64,000 nucleotides of DNA. Origin: Desulfoscipio geothermicus DSM 3669 (lineage in GTDB: Bacteria > Bacillota > Desulfotomaculia > Desulfotomaculales > Desulfallaceae). The DNA is taken from assembly GCF_900115975.1 (NCBI RefSeq), contig NZ_FOYM01000001.1, positions 62,001-126,000 on the forward strand. Reading direction: 5' to 3'. The notes beneath the pieces are model-generated. The model made no database searches. It saw only the letters and a program-made list of their open reading frames with translations, and was not told where the DNA came from. Within the stretch, counting starts at the first letter, position 1, and each line of letters starts with the position of its first letter. The position numbers were made by a program, and so were the translations under genes. Positions 1-64,000 of the stretch are shown piece after piece.

Positions 1-1
1 G

Positions 2-553
2 GGCACCAGCGGAGGCACGGAGGGCGCCAGATACGGCGCTTGCACCATGATCGGGGCCGAAGACTCGGTATTTTCGTACCTGGAACCCCTCTTCAGGGAC
101 ATTTGCGTGGAGGGCGGCTACCTGCACACCGGTCCCAGCGGTTCGGGACACTTTGTAAAAATGGTGCACAACGGCGTGGAATACGGCATGATGCAGGCCA
201 TCGGCGAGGGATTCGAAATCCTGGAAAAAAGCCTGTTTGACTTGAATTACCGGGAGATTGCCCGGGTTTGGAACCACGGTTCGGTAATCCGCAGCTGGCT
301 CATGGAACTGACAGAGAAGGCTTTTGCCGGCGACCCGAAGTTGGAAAAGATCAAGGGGGTTATACACTCGTCGGGCGAGGGGCTCTGGACGGTGCAGGAG
401 GCCCTGGAATTGCAGGTGCCGGTTCCGGTGATCGCCCAGGCCCTGTTCATGCGTTATCGCTCGGAACAGGAGGATACTTTCAGCGGCAAAGTGGTGGCGG
501 CGCTGCGAAACCGGTTTGGAGGCCATGCAGTTGAAGAAAAGCAGCCTGATTAG
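2..553 (+). CDS. gnd: 6-phosphogluconate dehydrogenase, C-terminal part (cut by window edge)
   Basis: Oxidative decarboxylation of 6-phosphogluconate to ribulose 5-phosphate in the oxidative pentose phosphate pathway, cytosolic. The frame is open from base 2, so the N-terminal Rossmann domain lies outside the window. About 183 residues remain. They carry a glycine-rich segment (GTSGGTEGA) and the family signature HFVKMVHNGVEYG, whose Lys and Asn belong to the substrate site. What remains fits the short (about 300 residue) GntZ/YqeC-type enzyme. It overlaps the start region of zwf, so the two enzymes that feed each other are translationally linked. Confidence 0.93.
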   Translation, partial: GTSGGTEGARYGACTMIGAEDSVFSYLEPLFRDICVEGGYLHTGPSGSGHFVKMVHNGVEYGMMQAIGEGFEILEKSLFDLNYREIARVWNHGSVIRSWLMELTEKAFAGDPKLEKIKGVIHSSGEGLWTVQEALELQVPVPVIAQALFMRYRSEQEDTFSGKVVAALRNRFGGHAVEEKQPD

Positions 554-2078
554 CAATGTGGAAAATGTATTCAACTACAATATTGATGCCGCTGACCCCT
601 GCGTTATGGTTATCTTTGGCGGCACCGGCGACCTGACGCATCGCAAGCTGATGCCGGCCTTATATAACCTGCAACATGAGAAAAGACTGCCAAAGCACTT
701 TGCCGTGGTGGCCGTCGGCAGGCGTAACAAAGATCATGAAACATACCGGTACGAGGTATATGATTCCATCAAAAATTATGCCAGGTTCAAATTGCATGAA
801 CATACCTGGAGCGAACTGCGGCGGCGGATTTATTATCAAAAATTCGACTTTAACAACGATATAGGTTATATCCGGCTGAATACCTTTTTACAGAAACTGG
901 ATGAACAATACCGGACCAGGGGCAACCGGATTTATTACCTGGCGGTGGCGCCGGAGTATTTTGCCGTGATAGTGGAAAAACTGTATCTGCATGGCATGGC
1001 GCGAAACAGCGGCTCCTGGCAGCGGCTGGTCATTGAAAAACCCTTTGGCAGGGACCTGGATTCCGCCCGGCAGTTAAACGAAAAGATAACCGCCGTATTT
1101 GACGAAAGTAATATTTACCGTATCGACCACTACCTGGGCAAGGAAATGCTGCAAAATATCATGGTCATCCGGTTCGCCAATATGCTTTTTGAACCGGTCT
1201 GGAACAACCGGTTCATCGATAACATTCAAATATTATCCTGCGAAAAGGTGGGCGTGGGCAGCCGGGGCGGCTATTACGAGCAAGCCGGGGCCCTGCGGGA
1301 CATGCTGCAAAATCACATGCTGCAATTGCTCACCCTCACCGCCATTGAGCCCCCGGCCGGCCTGGACACCAAATCCATCCGGGACGAGAAAGTAAAGGTG
1401 CTCCGTTCCCTGGAACAATTCACCCCGGAACTGGTTGAGCAAAACGTGGTGCGGGGTCAGTACGGCCCCGGCATTGTAGATAACGAAGAAGTGCCCGGCT
1501 ACCGGCAGGAAGAACGGGTATCCCCCACCTCCAACACCGAGACCTTTATCGCCTTGAAAGCCCATATTGATAACTTACGCTGGGCGGGCGTCCCCTTTTA
1601 TATCCGTACGGGCAAAAGAATGCCGGTCAAAACCACGGAAATCATCATCCAGTTCAAACCGCTGCCGAAGATTCTGTACGCCAGGGAATACGGCCATTTG
1701 CAGCCCAATATATTAATTATTAAAATTCAGCCCCGGGAGGGTGTTTTTTTCCAATTTAACGCCAAAAAGCCCGGCACGGAATGCAATATCGTCCCGGTGC
1801 AGATGGATTACTGCCAGAACTGCCGGGAAGGCGTCAATTCCCCCGCAGCTTATGAAAGACTGTTGTTTGATGTCATGCGCGGAGAGTCCACCTTGTTCGC
1901 CCGGTGGGATGAAGTGGAATACGCCTGGAAGTTTGTGGACAATATAGCCGCAGCCTGGCAAACCCGGCAACCCGGTTTTCCCAATTACCCGGCGGGAAGC
2001 TGGGGCCCCCGGGAAGCCGCGGCGCTGCTGGCCGGGGACAACCGGAACCGGCTGTACAAAGGTGATATCCGGACATGA
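525..2078 (+). CDS. zwf: glucose-6-phosphate 1-dehydrogenase
   Basis: Oxidises glucose 6-phosphate to 6-phosphogluconolactone with NAD(P)+, the first step of the oxidative pentose phosphate pathway. About 517 residues, normal for the family. Visible motifs: the nucleotide fingerprint IFGGTGDLTHRKLMPAL near residue 30, the substrate segment IEKPFGRD near 170, and the catalytic motif RIDHYLGKE near 200. The frame opens at TTG 516, but GGAGG at 518-522 lies 8 bases before TTG 531, so ATG 525 or TTG 531 are both possible starts. It overlaps gnd upstream, and its stop overlaps the next ATG (ATGA). Confidence 0.95.
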   Translation: MQLKKSSLISNVENVFNYNIDAADPCVMVIFGGTGDLTHRKLMPALYNLQHEKRLPKHFAVVAVGRRNKDHETYRYEVYDSIKNYARFKLHEHTWSELRRRIYYQKFDFNNDIGYIRLNTFLQKLDEQYRTRGNRIYYLAVAPEYFAVIVEKLYLHGMARNSGSWQRLVIEKPFGRDLDSARQLNEKITAVFDESNIYRIDHYLGKEMLQNIMVIRFANMLFEPVWNNRFIDNIQILSCEKVGVGSRGGYYEQAGALRDMLQNHMLQLLTLTAIEPPAGLDTKSIRDEKVKVLRSLEQFTPELVEQNVVRGQYGPGIVDNEEVPGYRQEERVSPTSNTETFIALKAHIDNLRWAGVPFYIRTGKRMPVKTTEIIIQFKPLPKILYAREYGHLQPNILIIKIQPREGVFFQFNAKKPGTECNIVPVQMDYCQNCREGVNSPAAYERLLFDVMRGESTLFARWDEVEYAWKFVDNIAAAWQTRQPGFPNYPAGSWGPREAAALLAGDNRNRLYKGDIRT

Positions 2079-2692
2079 AAATCTACGACATTTCCATGAC
2101 CATCCACCCGGAAATGCCGGTTTATAAAAACAAAGCTGAGAAAAGACCTGTTTTGACTTTTATATCCGACTTCACCACCACAAACAGCTGCGAATCCCGG
2201 ATACAAATGGATATGCACACCGGCACTCATGTGGATGCGCCCCTGCATATGCTGCCCGGCGGCGGTACAATAGAAAACATCGATTTGCGTAAAGTGGTCA
2301 CCTGCTGCAAAGTGCTTGACTTAACCGGGGCGGCAGAAAAAATTACCCGGTCGGACCTGGCTGTCAAAGACATTGAGCCGGGGGACTTTGTGTTGATGAA
2401 AACCCGCAACTCCTTTGTTGACCGCTTTGACTTTGAGTTTGTTTACCTTGATAAAGACGGCGCGGCCTATTTGCGGGACCGGGGGGTAGCCGGCGTGGGC
2501 ATCGACGCCCTGGGCATCGAAAGAAACCAGCCCGGCCACGACAGCCACAAAATACTGTTCGCCGCGGGGATAATTGTTCTGGAAGGCCTGCGTCTGGGGG
2601 AAGTTGAGGAAGGGCGGTACTTTCTCTGCGCACTGCCGCTGAAAATACAGGGTGCCGAGAGCGCCCCCGCCAGGGCCGTGCTGGTTGAATAA
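2075..2692 (+). CDS. cyclase-family metal-dependent hydrolase (KynB/arylformamidase-like)
   Basis: A 205-residue member of the cyclase family, which includes kynurenine formamidase KynB and other Mn/Zn-dependent amide or lactone hydrolases. The metal-binding signature HTGTHVDAPLHM is near residue 50, and a GIDALGIE segment lies around residue 145. Substrate unknown: no other tryptophan-degradation gene is near. It overlaps the zwf stop by 4 bases, so it is in the gnd-zwf operon. A lactone-opening role beside 6-phosphogluconolactone would be attractive because no pgl gene is seen here, but that is only a guess from position. Confidence 0.85.
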   Translation: MKIYDISMTIHPEMPVYKNKAEKRPVLTFISDFTTTNSCESRIQMDMHTGTHVDAPLHMLPGGGTIENIDLRKVVTCCKVLDLTGAAEKITRSDLAVKDIEPGDFVLMKTRNSFVDRFDFEFVYLDKDGAAYLRDRGVAGVGIDALGIERNQPGHDSHKILFAAGIIVLEGLRLGEVEEGRYFLCALPLKIQGAESAPARAVLVE

Positions 2693-2709
2693 GACCGGCG
2701 GGGCAATAG

Positions 2710-3081
2710 TTACTTTCTCAAGCCATGTTCTCCTTTATAGTGTTTTAAAGCGGCATCGATAATGGTTTCTATGCAATCGTCATTTAAAGAATAAAAAACC
2801 ATCTTGCCCTGCTTCCTGCTCCTGGCCAAACCCAGGTTTTTCAGCAGCCGCAGGTGGTGTGAGGCCGCCGCCACAGTGGCGTCGATTATTTGGGCCACAT
2901 CGCACACGCACAGTTCCTCCCGGGAGAGGGCATAAATAATCTTTATCCTGGTTTCGTCGGCCAGGGCCTTGAACAATCGCCCCAAACCTTCTGTAACCAC
3001 CACTTCCTGCTTGATACGGTTTACCTTTTCCTCATCAAAGTAAAACGTTTCACAAACATGGTTTTTCATATCCGATGTCAT
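2710..3081 (-). CDS. ArsR/SmtB-family metal-sensing repressor, CadC-like
   Basis: A winged-helix repressor of about 123 residues whose sequence follows CadC closely: an N-terminal Cys segment (HVCETFYFDEEKVNRI), then ELCVCD in the metal-binding helix near residue 60, then the recognition region ASHHLRLLK. CadC binds Cd/Pb/Zn through N-terminal and ELCVCD cysteines; here the second N-terminal Cys position is Tyr. The start is set at ATG 3081 because a GGGGTG site precedes it; TTG 3102 and ATG 3069 are alternatives. No efflux pump or metal resistance gene is adjacent, so its target is elsewhere or it regulates only itself. Confidence 0.9.
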   Translation of the reverse strand: MTSDMKNHVCETFYFDEEKVNRIKQEVVVTEGLGRLFKALADETRIKIIYALSREELCVCDVAQIIDATVAAASHHLRLLKNLGLARSRKQGKMVFYSLNDDCIETIIDAALKHYKGEHGLRK

Positions 3082-3153
3082 TTTCACCCCGATTTTGTTC
3101 AAATACCAGCTTGATTGTTATAATAACTGTTTGCAAAGAATATGTAAAGGCAT

Positions 3154-3241
3154 AAAAAGGGGACAGGCTACTTTTCCTGGAAAATTTAACCAGGAAAAGT
3201 AGCCTGTCCCCTTTTTATGTCCCTGTCCCCTTTTTATGTCC
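3154..3241. repeat. interspersed palindromic repeat, copy 1 (GGGGACAGGC family)
   Basis: Near-perfect inverted repeat: the left arm at 3154-3180 and the right arm at 3190-3218 pair through GGGGACAGGCTACTTTTCCTGG. A partial right arm (CCTGTCCCCTTTTTATGTCC) follows at 3221-3241. It lies upstream of the ArsR gene and downstream of eutA. The A and T runs at its ends could make it a terminator for eutA. Confidence 0.9.
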
Positions 3242-3290
3242 ATGTTCCGACCTTCCTTCGCCTGGTTCTGTATCGATAACCGTTAGATGC

Positions 3291-4748
3291 TTAACCCTCA
3301 AACACTATGGTTTTAATGATCACCGGCACTACCGTGTCTTCCATTATTGGCTCGCCTATATCAATGTAGTCGCCGTCGGCAACATTCAGCTGGTCCAGAC
3401 ATATAATGCCGGCTTCATCGCCCAGGATGGCAGCCAACATTTGCCCCATTACTTTGGCGCAATCCTCTTCCAAAATCAGTACCAGGGGCTGGCCTGACTT
3501 TACGTAGTTCCTGGTTGCCGCGGCAACGGCCGCGGCTATGCCCTGGAGCTTTTTAAACCCCGCGCCGTCCATACCCCTCAATGCTATGGCAACGGGTTCC
3601 TTATAGCCTCCCAACCAGTAAGGGCGCATTTGCTTCGCCAGGCCACCGGCCAGGTCCCCGGGTAGTGGCGGTATGGCGCCGGGGAACGGTTTAACCACAG
3701 GCACGTTACGCAGCGGAAGAATGCCCCGGGACACTTTGATCGTGCTGCCGCTGAGATTGAGTGTGTGGGCGCCGGCTCCGATTACAGTTGCGCGAATAGT
3801 TTCCCTGGGCTTTACCAGCTGCCGGCTTTCCCCGCTAAAGGCTTCCCTTAAAGCCTCGCCCAGGAACGGGCCGATATCTCCGTACCTGCTGCCCTCGCGC
3901 ACATTGCAGATTTCCTCGCCGGAATATACGAAGTCGGATACCCCGCCTGAAAAGGTAACAATGTGTATTGGATAGTCAAGCCTTAGCGGCGGCCCCATCA
4001 TCAAACACCGGCTTACCTGCGGCAACGGGCGGCTGCTCAATAGAGACTTGATTGCCCCGGCCATGACGCTCGTTACGGCACGGACCTGATCCACAGAAAT
4101 TATGTCGCCCGTATCAAGTTCCATCCCTGACTCTTCCAGAACAACCCTGCCGGCCGGGGTAATGTAGGCCAACCTTTCACCCCCGGGTTCGATTTCAATA
4201 AGCCGTCCACCGATATTTATACAGGTGGCGTCAACCGGTCGCCCTTCCTCGAAAACAGCCAGGTTGGATGTTCCCCCGCCCACGTCGATGTTTAAAACAT
4301 TCCGGTGCAGTTCTGAGGACAGTGCCGCAGCCCCGGCTCCCCGGCCGGCAATTATGGATTCCAGCAGCGGCCCCGCGGTAGCCACCACGAAATTGCCGGC
4401 AAATCCCGACAGATCGTTAAGCAGCCCCCTGGCGTTTTCCTTTCTGGCGGTTTCACCCGTGATTATAACCGCGCCGGTATCCACCCGGTCCGGTGTTATG
4501 CCCGCCTGGTGATATTCCCGGGATATAATCTCGGTAACAGCCTGGGTATCAATCAATTCGCGGCTTGCCAGCGGCGTGAAGTGAATACCGCTGCGGTAGA
4601 TCACCTCTTTGCCCGTTATGGCCATCCGGGGGACCGCCGAACCCGGCGCTGTATTGCATACCGTCAGCCTGCTGACCACCATTTGGGTTGTTGTGGTACC
4701 CACGTCAATACCTATGCTTGTAATCTCTTTGCTGTTTTTATTCTTCAC
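3291..4748 (-). CDS. eutA: ethanolamine ammonia-lyase reactivating factor EutA
   Basis: ATPase chaperone that exchanges damaged cobalamin out of ethanolamine ammonia-lyase so the enzyme can restart. 485 residues, near the family size. The actin/Hsp70-like phosphate 1 motif IGIDVGTTTTQMV is near residue 12, and a second nucleotide motif (NIDVGGGTSNLAV) lies near 150. GTG start at 4748, 8 bases after a GGGGGG site. Last gene of the minus-strand eut operon, 18 bases after eutC, the enzyme it serves. Confidence 0.95.
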   Translation of the reverse strand: MKNKNSKEITSIGIDVGTTTTQMVVSRLTVCNTAPGSAVPRMAITGKEVIYRSGIHFTPLASRELIDTQAVTEIISREYHQAGITPDRVDTGAVIITGETARKENARGLLNDLSGFAGNFVVATAGPLLESIIAGRGAGAAALSSELHRNVLNIDVGGGTSNLAVFEEGRPVDATCINIGGRLIEIEPGGERLAYITPAGRVVLEESGMELDTGDIISVDQVRAVTSVMAGAIKSLLSSRPLPQVSRCLMMGPPLRLDYPIHIVTFSGGVSDFVYSGEEICNVREGSRYGDIGPFLGEALREAFSGESRQLVKPRETIRATVIGAGAHTLNLSGSTIKVSRGILPLRNVPVVKPFPGAIPPLPGDLAGGLAKQMRPYWLGGYKEPVAIALRGMDGAGFKKLQGIAAAVAAATRNYVKSGQPLVLILEEDCAKVMGQMLAAILGDEAGIICLDQLNVADGDYIDIGEPIMEDTVVPVIIKTIVFEG

Positions 4749-4766
4749 CGGAGTTTCCCCCCTGAC

Positions 4767-5711
4767 TTACTGCCGGGTAAGCTTCACCCCGCTAGCTTTA
4801 GCATCATAAATTTTCTTGACCACCGTGGCCAGGTGCGCGCCTGCCTCCGCCGGGGGCATTCCTCCTTTGTGGATATTTGAAACAACCATATGATCGGCAA
4901 CAACGGTATCCGGCCCCGGCTTGTATACCATGTAAGCGCTCATGCTTTCCGATGTTCCCAAACCGGGCCTTTCACCGACAAGGAGCACAACCACTTCAGC
5001 TTCCAAAGCCCGGCCGATAACGTCCATGATGTCAACCCGGCCGAATTTAACCAATATATCGCGGCCGGTTTTCAGGTTGTAGGAGGCCAGTCCCTGTTTC
5101 AAGGCCGGTAAAATATCCGCCAGGTTGGCTTCCACAGCCGTGGTGCTCAAGCCGTCGGCGATGATGATTTGCACATCGGGTTTGGCGGGGCATTCCCGGC
5201 GTATTTTCTCCAGCTCCTCCTCCGGAAGTGTTTTTCCAAGGTCCGGTCGCGTCAGGTATTCATCCTGGTCCTTGACCGCGCTCTGCACCCGCACCAGGTC
5301 AAACCCGGCCGGAGCATCCTCGCTGATTTCTTTAAAGACCGCATCCTGCGCAGCGGCGTGGTCGGCTCTGAACCGGAGCAGGGTTCTGGTGAGGGGTCGC
5401 GTGCCGCAGCGCCATACCCCTATCCGCGCCGGCGTGGATTGTTTGAAGTATTCCAGGGCGGCACGATCGCACGGCTCGGGCACGAGGATTTCCTTTTGCA
5501 GGTCCACTGCCGAAAGGTCTTCCAAATCTTCATCGCCTGCTTCATTATTAGGAGCACATACATTTTCAGGTGAAACGGCTTGCTGTTTGGCTTGCTGTTT
5601 AATACCGGGTTCCGGTTTGCTTTCAGGTTTTTCCTGTTCCGCTTCCTTATCCCCAACTGTCATTTGACTTATAACAGCCTGCACAATTTTCCTTATCTGG
5701 TCTTCATGCAT
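4767..5711 (-). CDS. eutC: ethanolamine ammonia-lyase small subunit
   Basis: Small subunit of the adenosylcobalamin-dependent ethanolamine ammonia-lyase, which converts ethanolamine to acetaldehyde and ammonia. 314 residues: a low-complexity linker rich in Glu, Lys, Pro and Gln at about 20-70, then the conserved EutC core (LTRPDLGKTL, ADGLSTTAVEAN, ERPGLGTSESMSAY). ATG 5711 is preferred because AGGAGG lies 8 bases upstream; the GTG at 5720 is inside that ribosome site. The start overlaps the eutB stop, consistent with coupled synthesis of a 1:1 complex. Confidence 0.95.
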   Translation of the reverse strand: MHEDQIRKIVQAVISQMTVGDKEAEQEKPESKPEPGIKQQAKQQAVSPENVCAPNNEAGDEDLEDLSAVDLQKEILVPEPCDRAALEYFKQSTPARIGVWRCGTRPLTRTLLRFRADHAAAQDAVFKEISEDAPAGFDLVRVQSAVKDQDEYLTRPDLGKTLPEEELEKIRRECPAKPDVQIIIADGLSTTAVEANLADILPALKQGLASYNLKTGRDILVKFGRVDIMDVIGRALEAEVVVLLVGERPGLGTSESMSAYMVYKPGPDTVVADHMVVSNIHKGGMPPAEAGAHLATVVKKIYDAKASGVKLTRQ

Positions 5712-7089
5712 TGACCGCACCTCCTTTCCCGGTAAAGAAAGAAGCGTCTCCGGCGCGGGAAGTCAGGCGGCCGTTTTCCATCAGGCCCATTTTTTCCAAC
5801 CATTTTTCAAAAGCGGGTAGCGGCCTCATCCCCGTCACTTGCCTCAAGCTGGCTATATCATGAAAGCTGGTACACTGGTAATTCAGCATTACGTCATCCC
5901 CCATGGGGATGCCCATGAAGTAATTCACTCCTGCGGTAGTTAACAGCACTGCCAGGTTTTCTATGTCGTTTTGGTCGGCCTTCATGTGGTTTGTATAGCA
6001 GGCATCCACCCCCATGGGAACACCGGTCAACTTGCCCATGAAATGGTCTTCCAGCCCGGCGCGTATCACCTGCTTGGCGTCGTACAGGTACTCGGGCCCG
6101 ATAAAACCTACCACCGTATTAACCAGGAAAGGTTCAAACTGCCTGGCCAAGCCGTAACAACGGGCTTCCAGCGTCACCTGGTCCACCCCGTGGTGGGCGT
6201 CGGAGGAAAGTTCCGAACCCTGGCCTGTCTCAAAATACATAACATTGGGACCTGTTCCCCTGCCGAATTTAAGCGCTGCCTCCCTGGCCTCGCGGAGCAT
6301 GGGCACGTCGATGCCGAAGGCTTCGTTACCCTTTTGGGTGCCCGCCAGGCTCTGGAAAATACAGTCCGCGGGGGCGCCTTTCTCCACCGCCTTCATCTGG
6401 GTGGTAACATGCGCCAGCACACACACCTGGGTGGGGATTTGCCATTCCTGCACAAAGTTATAGATGGTCTCCAGCGACCTGGTCGTTGCGACCACGTTAT
6501 CCTCAACCGGGTTCAAACCTATCACCGCATCGCCCACACCGTAAGACAAACCTTCCCGTATGGAACTCAGGATGCCTTCCGGGCTGTCGGTGGTGTGGTT
6601 CGGCTGCAGCCTCGCCGCCAGGCAACCGGGCAGTCCGATAGTGGTATTACAGTGCGCGGTAACCGGGATTTTCCTGGCGCCGCAAATAAGATCCATATTG
6701 CTCATTATTTTGGCTACCGCGGCCACCATCTCGCTGGTCAGGCCCCTGCTTATTCTCCTGATGTCCGCCTCGCCGGTTTCATCACTCAGGATGTACTCGC
6801 GCAACTGGGCCACGGTCCACCCCTTTATCTCGTTATAGGCCGGCCGGTTCAGGCTGTCGTAAATAATTCTGGTAACTTCGTCTTTTTCATACGGCACAGC
6901 CGGGTTATTATAGATGTCTTCCAGGGTCAATTCGCTCAATACTATTTTGGCGGCCACCCGTTCGGCGGCGGATTGGGCGGCAATGCCCGCCAATATGTCG
7001 CCTGATTTTTCCTCGTTGGCCTTGGCCATTACCTCCCGCACATCCCGAAACGAGAACACTTGGCCAAAGAGCTTTGTCTTGAGCCTCAT
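5704..7089 (-). CDS. eutB: ethanolamine ammonia-lyase large subunit
   Basis: Catalytic TIM-barrel subunit that binds ethanolamine and, with EutC, adenosylcobalamin. 461 residues, the usual length (about 453-460). Conserved stretches include KIMSNMDLICGARKIPV near 150, GLPGCLAARLQPNHTTD near 175 and DACYTNHMKADQND near 365. ATG start with a GGAGAGGG ribosome site. A 10-bp stem-loop at 7139-7172 separates it from the permease gene. No microcompartment shell gene or EutE/EutG is nearby, so the fate of acetaldehyde is not shown. Confidence 0.97.
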   Translation of the reverse strand: MRLKTKLFGQVFSFRDVREVMAKANEEKSGDILAGIAAQSAAERVAAKIVLSELTLEDIYNNPAVPYEKDEVTRIIYDSLNRPAYNEIKGWTVAQLREYILSDETGEADIRRISRGLTSEMVAAVAKIMSNMDLICGARKIPVTAHCNTTIGLPGCLAARLQPNHTTDSPEGILSSIREGLSYGVGDAVIGLNPVEDNVVATTRSLETIYNFVQEWQIPTQVCVLAHVTTQMKAVEKGAPADCIFQSLAGTQKGNEAFGIDVPMLREAREAALKFGRGTGPNVMYFETGQGSELSSDAHHGVDQVTLEARCYGLARQFEPFLVNTVVGFIGPEYLYDAKQVIRAGLEDHFMGKLTGVPMGVDACYTNHMKADQNDIENLAVLLTTAGVNYFMGIPMGDDVMLNYQCTSFHDIASLRQVTGMRPLPAFEKWLEKMGLMENGRLTSRAGDASFFTGKGGAVNA

Positions 7090-7138
7090 ACGCTGATCCC
7101 TCTCCCTCCTTTATATTGGCAATTATTTAATCAATTGA

Positions 7139-7172
7139 TTTCCTTCCGGCAAAAACAACCGCCGGAAGGAAA
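7139..7172 (-). promoter_or_regulatory. intercistronic stem-loop between permease and eutB
   Basis: Perfect inverted repeat TCCTTCCGGC / GCCGGAAGGA with a 10-base loop, extended by AT pairs. No U run follows on the minus strand, so it is more likely an mRNA processing or stability element, or a weak attenuator, than a terminator. Confidence 0.6.
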
Positions 7173-7179
7173 TCCAAAG

Positions 7180-8586
7180 CTAGGCCAGTTCTTCTTCCGC
7201 CTTGGCGACAATGGCAAATTCCTCTTCCGGGGCTTTCGCCACCAGGTGGTGCCGGCTGTAAAATGCAAAATAGGCAACAAACACAAGATAAACCAATGCC
7301 GTCCAAAGTATTACGTTGGGCGCGTAGAAGAAACCGGCAAACAGCGCGATAACCGCCAGTATGAGCGCCACGTAAGGAGTTACGGGATAACCGGGTACTT
7401 TGTACGGCCTTTTCATATTGGGTTCCCTGTTCCTTAAAACGATGGCGGAAAGCATCATCATGATGTAAGAAATCACGGCTCCGAATACCGCAATTTGAAT
7501 CAGGATATCGCCGTTACCGATAATGGCTGACACTACACCGATAATACCGCCGATGATAATTGCGACGTGCGGCGTATGGAAGCGTGACGTGAGTGAGAGC
7601 CATTTGGGCAGGTAACCGGCCCTCGACAGGGCAAATACGGCCCTGCCCGCGCCAAAGATAATTCCGTTGAAACTGGCCACCAGGCCTGCCAGGCCGATAA
7701 TGCCCAGCCCCATAATGGCCCAGTGTCCCTGTCCCAGAACAGCGGCTACAGCCTCGGGCAACGGGCTGTCGGAAGTGCTCATGGCGACGGCGCCGCCCGT
7801 GCCCGCAGCCAGGAACAGCACTGCGAACGCAGTTATTACCAGAGTGGAAATGGAGGTAATAAGACCTTTGGGCATATCCTTTGCGGGGTCTTTGCATTCC
7901 TCCGATACCAAAGGAAGACCTTCAATCGCCAGGAAAAACCATATGGCATAGGGAATGGCGGCCCAGATGCCGAATAATCCAAAGGGTAGGAACTCACTGT
8001 TCCCGTTGACCGGCGCTATTTCCAAAACCTTGCTGATGTCAAAATGAGGAATGGTATATATTGCAAAAATAATCAGACCGATCACAGCAATAACTGTAAC
8101 CGTTAATTCAAAGGTTAGGGTTGACTTTGCCCCCAGAGTGTTCATAATCACGAACAGCAAGAATATTCCCACAACCACCAACCACTTGGGAGTTCCCGGA
8201 ATCAAAAACGCAATATAGCCCGCTATGCCGTTGGCAATAACGGCCGGCGCCAAAATGTATTCCAACACCACTCCGATACCGGCAAGGTATCCGCCCCATG
8301 GTCCCATGGCTTTCCTTGCGAAAGCGTAAGCCCCGCCTGAAAAGGGTATGGCGGTTGATAATTCCGCGATTGTAAGACACATGGTAGTGTACATGATAGC
8401 CATTAAGATGGTGGCAATGAACAGACCCCAGAAACCGCCCGCGCCTATTCCGAAGTTCCACCCGAAGTAGTCGCCGGAAATAACATAACCCACACCCAAT
8501 CCCCATAAAAGAAGTGGTCCCGCAAATCTTTTCAACTGCCGCTTCTCTAAATAATTTTCACCGTTGCCGTTGGTCATATTACTCAT
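7180..8586 (-). CDS. APC-superfamily ethanolamine permease
   Basis: Twelve-helix amino acid-polyamine-organocation transporter of 468 residues, ending in a short acidic cytoplasmic tail. The N-terminal membrane motif (GVGYVISGDYFGWNFG) and the FSGGAYAFARKAMGPWGGY segment are characteristic of the ethanolamine permease branch. Together with its place between the eut regulators and eutBCA, this makes ethanolamine the likely substrate. ATG start with GGAGGTG upstream. The leader holds a strong terminator-type hairpin (8671-8721). Confidence 0.9.
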   Translation of the reverse strand: MSNMTNGNGENYLEKRQLKRFAGPLLLWGLGVGYVISGDYFGWNFGIGAGGFWGLFIATILMAIMYTTMCLTIAELSTAIPFSGGAYAFARKAMGPWGGYLAGIGVVLEYILAPAVIANGIAGYIAFLIPGTPKWLVVVGIFLLFVIMNTLGAKSTLTFELTVTVIAVIGLIIFAIYTIPHFDISKVLEIAPVNGNSEFLPFGLFGIWAAIPYAIWFFLAIEGLPLVSEECKDPAKDMPKGLITSISTLVITAFAVLFLAAGTGGAVAMSTSDSPLPEAVAAVLGQGHWAIMGLGIIGLAGLVASFNGIIFGAGRAVFALSRAGYLPKWLSLTSRFHTPHVAIIIGGIIGVVSAIIGNGDILIQIAVFGAVISYIMMMLSAIVLRNREPNMKRPYKVPGYPVTPYVALILAVIALFAGFFYAPNVILWTALVYLVFVAYFAFYSRHHLVAKAPEEEFAIVAKAEEELA

Positions 8587-8670
8587 TTAAACACCTCCAC
8601 AAATATTTATTAGTTTTTACCGGGTAAACTTTTATATTGCTTTTGGAAACCACCCCCCGAAAAACGTAAT

Positions 8671-8721
8671 AAAAAAAGCCTTACGCGCGGCAATCAATCA
8701 AACTGCCGCATCATAAGGCTT
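8671..8721 (-). terminator. intrinsic terminator or attenuator before the permease gene
   Basis: On the minus strand an 8-bp outer stem (AAGCCTTA/TAAGGCTT) and a 6-bp inner stem (GCGGCA/TGCCGC) are followed by a run of seven T. It sits after the response-regulator stop and before the permease. It could end the regulator transcript or act as a readthrough-controlled attenuator. Its loop does not have the ANTAR hexaloop pattern. Confidence 0.8.
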
Positions 8722-8738
8722 CACCGCCGTAAGATATT

Positions 8739-9215
8739 CTATTTTTTAAAACCGGCGCCATTGGTGTTTTTGAGTTTTGCCTGCCTGATATCCCGGTTCA
8801 GGGTTTCTTTGAGCTCCGCCTTTTTGCTTTTTAATGAAATAATATCTTGAAAGCGTGCCCAGGCAACGCGTATAGCCGGTTCCAGTTCCCTTTCGGTCAC
8901 CGGCTTGGTAAGGTAAGCCATTACACCGGCATCCAGCGCCCTTTTTACCAGTTCGTCCTCGTTATATGCCGTCAACAATAAAACTCCGCAGATTTTTTGC
9001 CCGGTTACCAGTTTGGCCACTTTTATGCCATCCATTTTATCCATCTTTATATCAAGGATGGCCAAATCCGGCCGCAGCTTTTGAACGAGTTCCAGCGCCG
9101 TTGCCCCGTTATTGGCTTCCCCGACCACTTTATGACCCTGCTCGGCAAGCATTTCCTTAAGGTCCATGCGGGTAAGGATTTCATCATCCGCCACTATAAC
9201 ACGCAGAGACTTCAT
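8739..9215 (-). CDS. response regulator, receiver plus short coil, no ANTAR domain
   Basis: About 158 residues. The receiver domain covers residues 1-120: acidic pair ADDE near 10, phospho-acceptor in LAILDIKMDKMDG near 54, LLTAYN, and the KPVT lysine near 104. The tail (ISLKSKKAELKETLNRDIRQAK) looks like the helix that normally precedes an ANTAR RNA-binding domain, but the protein stops there. ATG 9215 is preferred over upstream codons because AGGGGG lies 9 bases before it. It starts 13 bases after the sensor kinase gene, so it is probably a phosphorylation partner, phosphate sink or dimer partner of the full-length regulator. Confidence 0.88.
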   Translation of the reverse strand: MKSLRVIVADDEILTRMDLKEMLAEQGHKVVGEANNGATALELVQKLRPDLAILDIKMDKMDGIKVAKLVTGQKICGVLLLTAYNEDELVKRALDAGVMAYLTKPVTERELEPAIRVAWARFQDIISLKSKKAELKETLNRDIRQAKLKNTNGAGFKK

Positions 9216-9228
9216 CTTATACGGCCCC

Positions 9229-10665
9229 CTATTTTGGGAATTCAATTTCCACCACGGCACCGTCATCGTTATACATCAATATGTTTCCCTCAAGCGTTTC
9301 GGTAACCAGTGCCCGGGTGATTTGCAACCCCAAATTAGCGCTTGTCTCCTGGTCGAAATCCGGCGGGAACCCCCTACCGTTATCCCTGATTACTATCTTT
9401 ACGTTGGACATATGGTTTTCTATAAACACTGATATCTTACCGGCAGAGTTTTCCGGAAAAGCATACTTAATTGAATTTTGCATAATTTCATTAACTATTA
9501 TGGCTGTGGGTGTCGCCTGGTCCGAGTGGATGAAGATTTCTTCACCGCTGACTTCCACCGCTATTTCCTGCCCGGGCAGCAGCATGTTCTCCATTAGTAT
9601 TTGCCCGATACGGCGGATGCACTCCCGTAAGCCTACAACCTCCGGAGACTCTCTGGAAAACATTTCGTGCACCAGGGCAATGCAACGAATACGATTAATA
9701 CTTTCTTGAAAGGCCACTCTGGTTTCCTCTGACCGCACCCGTCTCATCTGCAGCCGCATCAAACTGGCAATTGTCTGGAGGTTGTTTTTAACCCTGTGAT
9801 GTATTTCCTTGATTACCGCGGATTTGGCCATGAGTTGGCGGTCTTTTTTGCGCAGCTCCGTTATATCTCTTAAAAGGTATACTTTGCCGCGCAACTCGCC
9901 TTCAGCCAAAATCGGCAATGTTCTAACCAGCAAGACGCGGTTTTTGACCCGCACTTCATCGGCATCGGAGTCATTGTCAAACAACTGGCTCAGGCCCGGT
10001 ACCCGTTCGGTAAGCTGTCTGACGGTTATACCGACAAAATTCACATCCTTGGAGTACTCCCGCAACAGATCGTGGGCAACGCGGTTGGCATAGGAGATTC
10101 TGCCGCCCGCATCTGCTATAAAAAGTGCATCGTGAATAAGAGTAGGCAGCACTTCCTCCACATTGGCCAGGTTCAACAGGGTATCGGTAAGTTTCTGGGT
10201 GGTTTGAGAGAGAAACTCCACGGTTTTTTGCTGGTATACCTGGTACGAATTATCCCTTTCCATGATCAACACGGCAATTAGCCGGTTCTTGGCATTTTTA
10301 ATCGGAGTTACCGTCTGAATTATGGGAACGCCCTCCTGGCTCAAACCCTGTACACCAGGTGTGGGCTCGCCTGTTTTGAAGGTTTGGAACACCGCCGGCT
10401 CATTACAGCTAAAAGCATATTCACCCACCACGCTGCCTTGATACAGGGACGGCGCAGTGCCGGGCTTGGCCTCGGCCACCACTATGGCGGCCCTGGAGTC
10501 CTTCGTCAATACATCAATAAAAATATCGGCCCCGGCCAGGTCTGCAAAATACTGCAGGTTATAGCGGAGATTTTCGAGAATTGCAATATCTTCATCGCTT
10601 ATGCTGCTTCTCTCCCGGCAAAGATCCCTCAGAACTTGCGCGGAATCCATTACATCGACTGACAA
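9229..10665 (-). CDS. eutW: ethanolamine-sensing type histidine kinase, EutW-like
   Basis: Soluble sensor kinase of 478 residues. An N-terminal sensor (about 1-165) resembles the H_kinase_N domain of EutW. A PAS-like domain follows (about 180-275, with NRVAHDLL). Then comes an HWE/HisKA_2 dimerisation motif, EIHHRVKNNLQTIASL near 290, with the phospho-acceptor His. The C-terminus is a HATPase_c domain (NEIMQNSIKYAF, DNGRGFP, GLQITRALV). TTG 10665 has GGTGGGTG upstream; ATG 10650 is an alternative. Its mRNA leader carries the ANTAR antitermination element. Sensing of ethanolamine is inferred from the operon. Confidence 0.9.
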   Translation of the reverse strand: MSVDVMDSAQVLRDLCRERSSISDEDIAILENLRYNLQYFADLAGADIFIDVLTKDSRAAIVVAEAKPGTAPSLYQGSVVGEYAFSCNEPAVFQTFKTGEPTPGVQGLSQEGVPIIQTVTPIKNAKNRLIAVLIMERDNSYQVYQQKTVEFLSQTTQKLTDTLLNLANVEEVLPTLIHDALFIADAGGRISYANRVAHDLLREYSKDVNFVGITVRQLTERVPGLSQLFDNDSDADEVRVKNRVLLVRTLPILAEGELRGKVYLLRDITELRKKDRQLMAKSAVIKEIHHRVKNNLQTIASLMRLQMRRVRSEETRVAFQESINRIRCIALVHEMFSRESPEVVGLRECIRRIGQILMENMLLPGQEIAVEVSGEEIFIHSDQATPTAIIVNEIMQNSIKYAFPENSAGKISVFIENHMSNVKIVIRDNGRGFPPDFDQETSANLGLQITRALVTETLEGNILMYNDDGAVVEIEFPK

Positions 10666-10780
10666 AGCACTTCACCCACCCAAGATTTTCGGTCAAATGC
10701 GTATACACTGCTTTAGTTCCGTCAAACCGCTGCCGCCTTGGTGGCCACATCCTTTCCACAGAAAATCCCCTTTAAAAACA

Positions 10781-10860
10781 AATAAAAGCCCGCTTAGGCA
10801 CGAAATGTTCTTTCGCACCCATTCAGGCTTCTTTGCCGTACTCAGGCTTCTTTGCTGTAC
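10781..10860 (-). promoter_or_regulatory. ANTAR dual-hairpin antitermination element with overlapping terminator
   Basis: On the minus strand two tandem hairpins carry the same hexaloop AAAGAA (A at loop position 1, G at 4): P1 is AGC-AAAGAA-GCC at 10845-10856 and P2 is GGC-AAAGAA-GCC at 10826-10837. They match the ANTAR-binding consensus AGCAANGRRGC. A terminator follows at 10781-10829: its base pairs AGCC(T), the 3' arm of P2, with GGGCT, and its upper stem is GGTGCGAAA/TTTCGTGCC, ending in TTTTATTT. P2 and the terminator cannot form together, the known EutV mechanism. It controls the kinase and everything downstream of it in the operon. Confidence 0.9.
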
Positions 10861-10940
10861 CGGCTGTGCCGGCTTATTCTTTTTTTATATAATCACGATT
10901 CTACATAATTCTACAAAATTTTTGTTAATCCTTCTCGCCG

Positions 10941-10966
10941 GTCAAAAAAATTTTATAGTTTTTGAC
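10941..10966. repeat. AT-rich inverted repeat after the ANTAR regulator gene
   Basis: GTCAAAAA and TTTTTGAC form an inverted repeat just downstream of the regulator stop. It could weaken or end transcription, but the stem is almost entirely A-T, so support is modest. Confidence 0.4.
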
Positions 10967-10970
10967 TTTA

Positions 10971-11531
10971 TCAGTTTGTTAATAAAAAATCCTTGGCCAC
11001 TTCGCTTATTTTGCGCTGCTGGTTCATACTTGTCCTGCGCAACATCCTGTAGGCCTCCTCCTCGCTGCAACCAGTCTTTTTTTGTAACATGGATTTGGTT
11101 TGGGCGATTAACGACCTGTCAGCCACCGCAGCGGATAAGCCTTTGATATCCGTGCGAAGTTTCCGCATTTCCAAAAACCTCTGGCGGGCAACTTCAAATG
11201 CCGGTTTTAATTTTTTCTTTTCCACCGGTTTTACCAAATAACCTAGGGCTCCACTGGCCATTGCCTTCTCGATGGTCCGGGGATCGCTGTAGGACGTAAG
11301 CAGCACCACCGGAGCCAACATTTCCCCGGAAATCATCCTTGTTGCAGCCAAACCGTTGGTGCCCGGCATTTTAATGTCCATCAACACAATATCAGGATGA
11401 TATTTTTTAACTAATTCTATGGCTGTCGCCCCGTCACGGCATTCCCCCAAAACCCGGCACCCGATTTCCTCCAGCATTCGTTTAATGTCCATACGAATGA
11501 TCGGCTCGTCTTCCGCCAGTACAACTCGCAT
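10971..11531 (-). CDS. eutV: ANTAR-domain response regulator, EutV-like antiterminator
   Basis: About 186 residues. An N-terminal receiver (AEDEP near 9, phospho-acceptor in VLMDIKMPG near 54, KPVE lysine near 104) is joined by a coil to a complete C-terminal ANTAR domain (AQTKSMLQKKTGCSEEEAYRM, then LRRTSMNQQRK). In the EutVW family the phosphorylated dimer binds paired hexaloop hairpins in nascent RNA and prevents a terminator from forming. Exactly such a site lies 3' of this gene at 10781-10860. ATG 11531 is chosen because GGGGGTGG precedes it. It is the first gene of the operon, so it can be made before its own target site is reached. Confidence 0.92.
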   Translation of the reverse strand: MRVVLAEDEPIIRMDIKRMLEEIGCRVLGECRDGATAIELVKKYHPDIVLMDIKMPGTNGLAATRMISGEMLAPVVLLTSYSDPRTIEKAMASGALGYLVKPVEKKKLKPAFEVARQRFLEMRKLRTDIKGLSAAVADRSLIAQTKSMLQKKTGCSEEEAYRMLRRTSMNQQRKISEVAKDFLLTN

Positions 11532-11741
11532 ATTTCCACCCCCGAAAAAACACGGACAGACCAGGATACCCGATACCCCGTCCACCCAATAAATAATATT
11601 TTCTATAAAATTATTTTTCTATTAACTATATATATATTCCTGCTGCCAATTCCACCCAGCCCGCAAAAAAGAGTCTACCCTGTTTAATGCCACAGTGCGT
11701 TTAATGTTGCTCGAAACACCCCTGGCTGTGATTTTCCCGGT

Positions 11742-12563
11742 TCAAGGGAGCAGGTATACTTTGACGTTCTTACGGCCCCAATTCAGCGCCCCGCCCCTGG
11801 TTTCCATAAATACATCAATCCGGTTACCCTTGATTTTACTCCCGATGTCCATGGCCCGGCAAAAACCGTAACCCTCCACATACAGCCTGCTGCCCAACGG
11901 TATTACCGACGGGTCCACCGCCACTATCCCCCGGTGGGGGGCTATGCCGGTATAAGTATTGTTTCCCGTATAAGTATAAGCGGTGGATTCCATGACAAAT
12001 TCCCTGAGGTACCTGATTACCTGACCGCTTCGAGAAACGGTTTGCATAACACCCCGGTTCCGGGCGTTACCGGCGACCGGTGCAAATCTCATTTCGGTTT
12101 CCACCCGGTCCACCAGGTTCTCGTTACCCGCCCGGTAAAAATGCAACCGGCCCTGTTGTACCCACCTTACTTTATAGTCAAGAGCTTCAGCCAGAGGCCT
12201 GGCCGGCACATAGGTGCGGTTATCTTTTACAACGGGTGCCACATCCATGGTTTTCTGCATCAAGTTTATCGTGTATGCCCGCCGGCCCACAAACATGGAT
12301 ATTACCCTGTCCTCCCGCGTAATTTGTATTTCGCCGGGATGTATCCAGCGCATCGAACCACCCAACGCCTCAGCTACGGGCCTCGCCGGCACCATCAACC
12401 GGCCATCCTCATTGAACGGCGCCGCACCGGTGGTAACGGGCCGTCCGTCAACAAAAACCCTTATACCACCCGTCGTTGAAGCAGTTTGGGCTGCGGCGGC
12501 CAAAGCGGCACTAAAAAAAGCCGCCAGGGCCAACATTACGATAAACAGCTTTTTCACAGTCAC
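11742..12563 (-). CDS. secreted protein with copper-amine-oxidase-N-type domain and 3D catalytic domain
   Basis: About 273 residues with a signal peptide (KKLFIVMLALAAFFSAALA). Residues 30-130 hold a pair of Cu_amine_oxidN1-type segments (DGRLMVPARPVAEALGG; RTYVPARPLAEALDY), a stalk-like domain common in secreted Clostridia proteins. The C-terminus is a 3D domain (STAYTYTGNN, GIVAVDPSVIPLG, CRAMDIGSKIKGNRIDVF) with the three conserved Asp of MltA-like murein hydrolases and sporulation-related proteins. GTG 12563 sits 5 bases after GGAGGGG. Likely role: peptidoglycan cleavage or remodelling outside the cell. Confidence 0.87.
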   Translation of the reverse strand: MTVKKLFIVMLALAAFFSAALAAAAQTASTTGGIRVFVDGRPVTTGAAPFNEDGRLMVPARPVAEALGGSMRWIHPGEIQITREDRVISMFVGRRAYTINLMQKTMDVAPVVKDNRTYVPARPLAEALDYKVRWVQQGRLHFYRAGNENLVDRVETEMRFAPVAGNARNRGVMQTVSRSGQVIRYLREFVMESTAYTYTGNNTYTGIAPHRGIVAVDPSVIPLGSRLYVEGYGFCRAMDIGSKIKGNRIDVFMETRGGALNWGRKNVKVYLLP

Positions 12564-12871
12564 ATCAACCCCTCCACAAGTCATTCACATATAATACAGT
12601 TAAAATGTTTAATCTGTTTCTATATATATGAACACCGCCAAAGAATGGCCACCGTTTTACAACTTGATATGCTGATTAAGATTGGCGGTTAGCCCTAATA
12701 TATTTGACAACATTTAGCTGGTTTCCTGTCTATTACCTGAAAAAAACCACAGCAATTCTCAGGTAAATGTTGCCACACTGAAGGCCTGTCAAGTTAATAC
12801 CCGGCATGTTATACTTGTGTCGAGAACATATTAACACCAATGTATTGTTAATAATTGGGAGGGAATGCGAA
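12564..12871. other. intergenic region between divergent genes
   Basis: No gene is seen. It holds an inverted repeat ACCGCCAA (about 12633) / TTGGCGGT (about 12682) and a weaker ACCTGA/TCAGGT pair near 12737-12766. A possible -10 TATACT lies near 12813 without a good -35. Divergent promoters are expected here. Confidence 0.45.
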
Positions 12872-13318
12872 GTGAGATACACGCAGGGAAAAACGGGCCG
12901 GGTTTTTGTGGCCCGGGTGGAACATGGCGACGACCTGCTGGCTGAATTAAATCAACTGGTGGAAAAAGAACAAATCTCCGCAGGGGTTTTTTTCGTCATC
13001 GGCGCCCTGAAAGAAGCCGCCCTGGTGGCGGGACCGGAAGAATGCACCCGCCCTCCGGTGCCGGTTTGGCGTGAGTTCAGTGATTGTCGGGAGCTTATCG
13101 GCACAGGCACCCTGTTCCCCGGCGACGGCGGAGAACCGGTATTCCACCTGCATGGAGTCACGGGCAAGGGCGACCTGACCCTCATGGGCTGCCTCCGGGG
13201 TGAATCCGAAGTGTACCTGGTGGCGGAGGTAATTATCCTGGAAATAACCGACAGCGGCGCCGTTAAAGAATTTGACCCGGCCAGTGGGCTTAAAATGTTG
13301 AACTTTCTGCCGGTGTGA
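12872..13318 (+). CDS. PPC/DUF296-domain protein
   Basis: A 148-residue single-domain protein of the plant-and-prokaryote-conserved (PPC, DUF296) family. Visible features are an N-terminal EHGDDLLAELNQLVEKEQIS helix, GVFFVIGALKEAALV, and the His motif FHLHGVTGKGDLTLMG, which in prokaryotic members binds a metal within a trimer. Some relatives bind DNA, but most prokaryotic ones have no known role. GTG 12872 is chosen because GGGAGGG lies 8 bases upstream. The gene stands alone, 114 bases before the Fe-S protein. Confidence 0.85.
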   Translation: MRYTQGKTGRVFVARVEHGDDLLAELNQLVEKEQISAGVFFVIGALKEAALVAGPEECTRPPVPVWREFSDCRELIGTGTLFPGDGGEPVFHLHGVTGKGDLTLMGCLRGESEVYLVAEVIILEITDSGAVKEFDPASGLKMLNFLPV

Positions 13319-13432
13319 TATTTCGCACACCGTAAGCCGGGCAAGTTAACTGCCAAAGCCTCCTGGTTTCGTTATACTGCAGCCGTCTGTTTTAACCGGC
13401 GTTGATATAAAACAAGCAGGAGGTAGATAAAC

Positions 13433-14020
13433 ATGGATTTGTTCACCATAAAGAAATGCTTTGATTGCCCCAACCGGGTAACAGACCTGGACAACCTGGC
13501 CGGCAAACTACAGCGGGTACTGGCAGACTGCCGGTTCAACGAGCGCCGGGGCGCCCGGGTAAATACCAAACGGCCGCTGCACCACCAGATGTTTCACATC
13601 GCCCTGGCCGGCTGCCCCAATTCCTGCAGCCAACCCCAGATCAAGGATTTCGGCGTGCAGGGACAGGCCGTTCCGGAAGCGGGCGAAGGATGCAATAATT
13701 GCGGGGCCTGCGCCGGAGTCTGCCGGGAAGCGGCCATCGTTCTGACCGGGGAAAAAGCGGTTATTGACCGGGACGCCTGCCTGAACTGCGGCCAGTGCGT
13801 GCGGGCCTGTCCCACCGGCGCCATGCATGTTGAACGGTCGGGTTTTACTGTACTGGTGGGCGGTAAGCTGGGGCGCCACCCCCGCCTGGCCACGGAACTG
13901 CTTCCCCTGGCGAATGAAGACGAGGTGGCCGCTTGCCTGGCCCGCTGCGTTGATATTTTTTTGACTGAGGGCCGCCCGGGCGAAAGGTTTGGTAGTATAA
14001 TAGAAAGAATAAATTTGTAA
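13433..14020 (+). CDS. small sulfite/nitrite-reductase-like iron-sulfur protein with a two-cluster ferredoxin domain
   Basis: 195 residues. Around residue 60 the segment HIALAGCPNSCSQPQIKDFG resembles the siroheme/[4Fe-4S] half of sulfite reductases. Residues 83-125 then form a ferredoxin insert with two [4Fe-4S] motifs (CNNCGACAGVC and CLNCGQCVRACPTGA). The arrangement recalls DsrA/DsrB and AsrC, but the protein is much shorter and has only one CPNSC-type motif, so it is unlikely to be a full reductase. An electron-carrier or maturation role is possible. ATG with AGGAGG upstream; 29 bases before menG. Confidence 0.8.
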   Translation: MDLFTIKKCFDCPNRVTDLDNLAGKLQRVLADCRFNERRGARVNTKRPLHHQMFHIALAGCPNSCSQPQIKDFGVQGQAVPEAGEGCNNCGACAGVCREAAIVLTGEKAVIDRDACLNCGQCVRACPTGAMHVERSGFTVLVGGKLGRHPRLATELLPLANEDEVAACLARCVDIFLTEGRPGERFGSIIERINL

Positions 14021-14049
14021 TGCATAAATAATCAAAGAAGGGTAAATAA

Positions 14050-14757
14050 ATGCAGCAATCCAAGGAAGAGCGCGTACACGAGGTATTTGAAACCATCTAC
14101 CATAAATATGATTTCATGAATTCGGTGATCAGTTTCCAGCGGCATAAGGTCTGGCGCAAAGACACCATGCGACGCATGCGGGTGCAAAAGGGTCAGACGG
14201 CCCTGGACGTGTGCTGCGGCACCGCGGACTGGACCATCGCCCTGGCCGAGACAGTCGGGCCGGGCGGCAAGGTTTACGGGCTGGATTTCAGCCAAAACAT
14301 GCTGAAAATCGGGCAAAACAAAGTGAACGCGAAAGGGTTGAAACAGGTGCAATTGGTTTATGGCAACGCCATGGACCTGCCATTTGAGGATAATTCCTTT
14401 GATTACGTGACCATAGGTTTCGGTTTGCGCAACGTGCCGGACTACCTGCAGGTGCTGCGGGAAATGCGACGGGTGGCCAGGCCGGGCGGCAAGGTGGTCT
14501 GTCTGGAAACCTCCCAGCCCACCACCCCGGGATTCCGGCAGCTTTACTTCGCGTATTTTCGCTTCGTTATGCCGGTACTGGGCAAACTGCTGGCCAAAAG
14601 CTACAACCAATACTCCTGGCTGCAGGAGTCGGCCAGGGATTTCCCCGGCCGCCGGGAACTGGCGGAAATGTTCCGGCAGGCCGGGCTGGTAAACGTTGAA
14701 GTAAAATCTTACGATGGCGGGGTGGCCGCCATGCACATGGGCACTAAACCGCAATAG
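14050..14757 (+). CDS. menG: demethylmenaquinone methyltransferase
   Basis: SAM-dependent C-methyltransferase of the UbiE/MenG/COQ5 family, 235 residues, catalysing the last step of menaquinone synthesis at the membrane surface. Motifs: [17 protein letters not shown] at the N-terminus, SAM site [12 protein letters not shown] near 55, GLDFSQNML near 80, and the UbiE signature [13 protein letters not shown] near 123. No other men gene is near. Together with the Fe-S protein upstream it suggests an anaerobic respiratory chain. Confidence 0.93.
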
Positions 14758-14780
14758 AAAAAGGGGACAGGCCACTAGCG

Positions 14781-14848
14781 TTGCATAAAAAATATAGGCC
14801 AAATCAACTGGTATAATCTGGCTAAAGTGGCCCTATATTTTTATGCAA
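14781..14848. repeat. inverted-repeat element after menG
   Basis: The left arm (14781-14801, TTGCATAAAAAATATAGGCC) and right arm (14828-14848) are near-perfect inverted copies around a 26-base centre. Directly before it, at 14757-14772, is one arm (AAAAAGGGGACAGGCC) of the interspersed repeat family without its partner. It may be a short inverted-repeat element inserted into, or derived from, a copy of that family. Confidence 0.75.
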
Positions 14849-14887
14849 ATATGCTAATTTCTTACATGTCGTTCTCCCTTTATTGGC

Positions 14888-15100
14888 TTAAAGTGCGGGA
14901 ACACCCGGTTCTTCCAGCAAGGGGAGTAGTTTTTTCTCCGGTGCAGCTTGTGCAATGGCTAACCAGGCGGCTTCTTCCGGTTCCCGTGGTATGAACCTGC
15001 CGCCAAGAGCCAGGCGGGCCACATGGGTAAAGCGGGAGAGTATACGGCGGAAAATTTTCCGGGACAGGGCAGCCGTCCGCCTAATATCTGCCTGGGGTTG
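14888..15100 (-). other. 70-codon open frame continuing in phase after the FapA-like stop
   Basis: After the TAA of the DUF342 gene (15101-15103) the same frame stays open for 70 codons and reads like protein (FTHVARLALGGRFIPREPEEA, then WLAIAQAAPEKKLLPLLEE), ending at a second TAA. No ribosome site or good start was found; a GTG lies in the THV segment. It may be a former C-terminal extension cut off by a nonsense change, a small separate gene, or chance. Confidence 0.4.
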
Positions 15101-16945
15101 TTAAGTTGGGTTTCCTCTAGACCGGAGATTCCCTTCTTTATCCAACCACAGGCGGATGCCTTTTTCGTCCCTGTCAAAACGGTAAATTCGACCACCTACC
15201 GCTATGGAAGCGTTCTCAAAGACATAACCCACGGTAACCACGGCTGCCGGGCCGGCCACCACCCTGGTAGGTGTCCCAACTTTAGAGCCTACTTTCCCCA
15301 GATGCACATCTCCACCGGCCTGGATCTCACCCCCACGAAATAAACCGGATATAGTTACCTCCTTACCAGCCTGGATTCGTGAATTGTAACAACCACTGCC
15401 CACCACCCGCACATCGCCGGTTGCTATAATAGTAGAATTGAGAATGCTTGACGCCACTACGTCACTTTCTGAAGATGGCAGACACGTAAAGGCCTGTTTC
15501 CATTCCACAGCCCGTTTGGCCAGTGTTTCCACCTCCCGAAGGTCATGTGCGGCTAAAGGGGTATGAACCACTACCCGTTCAACTTCCCGAATAAACTCGT
15601 CCAGGCTTTCACCGGCCAATTCCGGGGGCATAATTTTAACTTGACTCTTAAAGGTATTAACCACAGCGGGAAGATGACGAAATTTTCCCTCCAACAGCAA
15701 CTTTACCAGCGGACCGATTCCGCGTTTAAGATCGCCCTGCTTGAACGCAGGGTGACTCAGCAGCTGCCGAATAGCCATGACCATCTTTTGCAAGCCGTTT
15801 GCCAGGGCATGAATCTCCGGCAAAATACCTTGTAGAAAGGCAGAAGTCCCTCCTGCGGCTATTACTGATGAAAAAATATTTCCCCTGATCAGGATGGAAC
15901 CCGTGGCTTGAACCCTCGCCCCGGAAACCAGCCCCGCCACATTTACATTTCCATCCGCTTCTACCTTCATCCCTTCTTCCACATTACCGGTAATTTGGAT
16001 ATCTCCTTTAAAGACAATATTACCGGAAGCAAGGTCTACATTACCATTATGAACCAATTGAGGTAATACACTTACCTTCACCAAATTACGCCGGCGAGAG
16101 GCCACGGGACGCCCGGCCCGGGCCGCCACGACCCGTTCACCATCTCCTGTTAGCACCGCTCCTTCACCTGCAGAAAGGCTAAAGTCCCGAGGCGATACCG
16201 GTACAATTACGTCACCCTTGACGCTGGTACCAGGACGCCCCGGCGTAGGCGGGTGTTTGACAGCCAGGATTTCCCCCGCCTCCACCGAAGTAAAAACATA
16301 CTGTTCCCGAAAATCCAGCGTTTCGGTTTCCTCTTTCGGCACAGGTACCTTGGGTTTAGAAGAAAAAAGCAATTCCAACCGGCCGTCTTTCCCTGGTATC
16401 GCCGGAACACCTTGAGCGATAACCACCTCCTCTTCAGCGCAGGATGTAACACTGCGCAAGCATGCTTCCCAGTTTACGCCATGATTAATCCCCAGCCGGG
16501 ATAATTCTTGTAATAGTTCGTCCCATGCAAGTACCGGAAGTCGTTCTTCCCGCTCCACTACCGCCAGTTGTAGTTTTTGGGCAGGGGGGAGGTCCGCCAA
16601 TTCCCGGTAAACTACCATAGCAGGGCGGATACGCAATATTGCCTGTAGGCCATCGGGGGAAACAGTCACAGACCATTCGCCTTCTCTTCGCTCATTCACC
16701 GTTTCCACCCGAACCACATCCTTCATGCATACGGGGGTGAGTTGAGTGCGTTCCTCGCCGTTGACAATCAACCTGATCCCCGGGCAAGGTATCACTAACG
16801 GATAGGGTCCCTCCGGTCGGTGCCGGACAACAAGGCGCCCCTGTTTCACAAAAGCATATGGACCCACCGCTTCTCCGTCCGAAAAAGCATTGTCCGCTCC
16901 ACTCGCTGTTGCTGCGGGGGAACCCCGGGTAATCTCCTCTTTCAT
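15101..16945 (-). CDS. FapA/DUF342 family polymer-forming protein
   Basis: 614 residues. The central part (about 155-370) is the FapA (DUF342) core: GVPAIPGKDGRLELLF, HPPTPGRPGTSVKGD, then a right-handed beta-helix with repeats such as GNVEEGMKVEADGNVNVAGLV and GSILIRGNIFSS. A helical stretch follows (about 370-500), then a second beta-helix part. FapA-type proteins are linked to flagellar, cell-shape or surface assembly in other bacteria, but the biochemical role is not settled. ATG start with AGGAGGTG upstream. Last gene of the partner-switching operon. Confidence 0.85.
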   Translation of the reverse strand: MKEEITRGSPAATASGADNAFSDGEAVGPYAFVKQGRLVVRHRPEGPYPLVIPCPGIRLIVNGEERTQLTPVCMKDVVRVETVNERREGEWSVTVSPDGLQAILRIRPAMVVYRELADLPPAQKLQLAVVEREERLPVLAWDELLQELSRLGINHGVNWEACLRSVTSCAEEEVVIAQGVPAIPGKDGRLELLFSSKPKVPVPKEETETLDFREQYVFTSVEAGEILAVKHPPTPGRPGTSVKGDVIVPVSPRDFSLSAGEGAVLTGDGERVVAARAGRPVASRRRNLVKVSVLPQLVHNGNVDLASGNIVFKGDIQITGNVEEGMKVEADGNVNVAGLVSGARVQATGSILIRGNIFSSVIAAGGTSAFLQGILPEIHALANGLQKMVMAIRQLLSHPAFKQGDLKRGIGPLVKLLLEGKFRHLPAVVNTFKSQVKIMPPELAGESLDEFIREVERVVVHTPLAAHDLREVETLAKRAVEWKQAFTCLPSSESDVVASSILNSTIIATGDVRVVGSGCYNSRIQAGKEVTISGLFRGGEIQAGGDVHLGKVGSKVGTPTRVVAGPAAVVTVGYVFENASIAVGGRIYRFDRDEKGIRLWLDKEGNLRSRGNPT

Positions 16946-16962
16946 TAGGAACTCACCTCCTG

Positions 16963-17283
16963 CTAAGCATTGGGATTAGACTCCAATATTTCCAGTACTT
17001 TAAAAAAACCTATCATTTCCAGGTCTTCTCGAATAAAATCGGGGATGTTAACAATTCTCAGGGTGCGCCCCTGCCTGTACAGGTATCTGGCCTGGCTCAG
17101 GAGCATTCCCGCCCCGGAAGAGTCTATGAACAGAAGTCCCTGCAGATCTATCTCCACCACTTCCTCCGGATGTCGCTGAATTTCCTGTTGCAACTGCTCC
17201 ACGTTGCTGAAATCCAGTTCTCCTTCCAGCTCCAGTGTTACCATTCCTTTCTGTTGCCGGATTCTAATCTCCACTCCTTTCAC
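16963..17283 (-). CDS. STAS-domain anti-sigma-factor antagonist-like protein
   Basis: 106-residue stand-alone STAS domain related to SpoIIAA/RsbV. The phospho-acceptor loop LLFIDSSGAGMLL lies near residue 55. Such proteins are switched by Ser phosphorylation by an RsbW-type kinase and by a PP2C phosphatase; both genes are next door. The GTG start overlaps the 3' end of the phosphatase gene by 20 bases. The target of this switch is not shown, and no sigma factor is in the cluster. Confidence 0.9.
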   Translation of the reverse strand: MKGVEIRIRQQKGMVTLELEGELDFSNVEQLQQEIQRHPEEVVEIDLQGLLFIDSSGAGMLLSQARYLYRQGRTLRIVNIPDFIREDLEMIGFFKVLEILESNPNA

Positions 17284-17989
17284 CTGCCTTTCCTGTCACC
17301 TTCATCACAACCAGTGTCACGTCATCCTTTTGAGAAAAACCGCGGGTAAATGTCTCCAGGTCAGATAAAATATTTTGTTTCATCCTGTCTGCATCAGCGC
17401 CATTCTGAAGGCGAACTATCTCCTTCAATCGTTCCTGCCCGTACCTCTGCCCGCCTAGGCCAGATGCTTCCACAAGTCCATCGGTATATAGCACCACCGC
17501 ATCTCCGGCGGCAAGAAAAAATTCCTCCGCCCCCGACCCAAGGTAATCCTCCAACAGGCCCAAGGCAACTCCCCGGCACTGGGCCACTCTCACCCTACCG
17601 TTAGATAGAAGGAGGGGAGGGTGGTGCCCCGCATTGACACAGGTGAGGCGTCCAGCTATCCCGTCGTAACACAGCAGGCATAGGGTGGCAAAAGCCCCGC
17701 ATTTCCGCAGTTCATACCCTCCCACCTTGTTTAACCGGCGCACCACCTCCAGAGGATGGGGATTAATCCTGGCACACTCCCGGAGCATATGGCAGATTGT
17801 TTCCATCAGCCGGGCCGCATGGAATCCTTTACCCATTACATCTCCGATGGCGGCAAACACGGTTCTCTTGTCGCAGGAGATAAACTCAAAAAAATCTCCA
17901 CCTACCTGTCCGGCAGGCAGGCTACACCCACTACCTTCCAACCCGCAAGCCTTTATTATTTTCCCATTCCCTGTGATCACTTCTCTCAT
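17264..17989 (-). CDS. PP2C-type (SpoIIE/RsbU-like) protein phosphatase
   Basis: 241 residues, essentially one SpoIIE/PP2C catalytic domain: metal-binding motifs VGGDFFEF near 29 and AIGDVMGKGFHAA near 48, NAGHHPPLLL near 122, LYTDGLVEA near 165 and the terminal DDVTLVVMK. It has no sensor domain, so its input must come from a partner or from expression level. Predicted to dephosphorylate one or both flanking STAS proteins. Confidence 0.92.
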   Translation of the reverse strand: MREVITGNGKIIKACGLEGSGCSLPAGQVGGDFFEFISCDKRTVFAAIGDVMGKGFHAARLMETICHMLRECARINPHPLEVVRRLNKVGGYELRKCGAFATLCLLCYDGIAGRLTCVNAGHHPPLLLSNGRVRVAQCRGVALGLLEDYLGSGAEEFFLAAGDAVVLYTDGLVEASGLGGQRYGQERLKEIVRLQNGADADRMKQNILSDLETFTRGFSQKDDVTLVVMKVTGKAGERSGD

Positions 17990-17996
17990 CCTGCTC

Positions 17997-18323
17997 CTAC
18001 CTCTCTTCTCCGGCCGGAGCGGTGTTTTGCGCCAGGAGCCTGTCCAACCCTACCAACTGCATCACCTCCGCCACATCAGGTTGCGGCCTTAAAATCAGCA
18101 TCCGGCCTCCTTTTTGCCGCCAGTCGTTATTAATGTCCAGCAAACTTTTCAAACCGGTGGAATCAACGAAAGAAACGCCTGACAGGTCAACTTCCAGCGT
18201 GTGTTCCCCCACTTTCCCAACAACCTCTTGCAATTGCGCTATCGTTTCCATGTCTAATTCGCCGTTTAGCACAACCCGGCACACTCCACGGGCAACGTAA
18301 ACATCTACTTTCAGCAATAACAT
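17997..18323 (-). CDS. STAS-domain anti-sigma-factor antagonist-like protein (second copy)
   Basis: 108 residues, STAS fold with the phospho-acceptor loop GVSFVDSTGLKSLLDI near residue 58. It lies between the kinase and the phosphatase. Its sequence is clearly different from the first STAS protein of the cluster, so the two probably have different partners. The family is known from sporulation and stress regulation, but no sporulation gene is attached to this cluster. Confidence 0.9.
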   Translation of the reverse strand: MLLLKVDVYVARGVCRVVLNGELDMETIAQLQEVVGKVGEHTLEVDLSGVSFVDSTGLKSLLDINNDWRQKGGRMLILRPQPDVAEVMQLVGLDRLLAQNTAPAGEER

Positions 18324-18332
18324 TACCTTCCT

Positions 18333-19589
18333 TCATTGGTATTGTTTTAACCTATCTGCAGGCCCAATGCCAAAGTCCAGGGCCAGGGCGGTACCTGACG
18401 GTGCTGTATTAAGGTAGAGGTAGTCCGCATAGTAGAGCATCAGGGTAAATCCACACCCCATGGAATTCTTGGTTGAATAATGTTGCATCAGCGTTGCCCG
18501 GGCTAATTCGCTGGTTTTAATTCCCGGACCCCGGTCCCGCACAATAATCCTGACTGCATCCCCTGACTGTCTGGCTTGCCAGCAACCGCCCCCCGCATGC
18601 TTAAGAGTATTTGTCAGCGCCTCTGACAAGCACAAGGCAATAGCATGCCGCTTGCGGCTGTCGAGAGCAGGTAAAGCTTCCCGTATTGCTCGGCGGGCTT
18701 CCGGAAGGTCATGGGTCTGCCGGACTTCACCCTTGGCCAGCTCTGCCCCTTCTGAGACCACTTTCTCCATCTCTTTACCATTCGCCAGGTATAACCGGCC
18801 CCCCGTTACCGCCGCTATGGCATCCCGGTAAGCCTGCATCTCCTGCCGGTGCATCCTTCTCTCCTTTTCAATCACCTCGGTGATGTCAAAGGCCAACAGT
18901 CCACCGCTCCTGTAATCGAAAGGAACCCCGTGAAGGTCAAACACCTTTTGCCCGTCAGCGCTAATGATCACCTCGCGCCGGTGTTCGGCCTGGCGGGTAG
19001 CCTGGCGCATCAGTTTTTCCGCTTCTTCCATGGGCAGATCCAGGTCAGCCTGACCTGAAAGGTAGCGGAAGCGCCCCCCTTCATATTTCATCACCTTCCC
19101 CACCCTGAGAGCGTTAATTAGTTCGGATTTCTCCACTTCAGCCAGCAGTTTTTCCCTGACTAGGTCCTGAAGGTGCTCCGGTAAGTGCCTGGTAATCTCC
19201 TGTACCAGCTCGCCGGCGCTTCCGGCCAGCAACTGGTACTCATCGCTGTTAAGCCGGCTGGCAGTCCCCTGCCTCCGGTGGACACATATGATGTCAAACA
19301 GGCGGACGTTATTTTTACCCCTGAAAGGTACTCCGGCTACCTCGACCCACAAACTTTCCTGCAGCCTGATTACATACCGGCCCGGAACTGGAGCTTCCGT
19401 TTCCAGCCCAAATCCCGTGGTATTAAACACCAGAATGTGTGCCGGATACTGCTTGCCATGCTCATCTTCCAGTAATACCCGGACAGGCGGTGAAAGCACC
19501 CGGCGGAGGGGGCCCTGCTGAATAAAGTACTTGCAATCTACACAAGGACGGCCTGGTTCTTTCTTCGCGCATTCAAGACACCGTCGCAT
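18333..19589 (-). CDS. RsbW-like ATP-binding kinase with Cys4 and PilZ-like N-terminus and PAS-like middle
   Basis: 418 residues from ATG 19589 (GGGGTGA upstream). Residues 1-22 form a Cys4 motif (CLEC and CVDC), possibly zinc-binding. Residues 30-115 look like a PilZ domain (LRRVLSPPVRVLL, then NTTGFGLE). Residues 150-270 resemble a PAS module. Residues 290-410 are a GHKL ATPase domain of the anti-sigma-factor kinase type (LSEALTNTLKHAGG, RDRGPGI, STKNSMGCGFTLM). It starts 5 bases after the HD-GYP gene. Predicted to phosphorylate the STAS proteins, perhaps in response to c-di-GMP; the PilZ call is by eye. Confidence 0.82.
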   Translation of the reverse strand: MRRCLECAKKEPGRPCVDCKYFIQQGPLRRVLSPPVRVLLEDEHGKQYPAHILVFNTTGFGLETEAPVPGRYVIRLQESLWVEVAGVPFRGKNNVRLFDIICVHRRQGTASRLNSDEYQLLAGSAGELVQEITRHLPEHLQDLVREKLLAEVEKSELINALRVGKVMKYEGGRFRYLSGQADLDLPMEEAEKLMRQATRQAEHRREVIISADGQKVFDLHGVPFDYRSGGLLAFDITEVIEKERRMHRQEMQAYRDAIAAVTGGRLYLANGKEMEKVVSEGAELAKGEVRQTHDLPEARRAIREALPALDSRKRHAIALCLSEALTNTLKHAGGGCWQARQSGDAVRIIVRDRGPGIKTSELARATLMQHYSTKNSMGCGFTLMLYYADYLYLNTAPSGTALALDFGIGPADRLKQYQ

Positions 19590-19593
19590 TTTT

Positions 19594-20346
19594 TCACCCC
19601 CTTTCTGCCTGTCGGCCCCTCCCGGCTGCATTTCCTTTAAATTGCCACAATATTACCAGCAAACGGTCCAGCCATTGGCTCTGGGCGTATACCAGCGGAT
19701 GTGACAACGTGATATATGAATCCGCCAATTGAGCAAGCCATTGTTTTTCATTGTCTATCTGCCTTTCCAGCCTGGCCGGGTCGCGATAGGTGGCGGTCTG
19801 CCAAAAGGGCTCTTCCGCCAGAGCCGCCACCAGCTTCGGGTCGAACTGGGAACCAGCACCCTGATAGACTTCTTCCAGCGCTTCATATATTTTTAAAGGC
19901 AAGCGGTAAGGACGTAAGGAAATCATGGCATCCATGGCATCGGCCAGGACAATGACCCGTGCGCGCCAGGGGATCCGTTCTCCCCTCAGCCCCTCATATC
20001 CCTTTCCATCCCACCTTTCGTGATGATAGCGGACCATTTCCACCAGGGACGTGTCCACTCCCATTCCTTCTATTATGGAGGCACCCCGCAAGGGGTGTTC
20101 CTTTAATTCAGTCCATTCCCCCTTTGTAAGGGGTCCTGGCTTATCGATAATTTCGCGTTTAACAAACATCTTTCCCACATCGTGGAGGAGTGCCCCGGCT
20201 ATCACGGTTTCCCGATCTTGTTCGTCCAGGCGAAGTAAAGTGCATATTCTCAAAGAGAGATTTGCAACGTTGGCACTGTGAAGAAATAATCCCGGCCAGG
20301 ATTTTTTCATCGTTCTTAACAGGTTGTTAACTCCCGTTGTATCCAC
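19594..20346 (-). CDS. HD-GYP domain protein, putative c-di-GMP phosphodiesterase
   Basis: 250 residues. The HD-GYP core covers about residues 18-180: ALLHDVGKMFV (HD metal site) near 52, HPLRGASIIEG near 84, MVRYHHERWDGKGYEG near 105. The GYP motif reads GYE here, so activity should be tested. A divergent helical tail of about 60 residues follows. No receiver or sensor domain. GTG start after GGGGCGG. It is the first gene behind a c-di-GMP-I riboswitch, which supports a c-di-GMP role. Confidence 0.9.
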   Translation of the reverse strand: MDTTGVNNLLRTMKKSWPGLFLHSANVANLSLRICTLLRLDEQDRETVIAGALLHDVGKMFVKREIIDKPGPLTKGEWTELKEHPLRGASIIEGMGVDTSLVEMVRYHHERWDGKGYEGLRGERIPWRARVIVLADAMDAMISLRPYRLPLKIYEALEEVYQGAGSQFDPKLVAALAEEPFWQTATYRDPARLERQIDNEKQWLAQLADSYITLSHPLVYAQSQWLDRLLVILWQFKGNAAGRGRQAERG

Positions 20347-20411
20347 AGGAACCGCCCCTTTTTTAACTTTTTCCCTTCATTTACACCTGAATATAGGTAG
20401 ATATACTTGTA

Positions 20412-20440
20412 AGAAAAAACGGCAGCCTACTAGCTGCCGC
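20412..20440 (-). terminator. terminator of the c-di-GMP riboswitch
   Basis: On the minus strand the stem CGGCAG/CTGCCG is followed by GTTTTTT. Its 5' arm (rc of 20435-20447) can instead pair over 13 bases with the 3' end of the riboswitch aptamer (rc of 20472-20484), giving an antiterminator. Ligand-bound aptamer should therefore favour termination. Confidence 0.85.
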
Positions 20441-20472
20441 AATAAAGAATACTTTAAAACAATAACAAAACC

Positions 20473-20567
20473 TTTATCGCGGCAACCTGGCAGTCATACC
20501 CTCAAGGGCTACAGACCCATGGCTTTGCGCCCCACCCTTTCGAGTGGTTTGCCTTTGGCACAATAAA
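20473..20567 (-). promoter_or_regulatory. cyclic-di-GMP-I (GEMM) riboswitch aptamer
   Basis: The minus strand reads GGCAAACCACTCGAAAGGG, then TGGGGCGCAAAGCCATGGGTC, and, after a variable stem, TGACTGCCAGGTTGCCG. These are the hallmark blocks of GEMM-I: GAAA tetraloop, the CGCAAAGCC ligand core and the closing GGTTGCCG. P1 is TTTATTG paired with CGATAAA. A terminator lies downstream, then an HD-GYP gene. A TATAAT box at 20575-20580 (minus) is placed to start transcription at the aptamer. Confidence 0.92.
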
Positions 20568-20791
20568 GTTTTAAATTATAAAAGTTTGAGGTCATATTAC
20601 GGCTAGAACCCAGAAGATTTCCTGGAAGGGTAAAACGTTCAGCCGTTAAAGTGTATTGTTCATGGGAAAAATAAAGAGGAGAAAAATAAGCTAACAAGTC
20701 CGTGAGTAAAAACTATTATGATGCGCCTCGTTAGCAACTGAAAGGAGCGAATAGACAATCTGGGTAGGCAATTTAAAAGGGTGGGTGAATA

Positions 20792-20965
20792 ATGGAATTT
20801 CCTAGAAAGCTCAGAAGCTCTAACAACCAAAATGGAAAGAATACAGCAATGGAAAATTTTGGTAATTATTACATAAATTACCCCCCCCCCCCCCCGAACA
20901 TATGTTTATTATGGATCCTTTGTTTCATAATATCAACCTTCACTCCTGTATATTTAGTAATATAA
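20792..20965 (+). CDS. putative 57-residue membrane-anchored protein containing a poly-C tract
   Basis: ATG 20792 follows an AGGGTGGGTG stretch. The frame encodes a polar Asn-rich N-terminus (MEFPRKLRSSNNQNG), then five prolines encoded by a 15-base run of C (20881-20895), then a hydrophobic C-terminal helix (NICLLWILCFIISTFTPVYL). The AT-rich composition differs from its neighbours. I do not recognise a family. A C15 tract is prone to length change, which would shift the membrane helix out of frame. Small-ORF calls of this kind are uncertain. Confidence 0.4.
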   Translation: MEFPRKLRSSNNQNGKNTAMENFGNYYINYPPPPPNICLLWILCFIISTFTPVYLVI

Positions 20966-21203
20966 TTACATCTAGTTTTTAAATTTCCTCTAAAAAAATC
21001 GACTAAATTATACATTATGCAGCCGCTCATCTTCTTTATTGCCTAAAATGGCATCCATACTGCATAATGATTGTCAGAAGCCGTTAGAATTTGTAGCGAC
21101 AATAAAACCGCGTTCGACAGCAACTTTTCTTCGTCTTTTATCTTGGCCTGATCCAGCTTGGGATGGCCTTTTCTTGTCGGTTTTCAGGTATCTCCCGTGG
21201 GCA
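20966..21203. other. AT-rich intergenic region with an inverted repeat
   Basis: No supported gene. CATTATGCAG (21013-21022) and CTGCATAATG (21060-21069) are a perfect 10-base inverted repeat around a 37-base centre. The part from about 21070 to 21200 has open frames on both strands but no recognisable protein. It could be debris of a mobile element. Confidence 0.4.
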
Positions 21204-21959
21204 CTAAACAAACTTCCACGGGCATAATCTGCGTTCCAGGTAATCCAGGGCCATGTAAATGATAAAGCCCAGCAGGCCCATGGCGATGATGCCGGCGAAC
21301 ATCTCCCGGTAGGCGTACCGCGACCAGGCGTCCAGCAGGTAATACCCCAGCCCTTCCTGGCTGACGATGGTTTCCGAGAAAAATAAAACGGCAATGGCCG
21401 TCCCCGAGGCTACGCGCAGCGCGGTGAGCATCTCGGGCAGCACCGCCGGCCACACCACGTGCTTGTAAATATCCCACCGACCGGCCCCCAGGGATTTAAC
21501 GGAGTTTATAACACCGGCATTAATTCCCCGGGCGGCGTCCCTTATCGGCACCAGAATTTGAAAGAAAATCACCAGCGTGATCAATGCTATCTTGGATATA
21601 TCTCCAATACCCAGCAGCACCATTAATACAGGCAGAAACACAATCTTGGGCACCGGGTAAACCAGGTAAACCAGGGGCGCCGCCAAGCGATCGAACCTTT
21701 CCTCCCTACCCAGCACCATACCGCAGGGCAGGGCCAGCGCCAGGGAGAGCAGTATGCTCAACACCACCCGGTAGCTGCTGATCAAGAAATGCCGCCACAA
21801 ACCGGCCGGGATTTCCCTGACAAAAGTAATAAAGGCCGGCAGCGGACGGGGCAGGGCGGGACTGGCCAGCATCACGGCCAGCAGTTCCCAGCCCAGCAGC
21901 AGGAAAGCGATGGAAGCGGCTGTGGCCGCTGTTTTTTTTATATAGCCTCGTTCGTGCAT
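21204..21959 (-). CDS. ABC transporter permease, SsuC/TauC type
   Basis: 251 residues, about six membrane helices. The BPD_transp_1 coupling motif region lies near residues 150-190 (GAGRWDIYKHVVWPAVLPEMLTAL), with the family's EAA-type glycine spacing. It is the membrane part of the nitrate/sulfonate/taurine or NMT1/THI5-type importer encoded by the three minus-strand genes at 21.2-23.8 kb. ATG start; 109 bases after the ATPase gene. Confidence 0.9.
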   Translation of the reverse strand: MHERGYIKKTAATAASIAFLLLGWELLAVMLASPALPRPLPAFITFVREIPAGLWRHFLISSYRVVLSILLSLALALPCGMVLGREERFDRLAAPLVYLVYPVPKIVFLPVLMVLLGIGDISKIALITLVIFFQILVPIRDAARGINAGVINSVKSLGAGRWDIYKHVVWPAVLPEMLTALRVASGTAIAVLFFSETIVSQEGLGYYLLDAWSRYAYREMFAGIIAMGLLGFIIYMALDYLERRLCPWKFV

Positions 21960-22068
21960 GTGTCGAAACCATCCTAATTCAACTTTGGTGCCGCTTTAAC
22001 TCCGCAACTCCGGTGCCGGGTGTTGAATTGTTGCCATTCCAGACACACCGGTTTATAAACCGCGCCTG

Positions 22069-22836
22069 TCACGGTATCAGTTTTTCCCGCAGGACGGTGG
22101 TCAGCGCGTGGAACTCCGGGGTTTTGCGGTAGCCGGGCTCGCCCACCCGCGGGTTTTCCACGATGTCCACCACCCGCCCGGGGTGTTCGGACAACACGAT
22201 AATTATTTGCCCCAGAAATATGGCCTCTTCAATGCTGTGTGTCACCAGCACAACGGTCATGCGCTTTTTTTGCCATATATCCAGCAGCTGTTTCTGCAGC
22301 TTTTCCCGGGTCAGGGCATCCAGGGAAGAAAAGGGCTCGTCCATCAACAGCAGGTCGGGCTCCAGGGCCAGGGCGCGGGCAATGGCGACGCGCTGCCGCT
22401 GGCCGCCGCTAAGCTGTGAGGGGTAGCGATCCCGCATTTCCCACAGGCCCACCTCAAGAAGCACCCGCTGCACCCGAGCCGTTCTTTCCCGCCCGTTTAT
22501 CCCCCTGATATCCAGACCCAGCCCCACATTGTCAAACACCTTTTTCCAGGGAAGCAGGCCGTAATCCTGTAAAATCAGCGCCGTTTGCCGGCGCAGCGGT
22601 TGCACCGGCTCATCATCAACCAGCACCCGGCCCGAAAATGACCCCAGCAAACCGGACAGCACGTAGAGCAGCGTGGATTTGCCACACCCCGAGGGGCCAA
22701 TGAGGGCGCAGGTGCCACCCCGGGGAATCGCAAAGGAAACACCCCGCAAGGCCGGCACCTCTTTTCGTTGCTGCCGGTAGCTGACCGAAAGATTTTCTAC
22801 ATTGACCATCAGTTTATTACCCGCTAAATTGATCAC
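22069..22836 (-). CDS. ABC transporter ATP-binding protein, SsuB/TauB type
   Basis: 255 residues with all ABC motifs: Walker A GPSGCGKST near 48, the Q-loop in ILQDYGLLPW, signature LSGGQRQRVAIARAL near 142, Walker B LLLMDEPFSSLD, and the switch His in VLVTHSIEEAIFL. GTG 22836 overlaps the stop of the binding-protein gene (GTGA); ATG 22809 is an alternative start. Energises the importer with the flanking permease. Confidence 0.92.
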   Translation of the reverse strand: MINLAGNKLMVNVENLSVSYRQQRKEVPALRGVSFAIPRGGTCALIGPSGCGKSTLLYVLSGLLGSFSGRVLVDDEPVQPLRRQTALILQDYGLLPWKKVFDNVGLGLDIRGINGRERTARVQRVLLEVGLWEMRDRYPSQLSGGQRQRVAIARALALEPDLLLMDEPFSSLDALTREKLQKQLLDIWQKKRMTVVLVTHSIEEAIFLGQIIIVLSEHPGRVVDIVENPRVGEPGYRKTPEFHALTTVLREKLIP

Positions 22837-23819
22837 TCACCGATTACCCGCCCGTCCACGAGATCATTATATTCAAAATCCTTCTGCAACAAGCCGTGGT
22901 CTTTCATCCAAGCAATTGTTTTTTCCACGCCCTGTTTGTCCGGCAGCCGGGGAGCGGAGAAGTGCAGCCTTAAAGGGTGTGCTTGGCTGGCTAATACTTC
23001 CTCCGGCACCCGTGCCTTTTCGGCAATAAGTTCATCATACTGCCGGGGATCGGCCTGCAAATCTTCCACCGCCCTGGCGTAGGCGCGCATCATTTTTTGT
23101 ACCCCGGCCAGGTTGGCGTCCAGCGTTTCCCGGCGCACAATCACCACCGTCTGGGCCACGGTGTTTTCCGTGTTGTCCACCACCAGGTGGGCTCCTTTTA
23201 TTTCCGCCAGGGTGGCAAACGGGTCGGGCAGGGTGGCCGCCTGCACATTGCCGTTCAGCAAGGCCTCAAAGCGGATGGGCAGCTTGACCATGTTATTTTT
23301 CTTGATTTCCTCCGGCTTCAGACCTCCGGCAACCAGCAGGTTATCGGTGATATATTCATTGATGGTGTTCAGGGACAAGGCAATGGGCACGTTCTTTAAT
23401 TGTTCCGGGGACGTAATGCTCGAATCCGGCGCTGACAAAATAGCAAACCGGTTCTCCCCCGGCACCGCCCCCTGGCCCACGGAAACGGCTTTAACGACAG
23501 TGCCGCCGTTGTTCATGGCGGCGACGGCCAGCATGTCACCGATGCCGGCGTCTATCTTCCCCGCCGCAAAGGCGCTGTCCCGCTCCAGGGCGCTGGGAAA
23601 GGGCACGAGTTCCACTTCAATGCCCTCATCCCGGAAGTAGCCCTTTTGCTCAGCCAGCCAGAAAGGCAAATTATCCGTAATGGGCATCATGCCCACTTTG
23701 ATGGGGGCCGGTTTATCATTTTCCGCAGCGGGCTGTTTTCCACCGCCGCATCCGCTCAGCACCAGCAGCAAGCCGGTCACAACCAGCAAAACAAATATTT
23801 TTCGACGCAAACCCAACAT
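22833..23819 (-). CDS. ABC transporter substrate-binding lipoprotein, NMT1/SsuA-like
   Basis: 328 residues. Signal peptide with a lipobox (LLLVLSGCGGG), so the mature protein is anchored by a lipidated Cys. The NMT1/SsuA fold begins with KVGMMPITDNLPFWLAEQKG and continues with EGIEVELVPFPSALERDSAF and AGKIDAGIGDMLA. Proteins of this type bind sulfonates, nitrate-like anions or pyrimidine precursors. No substrate-specific gene or TPP riboswitch is adjacent, so the ligand is open. ATG with AGGAGG upstream. Confidence 0.9.
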   Translation of the reverse strand: MLGLRRKIFVLLVVTGLLLVLSGCGGGKQPAAENDKPAPIKVGMMPITDNLPFWLAEQKGYFRDEGIEVELVPFPSALERDSAFAAGKIDAGIGDMLAVAAMNNGGTVVKAVSVGQGAVPGENRFAILSAPDSSITSPEQLKNVPIALSLNTINEYITDNLLVAGGLKPEEIKKNNMVKLPIRFEALLNGNVQAATLPDPFATLAEIKGAHLVVDNTENTVAQTVVIVRRETLDANLAGVQKMMRAYARAVEDLQADPRQYDELIAEKARVPEEVLASQAHPLRLHFSAPRLPDKQGVEKTIAWMKDHGLLQKDFEYNDLVDGRVIGE

Positions 23820-24002
23820 ATTTCGCCTCCTGTTAATTATTTGTGCATCATGCTGATTTTTTTCAAAATTTCTACTTCCCGCAGGCCAAATCCTGCCCCG
23901 AGATTGCTGCGCCCCGGCTTTTAAGCACGGTGTGCCCGGTTATCATAATCAGCCTGCAAAAAAGCCAAAATAACTGCATACTGAACAACAGGAGGTTGTA
24001 TT

Positions 24003-24122
24003 ATGCCGCGAGATAAAAAGGCCAAAAAAGAAAGCCGAACCATTAACCAGGGTCTGACCAGAAAAGAAGAACTAAATCGCGTCCGGGGCTACACCAAAAT
24101 AGTCGACCCCGAACGCGGCTAA
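24003..24122 (+). CDS. small basic hypothetical protein (39 residues)
   Basis: ATG 24003 is 7 bases after a perfect AGGAGG, a strong sign of translation. The product is highly charged (MPRDKKAKKESRTINQG, then LTRKEELNRVRGYTKIVD) and ends PERG. Predicted soluble, no Cys. I do not recognise a family. A palindromic repeat with a T run lies directly 3' and could terminate the transcript. Confidence 0.55.
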   Translation: MPRDKKAKKESRTINQGLTRKEELNRVRGYTKIVDPERG

Positions 24123-24126
24123 CCAG

Positions 24127-24220
24127 CGGGGTCAGACTTAAACTTCTTTAAACTAACTGCATTATCTTAATATCAGGTTAATGTGGTTAGTTTAATTCAG
24201 TTTAAGTCTGACCCTCTTTT
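24127..24220. repeat. nested palindrome, GGGGTCAGACTTAAAC type
   Basis: Outer arms GGGTCAGACTTAAACT (24128-24144) and AGTTTAAGTCTGACCCT (24199-24215); inner arms TTAAACTAAC and GTTAGTTTAA. A TTTTTT run follows. Like the GGGGACAGGC family it is a long palindrome at a gene 3' end, but its sequence differs, so it is probably a different repeat family. Confidence 0.8.
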
Positions 24221-24287
24221 TTGCTTATTTTCATTAACTGTGCTACAATTTTTTTGATCACTACAAGCGACAGGCGGGTGTTGTTAA

Positions 24288-24590
24288 ATGAATTTTTTTC
24301 AGGAAATAAGAGAGCAGATTTTGTGGGATTTCCGGCTGGAAAATGAAAACAAAGACCGGCGGCTGGGTTATGCCTTTGTTATCGACGTATTTGAACAAAC
24401 CCCTCGGTTGGCCCTGTATATCGTTAAAAAGCATTTGAGCAAAACCCAAACCATGCAGGAAGAACACCAGCCCCCCAGGGAAATGCTGCTCAAGGCGCTG
24501 GAAGAGCAAAACGTTAACTTAAAATATGACAATATATACGATATTAACGAAGAAATACGCCACTGGCTGGAACAACATATCTTTAATTAA
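24288..24590 (+). CDS. hypothetical protein, 100 residues
   Basis: Helix-rich soluble protein with many charged residues (NFFQEIREQILWDFRLENEN; EEHQPPREMLLKALEEQNVN). No Cys, membrane segment or known motif. ATG with a weak GGGTG site upstream. It precedes the NADH-module genes by about 120 bases, but nothing links it to them. I do not recognise the family. Confidence 0.65.
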   Translation: MNFFQEIREQILWDFRLENENKDRRLGYAFVIDVFEQTPRLALYIVKKHLSKTQTMQEEHQPPREMLLKALEEQNVNLKYDNIYDINEEIRHWLEQHIFN

Positions 24591-24710
24591 CATGTGGGCA
24601 TATATCGCAACATATAGATTTTATGATTGCTTTATGATATAATCAATTAACCTGTTAATTTTTATTTGATAATTTCCGAATTATCAATAATTTTACAATG
24701 GGGCGATGAT

Positions 24711-25244
24711 ATGAAGTTAACGGAAGAAGAAAAAAGAATAGCCGCCGAAACCACCCGGCAAATTTTATTCCAGTGTAATGATAGCCGGGGTAATTTGATC
24801 CCCGTACTGCAGCGGGTGCAGGACAAACTGGGCTACGTGCCGCCGGTGGCCATGGAGGAAGTGGCCGCCCACTTCCAGGTGCCGCCCGTGGACGTTTACG
24901 GGGTGATAACATTTTACAACCAGTTTCGTTTGACCCCGCCGGGCAAAAGGCAAGTTAAAATCTGCATGGGCACAGCCTGCCATATGCGGGGCGCACACAT
25001 CATCCAGGACTCCTGGGAACGCCGCCTGAACATAAAGGTGGGTGAAACCACCGAAGACCGGGAATACAGCCTGGAGCGGGTGGCCTGCGTGGGCTGCTGC
25101 ACCATGGCTCCGGTGGTGGTTATCAATGAAGAGGTGCACGGTAAAATAACCCCCACCAGGGTGGACGGGCTGATATTCTCACACCAATTGGATAAGAAGA
25201 AGGAGCAGCAGAATACGAAAGAAGGTGACGCAACCAGTGAGTAA
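24711..25244 (+). CDS. nuoE: NuoE/HndA-like [2Fe-2S] subunit of an NADH-dependent oxidoreductase
   Basis: 177 residues: thioredoxin-like [2Fe-2S] subunit with an N-terminal helical part (NLIPVLQRVQDKLGYVP). Cluster Cys are in CMGTACHMRG and in CVGCC near residue 130. It carries electrons next to the FMN subunit in complex I, HoxEFU and Hnd/Hyd bifurcating hydrogenases. ATG 24711 is preferred over the earlier in-frame codon because similarity begins there. It overlaps or abuts the nuoF-like gene. Confidence 0.93.
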   Translation: MKLTEEEKRIAAETTRQILFQCNDSRGNLIPVLQRVQDKLGYVPPVAMEEVAAHFQVPPVDVYGVITFYNQFRLTPPGKRQVKICMGTACHMRGAHIIQDSWERRLNIKVGETTEDREYSLERVACVGCCTMAPVVVINEEVHGKITPTRVDGLIFSHQLDKKKEQQNTKEGDATSE

Positions 25245-27177
25245 AGAAAGTGCAGCCGCCGCGGCATTTGCCGCGTTACAGGAAACCGCGCAGCAAAACT
25301 GGGCCGGGTTGCGGGAAAAGCCTCTGATTTTAATCGGCGCCGCCACCTGCGGGCGGGCGGCGGGGGCGCTCAACCTGCTGGAGGAAGTAAAAAATGAACT
25401 GGCCCGCCTGCAACTGGACGCCAATGTGCTGGAAGTGGGGTGCATGGGCCACTGTTACGCCGAGCCCATTATGGTTATTTATAACGAGGGTTTCCCGCCC
25501 ATTTGTTACGGATATGTAAACGAGGGCGTGGGCGCGCGCATTGTACGCGACTTTTTAACCGAGGGTGACCCGGGTATTGAATTCGCCCTGGCGGCCCTGG
25601 AGCCCAACGACATGTTTCCCACCTTCGCCGATTTTCCCCGGGGCATCCACGAAAATAAAATCGTAATGGAGCAGTGCGGCTTTATAGATCCCACAGACAT
25701 TAACCATTATATCGCCACCGGGGGCTACGGCGCCCTGGTCAAATCGCTGGCCATGACACCTGAGGAAATTATCGATACCGTCAAGTCTTCCGGTTTGCGC
25801 GGGCGCGGCGGGGCCGGGTTCCCCACCGGCGTCAAGTGGGAAACCTGCCATAACGCTCCCGGTGATACCAAATACGTTATCTGCAACGCTGACGAAGGCG
25901 ACCCCGGCGCGTTCATGGACCGGACCATCCTGGAATCCAACCCGCACTTGATGGTGGAAGGGCTGATCATTGCCGCCCGGGCGGTGGGCGCCCAAAAGGG
26001 TTATGTCTACATCCGGGCCGAGTACCCCCTGGCGGTACAGCGGGTGACCCTGGCTGTGCAGCAAGCCCGGGAGAAAGGTTTACTGGGCGACGGAATTTTG
26101 GGCAGCGAATTCAATTTTGAAATAGAGATTTTCCAGGGCTCGGGCGCTTTCGTATGCGGCGAGGAAACGGCGCTGATCGCCTCCATGGAGGGCCAACCCG
26201 GCCTCCCCCGGTATCGCCCGCCCTTCCCGGCGGTGGCCGGTCTGTGGGGCAAACCCACTATAATCAACAACGTCAAGACCCTGTCCTATGTTCCGCATAT
26301 TGTTAAAAACGGTGCTGATTGGTTCAAGAAGACCGGTACGGAGAAAAACCCGGGCACGGCCATTTTTGCCCTGGCCGGCAAGGTGGTGAACACCGGCCTG
26401 GCAGAGGTGCCCATGAGCACCACGCTGAACGAGCTGATTTTTGATGTGGGCAGCGGTATCGCCAAGGGCAAACAGTTCAAAGCGGTGCAAATCGGCGGGC
26501 CTTCCGGGGGCTGCCTGCCGGAATCGGCCATGGACACTCCCATTGATTTCGACTCCCTTACCCGGGCCGGGGCCATGATGGGTTCCGGGGGCATGGTGGT
26601 GCTGGACGAAGACGACTGCATGGTGGAAATCGCCCGGTTCTTCCTGGACTTCACCCAGAAGGAGTCCTGCGGCAAATGCACCTTCTGCCGCCTGGGCACC
26701 AAGCACATGCTGGATATTCTGGAGCGCATCACCAAGGGGCAAGGCCGCCCCGAAGACATCGACGTTCTTCTGGAACTGGCCGATAAAGTCAAAGCCGGTT
26801 CCCTCTGCAGCCTGGGCAAAACTGCGCCCAACCCGGTGCTCAGTACCATCAAATATTTCCGGGAAGAATACGAGGCCCACATCAATGAGGGACGCTGCCC
26901 GGCTAAAATGTGCAAGGATCTGACAGCCTATTACATTCTGCCGGAAAAATGCGAACGCTCCTGTGACGCCTGTGTAGGCAGTTGCCCGACCGAGGCCATT
27001 TACGACAACGAAGACCGCATCAAGGTAATCAATCAGGAGAAATGCGTCAAGTGTGACAGCTGTATGGTGGCCTGCCCGCCCCAGTACAAGGCCGTGGTCA
27101 AACTGTCGCCGCCTCACCTGGTGGAGGAAAAGGAAAAGGAATACAGGGAGGGGAAAAAGAAATGGCAGAAAAAGTAA
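25225..27177 (+). CDS. nuoF: NuoF/HndC-like NADH-binding flavo-iron-sulfur subunit
   Basis: 650 residues. Residues 15-120 form a thioredoxin-like domain with Cys in TCGRAAGA and GCMGHC. The NuoF core follows with the NADH/FMN glycine motif GLRGRGGAGFPTGVKW near 195 and NADEGDPGAFMDR near 225, then the SLBB region, then the N3-type cluster (ESCGKCTFCRLGT near 480). The C-terminus adds a two-[4Fe-4S] ferredoxin domain (CERSCDACVGSCP, CVKCDSCMVACP). This long form is typical of bifurcating hydrogenase or formate dehydrogenase complexes. GTG 25225 or GTG 25237 could start translation. Confidence 0.94.
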   Translation: MTQPVSKESAAAAAFAALQETAQQNWAGLREKPLILIGAATCGRAAGALNLLEEVKNELARLQLDANVLEVGCMGHCYAEPIMVIYNEGFPPICYGYVNEGVGARIVRDFLTEGDPGIEFALAALEPNDMFPTFADFPRGIHENKIVMEQCGFIDPTDINHYIATGGYGALVKSLAMTPEEIIDTVKSSGLRGRGGAGFPTGVKWETCHNAPGDTKYVICNADEGDPGAFMDRTILESNPHLMVEGLIIAARAVGAQKGYVYIRAEYPLAVQRVTLAVQQAREKGLLGDGILGSEFNFEIEIFQGSGAFVCGEETALIASMEGQPGLPRYRPPFPAVAGLWGKPTIINNVKTLSYVPHIVKNGADWFKKTGTEKNPGTAIFALAGKVVNTGLAEVPMSTTLNELIFDVGSGIAKGKQFKAVQIGGPSGGCLPESAMDTPIDFDSLTRAGAMMGSGGMVVLDEDDCMVEIARFFLDFTQKESCGKCTFCRLGTKHMLDILERITKGQGRPEDIDVLLELADKVKAGSLCSLGKTAPNPVLSTIKYFREEYEAHINEGRCPAKMCKDLTAYYILPEKCERSCDACVGSCPTEAIYDNEDRIKVINQEKCVKCDSCMVACPPQYKAVVKLSPPHLVEEKEKEYREGKKKWQKK

Positions 27178-27806
27178 CCATCATCATAGACGGCCAAAAG
27201 ATCAGCGCCACGGCCGGAGAAATGCTGCTCCGGGCAGCCCTGGACAACGGCATTTACATTCCCCACCTGTGCGCCGGCGGGGAAGAAACGGGGCATCCCC
27301 CGGCATCGTGCCGCCTGTGCTTCGTGGAGGTGGAGGGCCGCCCCGCCCCGGTGCCCGCCTGCACCCTGCCGGTTACCGAGGGTCTGGTAATCCAAACCCG
27401 CAGCGAACGGGTGGACGGCCTGGTTGCCGCGGGCTTTGAGCTGCTCATGTCCAATCACCGCCTGGACTGCAAAAACTGCCCGGCCAACGGCAGCTGCGAA
27501 CTGCAGCGCATCGCCAAGGCCCGCAAACTGCGCCTGAAACCCAAAAACCTGCCGGTGCTGGATAAGAACCTCCCGGTGGACGACAGTGTACCGGGCATAA
27601 TATACGACCCCAACAAGTGCGTGCTGTGCGGCCGGTGCGTACGGGCCTGCCGGCGCAGCGGCAGCGGCGTGTTGGGCTTCACCCGGCGCGGTTACCAGCG
27701 CGTGGTCACCACCTTCGGCGACTCAACCCTGGCGGAAAGCGGCTGCACCGGCTGCAAAGAATGCGCCCGGGCATGTCCCGTCGGGGCTTTGTCCCAAACC
27801 GATTAG
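27162..27806 (+). CDS. HoxU/NuoG-N-terminal-like iron-sulfur subunit
   Basis: 214 residues: a [2Fe-2S] ferredoxin domain (CAGGEETGH, CRLC, C at VPACTLP), the His-Cys3 [4Fe-4S] motif (HRLDCKNCPANGSC near 105), then two further [4Fe-4S] sites (CVLCGRCVRAC; CTGCKECARACPVGA). It stops where NuoG or HndD would continue into a catalytic domain, so it is only the electron-carrying part, like HoxU. It overlaps nuoF by 16 bases. The catalytic partner (hydrogenase, formate dehydrogenase or other) is not in this window. Confidence 0.92.
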   Translation: MAEKVTIIIDGQKISATAGEMLLRAALDNGIYIPHLCAGGEETGHPPASCRLCFVEVEGRPAPVPACTLPVTEGLVIQTRSERVDGLVAAGFELLMSNHRLDCKNCPANGSCELQRIAKARKLRLKPKNLPVLDKNLPVDDSVPGIIYDPNKCVLCGRCVRACRRSGSGVLGFTRRGYQRVVTTFGDSTLAESGCTGCKECARACPVGALSQTD

Positions 27807-27844
27807 GAAATCGGCCGGTTATATATTATAGTTAAAAAGTAAAA

Positions 27845-27917
27845 GACAGGCTATTTTTCTTGGCAATTTTAACCAGGAAAAGTAGCCTGTCCCCTTTTTA
27901 ATCCTGTCCCCTTTTTC
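27845..27917. repeat. interspersed palindromic repeat, copy 2 (GGGGACAGGC family)
   Basis: Inverted repeat: the left arm GACAGGCTATTTTTCTTGG is partly degenerate, the right arm CCAGGAAAAGTAGCCTGTC is nearly identical to copy 1, and a trailing partial arm (CCTGTCCCCTTTTTC) follows, as in copy 1. It fills the gap between the convergent HoxU-like and hypothetical genes. Confidence 0.85.
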
Positions 27918-27918
27918 A

Positions 27919-28413
27919 TCACGTTTTTTGCATCCGGAAACATTTCAGCGTATCAATTTTCCAGCACGTCATACCCACACTGCCATCCGTCTCCACGGCG
28001 GAGGCAGCGCCCGCCGGGGCCAGTTCCAGCACCAGCGGAATATACTCGGTAAGGGGTTCATCGGGCGCCGCATGCCCGGCGGTGGTTACCGGCACCCGCG
28101 CGTGATGACTGTCTATGTTCTGTAGTTCACCAATTTGCGGGTTATCCAGCAATGCCTCCAGGTTGGTTCTTAAATCCCCGACTATCCCACCCAGCGCGTC
28201 CCGCAAAAAGTTCTCATCTTCCGCCAGCAGAGCAACGCCCGTCAGGTCCGCGTTACCCAGGGCATAAAACCACATGCCCATAAAATAACCCTGTCCCCTG
28301 TTATCCAGCAAACGCCAGAAAGTCAGCGTATCGCCGTCTTTAATCGCTTTCAGAAAAGCGCCCACCATGTCCGCCCCGCTCCGGGCGTACACGGCATCGT
28401 TTAAGTTTTGCAA
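27919..28413 (-). CDS. hypothetical protein, 164 residues
   Basis: Probably soluble and mildly acidic. It has a helical N-terminal half (DAVYARSGADMVGAFLKAIK, then DGDTLTFWRLLDNRGQGYFMG), and its C-terminal half carries ELAPAGAASAVETDGSV. TTG start 6 bases after GGGGTGG. No motif or family recognised. It is transcribed away from the coiled-coil gene upstream on the same strand. Confidence 0.65.
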   Translation of the reverse strand: MQNLNDAVYARSGADMVGAFLKAIKDGDTLTFWRLLDNRGQGYFMGMWFYALGNADLTGVALLAEDENFLRDALGGIVGDLRTNLEALLDNPQIGELQNIDSHHARVPVTTAGHAAPDEPLTEYIPLVLELAPAGAASAVETDGSVGMTCWKIDTLKCFRMQKT

Positions 28414-28503
28414 AAATATCCACCCCGCAGCATCTACTATTTAATCATGTTTACCATCTTACGCTATCTTATCCATCAAAGCAAGCAATTTCACAAAAAC
28501 AAG

Positions 28504-29190
28504 CTAATTAATTTTACCATCCGGCCAGTACATGCCCAGGGTATTGATGAAGGCGCCCTGACTACTACCATTTTCCATAACATTAATGTACCGCCGCTGC
28601 GGTGCCGGAGTCATCTTTTCGGCCAAATGCTGCAGCAATTCCTGCGGGGGGGTGTATTGCCGGCCGTTATTTATTTTATTATCTTGGTTTACTTTTTTTT
28701 TGCGTAACTTTTTCTTAACCGGCCGGCGAACCGTTTTCGGCGCTGCCGGCAGCGGATTAACCTCCACCAGGGCCGGGGCGACCGCCGGCGCTGCTTCCAA
28801 ACGGGCTTCCAGGGTCCGCGAGGCTGTTAAATTTTCCTTGTCCGGAGCGGAATCGGCCCGGGGTTCCAGTTTGAGCTGCCAGAGCCGGTCCCTTAGCTTG
28901 ACGGCCTCGTCCATCATTCTTTCCAGTTGCAGCACGTCTTCCGGCGTACCTTTTTCGCCGGCGGCGCGCTCAATTAAATCGGAATTATAAATCATCCAGT
29001 CAAATAATCTTTCAAAACTTTGATCAATATCTTCCAGCACAGACCGGGCCTTTTTTACCACCGTAGCGCTCAGCCACGCTTGTTCTTCCAGCAAACTTTG
29101 CAATTCCTGCCGCTCGCTGTTGTTTAATTTTCCGACCCGGGCGCCCAGTTCCTCCAAGCGCAACACTACGTCTTCATACCTTTTAAACAT
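28504..29190 (-). CDS. hypothetical coiled-coil protein with basic linker
   Basis: About 228 residues. Residues 1-120 are strongly helical and coiled-coil-like (KRYEDVVLRLEELGARVGKL, SERQELQSLLEEQ, LQLERMMDEAVKLRDRLWQL). An Ala/Pro-rich stretch and a lysine/arginine-rich stretch (RRPVKKKLRKKKV) follow, and then a short C-terminal region with QGAFINTLGMYWPDGK. TTG codons at 29196 and 29193 are alternative starts after GGAGGTG. Function unknown; the basic linker could contact nucleic acid. Confidence 0.65.
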   Translation of the reverse strand: MFKRYEDVVLRLEELGARVGKLNNSERQELQSLLEEQAWLSATVVKKARSVLEDIDQSFERLFDWMIYNSDLIERAAGEKGTPEDVLQLERMMDEAVKLRDRLWQLKLEPRADSAPDKENLTASRTLEARLEAAPAVAPALVEVNPLPAAPKTVRRPVKKKLRKKKVNQDNKINNGRQYTPPQELLQHLAEKMTPAPQRRYINVMENGSSQGAFINTLGMYWPDGKIN

Positions 29191-29260
29191 CAACAATAAA
29201 CACCTCCATTATAAAAAATTGCATATATTCCATAATTTTCCTTCAGGGGAGTAAAAAAAT

Positions 29261-29695
29261 TTATTGGTTTTTATCTTCCATTTCCTCTTTGATCTTTTTA
29301 TTATTAAACATAGAACGGAATAAAATCACACCCAGCCATACCCCGGCAATACCGGTCACCACCGGGTCGGCGAAAAAAATGTACGGGTAGGTTTTGCCGC
29401 CGTACTGCAGCCAAAAAGGCCCCGGCACCAGGCTCAGTACGGCGGCCGGTATACCTTGCATAACCAGCAAATCCGCGTCAATCTTTACTTCAATGACCCA
29501 GCCCCAAAAGCGGCCCAGCTCGATCAACATCCCCGCCAGCACTGCGGTGGTTGACAGCATCAGGGCGGTGCCCCAATCCCCCACCGTCCCGGACACCGGT
29601 TGAAATTTGCTGTGAAAAAAGTAAGTATAGATCAGCAAAAAAACAGCAACGCCGAGAAACGCCTGGCCTAACACATAACGGTCTTTTTTTTTCAA
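29261..29695 (-). CDS. hypothetical membrane protein, four predicted helices
   Basis: 144 residues with hydrophobic stretches at about 10-27, 45-65, 78-95 and 107-125 (VLGQAFLGVAVFLLIYTYFF and VVTGIAGVWLGVILF are the clearest) and a charged C-terminal tail. The TTG start overlaps the TtcA-like stop (TTGA), so the two are cotranslated. Family not recognised. Confidence 0.65.
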   Translation of the reverse strand: MKKKDRYVLGQAFLGVAVFLLIYTYFFHSKFQPVSGTVGDWGTALMLSTTAVLAGMLIELGRFWGWVIEVKIDADLLVMQGIPAAVLSLVPGPFWLQYGGKTYPYIFFADPVVTGIAGVWLGVILFRSMFNNKKIKEEMEDKNQ

Positions 29696-30495
29696 TTTGC
29701 ACCACGCTCCGAATTATCCGGTGTGTTTCCCGCAGTTGCTTTCTTATACTGCTGCCAGTTGCGGCAAACCATGGGCGGCCATAAATTTTCGGGGTCCAGC
29801 GTCTGAAAGGCCGTTAAAAACCTGGTGCGCAGTTCCGGGTACCGGTCGCTGAGCATGGTCACCAGTTCCTTCATTTCTTCCCTTTTGGTTTTGCCGTTAA
29901 CCGGGCACAGGCTTTTGACCACGGGAATTTCCTGGCGCTGCACGAACGTTTCCACGGTCTTGCCCGTAATGTAAATCATGGGGCGAATTAATGTTATGTC
30001 GCTGCGGTCCATGTACGTCACCGGCGAAAAAGTCCTGAACTGCCCGGTATACACCAAGCTCATGAGGAATGTTTCTATGGCGTCGTCCAGGTGATGACCC
30101 AGCGCCAGTTTGTTCAATCCCAGGGCCCGGGCGGTATTGTTGATCGCCCCCCGGCGCAAGTTGGCGCACAGCGCGCAGGGGCTTTTTTCCTCCCGGTGCT
30201 CAAAAACCACCTCGCCAATATCCGTTATCTTGTTGGTAAAGGGAATATCCCTCTGCCGGCAGAAATCTTCCATGGTGTCCACATCCATGGGCCAGCCGGG
30301 GTTGACGAAAATGGCATGCAGGTGGAAATGCACCGGCACTTCCCGGCGAATTAAATACAAAACATGCAGCAAAGCCATACTGTCCTTGCCGCCGGACAGG
30401 CCCACGGCCAGCCTGTCCCCGTTTTCGATCATACCATAATTGGTAATCGCTTTTTTAACCTTGCCCTTGAACCATTTCAAATAAGCATTTTTCAA
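29692..30495 (-). CDS. TtcA/TilS-like PP-loop ATP pyrophosphatase, probable tRNA 2-thiolation enzyme
   Basis: About 267 residues. The PP-loop LAVGLSGGKDSMALLH is near residue 33. CALCANLRRG near 120 and LCPVNGKTKREE near 205 supply the Cys residues that hold an Fe-S cluster in TtcA, and GHHLDDAIETFLM near 145 is the second signature. TtcA adds sulfur to C32 of tRNA. TTG 30495 is preferred because AAAGGTG lies just upstream; GTG 30504 is part of that site. Cotranscribed with the small membrane protein. Confidence 0.88.
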   Translation of the reverse strand: MKNAYLKWFKGKVKKAITNYGMIENGDRLAVGLSGGKDSMALLHVLYLIRREVPVHFHLHAIFVNPGWPMDVDTMEDFCRQRDIPFTNKITDIGEVVFEHREEKSPCALCANLRRGAINNTARALGLNKLALGHHLDDAIETFLMSLVYTGQFRTFSPVTYMDRSDITLIRPMIYITGKTVETFVQRQEIPVVKSLCPVNGKTKREEMKELVTMLSDRYPELRTRFLTAFQTLDPENLWPPMVCRNWQQYKKATAGNTPDNSERGAN

Positions 30496-30598
30496 CTGTA
30501 TCACCTTTAATAATGTAATTTACGAAAATTTATTGCAGGAATGCGTACCCGGGCCAAGAACCTTAGAATTATTTTATAATAATCAGGTGAATTTAAAC

Positions 30599-31279
30599 AT
30601 GAAGAAATTATTAATTTCAATGTTTATTGCCATAATACCTTTTTTGCTGATTTCAGGCGGCACTTACCCGGCAGGGCAAAATGTATTATTTACCTTTGAT
30701 GACGGCCCCAATCCGCTTTATACCCCGCAGGTTCTGCAAACATTGCATGAAAACAATATTCAAGCCGTTTTTTTCGTGGTCGGGCAGGAAGTCCTCAAAC
30801 ACCCCGATTTACTGGCTGAAATCGACCGGCACGGGCACCTCATCGGCGTACATACCTTTTCGCACCGAAATATCACTGAAATGACGCACGCTGAACTCCG
30901 GCGGGAAATTCAAGCAACTGCCGAGTTAATCAACCGGATAACGGGGCAAAATCCCGTTTATTTCCGCCCGCCCCGGGGAAAACACAACCGGGCGCAACTG
31001 GATTTAATCTACAACATGAGCTACGTCCCTGTCAAATGGCACGGCTGCCTGGAAAAAAGAGGAGTTGATAAGCCGGAGCAACTGGTCAACGACTTAATTA
31101 AACGAATACGTCATATACCGAACCCCGTTATTTTATTGCACGACGGCGACCCCGCCCATTACCACGACCGCACTGCCACCATGCAATCATTGCCGCTGTT
31201 GATTGAGCGGTTGCGGGAAAGCGGTTACGGTTTTGCCGACCCCCGGGACAGTTCCAAATTAAGGCAGGTAGAACTTTAA
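30599..31279 (+). CDS. secreted polysaccharide deacetylase (NodB homology domain)
   Basis: 226 residues: signal peptide or anchor (KKLLISMFIAIIPFLLISGG), then a NodB domain with all five motifs: FTFDDGPNP (general base and metal Asp), HTFSHRN (metal His), RPPRGKHN, VKWHGC and ILLHDGD. Family members remove N-acetyl groups from peptidoglycan or chitin-like polymers outside the cell. ATG 30599 is chosen for its AGGTGA site. Its stop overlaps the first bases of a palindromic repeat. Confidence 0.9.
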   Translation: MKKLLISMFIAIIPFLLISGGTYPAGQNVLFTFDDGPNPLYTPQVLQTLHENNIQAVFFVVGQEVLKHPDLLAEIDRHGHLIGVHTFSHRNITEMTHAELRREIQATAELINRITGQNPVYFRPPRGKHNRAQLDLIYNMSYVPVKWHGCLEKRGVDKPEQLVNDLIKRIRHIPNPVILLHDGDPAHYHDRTATMQSLPLLIERLRESGYGFADPRDSSKLRQVEL

Positions 31280-31332
31280 AAAGGGGACAGGCACCATTTT
31301 CAAAGAACGAAAATGGTGCCTGTCCCCTTTTT
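31278..31332. repeat. interspersed palindromic repeat, copy 3 (GGGGACAGGC family)
   Basis: AAAAAGGGGACAGGCACC / GGTGCCTGTCCCCTTTTT palindrome, with inner arms CATTTTC/GAAAATG around a short loop. It fills the whole gap between the convergent deacetylase and CBM25-like genes and could terminate transcripts from both sides. Confidence 0.92.
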
Positions 31333-31335
31333 CTG

Positions 31336-31632
31336 TTAAATCCTGGCAATCCAGTTATAACCGCTGTTGTTGTCCCAATTATTAGCGCTGTCCTTGAAAC
31401 AAAACGCCATCGTATGGTCTTTCATCGGCACGTTTTTCTCCCACCCCCGGGGCGTGCGCTCCATGGACATGGTGGTAGTATCCCGCCAGTTCTGGGGATC
31501 GCTATATCCGCAATGCAGAAAAACCTGGTCGGCACCGGATTTACTCAGCAACCCGGTGTAACAAATATTAATCTGGTTGCCAAATGCCGGCCGCACCTCA
31601 ACACCTTTTTCAAAGTCTTTCCAACTTTGCAA
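31336..31632 (-). CDS. stand-alone CBM25/53-like carbohydrate-binding domain protein
   Basis: 98 residues forming one beta-sandwich domain. The conserved pattern is visible: INICYTGLLS, VFLHCGYSDPQNW, GWEKNVPM, and FCFKDSANNWDNNSGYNW at the end, the starch-binding CBM25/CBM53 signature. No signal peptide and no enzyme domain. TTG 31632 follows GGAGGTG by about 5 bases; ATG 31683 is a less likely start. Binding to a glycan such as glycogen is inferred. Confidence 0.78.
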   Translation of the reverse strand: MQSWKDFEKGVEVRPAFGNQINICYTGLLSKSGADQVFLHCGYSDPQNWRDTTTMSMERTPRGWEKNVPMKDHTMAFCFKDSANNWDNNSGYNWIARI

Positions 31633-31773
31633 AATAACACCTCCATCATTTTTTACCTTTGACGATTGATGAGACGAAACCATTAATTATAGTGCTGCTT
31701 TTTGATTCATTTATGCGTGGAAAAATGTTATATTATTATTAACTGGATTCTATATAACTTTTAGGAGCACGCG

Positions 31774-32118
31774 ATGAACTGGTTGCTTACTTTTTTGCTG
31801 AACGCGCTGGCCGTTGTACTCACCGACCGTTTACTGGAAGGTGTACGCATTGCAGGTATATTGCCGGCACTCATGGCGGGTGCCGCACTGGGTATTGTCA
31901 ATACTTTTTTGCGCCCGGTATTGCTGTTATTTACGCTGCCGCTGACCATGTTAACTATGGGACTGTTCATATTTATCGTGAACGCCATCACCTTTACAGT
32001 CGCTTCCTGGCTGGTGCCGGGTTTTGATGTGCTTAATTTCGGCGGCGCTTTTTGGGGGGCAATAATCACCGGGATTATCAGCTGGCTGTTAAATATGATT
32101 TTTCAAGAACACCGTTGA
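31774..32118 (+). CDS. YvlD-like phage-holin-family small membrane protein
   Basis: 114 residues with four hydrophobic helices. The family pattern GIVNTFLRPVLLLFTLPLTM near residue 45 and the GFDVLNFGGAFWGAII turn identify the PF04020 (YvlD) group. Function is poorly known; some homologues belong to envelope-stress operons. ATG with AGGAG upstream. Monocistronic. Confidence 0.88.
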   Translation: MNWLLTFLLNALAVVLTDRLLEGVRIAGILPALMAGAALGIVNTFLRPVLLLFTLPLTMLTMGLFIFIVNAITFTVASWLVPGFDVLNFGGAFWGAIITGIISWLLNMIFQEHR

Positions 32119-32263
32119 TGTTTAACCATACTTTTACACGTTTGACATTTAGTTAAATACTTTATAGAATAACCATAAAACAATCAGTATATGTTCTTAC
32201 AACAAGCCGCAATGTATCGGGCCAGCAAACTCCAACAATCCATTATTCGGGAGGTTTGGTCCC

Positions 32264-32737
32264 ATGATCGTTAAAGTAAAGGGAATTGCCTATGATATTT
32301 CGGGCAGCCCGATAATTCTGCTTACCGACCCTACGGAAAAAAAAGTGTTGCCCATCTGGGTAGGGCTGCTTGAGGCCCATTCCATCGCCCTGGCCATGGA
32401 AGGCACCCCGCCGCCTCGCCCCATGACCCATGACATAACCATTACCATTTGCGACACCCTGGGCGCCAGGATAACCGGCGTGGAAATCACCCAGTTGAAG
32501 GATAGCACCTATTTTGCCGAATTATACCTGCTGTCGGGCGATGATAAGTATATGTTTGACATCCGACCCAGCGACGCCATAGCCCTGGCTATCCGAACCC
32601 AAACACCCATCTCCATATCCAAAGCCCTGCAAGGACAAATGCTGGATATTGAGGAGATTCTGGATGAAGAAGCCCGGGAAGCCCTGGAGGAATTATCCAA
32701 TAACTTGTTACAGGAATATAAAAAGTCACTCCACTAA
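32264..32737 (+). CDS. bifunctional nuclease (BFN/DUF151) family protein
   Basis: 157 residues. The DUF151 domain covers about 1-130: ILLTDPTEKKVLPIWVG near 20, EAHSIALAMEG, and DIRPSDAIALAIRTQTPI near 105. Homologues in plants and Thermotoga have been linked to nuclease activity, but the bacterial role is unclear. ATG with GGGAGG 9 bases upstream. Followed by a repeat that separates it from the convergent kinase gene. Confidence 0.9.
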   Translation: MIVKVKGIAYDISGSPIILLTDPTEKKVLPIWVGLLEAHSIALAMEGTPPPRPMTHDITITICDTLGARITGVEITQLKDSTYFAELYLLSGDDKYMFDIRPSDAIALAIRTQTPISISKALQGQMLDIEEILDEEAREALEELSNNLLQEYKKSLH

Positions 32738-32743
32738 AAAAGC

Positions 32744-32799
32744 AAAAAGGGGACAGGCACCTTTTTCAAAAAGCGAAAAAGGAACCAGTCCCCTTTTTG
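32744..32799. repeat. interspersed palindromic repeat, copy 4 (GGGGACAGGC family)
   Basis: AAAAAGGGGACAGGCACC with its partner arm GGAACCAGTCCCCTTTTTG; inner arms CTTTTTC/GAAAAAG. The two outer arms are not exact complements (CAGGC against CAGTC), a mismatch seen in several copies. It sits between convergent genes. Confidence 0.9.
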
Positions 32800-32802
32800 T
32801 GA

Positions 32803-34095
32803 TTAAATTATTTCTTCTGTAACAGGTATATCTATACACACCGCCGTACCCTTGCCGATGTTGCTGCGCAGTTTGATCCTGCCGCTGTGGGACTCCACAA
32901 TTTTTTTGCATACCGTCAGCCCCAGACCGACTCCGCTTGGCTTGGCGGTGACAAAGGGTTCAAAAATTTTTTCCCGGATTTCCCTGTCTACCCCCAGGCC
33001 GTTGTCTTCCACTATAATGTAGACACGACCCTGGTTTTCCGTGGTGATGATGCGCAGCCGACCTCCGCCGGGCATGGCGTCCAGGGCGTTTTCCAGGATG
33101 TTCCCGAATACGGCATGCATTTTTTCCCGATCCAGGTTTAATTTCGGTAGGGCGGCGTAATCTTTGACCACCACCACGTCCGGGTCCATTATCGGACCCA
33201 GCGTTTCCACTACTTCGTCAAGCAATTCGTTTATATCCAGCCATTCTTTCTTCAGGTTCAAGTCCTTGGACAAATTGTACAAAAAACTAATGGTTTTATC
33301 CATGTTTTTAATCGAGCGGTCCATCTGCTCAAGGTCCTGCTGGGCCATCACCCCGGAAGTATAATTCCGCGCCAGTGAATAAAATGACATTTTCAAGTTG
33401 GAAAGCGGATTGCGCAGTTCCCTGGCCATCACCGAGGAAACCGAGCCCAAAAGCTCCATGCGCTGGGTTTCTTTACCGTTATCGCCCGGAGATTGGTGAT
33501 CTCCATTTTTTCTGTTGCCGGGTACAATCACTCCATCCAGTTGCCAGCTGGTTTGCCTGATCCTAATGTTTTTAATGGCGGGAGCAAGCAAATTGGCCAC
33601 CATTTCCAGCACCTGCATATCCTTTTTGGTGAAGTCACCTTCTTTTTCCGTTCGCCCCAAGTGAATACTGCCCAGCACATAATGGCCGTCTTTAATGGGG
33701 GCCCCTGCTGTATACAATATACCCAGCGGCGCAAGGACCTGCAAATAAAATGGATGTTTTTTAACCCGTTCCTGGTCCAAGATTTGTGTGGAGCGCCACG
33801 GTCTGCCGGTAGCCTTGATTTTTTTCAGCAAAAAGTTATTACCCGCCCGCTTGCCCAGTGACGTGTGAAATTGATCATCACCGCCCACACCCACTTTAAG
33901 ATTCAAGCGGCCTTTTTCTTTGACATAAAGACCGCCTATCTGGTAATGCATGATTTGTTCCAAGTAGGCATGGACTACTTCAAACATATTTTTTAACGGC
34001 AACCTGGAAGTAATCACCCGGCTAATTTCCAGCAGCACGGCAAATTCCCGGGGTGAAAGCCCGTCGCCGTTGACTTTCTCCTGGAGAGCAGGCAA
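32803..34095 (-). CDS. GAF-domain histidine-kinase-like protein lacking the phospho-acceptor His
   Basis: About 430 residues. A GAF-like sensor occupies about 20-190 (LLEISRVITSRLPL, GIHLGR-type region as GSIHLGRTEKEGDF). The dimerisation segment reads SSVMARELRNPLSNLKMSF near 225: the usual HE(L/I)RNPL motif has Arg in the His position. The ATPase domain looks intact (FGNILENALDAM, VEDNGLGVD, GVGLGLTVCKKI). It is probably soluble. TTG 34095 after AAGGGTGA is preferred; an earlier in-frame codon opens at 34179. It may be a pseudokinase. Confidence 0.85.
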   Translation of the reverse strand: MPALQEKVNGDGLSPREFAVLLEISRVITSRLPLKNMFEVVHAYLEQIMHYQIGGLYVKEKGRLNLKVGVGGDDQFHTSLGKRAGNNFLLKKIKATGRPWRSTQILDQERVKKHPFYLQVLAPLGILYTAGAPIKDGHYVLGSIHLGRTEKEGDFTKKDMQVLEMVANLLAPAIKNIRIRQTSWQLDGVIVPGNRKNGDHQSPGDNGKETQRMELLGSVSSVMARELRNPLSNLKMSFYSLARNYTSGVMAQQDLEQMDRSIKNMDKTISFLYNLSKDLNLKKEWLDINELLDEVVETLGPIMDPDVVVVKDYAALPKLNLDREKMHAVFGNILENALDAMPGGGRLRIITTENQGRVYIIVEDNGLGVDREIREKIFEPFVTAKPSGVGLGLTVCKKIVESHSGRIKLRSNIGKGTAVCIDIPVTEEII

Positions 34096-34179
34096 TTTAA
34101 TCACCCTTACCGATGTTGATATGTGTACAATGAGGTATACTGAATATATCATTGCACTATACCGGTAAAAGGTCAACAA

Positions 34180-34342
34180 AACGCCTGTGAACGGTCACAT
34201 ACATTATCCCTGCGGTGATTAACGGGGATAAAGCGCGCTTTTTTCTCTTGCGTGTCCAGTGGTCGCGCTGGTTAGTTCCGCCCTAAATTAAGGTGGATAT
34301 TTTTCAGGGTAGACCCCCAGGCCGCTAACGCGGCACCACGGT
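34180..34342. other. intergenic region with small hairpins
   Basis: No gene seen. TTATCCC/GGGATAA (about 34205-34231) forms a stem-loop, and AAAGCGCGCTTTTTT follows. These could form a weak plus-strand terminator. Confidence 0.35.
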
Positions 34343-34408
34343 AAAAAGGGGACAGGCACTTTTTTCAAAAAACGAAAAAAGAGCCAGTCCCCTTTTTACC
34401 CCTTTTTA
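34343..34408. repeat. interspersed palindromic repeat, copy 5 (GGGGACAGGC family)
   Basis: AAAAAGGGGACAGGCAC with partner GAGCCAGTCCCCTTTTT, inner arms TTTTTTC/GAAAAAA, plus a trailing CCCCTTTTTACC fragment. Located downstream of the pheA-like gene. Confidence 0.9.
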
Positions 34409-34444
34409 CCATGTCGCATGGCGCGGCAAAAGGTTTTTCAATCC

Positions 34445-35581
34445 TCACCGGAGTGCCGCCAGCAGTTGTTCCTGTCTGTGTACCGAGCCCCGCAATATCA
34501 GGCGGTAGATGTTTTCTACCATCTCCGGATCCAGGTTGTTTTGCCGCGCCGATTCCCTGGCCCGGCAAATGATTTCCCGCTCCCGGTCGTGGTCGATCAC
34601 CAACCGGCGGCCTTTTTTGACGGCGGCCACCCGGTCCACCACGGACTGGCGCATGGCCAGCAACTGTAAAATCTCACTGTCCACCAGGTCTATTTCACGC
34701 CGTAAAAAGGCCAGATCATCCAGACCACAGGTTGTTGCGGCATCCGGCGCCTTGTTGTCCGCGGCGGCCTCGTAACAACCCAAAATCTTTAACCATAAAG
34801 TATTTTCCTTCACCGACCGCAAGGCGTCGGCAACTTTGGGTTCATCCTCCCCCCCCGCCAGGTCGATAAAGAAAATGTAATCGCCCAGTTTGCGACCGGC
34901 GGGCCTGGATTCAATGCGGGTCAAGTTTACCTGTCGCAGGGCAAATTCCCTTAAAATCCGGTACAGCGCGCCCGGGCGGTCCTTTACGGACAGCACCAGC
35001 GAAGTTTTGGCCGGGCTGCCTGTGAACGCCCTTTCTTTTCCCAACATCAGGAACCTGGTCACATTGTCGGGGTTGTCGTGACTATTCTCGACTAATATTT
35101 CCAGCCCGTAAGCGTGCGCCGCGCTTTCGGAGCCCACCGCCGCCCAGGGCTCTTCGCTGCCCGCCACCGTCAGGGCCGCCGCCGCGGTACTCACTGTTTC
35201 CACCACGGTTGCACCCGGCATATTGTTTTTTATAAATTTACGGCACTGGGCCAGAGCCTGGGGATGGGAATACACTTTTTCAATTGCCGAAAGCGCCACC
35301 CCCGGGCGCGCCAGCAAATGCTGCCGTACCGGCAACATTAGTTCACCGGTAATGTATATACTTTGCACAGTCGACAGCAAATCTAAAGTTTCCCCCACCG
35401 GGCCGCCCAGGGAATTTTCCACCGGCACCAGGCCTGCGGCCAGCCTGCCGTCTGCAACTTGTTCAAATATAGCGTCCAGGCTCGCGCAGCATACCGGCGT
35501 ATACCAGTGATCACGGGCCCAGCACAGGGCCGCGGTATGCGAAAATGTACCCTGGGGACCCAAATAACCAAGTTTGTGCAT
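34445..35581 (-). CDS. pheA: prephenate dehydratase with C-terminal chorismate mutase
   Basis: 378 residues in the order PDT (1-180), ACT (about 190-265), chorismate mutase (about 290-375). PDT: YLGPQGTFSHTAA at the start and DNVTRFLMLG near 172 (the catalytic Thr-Arg-Phe). ACT: LTRIESRPAG, the Phe-binding loop. Mutase: FLRREIDLVDSEILQLLAMR, an AroQ-type helix. The protein would convert chorismate to phenylpyruvate with Phe feedback. The E. coli PheA order is the reverse (mutase first). ATG 35581 is favoured by GGTGGG 6 bases upstream. It follows aroF in a T-box-controlled operon. Confidence 0.93.
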   Translation of the reverse strand: MHKLGYLGPQGTFSHTAALCWARDHWYTPVCCASLDAIFEQVADGRLAAGLVPVENSLGGPVGETLDLLSTVQSIYITGELMLPVRQHLLARPGVALSAIEKVYSHPQALAQCRKFIKNNMPGATVVETVSTAAAALTVAGSEEPWAAVGSESAAHAYGLEILVENSHDNPDNVTRFLMLGKERAFTGSPAKTSLVLSVKDRPGALYRILREFALRQVNLTRIESRPAGRKLGDYIFFIDLAGGEDEPKVADALRSVKENTLWLKILGCYEAAADNKAPDAATTCGLDDLAFLRREIDLVDSEILQLLAMRQSVVDRVAAVKKGRRLVIDHDREREIICRARESARQNNLDPEMVENIYRLILRGSVHRQEQLLAALR

Positions 35582-35626
35582 GATCATCCCACCTACCGTA
35601 TTCATCTTTATCCCACCGTCCGGCGG

Positions 35627-36640
35627 TTATATTTCACGCCCTACCGCTTCGGCCAGGTAACGCAGGCTGCCCATTAAAACATCGAATTCCCCGGGGTCCA
35701 GCGACTGCGGCCCGTCACAAAGCGCCGTGGCCGGGTCGGGGTGCACTTCGACAATCAAACCGTCGGCCCCCGCCGCCACCGCCGCTCTGGACATGGCACC
35801 CACCAGTTCACGTTTACCGGTGGCATGGCTGGGATCGACAATTACCGGCAGGTGGGTCAAGGTTTTGGCCAGCGCCACCGCGCTAAGGTCCAACGTGTTT
35901 CTGGTACTGTTTTCAAAGGTGCGAATGCCGCGCTCGCACAGGATGACGTCCTCGTTGCCGGCGGACACAATGTATTCCGCCGCCATCAGCCATTCCTCCA
36001 CCGTTGCCGACAGGCCTCTCTTAAGCAACACGGGTTTCCCCGCCTGTCCGACCAGGCGCAGCAAACGGAAGTTTTGCATATTCCGCGCGCCGATTTGCAG
36101 TATATCCACGTACCGGCAGGCCTTTTCCAAACTTTCCTCGTCCACCACTTCGGTTACGGTGGCCAACCCGGTTTGGACGGCGGCTTCCTGCAACAACCGC
36201 AACCCCTCTTCCTCAAGCCCCTGGAAGCTGTAAGGGGACGTTCTGGGCTTGTAGGCCCCGCCCCGCAGCACATTGGCGCCGGACCGGCGCACGGCGCGGG
36301 CCACGGTCAGCAGCTGCTCCTCGCTCTCCACCGCGCAAGGCCCGGCGATAACGGTCAATCCCGGCCCGCCTACCTCCACATTGCCAACCCGCACCACGGT
36401 GTTTTCCTCCTTGACTTCCCGGCTGACCAGTTTGTAAGGCTTCATGATGCGCATCACTTTTTCCACGCCGGGCATGTTTTCCAGGCCGGATGCATTGACA
36501 GCCTGCCAGTCCCCGACAGCACCGATAACTATACGCTTGACCCCCCTGATCATGTGCGTTTGAAAACCGCAGAGCCGCAACCGGCTGTTTACATTTTCAA
36601 TTTGCTCCATGCTGGAATGCAATTTCATGACTACCACCAT
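35627..36640 (-). CDS. aroF: 3-deoxy-7-phosphoheptulonate synthase (AroA-beta/KDO8PS-like type)
   Basis: First enzyme of the shikimate pathway: condenses phosphoenolpyruvate with erythrose 4-phosphate. 337 residues: N-terminal ferredoxin-like regulatory domain (1-75), then the barrel with [15 protein letters not shown] near 95, [16 protein letters not shown] near 125 and [13 protein letters not shown] near 270. ATG 36640 has GGAGGG 6 bases upstream. The T-box leader ahead of it ties expression to uncharged tRNA, most likely tRNA-Phe. Confidence 0.95.
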
Positions 36641-36653
36641 GGCAATCCCTCCA

Positions 36654-37113
36654 TAAAATATATATAAGCCCGCCGCACGCCCCACAGGGACGAAAGCGAC
36701 GGGCTACTTCCGCGGTACCACCCTGGTTGACCCGCTGTGGCAGCGGGTCCACTCTTGCAAGGTACGGGAAAGAATTCCCCGGCGGCAATCGCGTGCAATT
36801 TAAAAAGCCTCTCATCCCCAAGGGACGAGAGGCTGTGCCACCGCGTTACCACCCTAGTTGACCCGTTCTTATTCAAAACAGGCCCACTTGATAAGAGTAC
36901 GGGAAAAACTTCCGATACCCCCTTCCCTATAACGTGGGAAGCATACGTCCTGGCCTACTTACCTGCAATGTGGTTTCAGCCGGCTCCTCCGGAGAGAACT
37001 TCAGATGGTCATGACCCGGGAACGCTTCCAGTCAACGACGTCCCCTCCCTGGGGGCCTGTTTCCAGCCTACTTTTCTCCTTCACTGGATTTGATGCGCTT
37101 TATTGATTATGTT
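36654..37113 (-). promoter_or_regulatory. T-box leader with one stem I (UUC specifier) and two antiterminator/terminator modules
   Basis: On the minus strand the T-box sequence AGGGTGGTAACGCGG (36841-36855) and a second, AGGGTGGTACCGCGG (36710-36724), are each followed by a terminator: AGCCTCTC/GAGAGGCT with TTTTTAAA (36800-36834) and AGCCCGTCGC/GCGGCGGGCT (36667-36705). Stem I begins near 37093 (AGTGAAGGAGAAAAGTAGG). In GAAGTTCTCTCCGGAG the codon placed one base before CTCCGGAG is TTC (36996-36998), indicating tRNA-Phe. Stem III-like sequence precedes both modules, but only the first has a stem I. Confidence 0.92.
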
Positions 37114-37120
37114 GTCATAT

Positions 37121-37149
37121 AATATAACACCTCTATGGCCACTTGGCAA
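37121..37149 (-). promoter_or_regulatory. promoter of the aroF-pheA T-box transcript
   Basis: Minus strand: -35 TTGCCA (37144-37149), 17-base spacer, -10 TATATT (37121-37126). It predicts a start near 37113, just ahead of stem I. Confidence 0.75.
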
Positions 37150-37300
37150 GTTTTTTTTATCCGGAATAAAGGGCATTGGGCTGTAAATTAATGCCATACA
37201 TCTTCAGCCATAGGTTATTGCCCCGGCTCCTGAACAATTGCACGTGAAAATTCTGGAGATTGTGTTACAATAAACTTAGTTACCAAGGGGTGATTGCATC

Positions 37301-38482
37301 ATGTCGGGTGATAATGAAAAAATATTGACCCGGGATTTCATGTTGTGCTTTTGGGCCAACTTTTTGTTTTTTGGCACCAATTTTTACCTGATTCCCATTT
37401 TACCGGTATATCTCAAGGAACTGGGCAACAACAATACCTCCATCGGCGTAATTATCGGCGCTTTTTCCTTTTCAGCCATCTTCCTGCGCCCCCTGATGGG
37501 CTGCCTGGCGGACAGTATTCCCAAAAGGAGATTAATGCTGGCCGGCACGGCAATTTTTATTGTTTCGCCTTTACTTTATTTAACCACCACATCAGCGGCC
37601 TGGCTGACCCTGATCCGGATTGCGCACGGGATGGGCCTGGCCGCCTATGCCGTAGGCTCCATCACCTTCGTCGCCCAAATTGCGCCCCGTAAAAGGCTCA
37701 GCCAGGCCACGGGCATTTTTGTCACCTCGGTTAGCCTGGTCACCGGCATAGCCCCCATAGTGGCCACGCACTTAAAAAATTTCCTGGACCTGCCGGAACT
37801 ATTTATGGTGCCCAGCATAGCTTCCGCCGTGGCCGCGGCGCTGGTGCTGCTTGTCCGAGAACCGGCGGCCCGACCTCACCTGCGCCGCGAAAAGCACGAT
37901 TTCATCGGAACCCTGACGGACCGCCATGTGCTGGTGCCGTCACTGGTTTTTGCCGGCACCATTTTAACGCTTGGTGCCATTACCGCCTTTTTGCCGCTGC
38001 TCGTGATTAACTGGGAATATAACAACCCCGCCCTGTTCTTCGTCGTCTATTCCGCCGTCATGGTCATCATGCGCCTGGTGGCCGGCAGCGTTCCCGACCG
38101 CCTGGGACATGAGCGGGTGGTGGTGCCCTGCCTGTGCCTGGTTGCGGTGGCCATGTTATTGCTGGCCCGCAGCCACAACGCCTTAACCCTTGCCATAGCG
38201 GCCATTGTGTTCGCCACGGGTTATTCGCTGGCCTACCCCAGCCTTAACGCCCTGGTGGTGGAACACGTACCGGCACACCGGCGGGGGGCTTCCCTGGGTA
38301 TTTTTTCCGCTTCGGTGGATCTGGGCAACTTCCTGGGCCCCGTTTTTATCGGTTTGTTGGCCGATGTGGCGGGGCTGCGTCTCAGCCTGGCCGCCTCCGG
38401 CCTGACGCCGCTGCTGGGCGCCTGGTTGTTCGCCCATTATTATTTGAGCAGGCAAAACAAGGTGCAGGTGAAACACATGTAG
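37301..38482 (+). CDS. MFS transporter, 12 helices
   Basis: 393 residues with the MFS motif A region between helices 2 and 3 (MGCLADSIPKRRLMLAG) and a C-domain copy (GSVPDRLGHERVV). It resembles the YfcJ/YhhS-type or sugar-efflux branch of MFS, but the substrate cannot be read from sequence. ATG after CAAGGGGTG. Its stop lies 83 bases before the acyl-CoA synthetase gene on the same strand. Confidence 0.88.
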   Translation: MSGDNEKILTRDFMLCFWANFLFFGTNFYLIPILPVYLKELGNNNTSIGVIIGAFSFSAIFLRPLMGCLADSIPKRRLMLAGTAIFIVSPLLYLTTTSAAWLTLIRIAHGMGLAAYAVGSITFVAQIAPRKRLSQATGIFVTSVSLVTGIAPIVATHLKNFLDLPELFMVPSIASAVAAALVLLVREPAARPHLRREKHDFIGTLTDRHVLVPSLVFAGTILTLGAITAFLPLLVINWEYNNPALFFVVYSAVMVIMRLVAGSVPDRLGHERVVVPCLCLVAVAMLLLARSHNALTLAIAAIVFATGYSLAYPSLNALVVEHVPAHRRGASLGIFSASVDLGNFLGPVFIGLLADVAGLRLSLAASGLTPLLGAWLFAHYYLSRQNKVQVKHM

Positions 38483-38565
38483 CCCCCGGCATTTCCATGC
38501 CTGGACGCTACGGTGACTACAACCCCAGTGGTCTGTATTATTTTACATCTATGGAGGGATTGCAT

Positions 38566-40680
38566 TTGACCCAAAAACACGATTTGGAACCTTTCGTCAA
38601 CCCACAGTCGGTGGCCCTGATCGGCGTTTCCTCCCGCACCGGCCCCGGCACCTTCAATGTTCTGGAACAAATGCTCAGCCGCGGCTACCGGGGCCGGGTA
38701 TACCCCGTCAATCCCCGGGGCGGCACCATACTGGGCGTGCCGGCCTACCGGTCGGTGGCGGACATTGACGCTCCCGTAGACCTGGCCGTCATATCCACCC
38801 CGCGCACTGCCGTTCCCGGGCTGGTCAGGCAGTGTGCGGAAAAGGGTATAAAATCGGTGGTTATTATCACCCAGGGATTTTCCGATGCCGATGACGAGGC
38901 CGGGGCGCGGATGCACCGGGAAATAGTCGAGACCGTCCGGAGTACCGGCATCAGGGTTGTAGGACCCAATACGCTGGGTGTCATCAATACGTTTAACAAC
39001 TTCAGCACATCATTTCTGAAGTTTGATGTCACCAACAGCCCGGTGGGGGTAATTTGCCAGTCGGGCATCTTTCTGGCCGCAGCCCAGGATTTCACCGGCG
39101 GTATCGGCATCGGCATTGACATCGGCAACACTTCCGACATTGGTTTCACCGAGTGCATGGAATACCTGGCCGGCGATGACCGTATCAAGGTAATCAACCT
39201 GCACATGGAAGGCTTGCAGGACGGCCGCCGGTTTTTACAAGCGGCACGCCGGGTCACCCCCCAAAAGCCTGTGCTGGTGCTGAAAACGGGCAGCAGCGAG
39301 GAAGGCGCCCGGGCCGCCGGTTCGCACAGCGGTTCCCTGGCTGGCGAGGACGCAGTATTCTCCGCCGCCTTTGCCCAGTGCGGCATAATCCGGGTGGAAG
39401 ACTCCGCCCGCCTGGCCGAACTGAACCGCACCTTTGCAACATACCGACATATGGCCGGCAAACGTATCGGGGTGATGACCATCAGCGGCGGCGCCGGCAT
39501 CATGGCTGTGGACGCCTGCAGCAAATACGGACTGAAAACAGCCGGCCTGGCCCCCAAAACCCGGGAGGTGTTGGAGAGTGTTTTCCCCGACTGGATGCAT
39601 GCCGGCAACCCCGCAGATATCTGGCCCGCCGGCATGGCCAAGGGATATGGCAAAATTGCCGCCCTGGCCCTGGAAACAATACTGGCCGACGACGGGGTGG
39701 ACGCGGTGCTGGGCATAACCCCGGCCTACGTACACCCGGACGAAGACCCACTCAATATCGTCGGCCCGGTCAACGAAATCGCCGCGCGCTACCCGCACAA
39801 ACCCACCGCCCTCTGGGTGTTCGGCCCCCACAAGGAGCGGTATGCGGAAAGGTTCCGGGAAACGGGCGCGGTGGTGGTTTACAGCTCGCCGGACGATGCC
39901 ATGTACTGCCTGGCCCGGCTGTACCGGTACCATAACGAAATCAAAGGCAAAACATACCCGGCCTTCCGGCCACCGCAAGATATTGACCGGGGTAAAGCAG
40001 GCATCGTTTTGGCCGCCGGGCGGCGGGCCGGCCTGCCGGCATTAAACGAGCAAGCCCTGGACATCATGGAAGCATACGGCATCCCGGTGGTGCGGCGGGG
40101 CCTGGCCGAAAACCGGGAGGAAGCCCTGCGCCTGGCGGAAAAACTGGGCTATCCCGTGGTGATGAAAATCGCCTCCCCCGACATCACCCACAAATCAGAC
40201 GCCAGCGGTGTTCAACTGAACATAAATTCCCCGGAAGCCCTCGCCCTGGCTTACGGGGAAATGATGGACAACGTCCGGCGCCGTAAGCCCGAGGCCCGCA
40301 TTGAGGGCGTGCTGCTGCAAAACCAGGCTTCCGGCGGCACCGAGGTCATCCTGGGCGGGCGGCGCGATCCCCAATTCGGGCCGGTGCTGGTTTACGGCCT
40401 GGGCGGCATATTTACCGAACTGATGCGTGACGTGGCCTTCCGGGTGGCGCCGGTAACTCCCGTAGAAGCCCTGGATATGATTAAACAAACCAAATCCTAC
40501 AAAATCCTTTCCGGCGCCCGCGGTCGGGCGCCCGGGGATATTGACGGGCTGGTTGATTGCCTGGTCAGGCTGGGAACCCTGCTGCAAGACCACCCGGAAA
40601 TCGGGGAAGTGGATATCAACCCGCTCCTGGTCGGGCCGGATGGCTGCCTTGCCCTGGATGCCCGCATAATCCCTGTTTAA
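38566..40680 (+). CDS. ADP-forming acyl-CoA (acetyl-CoA) synthetase, fused alpha-beta
   Basis: 704 residues. The CoA-binding Rossmann domain comes first (NPQSVALIGVSSRTGPG), then the ligase domain with the phospho-His motif AAGSHSGSLAGED near 260, then an ATP-grasp domain (LNEQALDIMEAYGIPV onwards; GVLLQNQASGGTEVILGGRRDPQFG near 590). It converts acyl-CoA, ADP and Pi to acid, CoA and ATP, or the reverse. TTG 38566 lies 7 bases after GGAGGG and is preferred to ATG 38497. In an ethanolamine-using anaerobe it could harvest ATP from acetyl-CoA, an inference. Confidence 0.92.
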   Translation: MTQKHDLEPFVNPQSVALIGVSSRTGPGTFNVLEQMLSRGYRGRVYPVNPRGGTILGVPAYRSVADIDAPVDLAVISTPRTAVPGLVRQCAEKGIKSVVIITQGFSDADDEAGARMHREIVETVRSTGIRVVGPNTLGVINTFNNFSTSFLKFDVTNSPVGVICQSGIFLAAAQDFTGGIGIGIDIGNTSDIGFTECMEYLAGDDRIKVINLHMEGLQDGRRFLQAARRVTPQKPVLVLKTGSSEEGARAAGSHSGSLAGEDAVFSAAFAQCGIIRVEDSARLAELNRTFATYRHMAGKRIGVMTISGGAGIMAVDACSKYGLKTAGLAPKTREVLESVFPDWMHAGNPADIWPAGMAKGYGKIAALALETILADDGVDAVLGITPAYVHPDEDPLNIVGPVNEIAARYPHKPTALWVFGPHKERYAERFRETGAVVVYSSPDDAMYCLARLYRYHNEIKGKTYPAFRPPQDIDRGKAGIVLAAGRRAGLPALNEQALDIMEAYGIPVVRRGLAENREEALRLAEKLGYPVVMKIASPDITHKSDASGVQLNINSPEALALAYGEMMDNVRRRKPEARIEGVLLQNQASGGTEVILGGRRDPQFGPVLVYGLGGIFTELMRDVAFRVAPVTPVEALDMIKQTKSYKILSGARGRAPGDIDGLVDCLVRLGTLLQDHPEIGEVDINPLLVGPDGCLALDARIIPV

Positions 40681-40696
40681 AAGATGAGCCGAATTG

Positions 40697-40725
40697 AAAG
40701 AGCCCTGTTCGGGCTCTTTTTATTT
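40697..40725 (+). terminator. intrinsic terminator after the acyl-CoA synthetase gene
   Basis: AAAGAGCCC/GGGCTCTTT stem with a 5-base loop, then TTTTTATTTATT. Directly 3' of the stop codon. Confidence 0.88.
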
Positions 40726-40841
40726 ATTAATTATTTTAAAAATTAGAAGGATTCTTTTACCTGTATATCTAATATATAAAATTGTCTTATTTTATCAAAA
40801 TTTTCTTGAGCATTTTAAAGTTACACTTGGGGGGAGAAGCA

Positions 40842-42428
40842 TTGAACGGAAGACTGAAAATTAGTCTCAGGCAAAAACTTGTTATTATGTTTTTGCTGGT
40901 GGTGGCGCTGGCCACCGCCACTGTGGTCATCTTTGCCTACCGTGCGGCCTACAGGCAATTTGAAGCCAACTTCAGCCGGAACATAATGGATACCGCCGTC
41001 ACCGCGGCCATCAATATCGACGGTGACAAACACAGTAAAATAAAATCCAAAGCAGACATGCAAACCAGGGAATACCAGGAAATCAGAGCATATTGCGAAG
41101 AAATCAAAAAACAGCTTGGCGTTCCCTACGCTTACACACTGGTAACCAGGAATGATAAAGTATATTTTATCATCGCCACGGAATCTCCGCCGGGCAAGGA
41201 GTACAGCTGGCAGTCAGGGATGAAAGAGGCCTTTGCCGGCCAGCCATCCAGTACAGAGGGTTTTTATACCGACCAGTACGGGACATTTAAAACCGCTTAC
41301 GCGCCTATAAGAAACAATGCCGGGCAGGTTGTGGGCGTTATGGCCATTGACTTTAATGCCGGTGAAATACTGGCTATGAGAGCAAAAATTTTACGGAGCG
41401 TGGCCATACCCGCGGTAATTGTCGCCCTGGTCTGTGCGGGTCTGGCTGTTTGGTTCGCCAGAAGAATCGCCGACCCCATGAAAGAACTGGAGCAAAGCTG
41501 CCGGGAGATGGCCGGCGGGGACTTCACCCGCACCATCAATATCAGGAGTAATGATGAAATTGGCCAGCTGGCCCAAAGCCTGAACGACATGAAGATTAAT
41601 TTAAAAGCACTGATCACCAATGTCAAGCAGCAGGCCGAATCCGTGGCCACCCACAGCCAGGAACTGGCCTCCGCCAGCGAAGAAGTGAGCGCCACGGTAG
41701 AAGAGGTAGCCAGCACCACCAACGAAGTGGCGGTCGCCTCGGCCCAGGAAGCGGAAAACGCTGAAGAAGCCGCCAGGGAATCCGAACAGATGCGGCAGGT
41801 GGCCATTGACGGCAGCCGGGCCGTCCGGGACACCATTGCCAAGATTAATGCCATTGCCTCGTCTTCCCAAAATGTTTCCGTAGCCGTTCAAAGACTGGGC
41901 GAACAATCCAGTCAGATCGGGGAAATTATCAATACCATTACCAATATCGCGGATCAGACCAACCTGCTGGCCCTGAACGCCGCCATTGAAGCCGCCCGGG
42001 CCGGGGAGCACGGCCGGGGGTTTGCAGTGGTGGCGGAAGAAGTGCGCAAACTGGCCGAGCAGTCGGCCGGGGCGGCCAGTGAAATTACTGACTTGATCAA
42101 GGAAATACAAATCGGCGTGGGCGAGGCCATTGCGGCCATGAAACATGGGACCGCAGAGGTCAATGAAGGGGTGCAGGTGGCCGGCAACGCCGGCGACGCA
42201 ATAGAAAGAATCAGCCAAGCCGTGGAAAATAATACATCCGTCATCCAGAATGTGGCCGCGGGGGCCAGACAGGCCAACGAGGGCACCCAGCAACTCACCG
42301 AGGCCGGCGAGCAAATCGCGTCCACTATTGAGCAGGTGTCCGGCGCCGCCCAGCAACTGGCCAATATCGCTACTGCGTTGCAAAAAACGGTGGAAAAATT
42401 TAAGGTTGACAGCGATTCCGCAGTCTAA
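40842..42428 (+). CDS. methyl-accepting chemotaxis protein
   Basis: 528 residues: transmembrane helix 1 ([21 protein letters not shown]), an extracytoplasmic Cache-like sensor of about 150 residues ([40 protein letters not shown]), helix 2, HAMP, and the signalling domain with the highly conserved hairpin ([39 protein letters not shown]). TTG 40842 follows GGGGGGAG. Binds a small ligand outside and controls CheA; the ligand is unknown. Confidence 0.93.
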
Positions 42429-42443
42429 AGCATAAGTATTGAG

Positions 42444-42474
42444 AAACGCCGCAGCAATTTAGCTGCGGCGTTTT
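42444..42474 (+). terminator. intrinsic terminator after the chemoreceptor gene
   Basis: AAACGCCGCAG/CTGCGGCGTTT, an 11-bp stem with an 8-base loop, then TTTCCC. It may also work in reverse for the convergent gene. Confidence 0.82.
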
Positions 42475-42489
42475 CCCTGTAACTCTTTT

Positions 42490-42999
42490 TCAACAGCATT
42501 TGCCTGGAGAGTTCCCGGCGGCACCGGCCAGGTCAGGCAAGCCCCGCTTTACACTTTCCCGTTCCAACCAGGCTGAGCGGCTGATTATATAAGTTATCAG
42601 GATGGCGGCAATAAAGCGTCCCAACAATATAACCAGGCCGTCGGCGCCAACGGCCATGAACAAAGCGGTATCTTCCACCACGGCATGACAAACCGACAGA
42701 AAAACATTGATTAAAAACAGGTCCCGCCAGCTCAGGCGCCCGCTGCGGGCCTCTTCGATCAGCACCCCGGCCCCGTAAGCGATACCGAAGATTATTCCCA
42801 CCAGCAGCGGAAAGGCCGCCTCCCGGGACAGGCGGAATATGCCCACCGCCGGGGCCAGCCAGCCGGCAACCCGGTCCAGCACCTGCAGGTCCCTGGCCAA
42901 CTCCAGCACCACCATCACCGGAATTACAATAACGGCCATTATGTAGAGGTTTTTGCCCACCCCCAGCAACGCTTCGCGGACAAATCCGTTCCAGTCCAA
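42490..42999 (-). CDS. nucleoside-recognition (Gate) domain membrane protein, SpmB-like half
   Basis: About 169 residues with four or five helices. The Gate-domain core has VIPVMVVLELARDLQVLDRV near 30 and FGIAYGAGVLIEEARSG near 80. Proteins of this group (SpmA/SpmB and the FeoB/NupC gate) occur as two half-proteins; the partner gene is 95 bases upstream. The SpmAB pair supports spore core dehydration in Bacillus, but the function here is not proven. TTG 42999 follows GAAGGTG and fits better than the codon at 43044. Confidence 0.8.
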   Translation of the reverse strand: MDWNGFVREALLGVGKNLYIMAVIVIPVMVVLELARDLQVLDRVAGWLAPAVGIFRLSREAAFPLLVGIIFGIAYGAGVLIEEARSGRLSWRDLFLINVFLSVCHAVVEDTALFMAVGADGLVILLGRFIAAILITYIISRSAWLERESVKRGLPDLAGAAGNSPGKCC

Positions 43000-43094
43000 A
43001 AAAACACCTTCTTCATACCCTGCGGGTCCGGTTGCTCCCCGCAAGTGCGTTATTTATACCCTAAATGCGCTTAGCCGACCGCGCTAAAACAGCT

Positions 43095-43514
43095 TTACCA
43101 AAACAAGTTGACCGTCAACCCCGCCAATACCCCCATGATTAACCGCAGCGCCGTCATCAACAGGCCACTTACACCCGTTCTGCCGGATACCGCCGATTCC
43201 ACCGGCAGGCTGTGGGACAAAAGCAATATGGCGGCTATAATGGTTATTTCCCTGCCGGTCAGGTCCAGGGAAGAAATGGCCCCCAGGGCGGCATAAATGT
43301 TGAGCAGCTTACCCAGTACCAACACCAGCGAAGCCTCGCCCGGCAGACCGAAAAAACGCATCACCGGGGCGAACAGGCCGGCGATCCAGCCCATTACCGG
43401 GGTGTACTTTAAAAGAGTAACCACCAGGTAAACGGGTACGATTACCCGGGCCAAATGCCAGGTGGTCAATATCCCTTTTTGCAGTCCCCTTTTCCATGTA
43501 GCCGCAGTAATCAT
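43095..43514 (-). CDS. nucleoside-recognition (Gate) domain membrane protein, SpmA-like half
   Basis: 139 residues, four helices, with the Gate pattern IVPVYLVVTLLKYTPVMGWIA near 25 and LSHSLPVESAVSGRTG near 98. Partner of the downstream gene; the two probably form one membrane complex. Short for an SpmA, which usually runs to about 190 residues. No other sporulation gene is attached. Confidence 0.8.
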   Translation of the reverse strand: MITAATWKRGLQKGILTTWHLARVIVPVYLVVTLLKYTPVMGWIAGLFAPVMRFFGLPGEASLVLVLGKLLNIYAALGAISSLDLTGREITIIAAILLLSHSLPVESAVSGRTGVSGLLMTALRLIMGVLAGLTVNLFW

Positions 43515-43718
43515 GCCGCATCTCCCGGTTAACAGTTAATCTTTATGATAGATAACAGGTAAGGTTTCGCTAACAAACCTTTGAAACCTTCCGACAGCGC
43601 TTAAAAAAGTTGCGGCATTCACCCTGCCCTGCAGGTATTATATTAATAAGCAGGAAATTTTGACTCGGCAGTATAATATAAACCATAACTTCGTGTCTCC
43701 AGCAAGGATGTGACTGGT

Positions 43719-44471
43719 ATGGAGAAAAATGTGGTCAAACACGTGCTGGCTGACGTGTTCCTGATAACCCACAATGCCAAAGGGGAAAGGGATACCATGG
43801 CCCTGTATGAATTGCTGCGGCGCTCGTACCGGTCCAGGCAGATGGACTGGCATGAAGAATGTCTGCAAATGGCCTGGGAGCAATACCGTTACTGGCTGCT
43901 ATCCAGCAGCGCCGGGCCCGCGGGCTACGGGCAACAGCGCAAGGGCCGAACGCGCAAAAAAACGCGGGAGCTGTCTTACCCCATCAGGCTGGAAAAAAGA
44001 GGACGCAATGAGTGGGAATTCGCCTGGCCCAGCGAAGTACTCAGCTTGATGAGCAAGTTCGACCTGGGGTGCGAGCACCTGGAAGCAGGCAATATAAATA
44101 AAGCCCGTTTCATTTTTAACAGTATCTTAAAGGAATGCCCCTACTTTATAGATGCCCTGAACCACCTGGCGGTAATTGAGTGGGATGTGGGAAATTTAGC
44201 CGGCGCCCATGGTTTTTACCTGCAGGCCTACGAAATAGGCCGGTCGGTGCTGCCTCCGCATTTCCGGGGAAAACTGCCCTGGGGCTGGGTGGATAACCGG
44301 CCTTTCCTGCGCACCCTGCACGGGCTGGCCCTGGTAAAGTTGCGCCAGGGCGATTCCCGGGCCGCCAAGGAACTGTTGGAGTGGGTTATTAAACTGGACC
44401 CGGACGATCATATGGGAGTACGCACTATACTGGAAGATATAAGGAAAGGAACGGTGCCCCAAGATGAATAA
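43719..44471 (+). CDS. TPR-repeat hypothetical protein
   Basis: 250 residues. A positively charged N-terminal half (QRKGRTRKKTRELSY) is followed by TPR-like helices at about 105-235 (GNINKARFIFNSILKECPYF, NHLAVIEWDVGNLAGAHGFY, ALVKLRQGDSRAAKELLEWV). Such repeats bind other proteins. ATG 43719 is chosen because AAGGA lies 10 bases upstream. It is 23 bases before the hydrolase gene, so they may be cotranscribed. Confidence 0.75.
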   Translation: MEKNVVKHVLADVFLITHNAKGERDTMALYELLRRSYRSRQMDWHEECLQMAWEQYRYWLLSSSAGPAGYGQQRKGRTRKKTRELSYPIRLEKRGRNEWEFAWPSEVLSLMSKFDLGCEHLEAGNINKARFIFNSILKECPYFIDALNHLAVIEWDVGNLAGAHGFYLQAYEIGRSVLPPHFRGKLPWGWVDNRPFLRTLHGLALVKLRQGDSRAAKELLEWVIKLDPDDHMGVRTILEDIRKGTVPQDE

Positions 44472-44494
44472 CCACAACCATAGGAGGTGTAACA

Positions 44495-45259
44495 ATGTCC
44501 AACCAAACAGCCTGGCAGAGGGTAAAATTCAAAAATTCCGCCGGTCTGAACCTGGCCGGTCTTTTATACGCCACGGAAAACAAGCCGGGGCCGGTGGTAA
44601 TTATCTGCCACGGGTTTACCGGCAGCAAGGAAGGCGGAGGTATGGCGCAAGCCATGGGCGAGGAACTGGGCGCCCGGGGCTACAATGTGCTCCTGTTCGA
44701 TTTTCGGGGCAACGGGGAAAGTGAAGGTTTGTTTGAGAACCTGACTCTTTCCGGCCAAATTGACGACCTGAAAAGCGCGGTGGACTGGTGCAGCGCGGCG
44801 GGAATGGGCCCGGTATTCACCCTGGGCCGCAGTTTCGGGGGCACCACGGTGATCTGTCATGCGGCGGAGGACCCGCGGGTAGCCGGGGTATGCACCTGGG
44901 CGGCGCCGGCCCGGCTGGTGGAGCTGTTCACTGAATTTGCCGAAGGCCCGGTGGATGACGACGGCGACCTGTACGCCCTGGCGGGCGAAGAGGGCATCAT
45001 TTACCTGCGCAAGTCGTTTTTCGATGACCTGGCAGGGTTTGACGTGCCCGTACTGGCCGGGAAAATTGCGCCCCGCCCGCTCCTGGTCATCCATGGTGAA
45101 AGCGATGAGGTGGTACCGCCCGAAGACGCGGATCTAATTATCGCGGGCGCCGGCGCACCGAAAAAACTGGTAAAAGTGCCCGGCGCAGACCACCAGTTTT
45201 CCCGGCATCACCGGGTAGTGTGGGACATTTATTTTAACTGGCTGGGAAATAACACGTAA
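44495..45259 (+). CDS. alpha/beta hydrolase (serine esterase/peptidase S9-like)
   Basis: 254 residues with the full triad: oxyanion motif ICHGFTGSKEGGG near 40, nucleophile GRSFGG near 107, acid in IHGESDEVVPPEDA near 205, and His in GADHQFSRH near 232. Cytosolic, no signal peptide. Substrate unknown. ATG with AGGAGGTG upstream. Confidence 0.9.
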   Translation: MSNQTAWQRVKFKNSAGLNLAGLLYATENKPGPVVIICHGFTGSKEGGGMAQAMGEELGARGYNVLLFDFRGNGESEGLFENLTLSGQIDDLKSAVDWCSAAGMGPVFTLGRSFGGTTVICHAAEDPRVAGVCTWAAPARLVELFTEFAEGPVDDDGDLYALAGEEGIIYLRKSFFDDLAGFDVPVLAGKIAPRPLLVIHGESDEVVPPEDADLIIAGAGAPKKLVKVPGADHQFSRHHRVVWDIYFNWLGNNT

Positions 45260-45266
45260 CACGTTA

Positions 45267-46163
45267 TCAGCCCGGCGGCAATAAATATTTCAAACCGTTG
45301 TGCAAAGCCCTGGGCTTGAAGCCGAAATTCCTTTCGACGGCATCCGGTTCAGTTATATTGTCTATGGCCATCTGTTTCAGTTCTACGGAGGAAACCGGCG
45401 GATCCCGCAACACACTGTCCATGAGCGGTACCACCAGGCGCATCAGCGGAATGGGAATGTACAACTTGTATCTTTTTTCCCCCAGTTGTTCCAACAGGCG
45501 GTCCAGCATTTGAGCATAACTCAGGTGTTCCGGCCCGCCGATTTCTATAACCCGCCCCACCATGCTCGGATTCTCGCACATGCGCAGCAGACAGCGCACC
45601 ACGTCCTCCACCGCGATGGGCTGAAACAGGGTGGTTCCCTTGCCCGGCACGGGGACAAAGGGGCGGGGAAACATCTTCAGCGACTGCACCATCCGGTCAA
45701 AAAAGTTGAATCCCCGGCCATAGATCACGGACGGCCGCAAAATCGTCCAGGCCAGTCCGCTCTGCCTGACCGCCTCTTCCCCGCGCCACTTGGAATAAAC
45801 ATACTTATACCTGGGATTATCGCAGGCCCCCAGCGCACTCATATGAATAAAGTGCTTGACACCGGCCTGGCCGGCGGCGATCACCATGTTCAAAGTGCCT
45901 TCAACATTAATATGTTCAAATGTATTTTCTCCATGTTCCCTGATAACAGCCACCAGATGGATGACCTTATCCACGCCGGCGCATGCCTTTTGGGCCGCTT
46001 TCGGATCGTTGATATCACCCCGGACCAGTTCAACACCCCCGGGCAGTATTTCTTCCGCCTTTTGGGGCGCCCGAACCAGGCAGCGCACGGCATAGCCTTT
46101 TTCCTTCAAAGCCGGCACCAGGTGTTTCCCCACCAGCCCCGTACCTCCGGTTACCAGAATCAT
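45267..46163 (-). CDS. NAD(P)-binding atypical SDR, NDUFA9-like
   Basis: 298 residues. Rossmann fingerprint ILVTGGTGLVGKHLVPAL at the N-terminus, then HLVAVIREHGENTFEHINVEGT near 72, YVYSKWRGEEAVR near 120 (the usual active-site Tyr and Lys are in the form YxxSK) and WTILRPSVIYGRG near 135. Relatives act as oxidoreductases, nucleotide-sugar epimerases or complex I assembly factors. ATG with GGGAGGGG upstream. Single gene convergent with the hydrolase. Confidence 0.88.
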   Translation of the reverse strand: MILVTGGTGLVGKHLVPALKEKGYAVRCLVRAPQKAEEILPGGVELVRGDINDPKAAQKACAGVDKVIHLVAVIREHGENTFEHINVEGTLNMVIAAGQAGVKHFIHMSALGACDNPRYKYVYSKWRGEEAVRQSGLAWTILRPSVIYGRGFNFFDRMVQSLKMFPRPFVPVPGKGTTLFQPIAVEDVVRCLLRMCENPSMVGRVIEIGGPEHLSYAQMLDRLLEQLGEKRYKLYIPIPLMRLVVPLMDSVLRDPPVSSVELKQMAIDNITEPDAVERNFGFKPRALHNGLKYLLPPG

Positions 46164-46260
46164 AAAACCCCTCCCGTCCAGGGCGAGTCGATTTAATCAG
46201 CTAACTCATATATTTGTTTTTTAACCGTTAAATTCCTTTAATTAATTTTAGATACTTAAT

Positions 46261-46857
46261 CTAAAGCAAGAACCGATGAATCAAAAGGGGCGTGATGAAG
46301 CTCTCCACCGCCGCCGCCAGCACCAGCAGGGGCAGCACCAGCATAAAATATGTCCCCAGCAGTCTTCCCCAGATAAATTCCCCCTGGCGGCGCAGCCCCC
46401 CGAAATAAAAACTGGCGCCGCAGGCCAGAAAAAGCGCCCCCAATTCTATAACCCCGTGCGGCAAAAGCCCGAACAGCCAGATTTGAAAAGTATAATGGTG
46501 AAAAAGCACGGCCTGCATTTTCGCTGCAAAACCGCTCATGGCGCCGTTTAACAATAAAATAGTCACGGGCCAGATGTTATAAGTAAAAATACCCAGCACC
46601 AGGGCGGTAAAACTGACCAGGGCGTTGCGCCCCAGAATAAACAAAAAAATATTTTCCGGCAGCCCCTGGCCGAAGGGGTTGCTCAAAATAATTTCCCGTA
46701 CCGTGCTGTAATAATCCTCCGCCCGGTCCTGCAACAAAACGGCCAGTATATAGCCGACATAAACAGCGACGGCGAATATAGCGAAACAAATAGCAATTTG
46801 TCGATCATAATGCCGTACGCTGTACAGTTCTTTTTTAAACAATGTCAATAACAACAT
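46261..46857 (-). CDS. stage II sporulation protein M (DUF95) family membrane protein
   Basis: 198 residues, five or six helices, with the DUF95 signature LLPHGVIELGALFLACGASF near 130. SpoIIM is part of the engulfment complex with SpoIID and SpoIIP; non-sporulation members of DUF95 also exist. The N-terminal RHYDRQIAICFAIFAVAVYVG fits the spore-former branch. No spoIID or spoIIP is near. ATG with AGGAGAGG. Confidence 0.85.
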   Translation of the reverse strand: MLLLTLFKKELYSVRHYDRQIAICFAIFAVAVYVGYILAVLLQDRAEDYYSTVREIILSNPFGQGLPENIFLFILGRNALVSFTALVLGIFTYNIWPVTILLLNGAMSGFAAKMQAVLFHHYTFQIWLFGLLPHGVIELGALFLACGASFYFGGLRRQGEFIWGRLLGTYFMLVLPLLVLAAAVESFITPLLIHRFLL

Positions 46858-46895
46858 TACCTCTCCTAATATTTAAAATTATCTGCCTTCCCGAC

Positions 46896-47246
46896 TTATT
46901 TTTTCCTTGCCGGCTCATAATAATCGTACAGCATAAACAAGTCGGGCTGGTAGCTGTAGTTGCCATAAAGCTCGCGATACGGCACTCCGGGAGTGCTTTT
47001 CACCCCGTCAAGCACTTTATGGTAATCCAAACCCAGATGCCGGCAAACATAATGCAACAGGCAAAAGCCCGGTCTCAGGTCGTGCCCCTGAAAAAACCTG
47101 AATTGCATAGCCTTTTTTTTACCCTGCGCGTCATAGTAGGTAGTTATGCATTTCATCTCGGGAATGGAAGCAAAATCAAGGGCCGTTTGTATATTCTCCA
47201 CGTAAACCATCCAGGTCCCTTCGCCAAGATACCAGATATCATTCAT
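46896..47246 (-). CDS. hypothetical protein, 116 residues
   Basis: Compact globular protein rich in Tyr and aromatic residues (YLGEGTWMVYVENIQTAL; FCLLHYVCRHLGLDYHKVLD). Two Cys lie near the middle. No membrane helix and no motif I recognise. ATG 47246 follows GAGGTGA by 5 bases; the earlier in-frame codon at 47282 is less likely. Transcribed away from trkA. Confidence 0.65.
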   Translation of the reverse strand: MNDIWYLGEGTWMVYVENIQTALDFASIPEMKCITTYYDAQGKKKAMQFRFFQGHDLRPGFCLLHYVCRHLGLDYHKVLDGVKSTPGVPYRELYGNYSYQPDLFMLYDYYEPARKK

Positions 47247-47386
47247 AATTGTCACCTCACGATAGAATACTAATACTATCAAAGAAACCGTTATTCCTGC
47301 CGGTTAAAACCACTTAATTTCTTTAAATTTACATAAATTTAAAATTTTGCCAAAGGAATTTGACATGAGAGTGTTGTATAAAACAA

Positions 47387-47415
47387 TTGCAAAAAGTGCT
47401 TGGTTAACTTATACT
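47387..47415 (+). promoter_or_regulatory. promoter of trkA-trkH
   Basis: -35 TTGCAA (47387-47392), 17-base spacer, -10 TATACT (47410-47415). A second -35-like TTGACA lies at 47360. It predicts a start near 47423, about 38 bases before the trkA codon. Confidence 0.75.
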
Positions 47416-47460
47416 AATTAATTGTATCGAAAACCTGCCGAAAAATGTGAGGTAATATAA

Positions 47461-48807
47461 TTGAAAACTACCATTATCGGCGCAGGTAAAGTGGGCAAAG
47501 AGATTGCCTCGCGCCTGCTGCAGGAAGGTCATGACCTGGTTGTTATAGAAAAAAATGAAGCCAAGCTGGAAAAGATTGAGGAAGACTTTGACTGCCTGTG
47601 CATTAAAGGCAGCGGTGCCGCCGCCAAAACCCTCAATTCCCCGGCCGTAACCCAGAGCGATTTGCTGATCGCCGTAACCAACAGCGATGAAGTAAACATG
47701 ATCGCCTGCATGACAGCTAAGCGCATCGGCATTCCACGCACCGTTGCCCGGATCAGGGACCCGGATTACTCTCAAAATTTAATTATCAGCAAGGAAGACC
47801 TGGGGATTGACCTGATCATCAACCCCGATTACTCTGCAGCTTTGGAGATCAGCCGTTTCCTGACCCTGTCCCTCCCGGTGCACATGGAACCCTTCGCCCG
47901 GGGCAGAGTCAAACTGGCCGACATCGCCGTGGACGAAGACATGCAAATGTTTGCCAATAAAAAGTTGATGGACATGGATATCCCCCGGTCTTTATTGATC
48001 GTAGCCATTTCCCGCAACGGTGAAATGCTGGTCCCCGGCGGGCAGGATATGGTGCTGCCAGGAGATATCATATATCTCCTGGGCCATTCCGATGTCGTCA
48101 ATAAAATTTGCGGCAAAGTTAAAAAGCAGCGGCAAAAGGTACAAAGCGTAATTATCCTGGGCGGAGGCAGAATCGGCTTTTACCTGGCGGAAAGACTGTG
48201 CGCCCAGGGAATGAAGGTTAAAATAATTGAACAAAACAAGGAAAAGTGCCGGGAACTGGCTGAAAAATTACCCAATGCGCTGATTCTGTGCGCCGACGGC
48301 TCGGATTTGGAGTTGCTGCGCCGGGAAGGGATCAAGGAAATCGATGCCTTTGTCACCGTCACCGGCCTCGACGAGGAAAACTTGCTGCTGGCTCTGCTGG
48401 CCAAGCAAATGGGCGCCAAAAGGGTACTGGCCAAAATCAGCCGGCCCGGATACGCTCCCCTGGTGGAAAAACTGGGGGTGGACGCCGCCATCAGCCCGCG
48501 CCTGATAACCGCCAGTGAGATACTGCGGTTCATCAAGGGCGGCCGCATTTTATCCCTTATATTACTGCTCAACGAGCAGGCCGAAGTAATTGAGCTCATA
48601 GTGCAGCCCGACAGCAAAATCGCCGGACGCCCCCTGCACAGGTCCGGCCTGCCCCGGGGAACCATTGTCGGAGCCATCCAGCGGGGGAATAAGATAATCA
48701 TTCCCCAGGGCAACGACGTAATACTACAAAACGACCGGCTGGTGGTTTTTGCCCTCGGACACAACGTGCACATCGTAGAATCGCTTTGTGGAGAGGAACA
48801 AACATAA
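47461..48807 (+). CDS. trkA: Trk potassium uptake regulatory subunit TrkA
   Basis: 448 residues, a tandem of two RCK units: TrkA_N (TIIGAGKVGKEIASRLL at 3; second copy IILGGGRIGFYLAERLC near 232) each followed by a TrkA_C domain. It binds NAD(H) or nucleotides and gates the TrkH potassium channel from the cytoplasm. TTG start 5 bases after GAGGTAA. Followed by trkH after a 37-base gap. Confidence 0.95.
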   Translation: MKTTIIGAGKVGKEIASRLLQEGHDLVVIEKNEAKLEKIEEDFDCLCIKGSGAAAKTLNSPAVTQSDLLIAVTNSDEVNMIACMTAKRIGIPRTVARIRDPDYSQNLIISKEDLGIDLIINPDYSAALEISRFLTLSLPVHMEPFARGRVKLADIAVDEDMQMFANKKLMDMDIPRSLLIVAISRNGEMLVPGGQDMVLPGDIIYLLGHSDVVNKICGKVKKQRQKVQSVIILGGGRIGFYLAERLCAQGMKVKIIEQNKEKCRELAEKLPNALILCADGSDLELLRREGIKEIDAFVTVTGLDEENLLLALLAKQMGAKRVLAKISRPGYAPLVEKLGVDAAISPRLITASEILRFIKGGRILSLILLLNEQAEVIELIVQPDSKIAGRPLHRSGLPRGTIVGAIQRGNKIIIPQGNDVILQNDRLVVFALGHNVHIVESLCGEEQT

Positions 48808-48844
48808 TATTAATCTTTGCTCAGCGGTTTTTGGAGGTTTCGGC

Positions 48845-50287
48845 ATGAATAGGGCCCTGATACTGCGCACCCTGGGTTTGGTTCTATTGGTTGAAGCGGG
48901 AGCAATGCTGCCCTCCTTGGGGATTGCCCTCTATTTAAATGAGTCGGATTATATGGCTTTTGCCATTACCATTGCCATAGTTGCTGTAACAGGTTTTTCC
49001 CTGGCCCGCACCCGGCTTGACACCAAAGACGTGGGGTACCGGGAAGGGTTTATCATCGCCACCGCCGGCTGGTTTTTTCTGGCCCTGTTCGGGGCGCTGC
49101 CCTTCACCATCTCCGGGACCATACCGGGTTTTATCAACGCGTTTTTCGAGACCATGTCCGGTTTCACCACCACCGGAGCTTCCGTGCTCACGGACATTGA
49201 AAGCCTTTCCAAAAGCATTCTTTTCTGGCGCAGCTTGACTCACTGGCTGGGCGGGATGGGGATTATTGTATTAACCCTGGCCCTCATCCCGTCGCTGAAA
49301 ATCGCCGGGATGAAATTGTTTCGGGCCGAGGTGCCCGGCCCGGCCAAAAGCAAGGTGTTGCCCCGGGTGGCTCAAACCTCCCGGGAATTATACAAGCTGT
49401 ATCTGATTATCACGGTGGCGGAAATTGCCGCTTTAAAACTGGCCGGCCTAAACTGGTTCGATTCGTTCATCCAGACCTTCGGCACCGTGGCCACCGGCGG
49501 TTTTTCCAATTATAACGCCAGCATCGCCGCCTTTGACAGCCCGGTTGTCCATTACATCATCATATTTTTCATGTTTATCTGCGGCATAAATTTTGCGCTG
49601 CATTTTTACGCTCTGCGGGGGAATTTTCGCCCGCTGTGGCGTGACCCGGAAACCCGCCTGTATTTTTTTGTCACTATGACCGCTTGCCTTATAATCACCG
49701 TCAATCTGATAACCACCATGAATTACGGGGTGGAAAAGGCTTTCCGCCAATCCGCCTTCCAAGTAACGTCCATACTGACCACCACGGGATTCGCCACCGC
49801 CGACTATACCGGCTGGCCCGTTTTGAGCCAGGCCGTCATTTTACTGCTCATGTTTATAGGCGGCTGCGCCGGTTCCACCGGCGGCGGCATTAAAAACGTG
49901 CGCTATCTTATTTTATTTAAAAGCGCCGCCCGGCAATTCGCCAAACTTTTTCACCCCAAGGCGATCATTCCCGTCCGCCTTGGCCGGGATGTCATTCCCG
50001 AAGAACTGGTGGAAAGCGTGCAAAACTTTTTCTTTTTGTACTTTATGCTCTTGCTCACCTCCACGCTGGTTATTGCCGCCATGGGGATTGACCTGCTCAG
50101 TTCCCTCACCGCCGTGGCTGCCTCCCTGGGCAACATCGGGCCCGGTTTCGGGATTGTGAGCCCGGCCAGTAATTACGCCGCCATCCCGGCGACGGGCAAG
50201 CTGTTGCTGGCCTTTTGCATGCTGGTGGGGCGCCTGGAAATTTATACCGTTCTGGTGGTATTTTCCGCCCGGCTGTGGCGTTCTTAA
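48845..50287 (+). CDS. trkH: Trk potassium uptake transmembrane subunit TrkH
   Basis: 480 residues, four M1-P-M2 units. Selectivity filter loops are visible as MSGFTTTGASVL near 112, GTVATGGFSNYN near 215, TSILTTTGFATADYT near 310 and LGNIGPGFG near 430. K+ uptake driven by ion gradients with TrkA. ATG 48845 has GGAGG 7 bases upstream. Confidence 0.95.
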   Translation: MNRALILRTLGLVLLVEAGAMLPSLGIALYLNESDYMAFAITIAIVAVTGFSLARTRLDTKDVGYREGFIIATAGWFFLALFGALPFTISGTIPGFINAFFETMSGFTTTGASVLTDIESLSKSILFWRSLTHWLGGMGIIVLTLALIPSLKIAGMKLFRAEVPGPAKSKVLPRVAQTSRELYKLYLIITVAEIAALKLAGLNWFDSFIQTFGTVATGGFSNYNASIAAFDSPVVHYIIIFFMFICGINFALHFYALRGNFRPLWRDPETRLYFFVTMTACLIITVNLITTMNYGVEKAFRQSAFQVTSILTTTGFATADYTGWPVLSQAVILLLMFIGGCAGSTGGGIKNVRYLILFKSAARQFAKLFHPKAIIPVRLGRDVIPEELVESVQNFFFLYFMLLLTSTLVIAAMGIDLLSSLTAVAASLGNIGPGFGIVSPASNYAAIPATGKLLLAFCMLVGRLEIYTVLVVFSARLWRS

Positions 50288-50532
50288 CAGTGGATAGTCT
50301 GGCCGGTCCCCGCCGCGTCCACAAGCACTGCATTAACCTGTCCCCATACCCGGCTAACCGGCCATATATTGCAGGCAGTGGTTTTGGGTCTTACACCGGA
50401 CCGTTGCCTACCATTCATTTGATCAATACAGCACCTCAAAATAATAATGGGGCAATTAGACTGAATTTTATTAATTTTCAGCATTTTATAGATTATTATA
50501 TAAGTACAAATTATTATTGGGAGGTGCGCTAT

Positions 50533-51777
50533 ATGTCTCAACCAAGTGTCTCCAGGGCCTGGACGGTGACTTTCGCCGGAACGGGGATCAATTTGGCCCT
50601 GGGTGTGCTTTATTCCTGGAGCGTCTTTGCCAAGGCGCTGATTGACCAGTATGGCTGGACAAAAACGGAATCATCCATACCTTACACCCTGGCCTGCGTG
50701 GTTTTTGCGCTGTGCATGATACCGGCGGGACGATGGCTCGACAAATCAGGCCCGCGGGTGGTAGCGACTGTGGGAGCATTTTTATGCGGTATCGGAATGT
50801 TTGTGGCAGGATCATCACATTCAGTAGGCATGGTGGCGGTGGGGTTCGGTCTACTCGTCGGCGCCGCCATGGGGTTTGGTTACGCCGCCCCCACCCCGGC
50901 GGCCGTTAAATGGTTCCAACCCCACAAGAAAGGGCAAATCGCCGGCCTTGTGGTTGCGGGCTTCGGCCTGGCCTCGGTGTATATCGCTCCCATGACCAAC
51001 TACTTCATGCGCACATACGGCGTGCAGCAAACATTCTACATTGAAGGCATCATGTTCTTTGTCATTATCCTGGCGCTGGCCCAATTTCTTTCTTTTCCGC
51101 CGGCGCAAAATTTCGTACCGTTTGGCGGACCGCCGCCGGCGAGCACTGCCAAGGCAGCCGCCACTTATTCCAAGCGCGACTACACGCCTGGGGAAATGAT
51201 CAAAACTCCGCAGTTTTATCAGCTCTGGCTCATGTACTGTTTCGCCGCATCGGCCGGCCTGTTGATTATCGGACACCTGGCTAAAATATCGCAAATTCAG
51301 GGGGGTATCAACTGGGGATTTGCCCTGGTGGCCGTGCTGGCCGTGGCCAACGCCAGCGGCCGGATCCTGGCGGGATTTTTTTCCGACCGCCTGGGCCGCA
51401 CCAACACCATGCTGCTGGTGTTCACCCTGCAAGCGATAAATATGTTTGCCTTCTCTCACTACAGCACAGCGCCCCTGCTTCTGCTGGGGTCGGTGTTGAC
51501 CGGTCTGGCTTACGGTTCGCTGCTCTCGCTGTTCCCGTCCGCTACCTTTGACTTCTTCGGCCTGAAAAACTCCGGCATAAACTATGGCCTGGTATTTACC
51601 GCCTGGGGTGCCGCCGCGCTGATCGGCCCGATCATCGCCGGGCGGGTGGCCGACGCCACCGGCGGTTACGGCGCCAGTTATATGATTTCCGGTATACTGC
51701 TCGTCATTGCCGCGATAATCACCTTCTTCACCAAAGCGCCCCAGTCCGTACCCGCCCCAAAAGCGCTGGAAACGTAA
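50533..51777 (+). CDS. OFA-family (oxalate/formate antiporter) MFS transporter
   Basis: 414 residues, 12 helices. The N-terminal FAGTGINLALGVLYSWSVFA and the LLVGAAMGFGYAAPTPAAVKWF region are typical of the OFA branch. Known members exchange oxalate for formate or carry other small carboxylates. No oxalate decarboxylation gene is near, so the substrate stays open. ATG 50533 with GGGAGGTG. The 245 bases upstream hold no gene I can support. Confidence 0.88.
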   Translation: MSQPSVSRAWTVTFAGTGINLALGVLYSWSVFAKALIDQYGWTKTESSIPYTLACVVFALCMIPAGRWLDKSGPRVVATVGAFLCGIGMFVAGSSHSVGMVAVGFGLLVGAAMGFGYAAPTPAAVKWFQPHKKGQIAGLVVAGFGLASVYIAPMTNYFMRTYGVQQTFYIEGIMFFVIILALAQFLSFPPAQNFVPFGGPPPASTAKAAATYSKRDYTPGEMIKTPQFYQLWLMYCFAASAGLLIIGHLAKISQIQGGINWGFALVAVLAVANASGRILAGFFSDRLGRTNTMLLVFTLQAINMFAFSHYSTAPLLLLGSVLTGLAYGSLLSLFPSATFDFFGLKNSGINYGLVFTAWGAAALIGPIIAGRVADATGGYGASYMISGILLVIAAIITFFTKAPQSVPAPKALET

Positions 51778-51787
51778 GCAAATTTAC

Positions 51788-51817
51788 AGCCCCGTCCTCC
51801 CGGCGGGGCTTTTTTTG
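51788..51817 (+). terminator. intrinsic terminator after the OFA transporter
   Basis: AGCCCCG/CGGGGCT stem with a 9-base loop and TTTTTTT behind it. Confidence 0.9.
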
Positions 51818-51847
51818 TTAAACCGTATATCCCAAAGGAGACCGGGC

Positions 51848-51904
51848 AAAAAGGGGACTGGCTCTTTTTTCGCTTTTTGAAAAAAGTGCCTGTCCCCTTT
51901 TTTG
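51848..51904. repeat. interspersed palindromic repeat, copy 6 (GGGGACAGGC family)
   Basis: AAAAAGGGGACTGGCTC with partner GTGCCTGTCCCCTTTTTT; inner arms TTTTTTCGC and GAAAAAA. It is the reverse orientation of copy 5. Confidence 0.9.
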
Positions 51905-51916
51905 CCCTGCCTCCGG

Positions 51917-51987
51917 TAAAAGGGGGACAGGTACCGATTCACAAAACGAATCGGAGCCAGTCCCCTTTTACTGCAGTCCCCTTTTTT
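51917..51987. repeat. interspersed palindromic repeat, copy 7 with trailing fragment
   Basis: AAAAGGGGGACAGGTACC and its partner GGAGCCAGTCCCCTTTT; inner arms CGATTC/GAATCG. A CAGTCCCCTTTTTTGCCC fragment follows. Directly beside copy 6, so this is a tandem insertion site between convergent genes. Confidence 0.88.
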
Positions 51988-52003
51988 GCCCTTTTGGTTT
52001 TTA

Positions 52004-52384
52004 CTAAAAAATGTTCTTCAAATTAACCCGCTCCTTGTCCGGTATATGCTCCAGCATCTGCCGGAGCACCGCCAGTTCACCGGCGGCCATGGCCCGGTCA
52101 TGCATGCTGACGTACCTGCTCACGCGCACCAGGGCCATGTCAATGTTATCTATTTCCTGGTGGTCCACCACCATGGCCCACCACCCCTTGTAACCGGACC
52201 ACATGTTTTGCATCTTCCCGATACCCTCTCCGGCCTCGTCCCAGTTGCCCGAGTCGATAGCGTTTTCCAGCCCGTCAAAGCCGGCCACCATTTTTTCCGC
52301 GGATTCTTTAAGGCCGTCCAGCGTAAACAGGCCCAGCGCCAGCACCAGCGCCAATACGACAGCCACGCCTATGTAAATTCTCAT
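52004..52384 (-). CDS. DUF4363 family protein
   Basis: 126 residues: one N-terminal membrane anchor (VAVVLALVLALGLFTL), then an extracytoplasmic helical domain (WSGYKGWWAMVVDHQEIDN, AGELAVLRQMLEHIPDKERV). The pairing of DUF4363 with DUF421 is a common Clostridia arrangement, and the ATGA overlap with the upstream gene shows translational coupling. Function unknown. Confidence 0.85.
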   Translation of the reverse strand: MRIYIGVAVVLALVLALGLFTLDGLKESAEKMVAGFDGLENAIDSGNWDEAGEGIGKMQNMWSGYKGWWAMVVDHQEIDNIDMALVRVSRYVSMHDRAMAAGELAVLRQMLEHIPDKERVNLKNIF

Positions 52385-53094
52385 GCCCGACCACCGCCCG
52401 GTTCCGCCTTAAGCTGGTAAAACAGTTTTCCCGCCGTATCCAGACTGGCAAAGAATACTTTTTTCAGGTCTTGAACGCCAAACTTGCTCAGTTCCGTCCG
52501 CAGCCATTCTTCGCTAAGGTTAACCTTGCGTAAGTTTTCTTTGTTCACTCTACCGTCGATAACCAGCGTCATGGGCATCCCCTCATATTTGGTATTAATC
52601 TGCAAATCTTCCGGCTGCAACGCCCGCTTTTGCGATTTAGGTATCACACTGAGTTGACCGTTGGTTTCCAGGATGGCGAATTCCACATCCGCCAGGTTGG
52701 GGTAGTTTTTAGCCCGGAGTTGCTCCAGCAAGTCATTGATATTGTAGCGCAGACACTCCAGTTCGGATTCCACCAGCTTGCCGTTGGCCACCAGCACACT
52801 GGGTTTGCCGCATATAATCCCCCGGGCTTTTTCGCTTTTCATGGAAATGTAAGAAATAGTAACCTGGGCCGCCATTAATATGATGATGGGAATTATCCCG
52901 CTCAGCAGCGGTATGCCCGTATCTTCCATGGGAATGGCCGCCAGGTCGGCTACCATCAGCGCCACCACCAGTTCAAAGGGCTGCAGCTGACCGATCTCCC
53001 GCTTGCCCATGATGCGCATAACCACAACCACGGCAAGGTAAAGGATAAGGGTTCTGATAATTACCAGCAGCAATGTCATCACCTGTATGGTCAT
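52381..53094 (-). CDS. DUF421 (YetF-like) membrane protein
   Basis: 237 residues: three N-terminal helices (RTLILYLAVVVVMRIMGKRE is the family hallmark near residue 14; ELVVALMVADLAAIPMED), then the cytoplasmic DUF421 domain with RGIICGKPSVLVANGKL and a C-terminal extension. The start is drawn at ATG 53094; TTG 53073, 5 bases after AGGTGA, is an alternative. It is transcribed divergently from the bza operon. Confidence 0.88.
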   Translation of the reverse strand: MTIQVMTLLLVIIRTLILYLAVVVVMRIMGKREIGQLQPFELVVALMVADLAAIPMEDTGIPLLSGIIPIIILMAAQVTISYISMKSEKARGIICGKPSVLVANGKLVESELECLRYNINDLLEQLRAKNYPNLADVEFAILETNGQLSVIPKSQKRALQPEDLQINTKYEGMPMTLVIDGRVNKENLRKVNLSEEWLRTELSKFGVQDLKKVFFASLDTAGKLFYQLKAEPGGGRA

Positions 53095-53170
53095 TATATT
53101 TTATTTTAAAAATACCACGTTCTTGTAATATTTATACCGGGGATTCATTTTGAATTTGACAAATATCCCC

Positions 53171-53198
53171 TTGACAATGCGCAAAAGTACTGTAAAAT
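53171..53198 (+). promoter_or_regulatory. promoter of the bza-cob operon
   Basis: -35 TTGACA (53171-53176), 16-base spacer, -10 TAAAAT (53193-53198). Start predicted near 53205, about 20 bases before the cobalamin riboswitch. Confidence 0.8.
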
Positions 53199-53225
53199 GA
53201 AAGTCACAAAGTAAAAAATCATACA

Positions 53226-53395
53226 TTCCAGGTGCCCGCAAGGGAGAATAGGGAACCGGGTGAGAATCCCGGGCGGTCCCGCCACTGTAACCGGTAGCCC
53301 ACCTATAAAACCACCGTTTGTCGTCCGTTTGGCAAGGCAGGCGGGAAGGAAGGTACGGGCGCTATCCCGGAAGCCAGGAGACCTGCCTGGAAATG
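53226..53395 (+). promoter_or_regulatory. cobalamin riboswitch aptamer
   Basis: Contains the conserved blocks GGGAACCGGGTGAGAATCCC, GCGGTCCCGCCACTGTAACC and AGCCAGGAGACCTGCCTG (the B12 box), in the right order and spacing. It should bind adenosyl- or another cobalamin and repress the operon that makes the lower ligand. Confidence 0.96.
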
Positions 53396-53447
53396 TCTCG
53401 CACAGCCTCGTGGATAAGGGCGGTGTCCGGGTTACATGGATGATGGA

Positions 53448-53480
53448 AAAGTCCATGCCGTTTACGGCATGGACTTTTTT
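53448..53480 (+). terminator. riboswitch terminator
   Basis: AAAGTCCATGCCG/CGGCATGGACTTT, a perfect 13-bp stem with a TTTA loop and a T run ending at 53480. It is the off-state hairpin of the cobalamin riboswitch. Confidence 0.93.
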
Positions 53481-53502
53481 CATGATCATCCAGCGACCAG
53501 CG

Positions 53503-53558
53503 AAAAAGGGGACTGGCTCCTTTTTCGCTTTTTGAAAAAGGTGCCTGTCCCCTTTTTC
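53503..53558. repeat. interspersed palindromic repeat, copy 8, inside the bza leader
   Basis: AAAAAGGGGACTGGCTCC with partner GGTGCCTGTCCCCTTTTTC; inner arms TTTTTCGC and GAAAAA. It lies between the riboswitch terminator and bzaA, so it is transcribed whenever the operon is on and could affect elongation or RNA stability. Confidence 0.9.
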
Positions 53559-53666
53559 GCTCTTTCATGATCATCCAGCAACCGGCTTTTATACCGGCCC
53601 GATAGGCGGCCAAAGCGGATTGCGTCGGTTTTGACCCAAAGATTACTACCAAAAGGAGGGTTTTTA

Positions 53667-54965
53667 ATGAGTCAATTAAACAGCGCCCTGAAGGGGGAAA
53701 TCACCCCGGAAATGGAACAGGTGGCGCTAGCGGAGCAAGTTACACCGGAATTTATCCGGCAGGGGATAGCTGAGGGTACCGTTGTCATTCCCTGCAATAT
53801 CAAACGCATTAACAGCGTCCCGGTGGGAATAGGCGCAGGCCTGCGAACCAAGGTGAGCGCCAGCGTGGGCCTGTACGGAAACGACCCGGACATCGGCCTT
53901 GAATTGAAAAAAGTCAAGGCCGCCCTGGCCGCAGGTACGGATGCCATCATGGATCTCAGCGTTTGCGGAGATATCGATGCCATGCGCCGTGAAACCCTCG
54001 CCGCCACCCCCAAGCCGGTGGGAACACTGCCCCTGTACCAAGCCCTGGCGGAAGCGGCAGAAAAATATAACGCGCCGGTAAAGATGACGGTTGAAGATTT
54101 ATTCGCCGTAATTGAACGCCAGGCGGCCGACGGGGTTGATTTTCTGGCCCTGCACTGCGGCACTACCATGAGTGTGGTGGAACGGGCCAGGCAAGAAGGC
54201 AGAATAGATCCCCTGGTAAGTTACGGCGGTTCCCATCTGATCGGGTGGATGATTTACAACCAGTCGGAAAACCCGTTGTATGAACATTATGACCGGGTAC
54301 TGGAAATTGCCCGCAAGTACGATGCGACAATCAGCCTGGCCGACGGCATGCGGCCGGGGTGTCTGGCCGATTCCCTGGACGGCGCCCAGGTGGAAGAGCT
54401 GGTGATTTTGGGCGAACTGGTCAGACGGGCCAGGGAAGCAGGGGTGCAAATAATGGTCAAGGGGCCGGGCCACGTACCTTTAAACCGGATTGAGGCAACC
54501 GTTGCGCTGCAAAAAAGCCTTTGCAAAGGCGCGCCCTACTTTGTCTTCGGCCCAGTGGTAACCGACATAGCCGCCGGTTATGACCATATCAGCGCCGCCA
54601 TCGGAGGCGCCATAGCGGCCTGGGCGGGGGCCGAGTTCATCTGCTACGTGACGGCTGCCGAACACATCGGGCTTCCCGATGCGGATCAGGTGCATGAAGG
54701 GGTGATTGCGGCACGGATCGCCGCCCACGCCGCTGACTTGGCCAAAGGTCTGAAGGGAGCCGAAGATTGGGACCTGCAATTGTCCCGGGCCAGGAAGGAA
54801 CTGGACTGGGAGAGACAAATCACCCTGGCCGTAGACCCGGAGCGGGCCGGGCAATTGAGAAAAGACCGCACCGGGGAATCCTCGGCGGCCTGCGCCATGT
54901 GCGGCAAGTACTGCGCCATGAAAGTGGTGTCCGAATACCTGGGCACCGCCAGGCAAAGTTGTTAA
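53667..54965 (+). CDS. bzaA: BzaA, ThiC-like 5-hydroxybenzimidazole synthase component
   Basis: 432 residues, a ThiC paralogue of the radical SAM type. With BzaB it rearranges aminoimidazole ribotide to 5-hydroxybenzimidazole, the first step of anaerobic lower-ligand synthesis. The barrel core shows VGIGAGLRTKVSASVG near 60, DAIMDLSVCGDID near 95, LHCGTTMSVVER near 165 and VKGPGHVPLN near 265. The C-terminal cluster motif is CAMCGKYC (CX2CX3C), one residue shorter than the CX2CX4C of ThiC. ATG 53667 with AAAGGAGGG. Choice of A rather than B is by gene order only. Confidence 0.9.
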   Translation: MSQLNSALKGEITPEMEQVALAEQVTPEFIRQGIAEGTVVIPCNIKRINSVPVGIGAGLRTKVSASVGLYGNDPDIGLELKKVKAALAAGTDAIMDLSVCGDIDAMRRETLAATPKPVGTLPLYQALAEAAEKYNAPVKMTVEDLFAVIERQAADGVDFLALHCGTTMSVVERARQEGRIDPLVSYGGSHLIGWMIYNQSENPLYEHYDRVLEIARKYDATISLADGMRPGCLADSLDGAQVEELVILGELVRRAREAGVQIMVKGPGHVPLNRIEATVALQKSLCKGAPYFVFGPVVTDIAAGYDHISAAIGGAIAAWAGAEFICYVTAAEHIGLPDADQVHEGVIAARIAAHAADLAKGLKGAEDWDLQLSRARKELDWERQITLAVDPERAGQLRKDRTGESSAACAMCGKYCAMKVVSEYLGTARQSC

Positions 54966-54991
54966 AAGTCGAAAAAGAAAGGGTGACTGGA

Positions 54992-56272
54992 ATGACTCAG
55001 GTATTGGCGGCCCGCGCGGGCAAAATCACTCCGGAGATGGAAATGGTGGCTTCCCGGGAGCAATTGGACGTCGAGTTCATCCGGGAGGGAGTGGCATCGG
55101 GTAAAATTGTGATTCCCAAGAACATTAACCGCAAAGAGTTTAATTGCTGCGGCATCGGACAGGGCCTCAGGATAAAAGTGAACGCCCTGATCGGCACATC
55201 CAGCGACCGGGACCAGATAGAGATGGAAGAGCGCAAGCTGGCCATCGCCCAGGAAGCCGGGTGTGACGCCGTTATGGATTTGAGCACCGGCGGGGACATC
55301 GACGGGATGCGCCGGCAGACACTGGCCCTGGCCAATGTGCCGGTGGGCGGCGTGCCCATTTACCAGTGCGCCATTGAAGCCATTGAAAAACGGGGCAGCG
55401 TGGTGGCCATGACCGAAGATGACATGTTTGCCGCCGTGGAAAAACAAGCGGCGGAAGGCTTGGATTTCATGGCCATCCACTGCGCCCTGAATTTTGATGT
55501 CATCAAGCGCCTCAAAAATACCGGGCGGGTTACGGACGTGGTCAGTAGGGGCGGCGCTTTTCTGACGGGGTGGATGCTGCACAACAACAGGGAAAACCCT
55601 CTTTACGAACAGTTTGATCGCCTGTTAGAGATTTTGAAAAAATATGACGTGACGTTGAGCCTGGGAGACGCCATCCGGCCCGGCTCCACCGCCGATTCGC
55701 TGGACGGGGCGCAGCTGCAGGGGATGATCATAGCCGGCGAACTGGTGGCCAGGGCCCACGCGGCCGGGGTGCAGGTGATGGTGGAAGGTCCCGGACACGT
55801 TCCCATGCACCATGTGAAATCGACGATGCTGCTGCAGAAACGTTTATGCCACGGCGCCCCCTATTTTATCCTGGGCACCCTGGCCACCGACGTGGCGCCG
55901 GGTTACGATCACATAACCTCGGCCATCGGCGGGGCCATAGCCGGGGCGGCCGGCGCCGATTTTATCTGCTATGTAACCCCGGCGGAGCATCTCGGGCTGC
56001 CCACGGAACAGGACGTCAAGGAAGGGGTTGTCGCCGCCCGGATTGCCGCCCACGCGGCGGACCTGGCCAGGGGCAATAAACAGGCCCTGGCCCGGGATTT
56101 GCAAATGGCCCGCGCCAGGGTCGCGCTGGACCTGGACAGGCAAATCAGCCTTTCCATTGATCCCGGGAAAATAAAGGCGGCGCGTGAGGGTGGAGATGAC
56201 AGCCGGCACTGTGCTGTTTGCGGACCCGACTGTGCCGCGCAGGTTGCGGCTAAATATTTTGGCATTGACTGA
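54992..56272 (+). CDS. bzaB: BzaB, ThiC-like 5-hydroxybenzimidazole synthase component
   Basis: 426 residues, clearly paralogous to BzaA along its length (GIGQGLRIKVNALIG, DAVMDLSTGGDIDGMRRQ, VEGPGHVPMHHVKST) and ending in CAVCGPDC (CX2CX3C). In Moorella and Eubacterium both paralogues are needed for 5-hydroxybenzimidazole, while a single BzaF does it elsewhere. ATG 54992 with AAGGGTGA upstream; 26 bases after bzaA. Confidence 0.9.
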   Translation: MTQVLAARAGKITPEMEMVASREQLDVEFIREGVASGKIVIPKNINRKEFNCCGIGQGLRIKVNALIGTSSDRDQIEMEERKLAIAQEAGCDAVMDLSTGGDIDGMRRQTLALANVPVGGVPIYQCAIEAIEKRGSVVAMTEDDMFAAVEKQAAEGLDFMAIHCALNFDVIKRLKNTGRVTDVVSRGGAFLTGWMLHNNRENPLYEQFDRLLEILKKYDVTLSLGDAIRPGSTADSLDGAQLQGMIIAGELVARAHAAGVQVMVEGPGHVPMHHVKSTMLLQKRLCHGAPYFILGTLATDVAPGYDHITSAIGGAIAGAAGADFICYVTPAEHLGLPTEQDVKEGVVAARIAAHAADLARGNKQALARDLQMARARVALDLDRQISLSIDPGKIKAAREGGDDSRHCAVCGPDCAAQVAAKYFGID

Positions 56273-56289
56273 ACCGGGGCTGAGCGATC

Positions 56290-57045
56290 TTGGAATTTCT
56301 GATAGCATTGCAATTTCTCACCAGAATACCCGTGTCTGTCAAAAGCAATGTGGGCAGTAAAAACATCGCCCGCTCCATGGCTTATTTTCCGCCGGTCGGC
56401 CTCTTAATCGGGGGCCTGGCGGCGGGCATCCACCACTTACTGTCCTTTGTCCTGGCCGGTTCCGTATGCGACCTGATCGCCCTGGCTTTTTTGATTATTG
56501 TTACCGGAAACATGCACGGCGACGGTCTGATGGATACCGTGGACGGTTTTTTCAGCGGCAAGCCGCGCGAAAAGGTCCTGGAAATCATGCATGACAGCCG
56601 CGTGGGAGCACACGGGGTGATGGCCGGGAGCTTATTGTTGCTGGCAAAATTTGTACTGCTGGGGCAAGTACCGGCTCCTCTGAAAAGCGCGGCCCTGGTC
56701 CTGGTTCCCGTTTTGGGCCGGTGGGCCCAAGTGTACGCCGCAGCCCTGTATCCCTATGTCAGCAGGAGCACCGGGACGGGTTCTTTTGCCAGTTACGTGG
56801 GTACACGGGAATTGATCGCGGCTTCGGTATTTACCCTGGGCGCGACGATGCTTTTACTGGGCCCCCTGCCGGGAATTGTCCTGGCCGGCGCGATCCTCGC
56901 GGGAACGGCCGCCCTGGCCCGCTTTTCCCGCAGGCGGATCGGCGGCATCACAGGGGATGTTTTAGGCGCCATGAATGAATGCGCCGAGGTGTTGGGGCTG
57001 TTTGCCCTGGCTTTGGTGCCGGGTGTTGAATTGTTGAAATTCTAA
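56290..57045 (+). CDS. cobS: adenosylcobinamide-GDP ribazoletransferase CobS
   Basis: 251 residues, polytopic membrane enzyme that joins the activated lower-ligand riboside to adenosylcobinamide-GDP. The conserved N-terminal FLTRIPV and the acidic motif GNMHGDGLMDTVDGFF near 76 (Mg-binding), followed by HDSRVGAHGVMAG near 102, are typical. TTG 56290 is a non-standard start with a weak upstream site. It sits between the base-making (bzaAB) and base-activating (cobT) genes. Confidence 0.95.
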   Translation: MEFLIALQFLTRIPVSVKSNVGSKNIARSMAYFPPVGLLIGGLAAGIHHLLSFVLAGSVCDLIALAFLIIVTGNMHGDGLMDTVDGFFSGKPREKVLEIMHDSRVGAHGVMAGSLLLLAKFVLLGQVPAPLKSAALVLVPVLGRWAQVYAAALYPYVSRSTGTGSFASYVGTRELIAASVFTLGATMLLLGPLPGIVLAGAILAGTAALARFSRRRIGGITGDVLGAMNECAEVLGLFALALVPGVELLKF

Positions 57046-57062
57046 AAACCGGAGGTATAAAT

Positions 57063-58142
57063 ATGGGAAAGACATTACAGGCGACAATCGACGGTGTCGA
57101 ACCGGTGCGCCGGAAATGGCGCGAAAGGGCCAGGGAGCACCTGGACAACCTGGCCATTCCCCCGGGCAGCCTGGGCGATCTGCTTGATCTGGCTGAACAG
57201 CTGGCGGCCGTAAAGCAGAGCCTTAAACCATCCGTCCGCAAAAAAACGGTGGTAACCATGGCCGGTGACCACGGGGTGACCGGCGAGGGGGTCAGTGCCT
57301 TTCCCCGGGAGGTTACTCTGCAAATGGTGGCCAACTTCGTCGCCGGCGGGGCGGCCATTAATGTTCTCGCCGGGGTGGCGGGAGCCCGGGTGCTGGTGGT
57401 GGATATGGGTGTCGCCGCCGATCTCGACAATTCGATAAAGGAAAAAATTCTCTCCTGCAAAGTGGACTACGGAACACGCAACATGGCCGCGGGTCCGGCC
57501 ATGACCCGCGAGCAGGCCGTGCAGTCCCTGGAGACCGGCATCGAAATCGCCGGTCGGCTGGCCGGCGAAGGAGTAGAGCTGCTGGCCACCGGGGATATGG
57601 GCATCGGCAATACAACTCCCAGCAGCGCCATTCTGGCCGCCATTACGGGGCGCTCCGCCCGGGAAGTGACCGGTCGGGGAACCGGAGTCACCGGCGACGA
57701 CCTGGAAAACAAAATTCGCGTAATCCAAAAAGCGCTGGAGGTAAACAACCCCGACCCGAAGGACCCCGTGGATGTCCTGGCCAAGGTGGGCGGATTCGAG
57801 ATCGGGGGCATTGCCGGGCTTATTCTGGGCGCGGCTTACCACCGGGTGCCCGTGGTGGTGGACGGTTTTATCTCTTCCGCCGGGGCCTTGCTGGCCAAAA
57901 GCCTGGCTCCCGCTTCCGTGGATTACATGATCGCCGGGCACCGTTCCATGGAGTCCGGGCACCGGTACATGCTGGAGGAATTGGGACTGAAGCCTTTGTT
58001 GAACTTGAACCTGCGGCTGGGAGAAGGCACCGGGGCGGCCCTGGCCATGAACCTGGTGGAATCCGCCGCGCAGGTGATCAATAAAATGCTTACCTTTGAG
58101 GATGCCGGGGTATCCAGGAATACACCCGGAGCGCCGGCATGA
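57063..58142 (+). CDS. cobT: nicotinate-nucleotide-dimethylbenzimidazole phosphoribosyltransferase CobT
   Basis: 359 residues. Transfers the ribosyl phosphate of nicotinate mononucleotide to the lower-ligand base. Recognisable motifs: MAGDHGVTGEGVSAFP near 67, DMGIGNTTPSSA near 178, VVDGFISSAGALLA near 265 and the catalytic Glu in LRLGEGTGAALA near 320. ATG with CGGAGGT. Its stop overlaps bzaC by 4 bases. Confidence 0.96.
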   Translation: MGKTLQATIDGVEPVRRKWRERAREHLDNLAIPPGSLGDLLDLAEQLAAVKQSLKPSVRKKTVVTMAGDHGVTGEGVSAFPREVTLQMVANFVAGGAAINVLAGVAGARVLVVDMGVAADLDNSIKEKILSCKVDYGTRNMAAGPAMTREQAVQSLETGIEIAGRLAGEGVELLATGDMGIGNTTPSSAILAAITGRSAREVTGRGTGVTGDDLENKIRVIQKALEVNNPDPKDPVDVLAKVGGFEIGGIAGLILGAAYHRVPVVVDGFISSAGALLAKSLAPASVDYMIAGHRSMESGHRYMLEELGLKPLLNLNLRLGEGTGAALAMNLVESAAQVINKMLTFEDAGVSRNTPGAPA

Positions 58143-59692
58143 AGCCGCTGCCTTTTTTAAACCATGACCCGCAGGAAACCGGACCGCAATACCTGGAAAA
58201 TTTGGCCACGGGGTACTGGTTTTCGGAAGTTCTCTTCACGGCGGTGGAGCTTGATGTTTTTTCTCACCTTGACCAAGCGGGCAAAAGCGTTGAAGAAATT
58301 GCAAAGACACTGGATACGGATACCCGGGCGACAGAGCGTTTTTTGCAAGCACTCTGCTCCCTGGGGCTGCTGACCCGCAGCGGGCGGTATTATTACAATA
58401 CCAAAATCGCCTCCGATTACCTGGTCAAGAGCAAAGAAAATTACCAGGGCCGTTCCGTCCTCTGGCGCCGGTACCTTTCCGCCCCCTGGCGGGACCTCAA
58501 GAGCTGTCTGAAGGCCGGGGGCAGGGTTTTTCAGCCGGCCCCGGAGGAATCCGAACAATTGACTGACCGCATCCGCAGCTATATCCACGCCATGGACGAT
58601 ATAGCCGGGGTGAAAACCCGGGAGATGCTGCCGGTTTTCAGCAACCTTTCAATTAAAGGAAACATTCTGGATGTGGGAGCGGGTTCCGGAGCTGTTTCCG
58701 CCGGTTTTCTCGAGCGTTTCAACGAAACGAAAGCAACGCTGGTCGACCTGCCCGGCGTGCTGGAACACGCTGCCGAATTGCTGCGGCACAGGGGACTCGA
58801 AGACAGGGTCACTCTTCTCCCCGCCAATATTTTGGAACCCTGGCCGGTGCACAAAGGAACATTTGACCTGATAATTATTTCCAATGTGCTCCATGCCTAC
58901 TCGGAAAACGAGGCCGCCCACATCCTGGCCGAAGCCGGAAAATGCCTTAAACCCGGTGGTTTTTTATTGATCCACGATTTTTTCATGGAGCATTGTCCCG
59001 AAAAGGCTTCTCTTTTTGATTTGAACATGTTAATCAACACCTATAACGGAAAGGTCTTTACCGGGAAATGGGTCCGCAGCCGGCTTGCCGGCGAGGGTCT
59101 TTTTGCCACCGGCCTCGTGCCCCTGGGCTCGGACACCGCTATTATCGTGGCCTCCCCCGAACAAGAACAGCTGGCCGGGCTTTGCCTGAACCCCGTCTCC
59201 CTTTTGGCGGCTAAAATTAAAGACCTGGGATTCGGCAAGGTCTGCTCCATTTCCGTGGATACCGTGCATGTCCCGGAATGGGCGGACCTGCGCTGCCGGT
59301 TCGGGTGCGGCGAATACGGAAAGCCCCACTGCCCGCCCAACAGTCCTTCCCCCGCCAGAACCAGGGAAGTGCTGAAGGACTACGCCCGGGCCCTGCTTCT
59401 GGAAGGGGAGCCGCCTACCGGGGAATTCCAGCGCAACGTCCTGCGGGCTGAAAGAGAGGCTTTCAAGGCCGGATTTCACAAGGCGCTGGCCTTCTGGGCC
59501 GGCCCCTGTTCCCTCTGCGAACCGTGTCGCGCCACGGGCGGGATTTGTCACAACCAGCGTGACGCCAGGCCTTCCATGGAAGGGTCGGGCATCGATGTGT
59601 TTGAGACGGTGCGGCGGGCGGGGTTTTCATTACGCACACTGAGCCGCCGGGATGATTATGTCAAATATTTTGCTTTGCTGCTATTGGAGTGA
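58139..59692 (+). CDS. bzaC: BzaC methyltransferase fused to a DUF2284-like Cys-rich domain
   Basis: 517 residues. The N-terminal half (1-335) is an O-methyltransferase with a winged-helix dimerisation part (VELDVFSHLDQAGKSVEEIA), a SAM site (ILDVGAGSGAVSAGFLERF near 180) and SNVLHAY near 250. It is expected to methylate 5-hydroxybenzimidazole to 5-methoxybenzimidazole. The C-terminal part (about 355-517) matches the DUF2284 metal-binding family: CRFGCGEYGKPHCPPNSP near 385, then CSLCEPCRATGGICHN near 460. A single open frame with no gap covers both. The role of the second half is unknown. Confidence 0.88.
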   Translation: MKPLPFLNHDPQETGPQYLENLATGYWFSEVLFTAVELDVFSHLDQAGKSVEEIAKTLDTDTRATERFLQALCSLGLLTRSGRYYYNTKIASDYLVKSKENYQGRSVLWRRYLSAPWRDLKSCLKAGGRVFQPAPEESEQLTDRIRSYIHAMDDIAGVKTREMLPVFSNLSIKGNILDVGAGSGAVSAGFLERFNETKATLVDLPGVLEHAAELLRHRGLEDRVTLLPANILEPWPVHKGTFDLIIISNVLHAYSENEAAHILAEAGKCLKPGGFLLIHDFFMEHCPEKASLFDLNMLINTYNGKVFTGKWVRSRLAGEGLFATGLVPLGSDTAIIVASPEQEQLAGLCLNPVSLLAAKIKDLGFGKVCSISVDTVHVPEWADLRCRFGCGEYGKPHCPPNSPSPARTREVLKDYARALLLEGEPPTGEFQRNVLRAEREAFKAGFHKALAFWAGPCSLCEPCRATGGICHNQRDARPSMEGSGIDVFETVRRAGFSLRTLSRRDDYVKYFALLLLE

Positions 59693-59697
59693 TTATT

Positions 59698-61020
59698 ATG
59701 CACGTTTTACTGGTACAGGCTTTATCCATGGATACTCCGGCTCCCGAAAGGGTTTACCCCATCGGGATTGTTTCCCTGGCCGGGCACCTGGCGGCTCAAG
59801 GCCACACCGTCAGCCTTTTGGACATGAACATGGGCGGTAACCCCTTCGGTGCCTTGAAGGAGAGGCTGTTGGACTTTCAACCGGAGGTAGTTGGTTTATC
59901 CCTGCGCAATATCGACCCCCTGGCCAATAAAACCAGTTCGCTCATACCGCCTTTCACGGTGACGGTCCGGCTGGTTTCCGCACTCCTGCCGAAGGCCCGG
60001 ATTGTTGTGGGCGGCACCGGCTTTTCCCTGTTCCCCGGGCGGTTGATGCGTGAGCTGCCGGAGATTGATTACGGCATCGTGGGCGAGGCCGAAATCTCTT
60101 TCCCGGCTTTACTCGCCTCGCTGGACAACCCGCCGCCGGTAAAGGGGTTGTGCTACCGTGACAAGCAGGACATAAAGGTTATGCCGCCCTCCAAGGAATT
60201 CAATCTGGCCCGGTATGTCCCACCCGCGAGGCACCTGCTGGACCCTGCCCCCTACCTGGATATAAACAGCTATGTTCCTTCCATCGGGATTGAGACCAAA
60301 CGGGGGTGCCCGTACAACTGCGCTTACTGCGTCTACCCCAAGCTCCAGGGGCATCATCTCCGCTGCCGCCCGCCGGTGGACGTGGTGGATGAAATGGAGG
60401 CGCTGCACAAGGATTACGGTGTGACCGGTTTTCATTTCACCGACCCGGTGCTGAACATTCCCCACGGTCACCTGGAAGAAATTTGCCGGGAAATGCTCCG
60501 GAGAAAACTCAAGGTCCGCTGGAGCGGCTTTATGCGGGAAGATCATTTAAATGCACAAAATATCGCCCTTTTTGAAAAGGCGGGGTGCGAATGTTTTTTC
60601 TTCTCCGCTGACGGTTTTTGCCAGGAATCCCTGAACGTGCTGAACAAAGGACTTGATGAGGCGGATATTTTAAAAGCAGCCGGCCTGGCCGCCCAAAGCG
60701 ATGTAATCAGCGTTTATCACTTCATGGTCAACGTGCCCGGTGAAACCGAAGACACCTGTACCAAAGGAATGCGCCTTCTGGAGCGGATTTATAATTTGCA
60801 CGGCGGAAAAAAGAACCTGGGAACCGTGGTGCTGAATAATATCCGGATACTGCCGGGAACGGCCATTGAGAGGATAGCCAGGGAAGAAGGGGTGATCGGG
60901 CCCGATACCGATCTCCTTTACCCGGTATATTATAATCCAAAGCCCTTTGATACTTTAAGGTACCGGATGGAAACCCTGCAATTGCAGCAAAATGTTTTTA
61001 TGTGGCATGAAGTGAGGTGA
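59698..61020 (+). CDS. bzaD: BzaD, B12-binding-domain radical SAM enzyme
   Basis: 440 residues. A cobalamin-binding (B12-binding) Rossmann domain spans about 1-140 (VVGGTGFSLFPG). The radical SAM barrel carries the [4Fe-4S] motif in KRGCPYNCAYCVYP near 205 (CX3CX2C). In the characterised pathway BzaD C-methylates 5-methoxybenzimidazole to 5-methoxy-6-methylbenzimidazole. ATG 59698 with GGAG 9 bases upstream; GTG 59689 overlaps bzaC. Confidence 0.9.
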   Translation: MHVLLVQALSMDTPAPERVYPIGIVSLAGHLAAQGHTVSLLDMNMGGNPFGALKERLLDFQPEVVGLSLRNIDPLANKTSSLIPPFTVTVRLVSALLPKARIVVGGTGFSLFPGRLMRELPEIDYGIVGEAEISFPALLASLDNPPPVKGLCYRDKQDIKVMPPSKEFNLARYVPPARHLLDPAPYLDINSYVPSIGIETKRGCPYNCAYCVYPKLQGHHLRCRPPVDVVDEMEALHKDYGVTGFHFTDPVLNIPHGHLEEICREMLRRKLKVRWSGFMREDHLNAQNIALFEKAGCECFFFSADGFCQESLNVLNKGLDEADILKAAGLAAQSDVISVYHFMVNVPGETEDTCTKGMRLLERIYNLHGGKKNLGTVVLNNIRILPGTAIERIAREEGVIGPDTDLLYPVYYNPKPFDTLRYRMETLQLQQNVFMWHEVR

Positions 61021-61024
61021 AAAA

Positions 61025-62527
61025 ATGAAAATTCTTCTGCTGGAGCACCCCCGGGTATTTATCCCGGAACGCTGCAACGATATAGCCAACACCCCTCTCT
61101 CTTCCAGCCTGCTTACCGGGTACGCGGCGGGAATGCTCCAAAGTCAAGGCCACCAGGTGGAAATTACGGAAGGGTATCTGGATAATCTTTCATACGCTGT
61201 GATCAAACAGCAGGTCAGCGACCTGAAACCGGATTTACTGGGCGTGCACATGGTTTACCACTGGCGGACTGATGTTGACCTTTTCAGTTTTTTAGAAGAA
61301 ATCAAGCGGGAAAAACTTTGCCCATATATCGCGGCTTACGGGTTTTATCCCACCTTCAACTTTGCGGAAATTTTACGGGAGTGCTCCGCCATTGACGCGG
61401 TGATCACCGGCGAGCCGGAAGCAACTTTTTCCGAACTGGCGGACGCGTTGTCCGGCCGGGCCGGGCGATCGAACATCCCCGGCCTGGCCCGGTCGGACGG
61501 GACGGGCAATATCAGCCATACCCCGCGGGAACTCGTGGAGGACCTGGACAGCCTTCCTTTTCCGGTGCGCACCGAGGCCATGTATCGCTTGCCTGAAGTA
61601 AACCTGCAAGGGAGCCGGGGGTGTTACGGGCAGTGCACTTTTTGCTATATCAACCCGTTTTACGGTCACGGTTCCCGGTGGCGTGGCAGAAGCCCGGAGA
61701 ATATTGCGGCCGAGATCGATATGATAATGGCGGAACGGGGGGTAAAGGATTTTTATTTTACCGACCCCAACTTTTTCGGTCCGGGGCGGCAGGGGCAAAG
61801 CAGGGCGCTGCACCTGGCTTCCCTTTTGAGAGAACGGAACATTCGCTTTGGCATTGAGGCCAGGGTCGACGACATTCATGATGAAACCATCGCGGCCCTG
61901 GTTGAGGCAGGTCTGCGCCATATTTTGATCGGGCTTGAAAGCGGAAAAGACGATTCCCTGAAGCGGCTGAACAAAATGACCACTGTGGCCCGGAATGAAC
62001 AGGCTGTCAAAATTCTCCGCAAACACGGCATCGAACCCAATATCGGGTTTATTATGTTTGAGCCCTGTTCCTCCCTGGAAGATATCCGGGCCAACTTTGA
62101 GTTCCTCCGGCGCAACGACCTGTTGAACAATCTTCCGGTGACCGCCAATGTTCTGTACCACCACCAGATTATCCTGAAAGGAACCCCGGCATTTAAAATG
62201 CTGCAAGGGGAGGGCCGGCTGGAATTGCCACCCGGCGCTACTTATGAAGGAAGCACGACTTTTGTCAACCCCCGGGTGGCTGTCCTGGCCGACATAATGA
62301 GGCAAATTACCAACTTTCTTTTCCGCCGCATGTCGGGGATTTGGAGTGGAAAAGAGCAAGAACCCCGGGACGCGGAATTGAAATATGAACAAATAAATGA
62401 AATGCTGGTGGATTTGTTTGAGGCCAATTTGCGCGCTCTCGAAAACGGCAAATTATTTACGGATGAAGAGAAGCATTTAGTGGTCCAGGAGGCCAAAAAA
62501 AATATTGATCACATGTTAGAAGTTTGA
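61025..62527 (+). CDS. bzaE: BzaE, B12-binding-domain radical SAM enzyme
   Basis: 500 residues: B12-binding domain in the first 150 residues (LTGYAAGMLQSQGHQVEITE), then a radical SAM barrel with GSRGCYGQCTFCYIN near 200 (CX3CX2C) and GLESGKDDSLKRLNKM near 310, then a long C-terminal extension. In the known pathway BzaE turns 5-methoxy-6-methylbenzimidazole into 5,6-dimethylbenzimidazole. ATG with GTGAGGTG. Last gene of the operon; bioA faces it. Confidence 0.9.
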   Translation: MKILLLEHPRVFIPERCNDIANTPLSSSLLTGYAAGMLQSQGHQVEITEGYLDNLSYAVIKQQVSDLKPDLLGVHMVYHWRTDVDLFSFLEEIKREKLCPYIAAYGFYPTFNFAEILRECSAIDAVITGEPEATFSELADALSGRAGRSNIPGLARSDGTGNISHTPRELVEDLDSLPFPVRTEAMYRLPEVNLQGSRGCYGQCTFCYINPFYGHGSRWRGRSPENIAAEIDMIMAERGVKDFYFTDPNFFGPGRQGQSRALHLASLLRERNIRFGIEARVDDIHDETIAALVEAGLRHILIGLESGKDDSLKRLNKMTTVARNEQAVKILRKHGIEPNIGFIMFEPCSSLEDIRANFEFLRRNDLLNNLPVTANVLYHHQIILKGTPAFKMLQGEGRLELPPGATYEGSTTFVNPRVAVLADIMRQITNFLFRRMSGIWSGKEQEPRDAELKYEQINEMLVDLFEANLRALENGKLFTDEEKHLVVQEAKKNIDHMLEV

Positions 62528-62530
62528 AAA

Positions 62531-62575
62531 AGTAAAAAAGAGTAAGGAACATCTTAAATTATCTTCCTTACTCTT
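62531..62575 (-). terminator. terminator for bioA (and probably bzaE)
   Basis: AAGAGTAAGGAA/TTCCTTACTCTT, a perfect 12-bp stem. On the minus strand it is followed by CTTTTTTACTTTTT, so it serves bioA best. Confidence 0.85.
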
Positions 62576-62650
62576 CATTATTACTTAAAACAATTGGGAA
62601 GTGTGCAATGGCTTGAGGACTTCCTGGTGATTTTTTCAAGGTTGCCCGGA

Positions 62651-64000
62651 TTAGGCCTCCCCCTCGGTCACTTTTTTGATGGCTGCGCAGGTAATGTCGA
62701 GAACATCTTTTAGTTCGGACAGGCTCATGGAGAGAATAGGCATTAGTACGATTACATTGCCCAAGGGCCTGATAATTAAGCCGTTTTTTCTGGCCTCCAG
62801 GATTACCCGGTGAGGTATATTTGCCCTTACGGGGAAGGGTTCTTTGGTTTCCTTGTTTTCTACCAGCTCAATTCCCACCATCATGCCCTTTTGCCGTACA
62901 TCTCCGACGTGTTTGAGTTCCTTGAATCTTTCCAAACCATGTGTCAGGAAAGAAATCTTTTCTTCCAGAGTTTCAATCAGCTTATCCTTTTCAAAGAGCT
63001 CCAGGTTGGCCAGTGCGGCGGCGCAGCCCAGGGGGTTGCCGGTATAGGTATGGCCGTGGTAGAAGGTTTTGCATTCCTCAATTCCTCCCAGAAAGGCATT
63101 ATATATTTCACCGGTGGCCATGGTGGCCGCCAACGGCAGGTAGCCGCCGGTAATGCCTTTGGCGAGGCACATCAAGTCCGGCTTGACATTTTCATGCTCA
63201 CAGGCGAACAGCTTGCCGGTACGGCCAAAGCCTACGGCCACTTCGTCGGCAATCAGCAAAATATTATACTTGGTGCACAGTTCCCGGACCTTTCCCAGGT
63301 AACCTTCCGGCGCCACTATCATGCCTGCGGCGCCCTGTACCAGGGGTTCCACAATTACCCCCGCTATTTCCCGGTGGTGGCGGGCCAGAAGGATTTCCAT
63401 TTCGCCCACGCACTGCATGGAGCAGGTGTCCTTGCTTAAATCCAAAGGACAACGGTAACAATAGGGGGCGGGGACACTTAAGGTTTCAAATAGCAGGTGC
63501 GAGAATATTTTATGGAACAGGTCGATGCCGCCCACGCTTACCGAACCGATGGTATCACCATGATACGCATTTACCAGGGACACGAATTTACGCTTGGACT
63601 TGTATTTTTCATCACCTTGTTGTTGCCAGTACTGGTATGCTATCTTAAGGGCGATTTCCACCGCGGTGGAGCCGCTTTCCGAATAAAACACATAATCCAG
63701 TCCGGGAGGGGTTATTTCTACTAATTTTTTGGCCAGCAGGATTGACGGTATGTTGGCCTCACCCAGTAATGTACTGTGGGCCACTTTATCCAGTTGTTCT
63801 ATAATGGCCCGGTTGATCGCCTCTTTCCCGTGACCGTGCACTGTTACCCACAGGGAAGAAATGCCGTCCAAATATTTATTGCCCTCCACATCAAAAAGAT
63901 AGCTGCCTTCTCCCCGCTCAACAATTAAAGGCTTTTCCTTCCTGTATTCGCGCATTTGCGTAAACGGGTGCCATACGTATTCCTTGTCCCAATGCTCGAG
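62651..64000 (-). CDS. bioA: adenosylmethionine-8-amino-7-oxononanoate aminotransferase (start beyond window edge)
   Basis: PLP-dependent transaminase of biotin synthesis that makes 7,8-diaminopelargonate. The frame is open through 64000 (EYVWHPFTQMREYR in the last bases), so 449 residues are present and the first few are missing. Motifs: SLWVTVHGH near 45, AYHGDTIGS near 155, DEVAVGFGRTGKLFAC near 250 and the PLP lysine in CLAKGITGGYLPLA. The other bio genes are outside the window. Confidence 0.95.
   Translation of the reverse strand, partial: LEHWDKEYVWHPFTQMREYRKEKPLIVERGEGSYLFDVEGNKYLDGISSLWVTVHGHGKEAINRAIIEQLDKVAHSTLLGEANIPSILLAKKLVEITPPGLDYVFYSESGSTAVEIALKIAYQYWQQQGDEKYKSKRKFVSLVNAYHGDTIGSVSVGGIDLFHKIFSHLLFETLSVPAPYCYRCPLDLSKDTCSMQCVGEMEILLARHHREIAGVIVEPLVQGAAGMIVAPEGYLGKVRELCTKYNILLIADEVAVGFGRTGKLFACEHENVKPDLMCLAKGITGGYLPLAATMATGEIYNAFLGGIEECKTFYHGHTYTGNPLGCAAALANLELFEKDKLIETLEEKISFLTHGLERFKELKHVGDVRQKGMMVGIELVENKETKEPFPVRANIPHRVILEARKNGLIIRPLGNVIVLMPILSMSLSELKDVLDITCAAIKKVTEGEA

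Follow-up and report, generated by a model that had tools for sequence, protein, structure and literature searches.

A probable ANTAR-controlled attenuator in the ethanolamine operon of Desulfoscipio geothermicus with a conserved second hexaloop and a degenerate first hairpin

The antitermination mechanism of ANTAR regulators is already known from EutV of Enterococcus, and the ethanolamine (eut) operon of Desulfoscipio geothermicus raises the question of whether a switch of this kind lies between its regulator and kinase genes and, if so, whether it works through two hairpins or essentially one. From the 64,000-nucleotide stretch analysed here (the window) and a comparison across genomes, we favor a model, to which we assign a probability of about 0.8, in which the site is an ANTAR-controlled transcription attenuator that acts on the second hairpin (P2), the canonical first hairpin (P1) having decayed in this lineage. 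What is new here is a known type of switch whose first gripping hairpin is degenerate, rebuilt or missing in the window and its close relatives.

The operon is on the minus strand, where a 305-base gap separates the ANTAR regulator gene (11585-10971) from the kinase gene (10665-9229). Gene calls and Pfam domains define the following genes:

10971-11585, minus strand: EutV-like response regulator, receiver plus ANTAR (Pfam Response_reg 2.5e-26, ANTAR 2.3e-16)
9229-10665, minus strand: EutW-like sensor kinase of the PdtaS/HisKA_2 type (Pfam GAF_PdtaS, HisKA_2 and HATPase domains)
8739-9266, minus strand: receiver-only response regulator without an ANTAR domain (Pfam Response_reg only; orthologues in 5 relatives)
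7180-8586, minus strand: APC-family permease, probably an ethanolamine permease (Eat-like; Pfam AA_permease_2)
5704-7089, minus strand: EutB, ethanolamine ammonia-lyase large subunit (Pfam EutB 2.3e-220)
4767-5720, minus strand: EutC, ethanolamine ammonia-lyase small subunit (Pfam EutC 3.2e-83)
3291-4748, minus strand: EutA, lyase reactivase (Pfam EutA 2.3e-180)

An earlier note on this DNA had given the order as regulator, switch, kinase, permease and lyase, which is correct; the genes that it named are all present, and it had missed the receiver-only gene that follows the kinase and precedes the permease (9266-8739). The interval from the eutV-like gene to the window leader yielded no clear sigma-A promoter; in another genome, G004, a promoter-like match (TTGTCA-17-TACTAT) can be seen by eye upstream of the leader. 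Upstream of the window leader lies a 10-nt tandem direct repeat, TGTAGAAT-TA-TGTAGAAT (10898-10920), with the similar TGTCGAATAATGTAGTAT in G025 and TGTCGAA in G077, which resembles Spo0A boxes or an extended -10 promoter. A GntR-operator-like palindrome, AAATTGTATACATTT, is found upstream of the leader in G048 and G074 (L085/L124, L129/L158) and is absent from the window. Downstream, the interval that in the window separates terminator and kinase is occupied by shell and eutP-like genes in G025 and G077. A candidate relic of an eutS-like shell gene in the window (10660-10760, minus strand; VATKAAAV ... LTENLGW) was rejected, its tblastn score of 17.3 bits lying below that of the best shuffle (22.7) and hence not significant.

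The transcript of the gap between regulator and kinase reads ...GCCGGCACAGCCGGUACAGCAAAGAAGCCUGAGUACGGCAAAGAAGCCUGAAUGGGUGCGAAAGAACAUUUCGUGCCUAAGCGGGCUUUUAUUUGUUUUU and contains two AAAGAA loops (10853-10848 and 10834-10829, minus strand) whose starts are 19 nt apart. Its elements, in order of transcription, are:

10859-10873, minus strand: stable GC hairpin GCCGGC-ACA-GCCGGU immediately before P1, in every predicted fold
10823-10860, minus strand: 19-nt tandem duplication, two copies of GTAC[A/G]GCAAAGAAGCCTGA (TRF period 19, 2.0 copies, 94% match)
10843-10857, minus strand: P1-like hairpin CAGC[AAAGAA]GC(C)UG, with A1 and G4 in the loop, a weak stem and a bulged C
10826-10837, minus strand: P2 hairpin GGC[AAAGAA]GCC, a canonical ANTAR hexaloop (A1, G4; stem of at least 3 bp)
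10774-10832, minus strand: intrinsic terminator with U-rich tail (stem 10832-10784, 9 + 11 bp, then UUUUAUUUGUUUUU)

The 106-nt leader folds at -42.5 kcal/mol compared with -26.7 +/- 3.1 for 200 dinucleotide shuffles (z -5.10), none of which folds as well. That the second hairpin and the terminator share bases within 10781-10860, as had been proposed, was borne out: AGAAGCC, made up of the P2 3' strand and a portion of the P2 loop, is common to P2 and the terminator 5' arm (sequences AGAAGCCTG/CGGGCTTTT). In folds of progressively longer transcripts the P2 closing pair has a probability of 0.71-0.93 before the terminator 3' arm emerges and of ~0.02 or less afterwards. Because P2 collapses once this arm has been made, these folds support the mutually exclusive folding that had earlier been read by eye.

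One could argue that this is a constitutive intergenic terminator that merely lowers downstream expression and that the hexaloop match is coincidental. The terminator is strong, and single GCAANGNNGC cores are indeed common, with 13 in the window and 16.8 expected; a loose scan for two hexaloops also throws up many chance matches in 64 kb, and stricter motif tests were used for this reason. Coincidence fits poorly, however, with the paired pattern GCAANGNNGC-N3-20-GCAANGNNGC, whose single occurrence in the 3.65-Mb genome is the window site (reversed control, 0), with the identity of the neighbours, an ANTAR gene and its kinase, or with the preservation of the P2 12-mer over a terminator in relatives whose leaders are otherwise dissimilar by eye, A1 and G4 being kept while N3 varies. 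We consider this explanation highly improbable. An Rfam search of the leader found no matching family and returned weak snoU54 and DnaX chance matches only. ANTAR-dependent antitermination of the ethanolamine operon is well supported at the level of sequence by the genes, by the overlap of P2 with the terminator and by the retention of both in four relatives.

The first hairpin of the window is the first copy of the 19-nt duplication of the P2 half. A single A/G difference between the copies breaks the third P1 pair, leaving two contiguous in-register pairs followed by A.C, or four pairs if a bulge is allowed. The stem is closed by GC in place of the AC/GU pairs that close canonical P1; its pairing probability ranges from 0.04 to 0.65, with the bulged form at 0.57-0.65 in some truncated transcripts. 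P1 and P2 are joined by a linker of 5 or 8 nt, with a loop-to-loop spacing of 19 nt. Assessed as a EutV-type dual-hexaloop element, the site thus has every computationally tested feature except a P1 stem of at least 3 bp, and the earlier claim that two hairpins match the EutV consensus holds for P2 and for the A1/G4 loop of P1 and fails for the P1 stem. Were this nonetheless a canonical dual-hairpin EutV site throughout, P1 and P2 would be bound successively and P1 would be essential, as in Enterococcus eutP. The two A1/G4 loops, the canonical 19-nt spacing and linker length, and the bulged P1 of some truncated transcripts are what such a site predicts; the two-pair stem, the missing AC/GU closure and an origin by tandem duplication are not.

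Comparison with other genomes bears on the same issue. The comparison set was drawn from loci found by kinase homology and from ANTAR sites of the window's own genome (G000), and includes every P2 hexaloop that overlaps a terminator, P1 not being demanded. A P1 with at least three contiguous pairs lies 17-28 nt upstream of P2 at 15 of 17 sites outside the eut lineage, among them glnA-linked sites of the own genome, and at none of the five eut leaders of the lineage (the window, G048, G074, G077 and G186), which share ancestry and are therefore not five independent events. Loop spacing at canonical sites is mostly 17-22 nt, with outliers at 27-28, and canonical P1 takes the form xxAC[AAnGnn]GUxx, the outer pairs of which covary (both sides changed in 12 of 72 cells, a level that 0 of 500 shuffles reached). 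A covariance model built from nine canonical sites, whose range is 30-45 bits, gives held-out canonical sites, two of them glnA-linked and from the own genome, 30.6-39.0 bits, but the lineage eut leaders only 15.4-19.5 bits, with the window at 17.3 (E 4.9 for the genome, rank 8). On this evidence we lean against a canonical arrangement with an essential P1, which we consider less likely than not.

P2 and its terminator are kept across the same leaders. The P2 12-mer GGCAAAGAAGCC is identical in G048, G074 and G186, each time with an overlapping terminator, and G077 has GGCAAUGAAGCC with the loop AAUGAA, a single loop change that keeps A1 and G4; its terminator has a C-G in place of the U-A/U.G pair. 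The element occupies the gap between ANTAR gene and kinase in G048 and G186. In G077 it again follows the ANTAR gene, but the next gene is of shell type; in G074 it precedes the kinase, the ANTAR gene not being next to it. A remnant of P1 is recognisable in G074 (GAC[AACGAU]GAUC), and that of G048 (GAC[AACCAU]GAC) has lost G4. Since the canonical first hairpin has decayed in this lineage, P2 stands out as the recognition element that is conserved. The duplication in the window species has placed a second, weak P2-like hexaloop at normal P1 spacing, where it probably serves as a surrogate P1.

Conservation has its limits. The leader of G025, which has a eutV-like gene, contains a strong terminator and no recognisable P2 hexaloop, and the P2-like loop of G004, GAAGAA, has lost A1; the two ANTAR genes of G004, its only ones, lie on one contig away from the eut locus. 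An open frame in G004 (L126 4410-6449) joins most of the EutW-like kinase to the C-terminal half of a permease, reflecting either a deletion fusion or an assembly error. The position of the switch also differs among genomes: it follows kinase and regulator in G190, G333 and G340 and precedes the kinase in G279. Class searches around G186 and G279 yielded zero further leaders, and a genome scan with the window ANTAR protein brought up relatives mainly from Actinobacteria and Streptomyces.

The closest solved relative of the window regulator is EutV (6WSH/6WW6, 1.1e-42), and alignment to this E. faecalis protein indicates that the hexaloop-contacting residues R142, K149, E160, Y164, R168, M172 and N173 are all kept. 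In EutV, R142, K149, E160, Y164 and M172 secure the flipped G4 and the methionine plug, and K143 and K147 of one chain contact the P2 RNA that is bound by its partner chain (PMC8934654). The window regulator differs from EutV by K143S, K147Q, R175Q and R177K. K143 and G150 are found in all nine other aligned ANTARs and in none of the five from the lineage, and in this sample of five related proteins their apparent loss parallels that of P1. The designation of the site as a known dual-hairpin element is therefore apt for P2 and the terminator and does not extend to a first hairpin that is degenerate and unconserved in the lineage, or to an ANTAR altered at positions 143 and 150.

A conserved companion of the switch is the receiver without an ANTAR domain, which directly follows the kinase in all six genomes with a permease-type operon (G000, G025, G048, G074, G077 and G186), the G074 copy being broken near its end. 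The aspartate, threonine and lysine expected in an active receiver are retained in alignment, as is the beginning of the coiled coil. An origin by recent truncation of the adjacent ANTAR protein was considered and rejected, because the receiver-only proteins form an orthologous group of their own (95/93 support), separate from that of the ANTAR proteins. They may act as a putative phosphate sink, decoy or dimer partner.

These findings invite the idea that the altered ANTAR acts on P2 alone, perhaps with the receiver-only protein as dimer partner, and that the window duplication is a neutral accident. Retention of P2 and terminator without a canonical P1 in G048, G074, G077 and G186, the distribution of K143 and G150, the receiver-only orthologue in six of six genomes and the binding of isolated hexaloops by EutV (PMC8934654) all fit. 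Set against this, five leaders of common ancestry are few, degenerate P1 remnants such as that of G074 may still work, the in-vitro model requires two hexaloops for antitermination, and G462 has a receiver-only gene alongside canonical dual sites, so that we regard strict action on P2 alone as unlikely. About as doubtful is a fuller evolutionary scenario in which eut antitermination of this Firmicute lineage shifted to essentially one hexaloop as P1 was lost, the ANTAR co-evolved by losing K143 and G150, the receiver-only paralogue encoded behind the switch came to tune or partner the regulator, and the window duplication is now rebuilding a second hexaloop.

How would an attenuator acting on P2 control the operon? 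The genes, the loops, their overlap with the terminator, the exclusive folding, the retention of P2 with its terminator and the loss of a canonical P1 come from computation on the sequences. By analogy with EutV/EutW, from which ligand, phosphotransfer, RNA binding and readthrough are taken, we envision that without a signal, polymerase arriving from the eutV-like gene or a nearby promoter would meet the terminator at 10832-10784 and mostly stop, keeping kinase, permease and lyase low while basal readthrough supplies some kinase. Ethanolamine would activate the EutW-like kinase and lead to phosphorylation of the ANTAR regulator, which would grip the emerging P2 hexaloop GGC[AAAGAA]GCC, perhaps aided by the duplicated loop. 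With AGAAGCC locked up, the terminator would fail to form and transcription would continue through the genes for kinase, receiver-only protein, permease and EutBCA. A kinase encoded downstream of the switch that it controls implies positive feedback, which basal readthrough would prime. Induction in E. faecalis drops when P1 is deleted, and for this reason a leader whose P1 is poor might fail to respond.

The site resembles the EutV/EutW sites of E. faecalis (the eutP, eutG, eutS and eutA leaders; Ramesh 2012, PMC3369931) in its ANTAR regulator and EutW-type kinase, its downstream ethanolamine genes, its A1/G4 hexaloop, its P2 over the terminator 5' arm and its linker of 5 or 8 nt, compared with 5-12 nt (PMC3369931). 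It differs from them in that P1 has no AC/GU-closed stem, the switch is placed after the regulator gene and before the kinase gene, and a receiver-only protein is present; in addition, no EutX-like sponge was found in the window. Single-hexaloop ANTAR targets have been proposed (the EutX extra loop and mycobacterial stem-loops; PMC8934654) and share with the window site a minimal binding unit of one good hexaloop, but the window hexaloop belongs to a eut operon and is coupled to an intrinsic terminator. That study redefined the minimal ANTAR target as one hexaloop and left open the reach of single hexaloops, while its linker-extension assays argue that both loops are needed in the terminator-coupled eut setting (PMC8934654).

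Canonical sites exist in the same genome. Dual-hairpin ANTAR sites on C55 (72541-72576, 74814-74849) and C53 (18401-18432, 19021-19054) adjoin glutamine synthetase genes and precede an ANTAR gene, consistent with an ANTAR-type nitrogen regulon. These glnA-linked sites and the Desulfotomaculum nitrogen sites (PMC3369931) share with the eut leader a P2 of the type GC[AAnGnn]GC over a terminator; the two C55 sites differ from it in a perfect, AC/GU-closed P1 of 5-7 bp and score 38-39 bits compared with 17.3. The leader of an asparagine synthase gene (L127 13840-14100; C55, ~81.8-82.1 kb), near two ANTAR genes and glnA, has the P2-type CGGC[AATGTC]GCCC over a terminator of 12 bp. The hairpin ahead of this P2 is long and has a loop of 5 nt (AGGGA), which makes the leader a second site in this genome with a non-canonical P1.

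The window contains further regulatory RNAs at Rfam gathering thresholds: a c-di-GMP-I-GGC riboswitch (20477-20562, minus strand) upstream of an HD-domain-type gene, a T-box leader (36818-37093, minus strand) and a cobalamin riboswitch (53214-53404, plus strand) preceding a ThiC-like gene. An AdoCbl-riboswitch sponge of the EutX/Rli55 type at the latter was considered and rejected, since covariance model R1 finds no ANTAR site nearby. Behind this riboswitch lie two ThiC-like genes in tandem, together with a CobS-like gene (53631-56272), a cluster that resembles an anaerobic lower-ligand (bza-type) B12 operon and that could be a putative supplier of the EutBC cofactor. Nothing found in the window supports B12 regulation of the eut operon.

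Natural eut terminators in which P2 and terminator are kept and the first hairpin is lost or rebuilt represent a test case for single-hexaloop antitermination. This question is directly testable, because the matched regulators are altered at an RNA-contacting lysine and the same genome offers canonical two-hairpin sites as internal controls. Finally, the placement of the kinase behind its own switch, together with a conserved receiver that lacks an ANTAR domain, suggests a feedback design undescribed for Enterococcus in the EutV papers cited here.

Follow-up and report, generated by a model that had tools for sequence, protein, structure and literature searches.

We propose, with a probability of about 0.6, that the window (the whole stretch of DNA analysed, 64,000 nucleotides) harbours a horizontally moving kinase-STAS1-PP2C-STAS2-FapA cassette equipped with its own class-I c-di-GMP OFF riboswitch, in which a STAS protein would deliver its output to something other than a sigma factor. 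Riboswitches and partner-switching modules are each well known; their union, together with a constant FapA, appears to be new here, and a search of the open-access literature returned no paper joining a riboswitch to partner-switching or naming FapA as a constant partner. Because the RNA, the genes and their order stay together across many species, the locus offers a connection, open to testing, between a second messenger and a protein phospho-switch that lacks an adjacent sigma factor. Its anatomy and its conservation are established by computation with high confidence, and its parts, in the direction of transcription, are listed below.

20908–20936, minus strand: weak sigma-70-like site, TTGATA-17-CATAAT, 10/12 matches
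20881–20905, minus strand: palindrome half ACATATGTTC, then 15 G, upstream of the aptamer
20599–20647, minus strand: conserved hairpin upstream of the aptamer, AACGGCTGAAC with GTTCTAGCCGT, thin covariation
20559–20568, minus strand: 5′ strand of the extended P1, pairing with 20481-20472
20477–20562, minus strand: class-I c-di-GMP aptamer (RF01051 / RF03167), from covariance models and contact bases
20472–20487, minus strand: aptamer 3′ arm, equally the antiterminator 5′ strand
20432–20447, minus strand: switching strand, which forms the 3′ side of the antiterminator and shares bases with the terminator 5′ arm
20419–20440, minus strand: intrinsic terminator stem-loop of 9 pairs, then a T run
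19594–20346, minus strand: HD-domain protein of 250 aa, resembling HD-GYP but with GYE (Pfam), accessory first gene
19654–19770, minus strand: Spo0E-like tail of the HD protein, aa 193–231, SQWLD (Pfam PF09388)
18333–19589, minus strand: kinase, 418 aa, with a Cys4 segment, a beta-barrel, a middle region and a SpoIIAB/RsbW-like ATPase domain
17997–18323, minus strand: STAS1, single STAS domain, DST serine
17264–17989, minus strand: SpoIIE-type PP2C phosphatase
16963–17283, minus strand: STAS2, single STAS domain, DSS serine, with a 20-base overlap with the PP2C gene
15101–16945, minus strand: FapA (FapA_N and beta-solenoid), constant last cassette gene

Rfam and Pfam searches and a terminator scan confirmed what the initial annotation had read at this place, namely an aptamer and terminator in front of HD, kinase, STAS, PP2C, STAS and FapA genes, and the HD, HATPase, STAS, SpoIIE-type PP2C, STAS and FapA domains all score above their Pfam gathering thresholds. 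The genes are closely packed on the minus strand, as expected of one tight operon, and the reported absence of a sigma factor from the cluster holds both in the Pfam scan and in the loci read in relatives. FapA (15101-16945), a cassette member, falls outside the interval first given for the cluster. Two other RNA elements are present in the window, a cobalamin riboswitch (53214-53404, plus strand) and a T-box leader (36818-37093, minus strand).

In the mechanism that we favour, low c-di-GMP would leave the aptamer 3′ arm free to pair with the terminator 5′ arm, so that the operon is read, while at high c-di-GMP P1 would hold the 3′ arm, the terminator would form and the operon would fall silent. 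With c-di-GMP low, the kinase (SpoIIAB-like) would add phosphate to the serine of STAS1, STAS2 or both, and the PP2C would take it off. A STAS protein would act on a partner that is not a sigma factor, FapA or whatever it organises being the likeliest. The HD-Spo0E protein would be encoded by an accessory first gene of the window lineage. A non-sigma partner is proposed because the cassette has no sigma factor, and FapA is the favoured candidate because its gene always closes the order, although our confidence in FapA as the output of the phospho-switch is low.

The initial annotation had suggested a comparison of gene order with related genomes, and the fixed order kinase-STAS1-PP2C-STAS2-FapA is found at 17 loci (the window, L069-L079, L106, L108, L109, L112 and L113, the kinase of L077 being interrupted), with further copies, cut by contig ends, at L103 and L115. 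The hosts include Desulfofundulus, Desulfallas, Pelotomaculum, Thermosediminibacter and several MAGs; as judged from these genomes, cassette and switch belong to spore-forming sulfate reducers and to some of their relatives. Upstream aptamers are present in the window, L069-L072, L074-L080, L103, L106, L112, L113 and L115. The contig of L108 ends too near the kinase to show one, and the roughly 430 bases upstream of L073 contain a poly-G tract and no aptamer, which in the L075 layout would fall past the contig end. At L109 (Thermosediminibacter), no riboswitch was detected even at an E-value of 1, and the cassette stands there without an aptamer. Tandem class-I c-di-GMP aptamers precede the cassette at L069:7457-7141 and L112:996-1316.

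Identities between hosts argue for movement of the cassette. MenG, which adjoins it, is 82% identical in G017, a genome of the same family, and 45-49% identical in families f4, f9 and f15. The kinase is 84% identical to that of the window in G017, 82-88% in f9 and f15 and 79% in f4, and the PP2C is 88% identical in Thermosediminibacter versus 70% in G017. Vertical descent alone is insufficient to account for these figures; with high confidence, the cassette has spread horizontally between families.

The association of a class-I aptamer with HD-GYP, a SpoIIAB-type kinase, STAS, PP2C and FapA recurs beyond this cassette in differently arranged loci, including two divergent clusters that carry the same functions. 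In L081 (family f8), an aptamer of 77.5 bits is followed on one strand by a membrane-type kinase, FapA, STAS, HD-GYP and PP2C, the proteins being about 26-38% identical to those of the window and the HD-GYP having its GYP intact. A second class-I aptamer in L074 precedes STAS, DUF5317, an HD-GYP/kinase fusion and PP2C; the fusion (L074:12227-14353) is a membrane protein of 708 aa with HD-GYP and HATPase kinase domains in one chain. The window's own genome has, on contig C77, another class-I aptamer (L148:1128-2080) before two short ORFs, the second FapA-like, that resemble a shortened FapA gene and are followed by a PAS-GAF-HD-GYP protein. In L080 (Desulfotruncus arcticus), a deletion joins the beginning of the kinase region to the final part of STAS2 and removes most of the switch, with aptamer, HD-Spo0E and FapA retained. 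Since FapA is kept there without most of the switch, it may not depend on the phospho-switch and may work alone. With its natural deletions of single parts, the cassette is a compact, repeated study system, in which one can ask what role a STAS protein has without a sigma factor and what purpose FapA serves.

The kinase most likely starts at the ATG at 19589 and not at 19631, because the longer reading hits a stop in the relative L074; the alignment agrees. Its earlier description as RsbW-like applies only to the C-terminal third, the rest consisting of the Cys4 segment, the beta-barrel and the middle region. The predicted structure of the ATPase domain has its best PDB matches in SpoIIAB (E 1.3e-5), the whole-kinase model (pLDDT 57, low confidence) being used for this domain alone. 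The N-terminus carries four invariant cysteines (C4, C7, C16 and C19), and its model, which includes the barrel, reaches a pLDDT of 81.6. A PilZ domain on the kinase was considered and rejected: many top matches of the barrel in a fold search are PilZ domains, a weak hint (best E 0.05, TM about 0.5), and the profile and motif tests lend it no support, with no Pfam match to PilZ, no RxxxR motif and an hhalign probability of 0.5%, equal to that of shuffled controls.

If the cassette were a conventional sigma partner switch under riboswitch control, its kinase would be the anti-sigma factor of a sigma factor whose gene lies elsewhere in the genome. This reading would account for an ATPase fold closest to SpoIIAB and RsbW and for STAS proteins that score over the cut-off of the anti-sigma antagonist superfamily. 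We nevertheless regard it as unlikely, as the cassette lacks a sigma gene in every locus read, the two STAS proteins and the long N-terminal region of the kinase are unlike plain RsbW, and the kinase scores 30 bits with the curated SpoIIAB equivalog model, whose cut-off is 135. Moreover, a cassette that moves from family to family would require its sigma factor in each host. A STAS output on a non-sigma partner remains our preferred reading.

The first gene of the operon is its least constant part. The HD-Spo0E gene is present in the window, L074, L076, L080 and L103 and damaged in L112; L070, L071, L072 and L077 hold a short C-terminal HD remnant (27-43 aligned residues, broken by stops), L106 has HD residues 171-248 alone, and the gene is gone from L069. 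Despite this loss, aptamer and terminator are still present in L069, L070, L071, L072 and L077. Desulfofundulus is among the hosts without the HD gene. A different HD gene occupies L075, L078, L079, L109 and L115, and no Spo0E match was detected in the three of these that were scanned. The HD gene is thus the dispensable, variable part, and the conserved target of the predicted switch is the kinase cassette, because relatives lose HD and keep aptamer and terminator.

The protein itself resembles the HD-GYP phosphodiesterase PmGH (PMC4159591) in its HD fold and in seven of eight metal ligands; the missing ligand is the equivalent of E185, a position that varies between two HD-GYP subgroups (PMC4159591). 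Unlike PmGH, it has W17 at the place of the catalytic D183 (R17 in the L080 protein), GYE in place of GYP and a Spo0E-like tail. In PmGH, GYP mutants remain active and D183A is inactive (PMC4159591), and the absence of a D183 equivalent therefore makes c-di-GMP hydrolase activity of the window protein doubtful.

These features bear on a plain c-di-GMP feedback operon, in which the switch exists to control an HD-GYP hydrolase, the phospho-switch genes being carried along behind it. Such an operon would fit the position of HD as the first gene past the terminator in the window, L074, L076, L080 and L103, as well as the HD-GYP gene or fusion in the divergent clusters, but it is decidedly improbable, given that L069-L072 and L077 have lost HD, and L106 most of it, with aptamer and cassette retained, and that the window protein combines the loss of the catalytic Asp with GYE for GYP. 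The same observations weaken the claim of the initial annotation that the second messenger controls its own hydrolase.

The tail, missed earlier, matches the Spo0E-like family PF09388 at 28.5 bits (cut-off 23), contains the SxxLD motif and is retained in L074, L076, L080 and L103; Spo0A is present in the window genome. The HD-Spo0E protein may feed back on c-di-GMP or dephosphorylate Spo0A, and its tail hints at a route by which c-di-GMP might act on sporulation at the RNA level; the open-access literature search returned no paper on HD-GYP together with Spo0E. A more far-reaching version is speculative and unlikely to hold as a whole: c-di-GMP would be read by the RNA and perhaps again by a PilZ-like kinase barrel, the STAS output would fall on FapA and not on sigma, and in lineages with HD-Spo0E the operon would dephosphorylate Spo0A, thereby tying c-di-GMP to sporulation.

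In the leader, P1 can be extended to 10 pairs (20568-20559 with 20481-20472), and the aptamer 3′ arm can pair with either of two strands because the terminator 5′ arm region copies the P1 5′ arm at 9 of 10 bases (CUUUAUUGCG versus CUUUAUUGUG). The antiterminator of 13 pairs described previously (20484-20472 with 20447-20435) forms throughout, with one G-U, and gains 3 pairs to reach 16 (20487-20472 with 20447-20432). Its duplex is predicted at -26.8 kcal/mol in the window, against -13.2 +/- 2.5 kcal/mol for shuffled targets (0/200 as good). In 11 of the 17 leaders compared, no more than 2 of 200 shuffles do as well; the figure is 7 for L078, 12 for L076, 31 for L106, 34 for L080, 41 for L112 and 195 for L112a, the upstream tandem aptamer at L112, so that L076, L080, L106, L112 and L112a (at least 12/200) are not clearly above shuffles. 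Within 11 aligned leaders, 93.8% of antiterminator cells are paired, against no more than 61% after sliding; for the terminator, pairing is complete (100%). Two-sided antiterminator changes are few and no more frequent than in shuffles, and the signal is therefore one of conservation and not of strong covariation. Independent support for the competing helix comes from L078 and L075, where it is built around differently arranged terminators.

Folding energies, which leave out tertiary contacts and the ligand, favour the antiterminator fold without ligand (-59.7 versus -56.6 kcal/mol) and before the last terminator arm exists (-52.9 versus -45.2 kcal/mol). The earlier prediction that the ligand turns the operon off is supported in silico by these energies, by the shuffles and by the conserved, mutually exclusive helices, and with moderate confidence the leader would be a Cd1-like transcriptional OFF switch, presumably acting in the same direction in vivo.

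The class of the aptamer can be read from two models, RF03167 (c-di-GMP-I-GGC; 20562-20477, minus strand, 71.1 bits, gathering 59, E 7.9e-15) and RF01051 (c-di-GMP-I; 76.1 bits at the same site, gathering 35). Positions that contact c-di-GMP in class-I aptamers are G20, A47, A48 and C92 (PMC3764141), all of them canonical in the window aptamer and in nearly all operon-linked aptamers read. The RF03167 consensus has G at position 47, which we infer from the model to be the defining mark of the GGC variant, and the window RNA has A47. That cmscan keeps RF03167 over RF01051 within the clan, in the window and several relatives, would suit a GGC-type variant sensing another signalling molecule, yet such a ligand is very improbable with A47 in place of the G of the RF03167 consensus, with canonical G20, A48 and C92, and with an RF01051 score also far over its cut-off; the ligand is probably c-di-GMP.

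Upstream of the aptamer, the sigma-70-like site at 20908-20936 is the sole one found there on the minus strand within the scanned stretch, and it is considered weak because 5 sites are found on both strands versus 2.1 +/- 1.5 in shuffles. A palindrome near GAACATATGTTC, with 9-19 G and then an A/T-rich stretch behind it, stands upstream of the operon in the window, L074, L075, L076, L078 and L079; it also occurs at G000:C46:30243, G015:C42:6910, G017:C51:15820 and G017:C76:3040, and in the order this element precedes other HD-GYP or chemotaxis-type genes. The palindrome resembles the Firmicute LexA box, and the length of the G run differs between the near-identical L078 and L079. The element may serve phase-variable or SOS-linked control, and an assembly error in the G runs is also possible. 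The element is not general to all riboswitch operons: a search of this genome gave palindrome and G run together at just two places, and the other long G runs there are unrelated to it. An extra promoter is possible in L075 and L078, since the element lies there after the terminator and before the HD gene. About nine relatives retain the hairpin at 20647-20599, with some changes that preserve its pairing; a second riboswitch was rejected for it, with no Rfam match and thin covariation.

Set beside known systems, the cassette shares with Rsb/SpoIIA switching (RsbW-RsbV-RsbU and SpoIIAB-SpoIIAA-SpoIIE) a HATPase kinase of the SpoIIAB/RsbW fold, serine-motif STAS proteins and a SpoIIE-type PP2C, and differs from it by the lack of a sigma factor, two STAS proteins, an extended kinase N-terminus, a constant FapA and the riboswitch ahead. 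The leader is closest to Cd1 of Clostridioides difficile, an OFF switch by experiment (PMC9262584), in its aptamer class (c-di-GMP-I), in its strands P, A, T and H, of which A and T form the antiterminator, T and H the terminator, and in the expected rise of termination with ligand, a likeness drawn from RNA sequence and folding; the targets of Cd1 are flagellar genes, whereas the constant target here would be a genome-hopping kinase/STAS/PP2C/FapA cassette. STAS proteins without a known sigma target exist elsewhere (reviewed in PMC8256260), and SypE-SypA of Vibrio fischeri (PMC8256260) likewise has a STAS output of unknown target acted on by kinase and phosphatase, although SypE unites both activities in one protein and the system has neither riboswitch nor FapA. 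A STAS protein tied to c-di-GMP exists in another form in HsbA-HsbD of Pseudomonas aeruginosa (PMC5085249), where an anti-anti-sigma protein is linked to c-di-GMP and motility; HsbA directly binds a diguanylate cyclase, whereas in the cassette described here c-di-GMP would act on the mRNA leader.
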